A model generated the notes under the pieces. It was not told the origin of the DNA. It made no database searches and saw nothing but the letters and a program-made list of their open reading frames with translations. From positions 1,027,966-1,054,171 of the forward strand of contig WELB01000001.1 in NCBI GenBank assembly GCA_009602725.1: 26,206 nucleotides of DNA, given 5' to 3'. Both the position numbers and the translations under genes were made by a program. Origin of the DNA: Spirogloea muscicola (lineage: Eukaryota > Streptophyta > Zygnematophyceae > Spirogloeales > Spirogloeaceae). Positions within the stretch are counted from its first letter, which is position 1; every line of letters begins with the position of its first letter. Positions 1 to 26,206 of this stretch are shown here, piece after piece.

Positions 1-1125
1 GGCGGCGGCATCGGCGGCAACGCCGGCGCGCATGGCGGCAGTAGCGGCGCGGGCGGAGTGGGCAGCATGGACACGTTCGACATCCCGGGCGCCGCAGACA
101 TGAGCCCCGCGGAGCTGGCGGAGGCCAAGGCGCTGGCGCAGTCCAAGAGCCACAGCGAGGCGGAGCGCCGCCGCCGCGAGCGCATCAACTCCCACCTCGG
201 CACGCTGCGCTCGCTCCTGCCCTCCGGCAACAAGGTTTGTGTGCCTTGCCGCTGGCCTTGGCCTGCCGCGCCAAGCAAAGGGCGCCTTGTTGGCGGTCGC
301 TGACGCGCGTTCCCTGGCGGCGAGGCCTTGGTTCTGCAGCAGCAGTCGGACAAGGCGTCGCTGCTGGGCGAGGTGATCGAGTACGTCAAGGACCTCAAGC
401 GGCAGGCGCGGGATGCAAACGCCGCCGCCAGCGCCGGCGGGCCGGCCACTATTGTGCCTGGCGACGCCGACGAGCTCCAGGTGGAGCTGGAGGCCGTGCC
501 GGCCGATGGCAGTGGAGGTGCTGGCAAGCGCCTGATCTGCGCAGCCATGTGTTGCGAGGACCGACCGGACCTCCTCGCCGACCTCGTTCGCACGCTGCAG
601 GTGAGCCTGCCAGGACCTGGCCACCCACTATTCACCTGCCATGCGACAGTTTCTGCTGATCTTGGAGCATGGCAGGCGGCACCAGTCGGCGGGATCCTTG
701 AGCTGACCTCGGGGTTGCGGAGCTTGCAGGCGCTCAAGCTGCGGACGGTGCGCGCTGAGATTGTGACGCTGGGGACGCGCGTGAAGAATGTGTTTGTGAT
801 GGAGCCGGAGCCGCACGGCGGCCCAGCAGCCGAGCAGCAACAGCTGCGGGAGGGCGAGGACAAGCTGGCGGACGGCGGTGGCCGCAGTGGTCCACCGCTG
901 GAGGCCATCCGGGGGGCGCTGCAGGCAGTGATGCAGCGCGGCGCTGCCGGCGCCAACAGCGGTGGCGCGGCTGCCGACGAAGCGCGGCGTCTGCGGGCGG
1001 CGGTGGCCGACAGCGGCGAGGACGGGTACGACCCCAGCCTGCTGTCGTCGGCCAAGCGGCCCAAGGTGTTGGCAGCAGGGGTGGCAGACGACGACGAGGT
1101 GGACGATGCGGCCGTTCTCGGGTGA
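1..1125 (+). CDS. bHLH transcription factor with ACT-like C-terminal region (AIG1/bHLH30-like), 5' partial
   Basis: Probable nuclear DNA-binding dimer that recognises E-box/G-box sites. Exons: 1-234 (open to the window edge), 346-600 and 730-1125; donors AAG|GTTTGT and CAG|GTGAGC keep phase 0. The frame is open upstream of the ATG at 67, so the true start may lie outside. Counting from that ATG, the basic region HSEAERRRRERINSHL starts at residue 29 and has the H-x3-E-x3-R pattern (H29, E33, R37) expected for CACGTG/CANNTG binding. Helix 2 (SDKASLLGEVIEYVKDLKRQ) lies in exon 2, so the loop is interrupted by intron 1. A spacer then leads to an ACT-like region (LICAAMCCEDRPDLLADLV, then LRTVRAEIVTLGTRVKNVF) split by intron 2. 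This order matches the land-plant group that includes Arabidopsis AIG1/bHLH32, bHLH30 and bHLH106. The tail is acidic and alanine-rich and ends at TGA 1123-1125. Family assignment is firm; targets are unknown. Confidence 0.92.
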
Positions 1126-1947
1126 ATCTTGCTGCAGCACCTGGATTTTCACATCATGACTTCTTGCGTTGCAGAGGATATGGCAAAGTCTAGCACCATC
1201 GCAGCGGCTCGCCGTGCCTGGTAGGCAATGTCCAGGAGGCCGCACCTTAGATATCTGGGTCTGCCCACAATGAGAGTGAGCCCTCCCGTCGCCAGGAGAG
1301 GCAGGGGCTCAGTTGTTTTGCCATAAAAGTCAGTGGTTGTCCACTGACGACTTCTCTGAGCAAGGGGCCAGAATCTGGTGGTGTGATGAGCAGTTTTTAC
1401 TATGTCACCCTTTCTTCCTCATGTCTGCGTGCTATGGGGCTGATTGCGCGTTGCCAGTGCTGGTGATGAGTACTGCAATGCACCCAAGCTGTCGCAAGAG
1501 ATACCTAGACAGAGCTGTGCAATTCGAGCCTGCGCATGCTTGCGCCTTGCAGTTCTGGCCCTCTTCCTAACAACAGCCACAAGATACACGGGGTCCACTC
1601 AATTTTCTGCAATGAGGTGTCCGCGACCCACAATACCTTGGCAACCTGGCAAAGTGCTTCGGCTAGTGATTGTAGATCAATGGAAGGGCACCGCTCCAGC
1701 GGTTATTTAGAAATCGTGCATGCTAAATACACTTGCGCATGGGATCTGGAACCTGTGGAGTAGCAATCTCTGCCCGGGCTTCTGGATTTATGGGGCATGT
1801 TGTTGAGCTTGTGAGCAGCTAAAATGATGCAACAAACTGCCGAGAAGGCTAGCCAGAACCCTGCTGACTTCATTGAATGTGACCGGCAGCTATTGCGTGG
1901 CATGTGTGGATGAAGCTGGCGCCGTGAGCAACTAACGGTCTGAATCA
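1126..1947. other. Convergent intergenic region between the bHLH gene and trpB
   Basis: About 820 bases between two stop codons that face each other. It must hold both 3' untranslated regions. Base composition is balanced and the short ORFs have no recognisable motif or GC-rich codon pattern. I see no RNA gene and no clear shared poly(A) signal. Confidence 0.7.
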
Positions 1948-4700
1948 TCACTGAGTCAGCTCGGGAGCGAGGTCCTCAAAGTACTTAATGGCCGTGTTGA
2001 CGTCCTTGTCTCCGCGACCGCTGCAGTTGACGACGACCGTGGTGCCATCAGCAAGCTGCGGGCAGAGGTACTCGAGGTATGCAAGCGCATGTGACGTCTC
2101 CAGCGCCGGAATGATGCCCTCCAGCCTCGCCAACCTCTGAAAGGCTGCAAGAGATTATGGCCAAACAACCAGCTGATGCCTAAGTGGTGACCACTGCCAG
2201 AAAGCAGCACAGATCTTAGACGAGCTCAGTGACAACTGCCTGCATGCGGGAGGACGAGCCGGATGCAGCAGTAGAAAGGAGGAGAGAAGATGGCGAGGAG
2301 AAAGGCCAAGAGTGCTGGGGAAAGACAGAAGAGAGGGTGGAATGAGGACCTTCCAAGGCCTCCTTGTCAGTCACGCTGTAGTACTCAGCGCGCCCAATGT
2401 CTTTGAGGAAGCTATGCTCCGGGCCTACGCCCGGATAGTCCAACCTGCAGAGGTTGAGCTCGACATTGTGACCAAGCTCTAGTCTTTGAACATTGTGGTC
2501 GCAAGAAAAGACGTTGCTTCAAGCAAGACATCGGTAGGCAAGCTAAGTGCTAAATGTACAACATGTGCTGACAGTCTGTGAGAGCGCAGGTCCACTAGCA
2601 CTGCATCAACAGCGGCTGCAGTGGTGAGCTCACCCAGCAGAGATAGAATGCGGCTCCACGACCTGGCCCTCAGCGTCCTGCAGCAGGTAGCTCATGGCGC
2701 CATGCAGCACACCGACTTGGCCCTTGGTCAACGTTGCCGCGTGCTTGTCTGTGTCAACGCCGTGGCCGGCCGCCTCCACACCGATCATGCGCACGCCTTC
2801 GTCCCCCACAAACTCGTGGAAAAGACCCATGGCATTGGACCCACCACCCACGCACGCCACCAGCACATCCGGTGCCCTGCCAAATTTCTCGATCGCCTGC
2901 CACAGTAAACAGCCTCAGCTTTGACACCCGCAGGAGCAACTGGCACTACATGCTGTGGCTTAGGACAAGCATTGGGGAGTTACATCAGCCAAAATCTACC
3001 ACTTTGACCTTTAAACTTTAAGCCCTGGAATAGTATCCTTCAGCTGCTCATACTCAACAAGGAAAGGAGACTATCAGGGTGTATCAGATAGGTAACAAAG
3101 TAGCACACTTATACAAGCGCCTACGACAGACCCACTGACTAGGCGCACCTGACGGCGGGTCTCCTCGCCAATGACGGCGTGAAAGTCGCGCACAAGCATG
3201 GGGTAGGGGTGTGGGCCAGCGACTGAGCCCAGTATATAGTGTGTTGTCTCCACATTAGTCACCCAATCACGAATTGCCTCAGACGTTGCGTCCTTAAGAG
3301 TTGCAGTGCCAGCATGCACCGGCCGGACCTCCGCACCGAGCAGGCGCATACGGAAGACGTTGAGCGCCTGGCGCTCCATGTCTGCCGCACCCATGTACAC
3401 GACGCACTCGAGGCCGAAGCGCGCACACACCGTCGCCGTCGCTACGCCATGCTGCCCAGCGCCCGTCTCCGCAATCACGCGCTTCTTCCCAATCCGCTTG
3501 GCCAGCAGCGCCTGCCCAACCGCGTTGTTGATCTTGTGCGCGCCCGTGTGATTGAGGTCCTCGCGCTTGAGGTACACGAGAGGACCGCGGCCACTCTGGC
3601 CTGCGTAGTGTTCCGTCAGACGCTCTGCAAAGTACAGCGGACTCTCGCGCCCAACATAGTCCTTGAGAATACCCCGCAGCTCCGCCTGCCGAGGAGGAAG
3701 GTAAGCAGTGCAGTGGTGATATCAGCTGCAATACCCAGCAGCCATGGACTCTACACCAGTGAAACTCGTATACACATTTTCATCTGCATTGATAGTGATC
3801 TATGAGTCTTGCTATGACTAAGAAGGTACTTCAATTGCATGTCTGGGGCTTGATCAAGCTCCCATTCTTAAGCCAGAGTTGGCATTGGCGGACCTGGAAC
3901 TTGGGGTCGGCAACAGTCTCGCGGTACACCTTCTCAAGGTCGGCGAGCGCGGCCATCAGCGTCTCCGGGACGTACTTGCCACCAAACTTGCCAAAGCGGC
4001 CCGATGCATCGGGCCGCTGGTGGCCCGTCGCCTGCGGCGGCTTGTCGGCTACAGTGGCAGCTGCCGCAGGCGGCCGATCGGCCGACACAGCACAGCGAGT
4101 CACCACGGCGCGACTCGCCACACTGCGGCGGCAGCCGCTGCTTCGTAAGGTGGTGGCCGTCCTCGGCGCAGTGCGCACAAAGGCGGATGCAGAGGAGGAG
4201 CAGGACGCCAGCGGCGTGCCATCGTCCTCCAGGAGCCTGGAGCCCTGCAGAGGTGCGCCGGCACAAGGCGCAGATGGGCAGGGAAGACGAGCAAGTGTTG
4301 CTCAGGAGGTGCTCGGAGGCTGCATTCGGCTGTGGAAGAGCAAGTGTTGCTCAGGAGGAGCTGCAGGACTGCATCTGAAGCTGGGGGCTGTAAGGGGCGA
4401 GGGGAGTGAGAGGAAGATTGTTTCGGGGAGGGAGAGAAGGGTCACGAGAGGCACAGTAAGAGAGGGAGGGGGAGAGATAGGGAGGAGAGAGGGAAGGGAG
4501 GGAGGGAGAGGAGGGGCTACAGGGAGAGAGAAGCAGGAGATGAGGAGAGACGCGGGGAGAAGAGGGAGGAGGGAGAGAGGGCGGGGGCGGGCAGATGGCA
4601 AGGCCAGCCTGCCGCTAGGCGCACGCACCTGGCAGCGGCGCGGCGCGGCCGCCGAAGACGCCGCCGCCGCCGGCCGGAGCAGCGCGCCGGCGCGCTCCAT
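1948..4700 (-). CDS. TSB: Tryptophan synthase beta chain, plastid type
   Basis: Catalyses indole + serine to tryptophan with pyridoxal phosphate, probably in the plastid. Six exons on the minus strand: 4700-4629, 4244-3894, 3685-3149, 2896-2634, 2444-2350 and 2144-1948. All have GT-AG borders and matching phases, and total 504 aa. The ATG at 4700 starts a 24-codon Ala/Arg-rich exon that joins in frame to further Ser/Ala/Arg-rich sequence, a likely transit peptide. The mature protein begins near [16 protein letters not shown]. The PLP lysine is K192 in HTGAHKINN; the catalytic glutamate is E214 in AETGAGQHG; the phosphate-binding loop GGGSNA is residues 337-342; NCSGRGDKD lies near the C-terminus. 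Plant enzymes are about 470 aa, so the length fits with a long presequence. Exon 1 could be questioned because no in-frame ATG exists upstream in exon 2, and an 'n' sits 6 bases before the chosen start. The enzyme identity is certain. Confidence 0.97.
4289..4358. repeat. Two 21-bp direct repeats, each a GAGCAA/TTGCTC hairpin, in trpB intron 1
   Basis: The 21-base unit starting GAGCAAGTGTTGCTC occurs at 4289-4309 and 4338-4358, 49 bases apart and identical. Each copy begins with a 6-bp inverted repeat around a 3-base loop. Both lie in trpB intron 1 (4245-4628). Nearby sequence is partly duplicated too (GCTGCATTCGG versus GACTGCATCTG). Confidence 0.85.
4378..4600. repeat. Purine-rich tract (pyrimidine-rich on the gene strand) in trpB intron 1
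   Basis: About 220 bases on the plus strand are almost all G and A, with recurring GGGAGAGAG and GAGGGAGG words. In the sense of trpB this is a C/T-rich stretch filling most of the first intron. Such mirror-like tracts can form triplex DNA; that is inference. Confidence 0.85.
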
Positions 4701-4800
4701 TATGCNGCGCGCGGCGGAGCGGCGGCGGCGGCGGCGGTGGCGGCAGCGGCGGCGGTGGCGGTGGCGGCGTCGAGTCGGGGGGGGGGTTTGGTGGGTGTCG
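4701..4800. promoter_or_regulatory. GC-rich leader/promoter of trpB with (CGG)n, a G run and an assembly n
   Basis: Directly upstream of the trpB start. The n is at 4706. It is followed by CGG/GGT repeats and a run of ten G near 4779-4788, able to form G-quadruplexes on the plus strand. No TATA-like element was seen. CGTTAG, a word also found upstream of other genes here, occurs at about 4868-4873. Confidence 0.4.
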
Positions 4801-5917
4801 GAGGATACGGTAGAACCCCATTGCTCGGGTGCTGACAGTACCAGCAGCTACCACGTGTCCCGACCCGTCGTTAGTTTGCCCCCTTGTCGTCGCTCCGCTT
4901 ACAGGAAAAGTTTGTGTATTTGGAAACAAACGAAGGCCAAATAGCCAAGTCCAAAGGCAAGAACATCTGAAGACCTGCAGCAGATTGACTTGCTCAGTAA
5001 CCACGGGTCAATTTCAATGAAGGTCGCTAAATGATGCCTGAAAACTAAATGGCAAATATGAAGCCCTTCTGCCACCAAATAGAGCTCGCTCAGCTTTCTG
5101 GTGCAAAGCATTAGCCTGAGCACGCTGCAAACAGGCCGAAACTCGTCGTTGCAAGAACGACAGATATGCAGCGGGCAAGCCCATCTCAGCCGGGAACACA
5201 TATGCATGTCGTGTGTAGCCTTACAGGCCCCTCGAATGGAACTGGTCTTTTAATCTGGCAATGGCTGTGAGATTGTGGCCAGCCCAGAAGATTGTACAAG
5301 ACGTCCCTGGAAATCAGCACCTAGAAGCCACTCCCTCGAGTCTGGCCGCATCATGCCAAGTGAAGCTTGGCAGATGCACCACTGTCCCAGCTGATCGATG
5401 CAAAAGCTTTGCATCTGACTATGACACAGCGACACACAAGCGAGAGCTCAGGAGCTCAGGGAGGGAGTCGGCAGGATGTTCTTGAGCAAGTCCTGGCCAT
5501 CTGCGCCCAGTAGCTGCCTTTCAAGCCTCATCTTGCAGTCTGCATCGGTTTGCCCAACTTGCATCTCCAGAGATAGACAAACATATCAAGGAACATTTCA
5601 AGCGGGGCATTGTGGTTCTTTGACTGTCAGAGCCGCAGTTCCTGCATCTCTTTCTGGAGGTATCAGGCTTATCTTGACGGAAAAAATCACCAAATACATA
5701 CTGCAATTCGGGGGTTGGGTGTCATAAGATGTGGTGCACCTGATAATGTCAGGCTGCTGCAGCCGCCGCAAGTGTTGTCATTCCCTACACTTAATCCTAG
5801 CGGCAAGAGCACACGGGTGGCTCCAGAGGCGTTAGTCTACACCTGCACCTCGTTCACACGGGACAAGAGCGCCGAGCCCGCACTACTGCCTAAATTTTAT
5901 GCATGTCTCGACGCTTG

Positions 5918-5949
5918 ATATATATCAACTGTGTACAGTTGATATATAT
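5918..5949. repeat. AT-rich perfect palindrome (15-bp arms, 2-bp loop)
   Basis: Arms 5918-5932 and 5935-5949 are perfect reverse complements around a GT spacer. Each half contains the sequence TTGATATATAT or its complement, and the left half TTGATATATATCAA is itself a palindrome. It could form a cruciform or be a protein-binding site; no gene end adjoins it. Confidence 0.9.
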
Positions 5950-6102
5950 AGTCTCACCCTTGAAGTATGACCTTACTCAACCTTGCACGCACTTGCACTG
6001 AACCTGCTATAACTCTGGCTATTTTCACATGTCGACATCGATTAATTTTGATGTCAGCCTGACTTGGTCAATAAGAGAACAGGTGCACGCGGAATGGATG
6101 AC

Positions 6103-6147
6103 TTGGACCAGCTAAGGTTGGACCAGCTAAGATTGGACCAGCTAAGG
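6103..6147 (+). repeat. 15-bp tandem repeat, three copies
   Basis: The unit TTGGACCAGCTAAGG occurs three times in a row (6103-6117, 6118-6132, 6133-6147). Only the last base of the middle copy differs (A for G). It lies in the gene-poor region. Confidence 0.9.
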
Positions 6148-6930
6148 GTGAGAACGACCTCATGGATGGGTGCCCTTCAGTCCACCTAGCGAAAGTGCCC
6201 TCCAAGTGATCCAACTTTCCTCTCCACAGCAGAATAGCGTGGACTCTCCCTCGGCCAAGCTCTCACCCCATCCAAGCCGAGGCTCTTGCATTTAATCAGC
6301 CCAAGATGCACGGGCGACCAGCCAACCACGCAAGCCCCACACAGCGATCGGCTGCACAAGGTGAGCATCGTGCACGAGGAGAGCACCAGGATGACATGCG
6401 GCAGCAGTGGCTTCGACAGAGCAAGGACACCTTCTACACGAGAAGACTACTCTAAAACTGATCGCAAACAGGCACTGAGGCCATCATAGCCATGCACAAC
6501 AGAAGCACCAATCTATCGCCTGGCCGGCCCAGAGAGGCTGGAGCCCAATATGAGGCGGCATACCGGTGCTGCTCAGCCAGAGCAGCGCAGCAGCATCAAT
6601 TGGAGTGTCAGATGTTGAGGCTGTGCGCCTGCATAATGCAACTTCTGAACAGCTGGTGCAGGAGCTCTTTTGTGTATACATCATCATTGTTCTATCAAGC
6701 CTGTTATGTCCTCATCTTGTCAGTTGCATGGCTGGCGAAATGAGGCAGCCTTTCTTTGCCTAATGAAGGTTCTGCCTCTAAAGCCCTGGTGGGCGGCACT
6801 TGACAAAGCAGTAGGTACTGTGGCACGGCAAGGTACATTGCTGCGAAGCAGTGAGGTGGGAGTGTGAAGCCTTTTCCGTCTGAATTTGACAATCTTGAAT
6901 TCAACAATCTCATGGGCTACAAGTGTGAGC

Positions 6931-6970
6931 TGTGCAGCAGCCCTGCACTTCACTGTGCAGCAGCCCTGCA
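6931..6970 (+). repeat. 17-bp direct repeat, two copies
   Basis: TGTGCAGCAGCCCTGCA occurs at 6931-6947 and 6954-6970, exact, 23 bases apart. Function unknown. Confidence 0.85.
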
Positions 6971-7841
6971 GCATCAGATCCATAATTGGAGTCCCTGTCT
7001 GGGGAACTGGCTGCTTACTCAATGTTCTCTCCTTTTCCTGAACAATGTATTGGCTTGAATTGGCCTCCCTTTCAATTCATGCGCCCCGCGCGCCTTCTCT
7101 CTTTCTTGAGGAAGAAGCAGCTCTTCCAAAGGGGGCGAGGGCTGTGAAATGCCAGCCCACAAAATAGAGAACACGGTCCCTGATCTCTGGTCCCCTCAGC
7201 TCTCACGAAGAGTTGACGTCCACCTACGTGTCACTTTGCTGCTCGGTTGACTTCTGATTGCCATCCAGCCATCGAAACGAGCAGTTGCGACAACGGGGAG
7301 TAATGTGGAGCACTATTAGAATACAATTGTGCACTTGATTCAGCTCACACATAGCAGCAAGTGCGCTTGTTCAAACAGGATGCCGGGTTGCATGCCCGCG
7401 GAACTTCAACGTGCTAACGGGCGGACGAGGAAAGGCGCGGGGTGTGCATGAAATGGCATGGCGGCCAATTTACTAAAGCCAACACCAATGTTCTGGGCAA
7501 GGCTTAGGAGAGTAGGGCACATTTTGGGGGGGACGTAGACGGTCGCCGTTACCGATCGCTGGTGGTTATCTGTCGGCCTGCCGACAGGGCCTGGCCTCGC
7601 CGCAGCCGCCGCCTTCGCCGCCGTCGCCGTCGCCGGCGGCGGCGGCGGCGGCGGCGGCGGAGGAGGCCGCGGCCGCCATGGCCCTCGCGAGGCGCCTGCG
7701 ACTGCGCGCTCAGCTCACGGCTCACGAGCGACTGATACTGATGAGGCGAGACCAAGACGAAGCAAAGTACTACCAATCCGCTTGACGAGCAAAAGATCGT
7801 CAAATAGCCACTGGTTACCAAGCAGTCAGTCAGAGCTTTGN

Positions 7842-9915
7842 CGGCGGCGGCGGCGGCGGCGCGTGCGCCAACACACTGCAAGGGCGGCACGCGCTCGCCG
7901 ACGACCGGGGCTACGTCTGCCGCCGCGAGGACGCGGACGCCGCCACGGGCTGCTGCCCCGCCGCCGGCCCGAGGTGCGCACACGGCGCAGGATCGATTCC
8001 CACGCCGCACATAGACACCAGCAATTGCTCACAGCCGCACCTTTTGATAACGTTGTTAAGCAGCTCCTCCTGTGAGCTGCTCCGTGTGGGTGCCCATTTC
8101 TTGTTGCTTTTGCGCACGGATCCAGAATCATATAACGAGAATACTGAAGACCTCTCTAATGGGCTTTGAAGAGATAGAGAATTTCAGAGATCTATAGGTG
8201 ACTTGCAAAGGGGTATAGTGTCTTCAGCGGCCTCTGTCGGTAAGGGAGCGCCTGCAGCACCGCCTGCTGCTGTGTGCCCGCAAAGTGCAGAGTGCCCGCA
8301 AAGTGCCATGAAGGAGCCCTGAATTGGTTCCCGGTGTGAGGCTGGCGGCGCAGGTTCAATTGCCGCGGGTGCAACGCCACGCTGGGCTGCTGCCTCGTGT
8401 ATGAGACGTGCGTGGCGTGCTGCCTCGACCCTGCTCACACAGCGCTGGATTTTGCACTCAAGGCCATGCGGGCGAAGCAGGTGCGGTGCGCCCTCCCGAC
8501 AAGCTGCGCGTGAGCCAGCTGCTCTCATCTACTGGTCGACTTGAGCATAATGTCGGCTGTTGATCGATTTCCGGCCGGGGACCTGGCCTGCTCAGTCATT
8601 CACTCCGTCACCAGTATGTTGCGGCAAATACTTGCCACAACAATACCAGCACACAACAAACCAAAGATAATAAGCGCACTTCCACGTTGGGCTTGTACAT
8701 AGAAGGTGAATTGGAGTTTCCATCCAGGCGAGGGTCACTTTGCAATCATTTGTCCTTTAAGGCTGCCTGTCTTCTGGCCACTTCAAAATATTGAGTTGCT
8801 CGTTCAGTAGCAGCCATCTGCAGGGACGTACCAGAGCGTGTTCGAGTACTGCCGCGGCCAGTGCCGGCACAACTCGCAGGTGCGAGGCAGGGCAAGTTTA
8901 CTGGACTGGCTACAGGAATTCTGCCCTGCGTGATTTTTGCATTGGCAGGTGCAAGCTTCTCTCTAGGAGGTGCTTTTGGATGCACATGCTCCGTGGGACC
9001 CTTACTATATCCGGAGATGGCTGCGCCATGTTCATGCAGAGTGTGGTCCACGAGAACGCGTATGCGCGACCTGACCACCACTGCTTTCGACCACTGGAGA
9101 TCAAGGCTGATGATGCAGCGGCCAATGAGGACGAGCTATTGGATGTATCTGTGGTAGTTGCATCCCAGGTCTGTCAACCCTCTGTACGGGTCACAGAGAT
9201 CCTTCTTGTGTGCTGCTTGCTGTCCTCTCTGAGTTTCCCAATTAGTACGCTGCTATGTTCTCCCCTGGGTTAAGCAATCTACCAAGATGCATGTCACCAA
9301 GATGCATGTCGTCCCCCCAAATATTTGCATGATAAGCTTGGTGATGTGCAATAAAGACAACCCCTACCTTAACACCTTCTTAGAGGGCGATTGGCTGTGT
9401 GGGTTTGACAGGGGCAGTCTTGCGACCTGGCGTGCCTGACGGTGGGCCGGCAGTGCGGCCTCACAAGGCTTGCCGGGCTCAACAAGTGCTCCGTGATGCA
9501 GAAGCACTTTGATTGCAGGTGTCTGACGACCAGCCTCTCTAGTACAGGAAGCAAAGCGCTGGCATGAGGAGCTTGGAGCTTGCCATCTGTTGTAGTTGTG
9601 GTTGTCCTATGTGTTGGCGGGTAGAGTTGAGAGGAGCTCTGGCGCCCGCTTGGTGGTGCCCTTGCTCCCAGTTGTTGACCTACAAGCTGCAACATGTGCC
9701 ATGCCTGATTGAGACCTTGGCACGCTTTGGCCCAATGCAGGGGCAGCTGCATCCAGAGCCTTGGCAATGATCAGCCGGCGGAGGTGGTGGCTGGCGCGCC
9801 GCGGCACCAGTTCCCCGGCGCCTGCATGCTGAACTCCAAGGAGGCCTATTTCTCCTGCCAGGGGTTCCACCCGAACACGCGCCGCCTGTGTCCCTGCGTC
9901 ATGGCTGAGAGCTAG
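7842..9915 (+). CDS. SPRING1: SPRING1/C12orf49 (DUF2054)-type cysteine-rich secretory-pathway protein, plant architecture, 5' partial
   Basis: Animal SPRING is a Golgi/ER membrane glycoprotein that promotes site-1 protease maturation and SREBP activation. Exons with consistent phases: (start unknown, after n at 7841)-7973, 8354-8480, 8811-8879, 9040-9168, 9412-9518 and 9741-9915 (TAG). Visible blocks in order: C-x-NTLQGRHALADDRGYVC with ATGCC in exon 1; FNCRGCNATLGCC and YETCVACCLDP in exon 2; YQSVFEYCRGQCRHNSQ in exon 3; SVVHENAYARPDHHCF in exon 4. These cysteine blocks are the family signature. Exons 5-6 add a second cysteine-rich module: GQSCDLAC, LNKCSVMQKHFDC, DQPAEVVAGAP and NTRRLCPC. 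As I recall, plant members have this module and animal ones lack it. The N-terminal signal or anchor is not resolved: the sequence left of the n is a different frame and base composition. No single ORF is longer than about 60 codons, so ORF-based calling would miss the gene. Confidence 0.88.
8274..8306 (+). repeat. 15-bp direct repeat in SPRING-like intron 1
   Basis: GTGCCCGCAAAGTGC occurs at 8274-8288 and 8292-8306, period 18, within the intron 7974-8353. Confidence 0.85.
9281..9310 (+). repeat. 15-bp tandem repeat in SPRING-like intron 4
   Basis: ACCAAGATGCATGTC occurs twice in tandem (9281-9295, 9296-9310) inside the intron 9169-9411. Confidence 0.9.
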
Positions 9916-10467
9916 CTTGCTCTCATCCAGGTGGGATTCATTCATCATCCATTTCATCAGTGCATTGAGGCGGCTGTGCAGCATAGGATTGAGGGCTTCT
10001 GCCACCATACTTATACAAGTTTGCACTCTCCTGTGTGCTTGCAGAGAACCTCTTTGCTTGCGCATAGACCTGCACAAGCAGTCCTGTGGAAGCGCACCAC
10101 GGTCAATGTACATAGCTTGGCTACCCAGTCTGTGCATCCCACAGCGGACTGTCGGTGGCTGAGGGCATTGCAAGGAGTCTCCCTCCTCGCGTCGTGCTTT
10201 AGAGTCTTCACATTCTTCACATTTAGCTTCTCTTCATTGCAGGCGAAGCGAGAGAACCATATCGCAAGGTCCTTTCCCTGACCACTTGCCCCACTTTTAC
10301 CTGGCCAGTCATATTAGCATGATAGAAGACTGCTTTGGCACGCAACCCTTTAGCAATTGCTGCACCAGGCTGGAGGCTGTGCAATAAAGAATGTTCTGAG
10401 GACAGTAGCCCCGGCAGGTCAGCCCATGACTCATAAGAGGGAGACTAGTGCACATCATTTGTGCAAG
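9916..10467. other. Convergent intergenic region between the SPRING-like gene and ERdj3
   Basis: About 550 bases between facing stop codons. It should hold both 3' untranslated regions. An AATAAA on the plus strand lies near 10381, in the context GTGCAATAAAGA. The same 12 bases also occur inside SPRING-like intron 4 near 9347, so its role in 3' end formation is doubtful. No gene seen. Confidence 0.6.
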
Positions 10468-13285
10468 TCACCCAAATGTTTGTCGGATGACATCCCTCTG
10501 AGCGTCTGTGAGGGAGTCTGGGAAGTCTATGTCAAATGTGACATAGAGGTCCCCCTTCTTGTTGGACTCGTACTTAGGCATGCCCTCCTTGGCAATCTTC
10601 CTCACTTCGCCTGGTTTTGTGACGCCCTGTGATGCCACAGCAAGTCTACATTCAGCTAGCTGCAGGAGATGCGGCTGAAGTAGTAAAGGGAGAAGAGCTT
10701 AGATAGCTGAATGGGATCCTACTCATACCTTGGTGCCAATTTTGACTTGGTGGCCATCCAAGTGCTCCATCTCGTGCTCAAAGCCAACAAGCGCATCCAC
10801 CTGGAGAATGTCCACTTGCCTCTTGACTGAAAGCCGAATAGCACATGGCCAGACTAAGATGGCCTCTGAGCAATGTTGCATGTGCACTTATGTGAATGCT
10901 TGAACTTGCATATGATTGCAGCCAATTCTTTGACAAAGACTCACCAAGGTAATGGAGTGCCGCATGGCTAAGTTGTCTCCGTCTCGGTGGAACGTCCTGT
11001 GTGGTCGTGTCCTGATCACAAACTGCACAAGCAGACACGGTGATATATGAGCAGGTGAGCTGCACAGAAATTGGATGGAATGCTGGAGTAAGCCCTCCTT
11101 CAGATATGCTAATGTGAGAAGGCATGACGACTGTTATTTCTTTCCATATCACGTCAGATCTTACAGGGGCCAGGGCGCTCTGCTGTTCTCGTCATGCTTC
11201 CCTCACACACTCCTCAATGCAGTGGTGGTCAAACATGATTGCTCACCTTCAGGTCCCCTGGATCACCATCAGCAATCGGCTCTCCCTCGTCATAGAAGAC
11301 TATCTCCTATAAAAGTAGGATATTGACAATGACCTGCTGATCAGTGTGTGCAGTGTGGACCAAGACCATGTGAAACTGCTGCAAGCCCCATGTATCAGAC
11401 TCTTTGTAATGCTTACACTTTGATACACGCACTGGTCTGTGTACCATCAGAAGCAGGCTGTCAAAGTTGGAGTGCAATGTGCAAGTCCAGCACGTGGCCA
11501 TTCCTATTACCTGGCCATCAGTCATGCCCTTCTCAATATCAACTTGGACCGGGCCTTGCTCCCTTACTAGCTTGATGTTGGGGCAGTCCTCACAAACCTG
11601 AAGTCCAGCATGACCAATGACTTTCATTAATGAAGCAGTTATAAGTTGCAATAAGGTTGCCACGGTGCTGATAGAGGATGTTCAGCCAGTCTTGCAGATG
11701 TGTGACCCTTTATTACTGCTGTGATTAAGGTGGTAGTGGAGACAACTGTACCTGCTGAGCAAATTGCTGGAACATGCCTGGTCCAATCTGCTTGGTGACC
11801 ATTTTGTTTTTGCAGTTACATTTCCTCTTCCCAGGGGCTGGCTTGAACACGTTCTTGTCTCGCCACATCTGACCAAGCACTTTCTGCCGCTCAGATGGTG
11901 TTCTCAATACTACCGCAATGACTCGCCTGTGCATCTCCACCTGACGAGCTACAGACAAGAAGAGAGCCTATGTATTACATGTACATGATTACATTGTGGA
12001 GCAGACAAGCAGTGTAATCTCATACCCTGAAGGTAGCGCCCCCGTAAAGGTCCTCCAGCGTAGCCTCCAGCTCAACAACAACCTCATCGCCTTTTGGTAC
12101 CTTCTCTTCCTCCTCTTCTCTTTGACCACCAAAGCCAAAGTTCATACCCCCCCCAAAGAACCTGATGCCGAAAGCCACAAATATGCTCTGAAGTGCTCTG
12201 AAGCCCTTTGTTTGTGAGCCCTCAAAGGCATGCTACAGGATCAAAGGGCATTCCATCAGACAACTCTTTGTGTGCCTGGAGCATAGTCACATACACGGTT
12301 TGTAGCACAAATACAGCTGAAGAATGGACTCACTGGGAAAATATGTCCTGTGCAAAGCCTCCGCCCCCTCCTCCCCCTCCTTGCTGAGCATGCTGCTTCA
12401 GTCCCTCCTCCCCGTATTGGTCATAAATCTGCCGCTTTTCCTTGTCAGAGAGGATCTCGTAGGCTGGAAAGAGCAAGCAGCACAGAGAAACATTGTCACA
12501 CGAGGTCAACCCTGCCTTCAAATAAAGGATGGAGGCAATTCATGATGTGAGAAGGCTGACTCAGCCTCCCTCTGACAGTTCTGTGACAGCAAGCCCAAAT
12601 TACAGTGAGATGCCATTCACGTTCCACTCAAGAGCTTTACAGATTGAATGCCTGCCACCTACCGTTACTGATCTCAGTGAACCGTTTGCTTGCTTCTGCA
12701 TCATCAGGGTTTTTGTCCGGGTGATACTTCAATGCCAGCTTCCTGTATGCTCTCTTTATCTGCTCCTCTCCAGCAGACTTTGATACTTGCAGGACATCAT
12801 AGTAGCTCTTCCTGCCAAGCATTAAGGAGACCATTATTGACTATCAGCCTGTTTCTCTCCACAGTCCACCAAATTCAGTTCAGCAGATGAGGCGCTGTCT
12901 GTGCAAGCTCTTCAGCTAAGTGGAGTCAGCTACACGAACTACAGTGGTTGTCTTTCAGATTCTCAGCTCCCAGAAGCGGGGTCAAAGACGTTGCTAAATA
13001 GTCATTGCTTGCTACATGAGAACCCAAGTAAGCCTCAACTGTCAAGGTACAGGGATGTGCAGCTAATGGGATCAGAACCACGTCGACGCAGCAACGATCA
13101 GATACTTGCAGGCCCTGTCTAGCACACGACTCCGAAGTTGAGAGCTGGCTCCTTCTACGTTGACGGAACGTGCAAAATCACTAGCGGTCTGAGTGTCTTG
13201 TTCCTCACCCTGCGAATGTCACCTCCACGAGTGTAAGGAGGGCTGCAAGGCATAAGCAGAGCGCGAACGGCCGCGCGATCCGCAT
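10468..13285 (-). CDS. ERDJ3B: ER-luminal DnaJ/Hsp40 co-chaperone ERdj3 (DNAJB11/ERdj3B)
   Basis: Recruits and stimulates the ER Hsp70 BiP and binds unfolded secretory proteins. Ten exons on the minus strand: 13285-13209, 12811-12663, 12463-12334, 12161-12026, 11868-11752, 11597-11511, 11306-11247, 11022-10945, 10800-10729 and 10626-10468. All phases agree; total 354 aa (human DNAJB11 is 358). Exon 1 encodes a signal peptide: MRIAR, a hydrophobic core [14 protein letters not shown], then VTFAG. It joins to [14 protein letters not shown], the J domain, with HPD at residues 56-58. A glycine-rich linker (eight G) and [12 protein letters not shown] follow. Then come the paired-cysteine insert typical of ERdj3 (KRKCNCKNK and VCEDCPN, not the four-repeat zinc finger of DnaJ), the C-terminal beta domains ([31 protein letters not shown]) and [12 protein letters not shown] near the end. 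No KDEL signal, as usual for ERdj3. Exon 5 is set at ATGTGGCGAGAC rather than the longer open frame upstream because that restores the family sequence. Confidence 0.96.
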
Positions 13286-14172
13286 GGTGCGCCGCAGTGC
13301 CTGCCTCCTCTCATGCGCGCATGCTGCCGACGGCGGGATGGTAGCACCGCGACAGAATTCCCTCCTGGCCGCAGGGTGATCGAGGTCCCGCACAGGATCT
13401 GCGGGCTCCGCCGCGCAGCCGCCGAACTTGCGGCCAGGATCGACGCGGAGGCGCCGCAGGCCGGCAGGCCGACGCGTCTGGCGGCCTCGCGGCGTCGAGG
13501 CCGCCCGGCGATCGCGGCGCAGGTCGCGGCGCGCCTGGCGGGGCGTGGGGGGGAGGGCCGGGAGTTGGTTGTAGCAACCCGAACTGCCCGTGGGACTTTT
13601 GGGTGCTTAATTAGGGCCAATTTACCCTTGCCCGGTCGGTCACGGCCGAAGGGTACGTGTCGCGCGTTGTATGGACGCCTGGAATGAAGACCTTGCCAAT
13701 ACGAGGCCAAGACGATGTCAATATGTGACCGACCGGGTAGGTGTAAATTGGCCCTTAGTTTCCTAGATTTAGCCGCAGGTGCTGATTTCGTCCAACCATC
13801 TGGCGCTCCTCTGCGCGCACGGGCGACTGCCACCTGCGCGCGCAGCTCTGGTTGGCGGGCGCGGTGCCCGGAACGCCGGCGGAGCGGCCCCATTGGCGCC
13901 GCCGGTCGGACAGGCGCCCCACGGACGACGATGCCAGTAGAGGACTCGCTGCCCGACACACGGCTGGCGGGGCCCCGTTGACGGGAGGGCGCGTCGCCGT
14001 CGCCAGGCTCGCCGTTAGCGCCGTCCCGCAGCCGCCGCAGCAGATTTGTGGATGTTCGGATTGACGGAGCCACTTTAGGCCGTCAACAATCCAGCAATGC
14101 ACGGACTNCGCCGCGCATTGCTGCCGCCGCCGCCGCCGGCTTCGCCGCTGCCGCCACCGCCGGCGTGCGGGG
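13286..14172. promoter_or_regulatory. Divergent promoter region between ERdj3 and TOP1
   Basis: About 890 bases shared by two genes transcribed away from each other. It is very GC-rich at 13400-13560 and 13830-14170 and carries a small MITE between. The long GC-rich ORFs here show no family features and overlap on both strands, so I treat them as chance. CGTTAGCGCCG lies at 14013-14023 and an inverted CCAAT (CCATTGG) near 13890. An n at 14108 lies 65 bases before the TOP1 ATG, so leader or N-terminal sequence may be missing. Confidence 0.5.
13614..13754. mobile_element. Tourist-like (PIF/Harbinger-type) MITE, 141 bp
   Basis: Terminal inverted repeats of 30 bases (13614-13643 and 13725-13754) match at 27 of 30 positions. 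The outer 12 bases, GGGCCAATTTAC, are perfect. The element is flanked by TTA on both sides (13611-13613 and 13755-13757), a 3-bp target-site duplication of the TWA type made by PIF/Harbinger transposases. The 81-base core has no coding capacity, so movement would need a transposase from elsewhere. It sits about 330 bases upstream of ERdj3 and 420 bases upstream of TOP1. Superfamily is inferred from the duplication and terminal bases only. Confidence 0.8.
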
Positions 14173-17100
14173 ATGAAGAAGGCGGCGGAGAAGCCAAAGA
14201 AGCGGCCGCGGAGCGCGCGAGACGACAGCGTCGACGATGACGACCTGCCTCTGGCGCAGCGCGTCGCGCTGGCGCAGCAGGCCGTCCAGTCCGGCGGCAC
14301 GCAGAAGTGGACGACGCTGGAGCACAACGGCGTCATCTTCCCGCCGCCCTACAAGCCGCACGGCGTCAAGATGCTCTACGACAAGAAGCCTGTGGACCTC
14401 GCCCCCAGCCAGGAGGAGGTGCGCCGCGCTACATGGCGGCGTGCTCGTCGGGTCCTAACGAGCCGCTGCACTGAGCACTGTGCCAGGCATGGCGACGAGC
14501 CCTGCCTTGCTCACCAAGTGGCAGCTGCTGCGTGTGTGCCAGGTGGCCACCATGTTCGCCATCATGAAGGAGACGGACTACGCCACCAAGCCGGCGTTCA
14601 TCAAGAACTTCTGGCACGATTGGCGCAAAATCCTGGGCCACAAGCACGTCATCCAGCGCCTGGACCTCTGCGACTTTGAGCCGATTTGGCAGTGGCATCT
14701 GCGGGAGAAGGAGAAGAAGAAGGAGATGACGTCTGAGGTGAGCAGGCGCTTCGCGTGTGCGCCAGGCACTCGCGGCAATCCTTAATCTGGCAGGCTGGTG
14801 GCCAGGTCATGTGTGTGGCATGCGGTAGTAGTGCTCGGAGCTGGAAGCCGATGGATGAGGGGAAAAGCTGGGCATGTGACGGATGTGCCGCCATGCAGAC
14901 GGAGGCAGCTGTGGGATTCTGAGCAAGTGACAGCGTGCATGCTCAATGGGAACTTCCGAGGGCAGATTGGCAGCTGACTCGAGGTTTTTTGGGACTGCCG
15001 CTTGCTGCAGGAGAAGAAGCGCGGCAAGGAGGAGAAGCTGAAGATGGAGGAGAAGTACATGTACGCTGTCGTCGACGGCGTCAAGGAGAAGGTCCCTCTT
15101 ACGACTCACTCTTCTGCTTGCCAACTCCTAGTCCACAGTCTCTATGGAGTTGGCAACCCACTTCACTCGGTCCCTTCTCAGATCCCCCCAACCCCCACTG
15201 CCCCCCTCCCCCGCTTCGTCCCAACTGCCAACACCCATTTTCCCTTCTCTCAGTTGGTGAGTTGGTGGTGCTGCCAGAGCTCGTAAGGAAGTAGCTATGC
15301 AGCTCATGCGCTACTTGCTGTCTAACCCAGGTTGGCAACTTCCGGGTTGAGCCTCCAGGACTCTTCCGAGGTCGCGGCGAGCATCCCAAGGTTGGCTGGC
15401 GCTCACTGCTCCGGAGTCCATGATATAGATACATGCCGAGTTGCACATGTCTGAATCTGCATGTAGATGCCCTGTGCATTGTGGCATGTAGGAGGTGAGC
15501 TACATTTGTTGTTTTGAGACAGTTTTGCCGTGCTGCACACGCTTGCGGTGCCTACTTTTTGTAAAGCTTTGGCTTTGGCGCTATTCTGCAATCTGTGAAT
15601 TTGTAGATGACAAGAATCCCTCCCTTACCAGTATGTTCCATTCCTCATCCAGATGGGCAAGTTGAAGAGAAGAATACAGCCGGAGGACATCACAATCAAT
15701 GTTGGCAAGGGAGCGCCTGTCCCAGACTGCCCAATCCCTGGACACAAGTAGGTACCTTTGCAACCACCTCGCACCTTCTGCTGAGATTCCATCTGCAACA
15801 CCAGCTCTGAACACGACAAATCGTACCCATAGATCTTACATTCGTCGACCCACCTCAGATTTGGGTTATATGTGAGGGTGTTAATCGTCTGTCATTGCTC
15901 ACCGTGCCCGTGAGCAAGGTGGAAGGAGGTCCGCAGGGACAACACAGTGACCTGGTTGGCATTCTGGTCCGACCCTATCAATGAGAGGGAGTTCAAATAC
16001 GTATTCCTAGCTCCAAGCAGCGCGCTTAAGGGCCAGAGTGACAAGGAGAAGTACGAAAAGGCCCGTGGCCTCAAGGTAAAGTCTGGACATATCCACAGAA
16101 CAGTGAATGATTTTATCGTTGCGTGATTATATTGCTGCAATGCCCATCAGCTGGCCAAGTAGCCAGGATGGCAAAGTCAGAGGAAATAATCACTCTTTCC
16201 GGATGTAGGAGCTGATTTTCCAATCCTGTTGCAGAACTACATTGCAGATATCCGAAGAACATATACCAAAAATTTTGATGCAAAGGATATGACCAAGAAA
16301 CAATTAGCAGTGGCAACATACCTCATAGATAGACTGGCCCTTCGAGCTGGTAATGAGAAGGTGTGTGCTTGCTTGATCCTCTGGCGAGCATCGCAGAGCA
16401 AGTTGTGTGCTATGTGACTTAGGTTAGTCAGTAGAACCTGCTAACAACTGAATATCGTGATTTGATTATGCTATTCAGTCTGAATAGGTCATGTATCCCT
16501 CAGATCAAGCTTAGTCTTGTGGATTGAACTTCTGATTCATCAAGCATCTCTCTTACACGGTTCACACTTTCTGGCTGCTGACAGGACGAGGATGAAGCTG
16601 ACACTGTAGGTTGCTGCTCATTGAAGGTAGAACACGTAAAATTGATTCCACCCCATTCTTTGCAGGTAAAGTTTGACCATAAGCTGATCTATCCCACTGA
16701 GAAAGGCCCAATCAACAGCTATGATACCTTTGTCGTGGTTCATGCTCTTGTTTGATGCCTTGGTGCGTTTTCCACTCTTTCCTTGTCAAATATGGCGTCG
16801 TTCTCAGTTGGAAATCGCCGATCTGAACCTTCCGCCCATGTTGCTCACTACTGAAAATGAATGCTTTCTGCAGTTTGACTTTTTGGGTAAGGACTCCATA
16901 AGGTACTTCAACACCGTTGAAGTGGAGCAGAAGGTGTATAGGTGTGTAGGCGAGTTTCAAAAAGGTGCGGACTGCTGCAAACAACTTCACTGTCACAAGT
17001 CTGACATAGCTGTGGCTTAGGGTTGGCTTGGCCTCAGCCCTCCCCATTCATCACTTTGCTGAGTGGCCCATGATTTTCTTGCCCTAGTAAGCATAACTCG

Positions 17101-18593
17101 TGCTGAGCACTGTACATTCAGGCTTCAGCTGCTCAATAAATCAGACAGGCTCACAAGACTTCCAAGCCGGCACTTGTCAGGAAAGAAAGTTGATGTGGAC
17201 CTATTTGATAGGATTAATACGTCCTCCTTAAACACTCACCTGAAGGAGATCATGCCTGGCCTTACCGCCAAGGTCTTTCGTACCTACAATGCTTCTATTA
17301 CCCTTGATGACTTGGTGAGTGGACAATGTACACAGGAAACAAGTGGCCCTCCTGTTCACCAGATGTCCCAAGTGGCCCTTAGCTTCAAGTCTGTCATGAA
17401 GCATGGAGCTGCAATCTGGTGCTTCACTTATGGGCTGATCTCACAACAGCCGCTTTTCTGGCAGGCATTCTTGTTTGCCTTCCTAATAAGTGGACTCTTA
17501 TGCAGTTGCAAAGCACAGACGGTGGGTCATTGGCCGAGCGTTTGGCGAGCTACCAGAGGGCAAATAAAGAAGTTGCCATCTTGTGTAATCACCAGCGGAC
17601 AGTGTCCAAGAGTCATGGAACACAGATGGAGAAACTAGCCGGAAAGACGAGCGAGCTTCAGGTATCAAAGTGGACATTTTCTGGTCGCCTCACAATTGTA
17701 ACTCTGACTTTCTATACGACAATATGAGTGGATCGCCTGAGCTTCAAGTCATTGAACTAAAGCCTGCTCATTTGCACAAGTTCTCATGATTGTGAGTGTG
17801 CCTGCAGACTCTGCTAGCTGAACTAGAAGTAGATTTGGAGAGAGCAAAAAAAGGAAAGCCGCCTCTACAGAAGCCTGGCGGCACTCCCAAGAAAAGTATG
17901 AGTGTTGAGTCGTGAGTACACTTGACATGATCCCACTGGCCTTTATCATGCTAGGGGTACTGGCCCTGTATTCACGGCACTTCTAATGGGGAGCTTGCTA
18001 TCTTATGTCAGTGTTACAGGTTGTGAAGGTTACTAGAGTGAATAATGTGCTGGAAGCAGTAGCCCTCGTGTTAGGGTGCTGACTGGTGCCTCTGCTTCAT
18101 CTGCAAGCCTGACAATCGACCTTTGGGTGGTCCAGGCTGGAAAACAAGATACACGCCGCCAAGCAGAGGATGCTGAAGATGAAATTGGACATGGCAGTCA
18201 AGGATGACTTGAAGACTGTTGCCCTAGGCACCTCAAAAATCAATTACTTAGACCCAAGGATTACGGTGGCCTGGTGCAAGTTGCACGAGGTCTCCATTGA
18301 GAAGGTGAGGGTGGCTAGCTATAAAACAAGGCCCTAAACCTTAAGTCGCCAAGGTGCCCGTGCAGTTACTTATGCGTAGTCTGCACTGCTAATTTGAGTT
18401 GTCTATGTAAGCCGAAAGCATGGATGACTTGTCGGTCTGTAGCAAGATTGTGGTCTGTGATCCTTGACAGCAGAAGGCTGCAATCACTGCAACATGCTGA
18501 CATTGATCGGAGCAATCTCTACAGATATTCAACAAGTCGCTCTTGGGCAAGTTCGCATGGGCTATGGATGCTGGAATGGACTATCGATTTTGA
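14173..18593 (+). CDS. TOP1: DNA topoisomerase I (type IB)
   Basis: Nuclear enzyme that relaxes supercoils by transient single-strand nicking. Fifteen exons: 14173-14418, 14543-14737, 15011-15091, 15331-15390, 15653-15747, 15919-16075, 16235-16360, 16585-16635, 16666-16737, 16874-16964, 17181-17314, 17506-17661, 17808-17911, 18136-18304 and 18525-18593. Phases agree throughout; total 601 aa. The catalytic pentad is complete: R315 (LALRAGNEK), K367 ([11 protein letters not shown]), R425 ([12 protein letters not shown]), H465 (CNHQR) and the nucleophile Y560 ([15 protein letters not shown]). Core landmarks include [32 protein letters not shown] and [12 protein letters not shown]. The C-terminus ends [13 protein letters not shown]. 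The lysine-rich linker between H465 and Y560 is present. The N-terminal domain is only about 40 residues (basic KKRPRSAR, then acidic), against roughly 200 in animals. Either it is truly short, or an upstream exon was lost at the n (14108). GC content at third positions falls sharply from exons 1-4 to later exons. Confidence 0.97.
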
Positions 18594-19522
18594 CAGGATG
18601 GAGAATTTTACAACTGGGCCAAATTAGAGGCCTTATCTTGGGGCCGGCGCATCGGCTCGCTACGTCTCTCAATAGCAAACCCCAGCCTGATCAGCTAATT
18701 GCACTTGCAATCAATTTGTTGTTCCATGGTGAAGACCAGTAGTCGCCGCCTTTAGCTGTAAGCCTGCAGAAAGCCTACAGGCACAGATGTAATTTTACCT
18801 TGAGTGCTCATCAGGAGAGCCTTTTCAGCTGGTGATCGAGTTAACGCTTAGACCTCCCATTCACATGGCACATGGAGGATTGAGATCCATGTACATTTGC
18901 TGCTGCTGCTTTTCAGCTTCGGGGCAGAGCATATGATGATGCCACATGATATCAGTGCTCTCTGGCTGTCTGGTATCAGCTTGGCAGCCTTTCCAATACC
19001 TGTGGCATTGCACCAGCCAAAGGGCATCACTTTGATGTAATGTACTTTTACTAAATTGACTGATGTCATGGACTTCACAGGTTACCTCCACGATCATCCA
19101 CTGCTCGGCATGAGGGGAACAAGTAAAGTTGACACCCTGGTGCCAAGGACGCTGTGCAGCTGCTGGTGACGCAGAGCTGTACAAAGCAAGCTGCTGCATG
19201 GCGAATCAGCTGCCAATGTTGCTTTGTCTTGGTACTCCACTCCACTGCTCTGCCTTAGGGGGGACAAGTAAAGCTGTACAGCACTGACGCCAAGGACGCT
19301 GTGCAGCTGCTGGTATGGAATATGAGCTGTGCCAACCACCAGCTGCTGCATTGGTGAATATGGTGCTTTGTCATGGTACGCCGATCAGAGCTGTGCAAGC
19401 CCTTCTCTGCAGCTCTCCACCACGGATGAATAGCAGCAACCTGGCCAGCTGTTTTGCCAAGGCCATGGCCTCGGCTCTGCCACTGATGACCGGCACTGGG
19501 GGCCTATGGTGGAGAGGGCAGC
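18594..19522. other. Convergent intergenic region between TOP1 and the V-ATPase D gene
   Basis: About 930 bases between facing stops. It holds the 3' ends of both genes. A TGTAA, the usual chlorophyte poly(A) signal, occurs near 18788 on the TOP1 strand. The right half is dominated by a 145-bp tandem duplication. No coding sequence recognised. Confidence 0.6.
19093..19384 (+). repeat. Diverged 145-bp tandem duplication
   Basis: Two copies offset by 145 bases. Shared blocks are ACAAGTAAAG (19119 and 19264), then GCCAAGGACGCTGTGCAGCTGCTGGT in both, then AGCTGCTGCATGG-like, TTGGTGAAT-like and TGCTTTGTC-TGGTAC blocks. The similarity also covers a TCCACTGCTC block before each copy. Substitutions and small indels separate the copies, so the event is not very recent. 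Confidence 0.75.
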
Positions 19523-20459
19523 TCAGAAGATGATGTCCGCATCCTTGCTGCCCAGGAGGGACTCATATGCGTCATGCAGCAGGCCCACCACGCTGCTCTT
19601 GGCCGGCTGCTGCTCCCCAGCAGCGGCCTCCCGCGCCGCCTGCGCCTCAGCAAAGGCCTTGTTCTTGGCCAGCTGCTTGTCAGCCTCGCGCTTCTTGTAG
19701 GCCTGCACCTTCTTGAGCCGGAAGAAGTCCTCACGCTCCAGCTCGTCCAGCTCGCCCTTGATGTAGCTGATGGTGTTCTCCAGCCTCGGCTTGACGACGT
19801 TCTCGAGCGCGTTGACGCGGCGGTTGGTGGTCTTGATGGCCTCGTCGAGCGTGAGGAAGGACGTCTGCAGCGACGCGAGCTCGACGAGCAGCTCCACGGC
19901 GCGCACAAACGCCGAGCGGCAGAGCTGGACCTGCTGGCCGCCACGTGCCAGGCCCGTGAGGTCGTTGCGCGTCTCGCCGGCCTCCGTGAAGTGCTCGAAC
20001 TTGGGTATCTTCACGCCCGCCACGTTCTCCTGCCGCGCCCGCACCTTCACCGTCGCCTGCAGCGCCGCAGCAAAGCGGCCTCCCTCGCTGTCAGGTCGTC
20101 GCGGCGCAGGACGCCCACAGACGTGCAATGCCCAATGTCGGCGCTTACATGAGATACCCAGCAACGGGGTCCGACGCCCCTACCTGCTCCACGTTCTCGA
20201 AGACGACGTGCTTGATGTTCTCGCCGCCGGCGTACTTGGCCTCGGTGAGCGCGAACGCCGAGTCCTTCATGACGGCGCCCATGGACTCCTTGGCCTCCAC
20301 GATCTTGCGCAGGATCTGGCGGAACTGCATCGTCAGCGCGTCGCTCTTCTTCTTCAGCAGCTGGTGGCCCTTGGTGGCGCCCACCAGCCGCGCCTTCACC
20401 ACGCCCAGCACCGTCACCGTGGGCACCACGTTCAGCCGCTGCCCGCCGCCGCCCGACAT
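19523..20459 (-). CDS. VHA-D: V-type proton ATPase subunit D
   Basis: Central rotor-shaft subunit of the V1 sector, which couples ATP hydrolysis to proton pumping into vacuoles and Golgi. Two exons on the minus strand: 20459-20184 (92 codons) and 20056-19523, joined in phase 0; 269 aa, against about 261 in plants. It starts MSGGGGQRLNVVPTVTVLG. It keeps the conserved blocks GATKGHQLLKKKSDALTMQF, NDLTGLARGGQQ, LASLQTSFLTLDEAIKTTNR, RRVNALENVV and ISYIKGELDELEREDFFRLK, and ends in DADIIF. The long helices at both ends would form the antiparallel coiled coil of the shaft. An Ala/Glu-rich insert before the tail is less conserved. Exon 1 is GC-rich. The gene shares its upstream region with TIM23. 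Confidence 0.96.
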
Positions 20460-21141
20460 CGCCCCCCGCCGCCGCCGCGTCACGGCCGAGCCCTCCGGGC
20501 CATGCTAGCGGCGGCGGCGGCGGCGGCGGCTGCGGCGGCGCGACTGGCGCCGGGAAACGCGGCGGGAGGAAGTGGGGCGCTGGCAATGATGGCTAATAGC
20601 AGCTCCGCGGGGACCTTAGCGACAAGTAAACTGGGCGTTAGCGCCGAGCTCCACACGCTGAGCGGGCCTCGACGGCGGGCCGTCTGGACCGGCCGTTTGG
20701 GAGGCGTCACGCACCGCGCCAGAGGTAAGCGGCGGGAGCCCCCCGTTAGCGCCGGTTACGGGATGCCCGCTCGATAGCGGGACTGTTCCCTCGCCGCCCG
20801 ATGCCTCCATCGGGCGGTTTTCGGAGGTCCCGCTTCCCGGCTCCACGCCAGACCCCCCCCCCGCCCTCCCACAGTTGCTTCCTCGTCCCGGCGTCTCATC
20901 GCCTCCCAGGCCGCCGCCACCGCCGCCGCCGCCGTCGCCGTCGCCGCCGCCGCCGCCGCAACCGCCAGCCAAAAAAAAAAAAAAGGCGCCCGCGGCGCGG
21001 CGCCTGCGCAGCTGGGCGCCGCGGATCTCGCAGCGCCGAGTCGGCCGTCGGCTCCGGGNGCCGAGCCGGCCGTCGGCTCCGGGCCTCCGGCGGCCGCTCG
21101 CGCTGCGGCGTGTGTGCCGAGACCGCGTCCTCGAGGCCCAG
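20460..21141. promoter_or_regulatory. Divergent promoter region between VHA-D and TIM23
   Basis: About 680 bases, very GC-rich, with GCG repeats at 20510-20540 and CCG repeats at 20910-20965, then a run of 14 A near 20970-20983. CGTTAGCGCCG occurs at 20636-20646 and 20744-20754. Two hairpins lie at 20766-20817. An n at 21059 is bracketed by 24-bp near-identical direct repeats. Long ORFs crossing here on both strands are low-complexity artefacts. Confidence 0.5.
20766..20821. other. Pair of GC-rich hairpins, the second followed by TTTT
   Basis: Hairpin 1: CCCGCT (20766-20771), loop CGAT, AGCGGG (20776-20781). Hairpin 2: CCGCCCGAT (20794-20802), loop GCCTCC, ATCGGGCGG (20809-20817), then TTTT (20818-20821). 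Both stems are perfect. The second looks like a bacterial intrinsic terminator, but the context is a eukaryotic promoter or leader, so a role in the TIM23 5' leader is only a possibility. Confidence 0.6.
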
Positions 21142-22437
21142 ATGCAGGACGAGGCGCGGGAGCCCGGCGGCGGGTCCCCCGCCGCCGACGGCCCGCGGCG
21201 GCTGTACAACCCGTACGCCGACCTATATGGCTCCGTGGACCCCAAGTCGCTGCAGAACGCGTACGCGCTGCCGTCCGCCCCCGAGTTCGTGTTCCACGAG
21301 GAGGCTGCCGTCCAGGTAATGTGCACCACCGCCTGCGGCCCACCTTCTCGCCCCTGCTGGCTTTTCAGAGTTCATCCTTTTCATTCCTCCCTCTCCTTCC
21401 CCCCCCCCCCGCGCTTGCCTCTTCGTTCCCCTTTCCTTTTCCTCTCTCAGTTATGCACTCCAGCTCCTCCTCTTCTCCTAGTTTATCTTGTCAGTCTCTT
21501 TCCCCTCCCTTTTCCTTTCCTCTCACTCCCTCCCGTCCCCTTCTTGTTCTCTAGATCCTCCCTCTGTCATCCCTCACCCTCTCCCTTCTCTCGCCCCTTG
21601 TAAGATCTGCCTTTCTCATGCTCCTTCCTCTCGTCCTCCTTCCTTCTGCCTCTGAGTCCCATCTCCAAGATGTCCCTCTTCCTCTCTTGAACGCTCCTTG
21701 CCAATCCCCCTTCCCCTTCCTGATATAAAATTCCACTTGCTATTCACTCTGCTATTTGCAGGTGCTTCTCTCCTGTCCTCACCTCATCCCACCCTCTATC
21801 CTCTCCTCTCTCTGCCTGCGCCCTCCCTGACGATCTCCCCTCTTGATGACCCACCAACTCTCGCTCCCCTCTTTCCCCATCCTCTTCCTGCGAGTTTGCC
21901 CTGCCTCCCTCTACGTCGTTCTCCCTCTCTCCATTTGCTTTTGTTCATGTCTTTCTCCATCTTCATTGCTCCAGCCCAGGAAGGAGCTGCAATCTGACTG
22001 CAGGCTTTTCTCACCACATGTGGCAGCGGCGGAACTGGAGTGACAATCTGACATACTATACGGGGTCTGGCTACCTGCTGGGTGCAACGGGGGGCGGCCT
22101 GCGCGGCGCGCTGGAGGGCGTGCGGTCGCGTGAGGAGGGTGACACACTCAAGCTGCGAGTCAACCGGGTGCTCAACGCGTCCGGCCATCGTGGGCGCGTC
22201 GCAGGCAACACTCTTGGCGTCCTTGGCCTCCTGTATGCTGGCATGGAGTCAGCGACGGGCCACTTCCGTGGTACCGACGACTACGCTAATAGCTTCATTG
22301 CCGGCTTGGGCACTGGTGCACTGTACAAGGCCGCTGCTGGCCCACGCACCGCCGCCATCGCCGGCGCTGTTGGCGGAGTGGCTGCCGCTGCGCTCACTGC
22401 CAGTCGCCACCTTGCCAAACGCTATGTCCCACTTTAA
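21142..22437 (+). CDS. TIM23: Mitochondrial import inner membrane translocase subunit TIM23
   Basis: Forms the presequence translocase channel of the mitochondrial inner membrane (Tim17/22/23, PRAT family). Two exons: 21142-21315 and 22027-22437, phase 0; 194 aa, against about 188 in plants. The N-terminal part contains RRLYNPYADLYGSVDP and LPSAPEFVFHEEA, like the intermembrane-space segment of plant TIM23. Exon 2 starts RRNWSDNLTYYTGSGYLLG. It carries four Gly/Ala-rich membrane segments (near GYLLGATGGGLRGAL, GNTLGVLGLLYAGMES, FIAGLGTGALYKAA and AAIAGAVGGVAAAALTA) and the PRAT-type sequence LKLRVNRVLNASGHRGR between the first two. It ends KRYVPL. The ATG at 21142 was chosen because the sequence upstream is low-complexity and holds an n; an earlier start cannot be excluded. 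The 711-base intron is strikingly pyrimidine-rich. Confidence 0.94.
21364..21995 (+). repeat. Pyrimidine-rich tract filling the TIM23 intron
   Basis: More than 600 bases on the sense strand are dominated by C and T (CCCTCTCCTTCC-like words and a run of C near 21401-21410), with few purines. It lies wholly in the intron 21316-22026. The open reading through it is a result of low stop-codon density, not coding. Confidence 0.9.
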
Positions 22438-22811
22438 GGACATTGTTCCCTGCCGCCTTGCCCACCCCTCAGCATCCTCCCCCCAACAGTTTCATCTCTC
22501 CACTCTCATTGCCTGCCTGCACTGGCTGGCTTCACGTTCAGCTGCCTGTGTCGTCTGCTGCAGCATACAGCTCGTGCTGCTCTTGTGCTGCGGGCTGTCT
22601 CCTGCAGCTAGCTTGTGCTTCGAACTTGCCTGTTCTACATTCATGCCAGGCCCCCAGGCTAGCTACTCTGCCAACTGCCAATTCGGCAGTGCTGACCTCC
22701 ACGCGCAGTGAACAGTCTGATCTTGAGCCCCATCTTCAATTGGGCCAGCCCTCCAACTTGCCATGTTTCCAGATCGCTGCAGGAGTTGCAGATGAAGCAG
22801 TTGACCCATGC

Positions 22812-22855
22812 CAGCTGCCCTTAGCAGGAGGTGCAGCTGCCCTTAGCAGGACGTG
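22812..22855 (+). repeat. 22-bp tandem repeat, two copies
   Basis: CAGCTGCCCTTAGCAGGAGG plus TG at 22812-22833 is repeated at 22834-22855 with a single change (ACGTG for AGGTG at the end). Confidence 0.9.
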
Positions 22856-23124
22856 CAGATCATGCCAAACCCAGCATTGTGTTGCCAAAATGGTTCCCAG
22901 CTTGCTGCAAACTTGACAGATCAAGCACTGCTGCACACGCTTTTCCTACTCTGCAAGGGCGAGGCAGCACTGCTCCACTTCCGAGATAAGCCAGGCAGCA
23001 TTTGTCCTTTCCCTTGTACGCGCCACTGGCCTCAGAGTGCAGCCGTGCCCGGACGGATGTCAAGCTGCCGCCAGAGGTGCGCTGCAGGCGCCTGGTGGTG
23101 GGAGCCCTCCTCACCGAGGTGGCC

Positions 23125-23301
23125 ATGGCGGCGAAGCGAGTGATGTTGCTGGCTGTCACTGCTGCTGGGCTGCTGGGGTGGCTGCCTACGCCCCTCGCAT
23201 TGGCAATCAACCAAGCTTGGGCGGAGCGCCTGGCGAGCAGCCGCTGGCACAGCAGCCTGGCATATTGGACCAGCCAGGAGCAACGACTCATATGTCAGTA
23301 G
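23125..23301 (+). CDS. Hypothetical 58-aa ORF with a predicted signal peptide
   Basis: Not recognised. The ORF begins MAAKR, continues with the hydrophobic run VMLLAVTAAGLLGWL, then PTPLALA before INQAW. That is an ideal n-region, h-region and A-x-A cleavage pattern, with cleavage expected after A27. The remaining 31 residues are Trp- and Ser-rich and end in LICQ with a single Cys. The frame is also open upstream to about 23002, so this may instead be an internal part of an exon, or a chance ORF in the 3' flank of TIM23. No homologue is known to me. Confidence 0.25.
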   Translation: MAAKRVMLLAVTAAGLLGWLPTPLALAINQAWAERLASSRWHSSLAYWTSQEQRLICQ

Positions 23302-23431
23302 CCAAGCTACTGACAGGGCCTGGCTCGACTTGACAATGGCATGGCAGCAGCAAAACCACAGCCAAGTAGGGCAGGAGCAGCCAAAGTCAGGCAACAGTCC
23401 AGCCAGTTGAGCAGGATGAGCAATGTTGTGG

Positions 23432-26206
23432 TCATTGTGGCCCTACCTCTTGACCGCCTCGAGAACGCTGGCTGCCTGCCGAAGAGCCAGCAACAGTGGC
23501 GCTGTCAACCACTGCGCGGCGCCCGCTGCGCCGGACGGATGCTAGATCCGGCTGCTGGGGTGGCAACCGCTGCCAGTCCTGCGCCAGGTCCCGCCAGCTG
23601 GCCGAGGCGCCGTTGCCCACCCCAAGCTGGCCTGCCTCGGCCGCTGACCTGCTTGGACCGGGCAGGGGCCACCTGCTGTCGCCGCCGCTGCTCCCAGCAA
23701 CATCGGCGCCGCTGCCGCTGCTACGGCCCCCCCTAACCGGCCAGGGGCAACCGGCCTCCTTGTCCGCCATGTCTGCAGTCGACCACTGCGCAGGCGAGTC
23801 CTCCTGACCCGCTGGACCAGGCGCTTCGGGCCAACATGACCAGCCCTCCACAGGCGGCATCACCATCGGCGCTCCAGCCAAGGCCGCCTGGTTGTCCCCC
23901 TGCATGAGCCTGCCCGACAGCTGCACGGTGGAGGCAACAGCCCGGCGCCAGGGCCCACTCATGTGTGTATAGCCGCCAAGTGGTGGCTGGTGCTGTGGCT
24001 GGTAATGGTATGGTGCCGCAACCTGCGGCGACGCCACAGCATCGTGGTACGCGCGGCCATGCAGGAGCCTGCACCAAGCGAGCAGACTTCACGGACTTTA
24101 GCACCAGGCCACAGAAATGGCCCACAAGTGGCATGTTGTGCTGATTCAGCAGCGGGCTTGCACCTGTGGCTGCGTCCAGCCCTGTCATGGACCTCTGCGA
24201 GGCCGGGTGGTACTGCAGAGATGGTGGCGTCCAGGTGCCATGCCTGCCACGGCCGGGGATCGCCAGCTGTGACTGGTGGCCATGGAGCAGTCCCCGAGCT
24301 CGTAGCCCCTGAGTGGCCAAAGCTCATCGGCAGTGCCGTGCCTGGATCTGCCAAGACCTCTCCTGCGTCAACGCAGCACATTGCTTGCATACAACGGCAG
24401 ATAGCTCCAGACGACCAACCGGAGAGACTTCAGTGATCTCCCAAAAGATAAGTACCTTGTGAAGACAGGGGTCGGTAGGGAAATGCCCGGGGTGAGCTCG
24501 GCAGTAGCAGCGGTGGCGGCAGGCCGGGCGTAGCGCCCCATGTGTGGCTGCAGTGGTGGTGCCACCAGCCCTCCTGCTGCGCGGCCACCATGGGGCAGGG
24601 ATGGTGCGGCAGCCCCCTTGCCCACCACCGGCCCAACAGCGGGCCCGGCTCCTCGCATGGCTCCTCGCCATTATATCCTGGAGGGCAAGCGAAGATAGGG
24701 AGCGAGAGAAGAGCCAGGAGAAGCAGGGGGCAGAGGAGTGTCAGCACAGCATATCCTAACCAGCAGTGCACGATGAATCTAAGGCTCAAGCTACAAGAGA
24801 GTTGACGTTAATCGCAGGCAGCGTTGATTGCATCACCAGTCTCAGAAACTGCAGTCAGGTTGGGGCATACCATGCTCAAAGTGAGTGTGCCTGCTCGCAA
24901 GCAGTGTTTGCAATAACAAAAGAGAAAATACAGTCAAGCAATCAGAAAATGCGCACAAACATGCACAAGCTGCCCATCCAATGTCCGTTGTGCGAAATCA
25001 AGAGCATGCAAGCCGAGGGAATCCAATAACCGGGACTGAGATCAAGTTTGCGCTTCAGCAGCGCAGTGCACGGCCTTGCTGAGCCGCCACGGGTGGCTGC
25101 TCACTCCAGAAGATGAGCAGGGGCGCCAGCGATGTGCGGGCACGGGCAGCAATTAAGATGGGGGCACGACCTTGCAGCCCAGGCCCAAGATGAACTGCCG
25201 GCATTGGGAGGCTGCCACCACCAGCATGCTGCCCTTCGTCAGAGATAGTTCGTGAAGCACATGATGCTCAAGCGGCAGAAGAAGCTGGGCACCACGTGCC
25301 TGTCAACTAGAGCCAATGCTAAGTATGGTCAAGCTGAGCATCTGGCGCGATGAGCGAGCAAGCTCCTGCCTCTTGTACGTAGAGGTCGGGGACTGCGTAG
25401 AGGGGCGCTGCACTCGTGACCTGGAGTCGGAGCAGGCGAACATGCCACAGCTGCCCAGGCTCAGCAAATTGCCTGAAGACTGCTCAACTTACATAAAAGC
25501 AGATCACGACCTCTAAGATATCGAACTGGAGGCAGCTGCAGACCTCACAAGAAAGGCCGAGGACGAAGAGGGCGCAGGCCTGCGCTGGAGCGCACCAGAT
25601 CATTGAAGACCATGGGCAGCGATGGCAGGAGCTCCGAGTACCCGCCCCCCACATGGCGCAGCTCCTCGCGGGGCGACGCCGGCGCGTTGGGCGCGCGCCA
25701 CCGGCCGTCATCGGCGGTGGCGGCGGCGGCGGCGGCGCCGGTGCTGCCGAGCCCGAGCTCGTCGTGCAGGTCCAGGGAGGGGACGCTGGCGGCGAAGAGC
25801 CGGTGGCCCTGCTCCACCTGGCGGCAGTTGGGGCACTGCATCGACCCCTTGGCGTTGAACGCCGAGCCGATGCAGTCTGGCAGCGGCAGCGGGAACCCCA
25901 GTCAAGCAGGATGCTCGGAGGCCCCACGGCAGGAGCGGCGGCTCTACCGTCTCGCCAGAAGCCAGCAGCGGAGCGAGCGTCCACCAAGCAGGGTGGCTAT
26001 CAACGAGCGGGCGCGGGTTCGAGTCGCGGCGGCGGCAGCAAATGCAGAGCGAGCGGCGGCGGCGGCGGCGCACCGAGGTGGAAGTCGTGGCCGCACTTGA
26101 GGCGCGCGGTGGACCGCGGACCGCCGGCGTCCAGCGGCACCACCGCCTCCAGGCACACAGAGCACGACGCCGCGGCCGTGCCCTTGGCCGCCGCCGCCGC
26201 CGCCGC
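23432..26206 (-). CDS. RFI2-like RING-finger protein (probable E3 ubiquitin ligase), 5' partial; C-terminal exons tentative
   Basis: The RING domain is certain. The exon from the window edge to 26074 reads an Ala run, then CSVCLEAVVPLDAGG, then LKCGHDFHL. The exon 25876-25596 continues in phase as DCIGSAFNAKGSMQCPNCRQ. The zinc ligands are therefore C-x2-C, C-x-H-x3-H-x2-C and C-x2-C. HDFHLDCIGSAFNAKGSMQC closely matches Arabidopsis RFI2 (red/far-red insensitive 2), a nuclear RING protein of phytochrome signalling and flowering. Exon 2 goes on through a low-complexity Ala and acidic region to MVFNDL. Further exons are proposed on phase and composition only: about 24650-24456 (Gly/Pro-rich, ending PTPVFTR) and 24068-23432, which begins LLHGRAYHDAVASPQVA, has a Gln/His/Pro-rich part and ends EVGPQ. 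They join in phase (AG|G). An alternative exon near 24350-24100 is possible. The region 24660-25595 is probably intronic. The start lies beyond the right edge. Confidence 0.72.
24657..25595. other. Probable large intron of the RFI2-like gene
   Basis: About 940 bases between the RING-containing exon and the proposed C-terminal exons. Composition is near 50% GC and mixed. A short minus-strand frame around 25145-25300 (including LTKGSMLVVAASQCRQF) is open but has no recognisable family and ends at a stop, so I do not call it. Confidence 0.45.

Follow-up and report, generated by a model that had tools for sequence, protein, structure and literature searches.

Does a green alga, a member of a lineage not known to have SREBP, encode a relative of SPRING, the factor associated in animals with site-1 protease (S1P) and SREBP cleavage, and if so, what might the protein do there? 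The question arises from a window of 26,206 nucleotides, the whole stretch of DNA analysed here, from the zygnematophyte Spirogloea muscicola. An earlier note, made from the letters alone, had proposed a plant-type SPRING1/DUF2054 gene hidden in six small exons, followed by a second cysteine module that it regarded as uncharacterised. We find that the gene is real and clearly belongs to SPRING1, as a variant whose tail is of the type found in N-acetylglucosaminyltransferase V (GnT-V, MGAT5).

Gene model

The six small exons join in frame on the + strand (7842-9915) to give 244 amino acids and a stop codon (TAG at 9913-9915), with no stop or break of frame across them and with GT-AG borders at 5/5 introns; the 5' end of the gene is open at 7842. 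We infer the splicing from homology and reading frame. The exons are as follows, with residue numbers of the algal protein and their human counterparts.

Exon 1, 7842-7973, + strand: ACANTLQGR..GYVCRRED..GCC; start of the SPRING1 domain, 5' end open; carries R28 (human R95)
Exon 2, 8354-8480, + strand: FNCRGCNATLGCCLVYETCVACCL..; cysteine core of SPRING1
Exon 3, 8814-8879, + strand: PSAGTYQSVFEYCRGQCRHNSQ; carries R104 (human R174)
Exon 4, 9040-9168, + strand: SVVHENAYARPDHHCF, the end of SPRING1 with V110 (human V180); an acidic linker; VSVVVASQ, where the GnT-V-like match starts
Exon 5, 9412-9518, + strand: GQSCDLACLTVGRQCG..MQKHFDC; first half of the module resembling the GnT-V C-terminal domain
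Exon 6, 9741-9915, + strand: SCQGFHPNTRRLCPC; second half of the GnT-V-like module; MAES, then the TAG stop

All of the sequence blocks quoted in the earlier note are present in this model. Those of SPRING fall in exon 1 (NTLQGR..GYVC), exons 1-2 (GCC..YETCVACCL), exon 3 (C-x3-CRHNSQ) and exon 4 (SVVHENAY), and those of the second module in exon 5 (GQSCD..MQKHFDC) and exon 6 (RRLCPC). Exon 3 is placed at 8814-8879 because its acceptor, TAGCAG/CCATCT, preserves the frame; the strong-looking acceptor ten bases downstream (CTGCAG/GGACG, 8823) was ruled out, as it breaks the frame with exon 2. In a scan of unspliced frames, exon 1 alone matches the Pfam SPRING1 profile (PF10218) at E 6e-6 over bases 7861-7965, and the unspliced stretch 8301-8480, which comprises exon 2 and part of the preceding intron, matches it at 1e-5. 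Three of the five donor sites of the gene, at 7974, 8481 and 8880, read GTGCG.

The two domains meet within a single exon. SPRING1 is matched as far as base 9087, and the match to the GnT-V family profile (Glyco_transf_18, PF15024) starts at 9145, both inside exon 4, so that the fusion is independent of the choice of splice sites; the junction of exons 5 and 6 in turn falls inside the GnT-V-like module. The fusion is known here from one gene of one genome.

The open 5' end deserves comment. A single N at 7841, bordering a CGG repeat, directly precedes exon 1 and leaves it open, so the gene does not start at position 7842. The window contains four such single Ns (4706, 7841, 14108 and 21059), of which the first three adjoin GC-rich triplet repeats and the last lies within a duplicated 25-base unit (21035-21083). 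Those at 7841 and 14108 sit shortly upstream of the first matched exon of the SPRING gene and of a topoisomerase I gene, respectively. The single Ns are probably shortened assembly gaps, and the 5' exons of both genes may be absent from the assembly. A SPRING protein would be expected to carry a single N-terminal membrane anchor, with an RxxL S1P cleavage motif preceding the domain. The 5' end is interrupted at 7841, and a search of the + strand between 5200 and 7841 found no convincing ATG or membrane-anchor exon; a hydrophobic stretch at 6665-6721, LFCVYIIIVLSSLLCPHLV, was weighed as a candidate for the anchor but left out of the model, its open frame having no preceding Met. We presume that the algal protein has a membrane anchor, and the 5' end that would encode it, together with the stem, was probably lost at 7841 or is located further upstream.

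The SPRING1 domain

By hmmscan, residues 7-124 match PF10218 at E 2.4e-34 and 118.7 bits, against a curated cut-off of 22 bits, and the match covers columns 5-131 of the 131 in the profile. Searched with phmmer against the PDB, the protein matches the human SPRING chain of the S1P complex (8uw8_B) at E 9.7e-20, with 50 of 117 aligned residues identical (about 43%) and 36 of 102 at positions where neither sequence has a cysteine. The membership in SPRING1/DUF2054 put forward in the earlier note is thereby borne out, and the gene product is firmly assigned to the SPRING family. SPRING also goes by the names SPRING1, C12orf49, POST1 and UPF0454, and the earlier note uses DUF2054 as well.

Within the aligned stretch, 14 of the 15 cysteines of human SPRING are kept and human C115 is lost. 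Of the 15 cysteines reported for the human ectodomain (SPRINGecto), at least one is unpaired, and seven disulfides are predicted (PMC11231238). Because Cys115 is the sole one of the 15 missing in the alga, it may be the unpaired cysteine of SPRINGecto, a suggestion drawn from one algal sequence.

The residues that contact S1P are kept as well, with human R95, R174 and V180 corresponding to algal R28, R104 and V110 (3/3). Human numbering here is that of the 8uw8 chain plus 14, an offset fixed initially on the human C-terminus, with which all three named letters then fit. At about 43% identity, all three would be retained by chance in roughly 1 case in 13, so that their conservation is mildly informative. 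Mutants of SPRING at these positions are reported to show lowered or lost S1P pulldown or SPRING cleavage; R174 is effective singly, and for R95A and V180A the effect was seen together with a mutation of S1P (PMC11231238).

The C-terminal module

Here the earlier note has to be corrected, since the second module that it called uncharacterised resembles the C-terminal domain of GnT-V. Residues 144-239 match PF15024 over columns 469-557 of 557, at E 1.2e-6 for the whole protein; the score of 27.9 bits falls just below the family cut-off of 28 bits. Without its first residues, the module scores 24.1 bits (E 1.8e-5). The match extends to the end of the profile. The distinct PDB sequences matched by phmmer at E<=10 number six, namely one SPRING and five MGAT5; the MGAT5 matches are weak (E 0.03-0.04 with the whole protein, 0.2-0.4 with the module alone).

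The likeness lies in both the cysteines and the residues between them. All eight GnT-V cysteines in the matched stretch are kept, GQSC and SCxGxHPxxxRxCPC are common to the two, and identity amounts to 30 of 88 aligned residues, or 22 of 79 where neither has a cysteine. The algal module has ten cysteines, the eight shared ones and its own C177 and C190, and the protein ends five residues past CPC. GnT-V has two further cysteines after the matched stretch, without an algal counterpart. In the known enzyme, the C-terminal domain (G628-L741) contains five of the eight disulfides of GnT-V (PMC6107550).

Shuffled sequences were scored against the GnT-V stretch already singled out by the database search, with the number of families uncorrected, and the counts are to be read with that in mind. 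With the cysteines held fixed, 5,000 shuffles were made and 4,984 scored, and none of these reached the 20.2 bits of the real module; in a larger run two of 59,739 (60,000 made) equalled it, a moderate degree of exclusion of chance. When all letters were shuffled, none of 4,870 scored sequences (5,000 made) did so, the best reaching 10.8 bits. Against Pfam, PF15024 was matched by none of ten cysteine-fixed shuffles; one of the ten gave E 3.2e-5 with PF13947, another family rich in cysteine, and one of ten gave 0.039 with PF14843. Because one shuffle in ten gave 3.2e-5 with another family, an E-value of about 1e-5 is not decisive at this composition.

A 2017 survey offers independent evidence: it reports PF15024 genes from algae, ferns and some dicots, and describes those of plants as a single clade that is without the other GnT-V domain and is suggested to have lost GnT-V activity (PMC5225481). 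In its main text, PF10218 and DUF2054 occur 0 times. Given this report, cysteines that line up in the same order, the motifs GQSC and SCxGxHPxxxRxCPC in common and a match running to the profile end, we regard homology between the algal tail and the GnT-V C-terminal domain as highly probable. The catalytic GT-B domains of GnT-V are not seen in the visible protein, in which only the last 89 of 557 PF15024 columns match and the remainder is SPRING1 and linker. Since the catalytic domain is not visible, glycosyltransferase activity of the protein is very unlikely. By extension, the plant "GnT-V-like" PF15024 genes may be SPRING fusions, not failed glycosyltransferases.

Genomic context and searches for relatives

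Pfam scans of six frames (E<=0.01) place the following genes around the SPRING gene.

145-399, + strand: bHLH gene, with an intron (or stop) in the HLH loop, basic region SHSEAERRRRERINSHL and, by eye, an ACT-like stretch downstream
About 3146-3649, - strand: exons of a PALP (pyridoxal-phosphate dependent) enzyme
About 10519-12807, - strand: DnaJ-type (HSP40) gene with DnaJ and DnaJ_C domains, convergent with the SPRING gene
About 14302-18590, + strand: eukaryotic DNA topoisomerase I, several exons
About 19700-20405, - strand: V-ATPase subunit D, at least two exons
About 22051-22386, + strand: Tim17/Tim22/Tim23 family protein

The description of the gene as plant-type agrees with the nearby V-ATPase subunit D, whose closest PDB relatives are 7uw9 (216 bits) and 36qu (209 bits), with the next group at about 147 bits. 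The structure 7uw9 is from citrus, and the next group is animal and yeast; the scores support a nuclear genome of the plant lineage. The bHLH neighbour was considered as a possible SREBP. An ACT-like stretch is a feature of plant bHLH proteins, and by eye this stretch and the basic region SHSEAERRRRERINSHL look plant-type, not SREBP-type. No tRNA was found in the window by ARAGORN.

Scans of viral contigs brought up no relative. Among prokaryotes, 28 stretches matched the search pattern and a single locus (L001) was confirmed by tblastn; we attribute it to chance, the shared element being DDAAANED within a 489-aa bacterial open reading frame that appears by eye to be FAD-linked oxidase-like. 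PF10218 has no match in the genome of L001 or in 14 control genomes, although such a scan does not show absence.

In the literature, a 2020 paper presents SPRING as a determinant of SREBP signalling in animals (PMC7048761), and only SPRING proteins of other species are reported to have come up when its predicted CREST fold was used as a query (PMC11231238). Among the titles listed by our own literature search, none deals with SPRING in plants or algae. Such proteins may already have entries in protein databases.

Alternative explanations

Could the protein belong to the SPRING family and yet act outside S1P, for example as a Golgi cysteine-rich scaffold or as a redox or glycosylation partner, with the S1P role being an animal specialisation? 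Such a role would fit a lineage that is not known to have SREBP, and a tail that resembles a domain of a Golgi N-glycan enzyme. It would also fit the description of mammalian SPRING as limited to SREBP (PMC12419022). However, the residues important for S1P binding are kept, S1P is reported throughout Archaeplastida (PMC6713707) and mammalian SPRING is reported to affect a Scap-independent S1P/S2P substrate (PMC7048761), and we consider an S1P-independent role unlikely. The resemblance of the tail to GnT-V could alternatively reflect shared cysteine richness, with no true homology. The PF15024 score lies under its cut-off and the PDB E-values are weak, cysteine-fixed shuffles can match unrelated cysteine-rich families at E-values as low as 3.2e-5, and two of them equal the real score. 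Yet it took 59,739 such shuffles to produce those two, full shuffles stop at 10.8 against 20.2 bits, none of ten shuffles matches PF15024 and the real match reaches the last column of the profile. The alignment also includes, beyond the 8/8 cysteines, 22 of 79 positions without cysteine, among them those of GQSC and GxHPxxxRxCPC, and the 2017 survey is an independent record of PF15024 from algae, ferns and certain dicots (PMC5225481). Shared composition is thus a quite improbable account of the tail.

The remaining two concern the protein as a whole. That it is a degenerate or unusual GnT-V of glycosyltransferase family GT18 would be in keeping with the PF15024 match and with a survey that takes plant PF15024 genes as GnT-V relatives whose activity is probably lost (PMC5225481), but the match is confined to the last 89 of 557 columns, the visible protein has no catalytic part and is otherwise SPRING1 and linker, and a survey of microalgae places GnT V among the enzymes completely or almost completely absent (PMC7140410). 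This explanation is almost certainly wrong. Finally, exons of two genes might have been mis-joined, or the gene might be a decaying copy; splicing was read from DNA alone, and the 5' end is missing. Against this, six exons continue without a stop or frame break across five canonical introns, the two domains share exon 4, and exons 5 and 6 join within the module, all of which make mis-joining or decay very improbable. The favoured reading is a SPRING-family protein with a GnT-V-type tail that probably works with S1P.

Proposed function

In mammals, SPRING binds S1P, displaces its inhibitory A pro-domain and licenses the cleavage of SREBP2 (PMC11231238). A 2025 review holds that this licensing serves SREBP to the exclusion of other substrates of S1P, perhaps via Scap (PMC12419022), whereas the 2020 paper reports that without SPRING the processing of a Scap-independent S1P/S2P substrate is also reduced (PMC7048761). 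The statement of the earlier note that plant-lineage organisms have S1P agrees with a report of the protease, named SBT7, throughout Archaeplastida (PMC6713707), so that a partner for the algal protein is likely present.

We propose that the cysteine-rich (CREST) domain of algal SPRING would lie in the lumen of the Golgi/ER, where it would bind algal S1P and displace the inhibitory pro-domain as human SPRING does. The GnT-V-like tail might serve as an adaptor or stabiliser, for example by bringing a substrate to S1P. Candidate substrates include membrane-bound bZIP factors and peptide precursors. Activation of bZIP28 reportedly requires S2P and not S1P, to go by the title of Iwata 2017. Elsewhere bZIP28 and bZIP17 are said to require SBT7 (PMC6713707), and SBT6.1 is mentioned 63 times in a paper on CLEL peptides (PMC7162652). 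Of these steps, S1P binding is supported by the sequence comparison but not proven, licensing of S1P appears likely, and an adaptor or stabilising role of the tail is our conjecture.

Overall, we consider it probable that the gene encodes a plant-lineage SPRING1 member whose CREST domain most likely binds S1P and displaces its pro-domain, and whose tail probably shares ancestry with the C-terminal domain of GnT-V; the protein is very unlikely to act as a glycosyltransferase. A broader proposal, possible but doubtful, is that SPRING with a GnT-V-type tail is the general form of the plant lineage and that the published plant, fern and algal "GnT-V-like" genes are SPRING orthologues. The tail would then be an adaptor, contacting cargo or the S1P glycan that human SPRING apparently touches, and would choose substrates, a task proposed for Scap in animals; on this view SPRING would be older than SREBP control and would first have licensed S1P for other substrates.

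The presence in the plant lineage of a SPRING whose S1P contacts are conserved suggests that S1P licensing either came before cholesterol control or does not depend on it, and raises for plants and algae the question of which S1P substrates depend on SPRING. The tail ties the plant form to a domain that, in the searches performed here, is matched elsewhere only in an N-glycan branching enzyme, and fusion to SPRING may account for plant genes described as GnT-V without activity.

Comparison with known systems

Relative to human SPRING, the alga shares the whole SPRING1 domain, 14 of 15 cysteines and the three S1P-contact residues, and has Asn in place of Cys115. Human SPRING is 205 aa long (PMC7048761), and the alga adds a further module of about 100 residues. 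The match to 8uw8_B stops at chain residue 181 of 201, and none of the algal tail is matched in that chain.

That tail has its counterpart in GnT-V/MGAT5 (GT18, PF15024; PDB 5zic and 6yjq), whose C-terminal domain shares with it eight cysteines, GQSC and SCxGxHPxxxRxCPC. Unlike GnT-V, the algal protein has no visible GT-B catalytic domains, and it carries the extra C177 and C190. The plant, fern and algal genes of the 2017 survey, as described there (PMC5225481), resemble the algal gene in their Pfam domain, their plant lineage and the absence of the other GnT-V domain.
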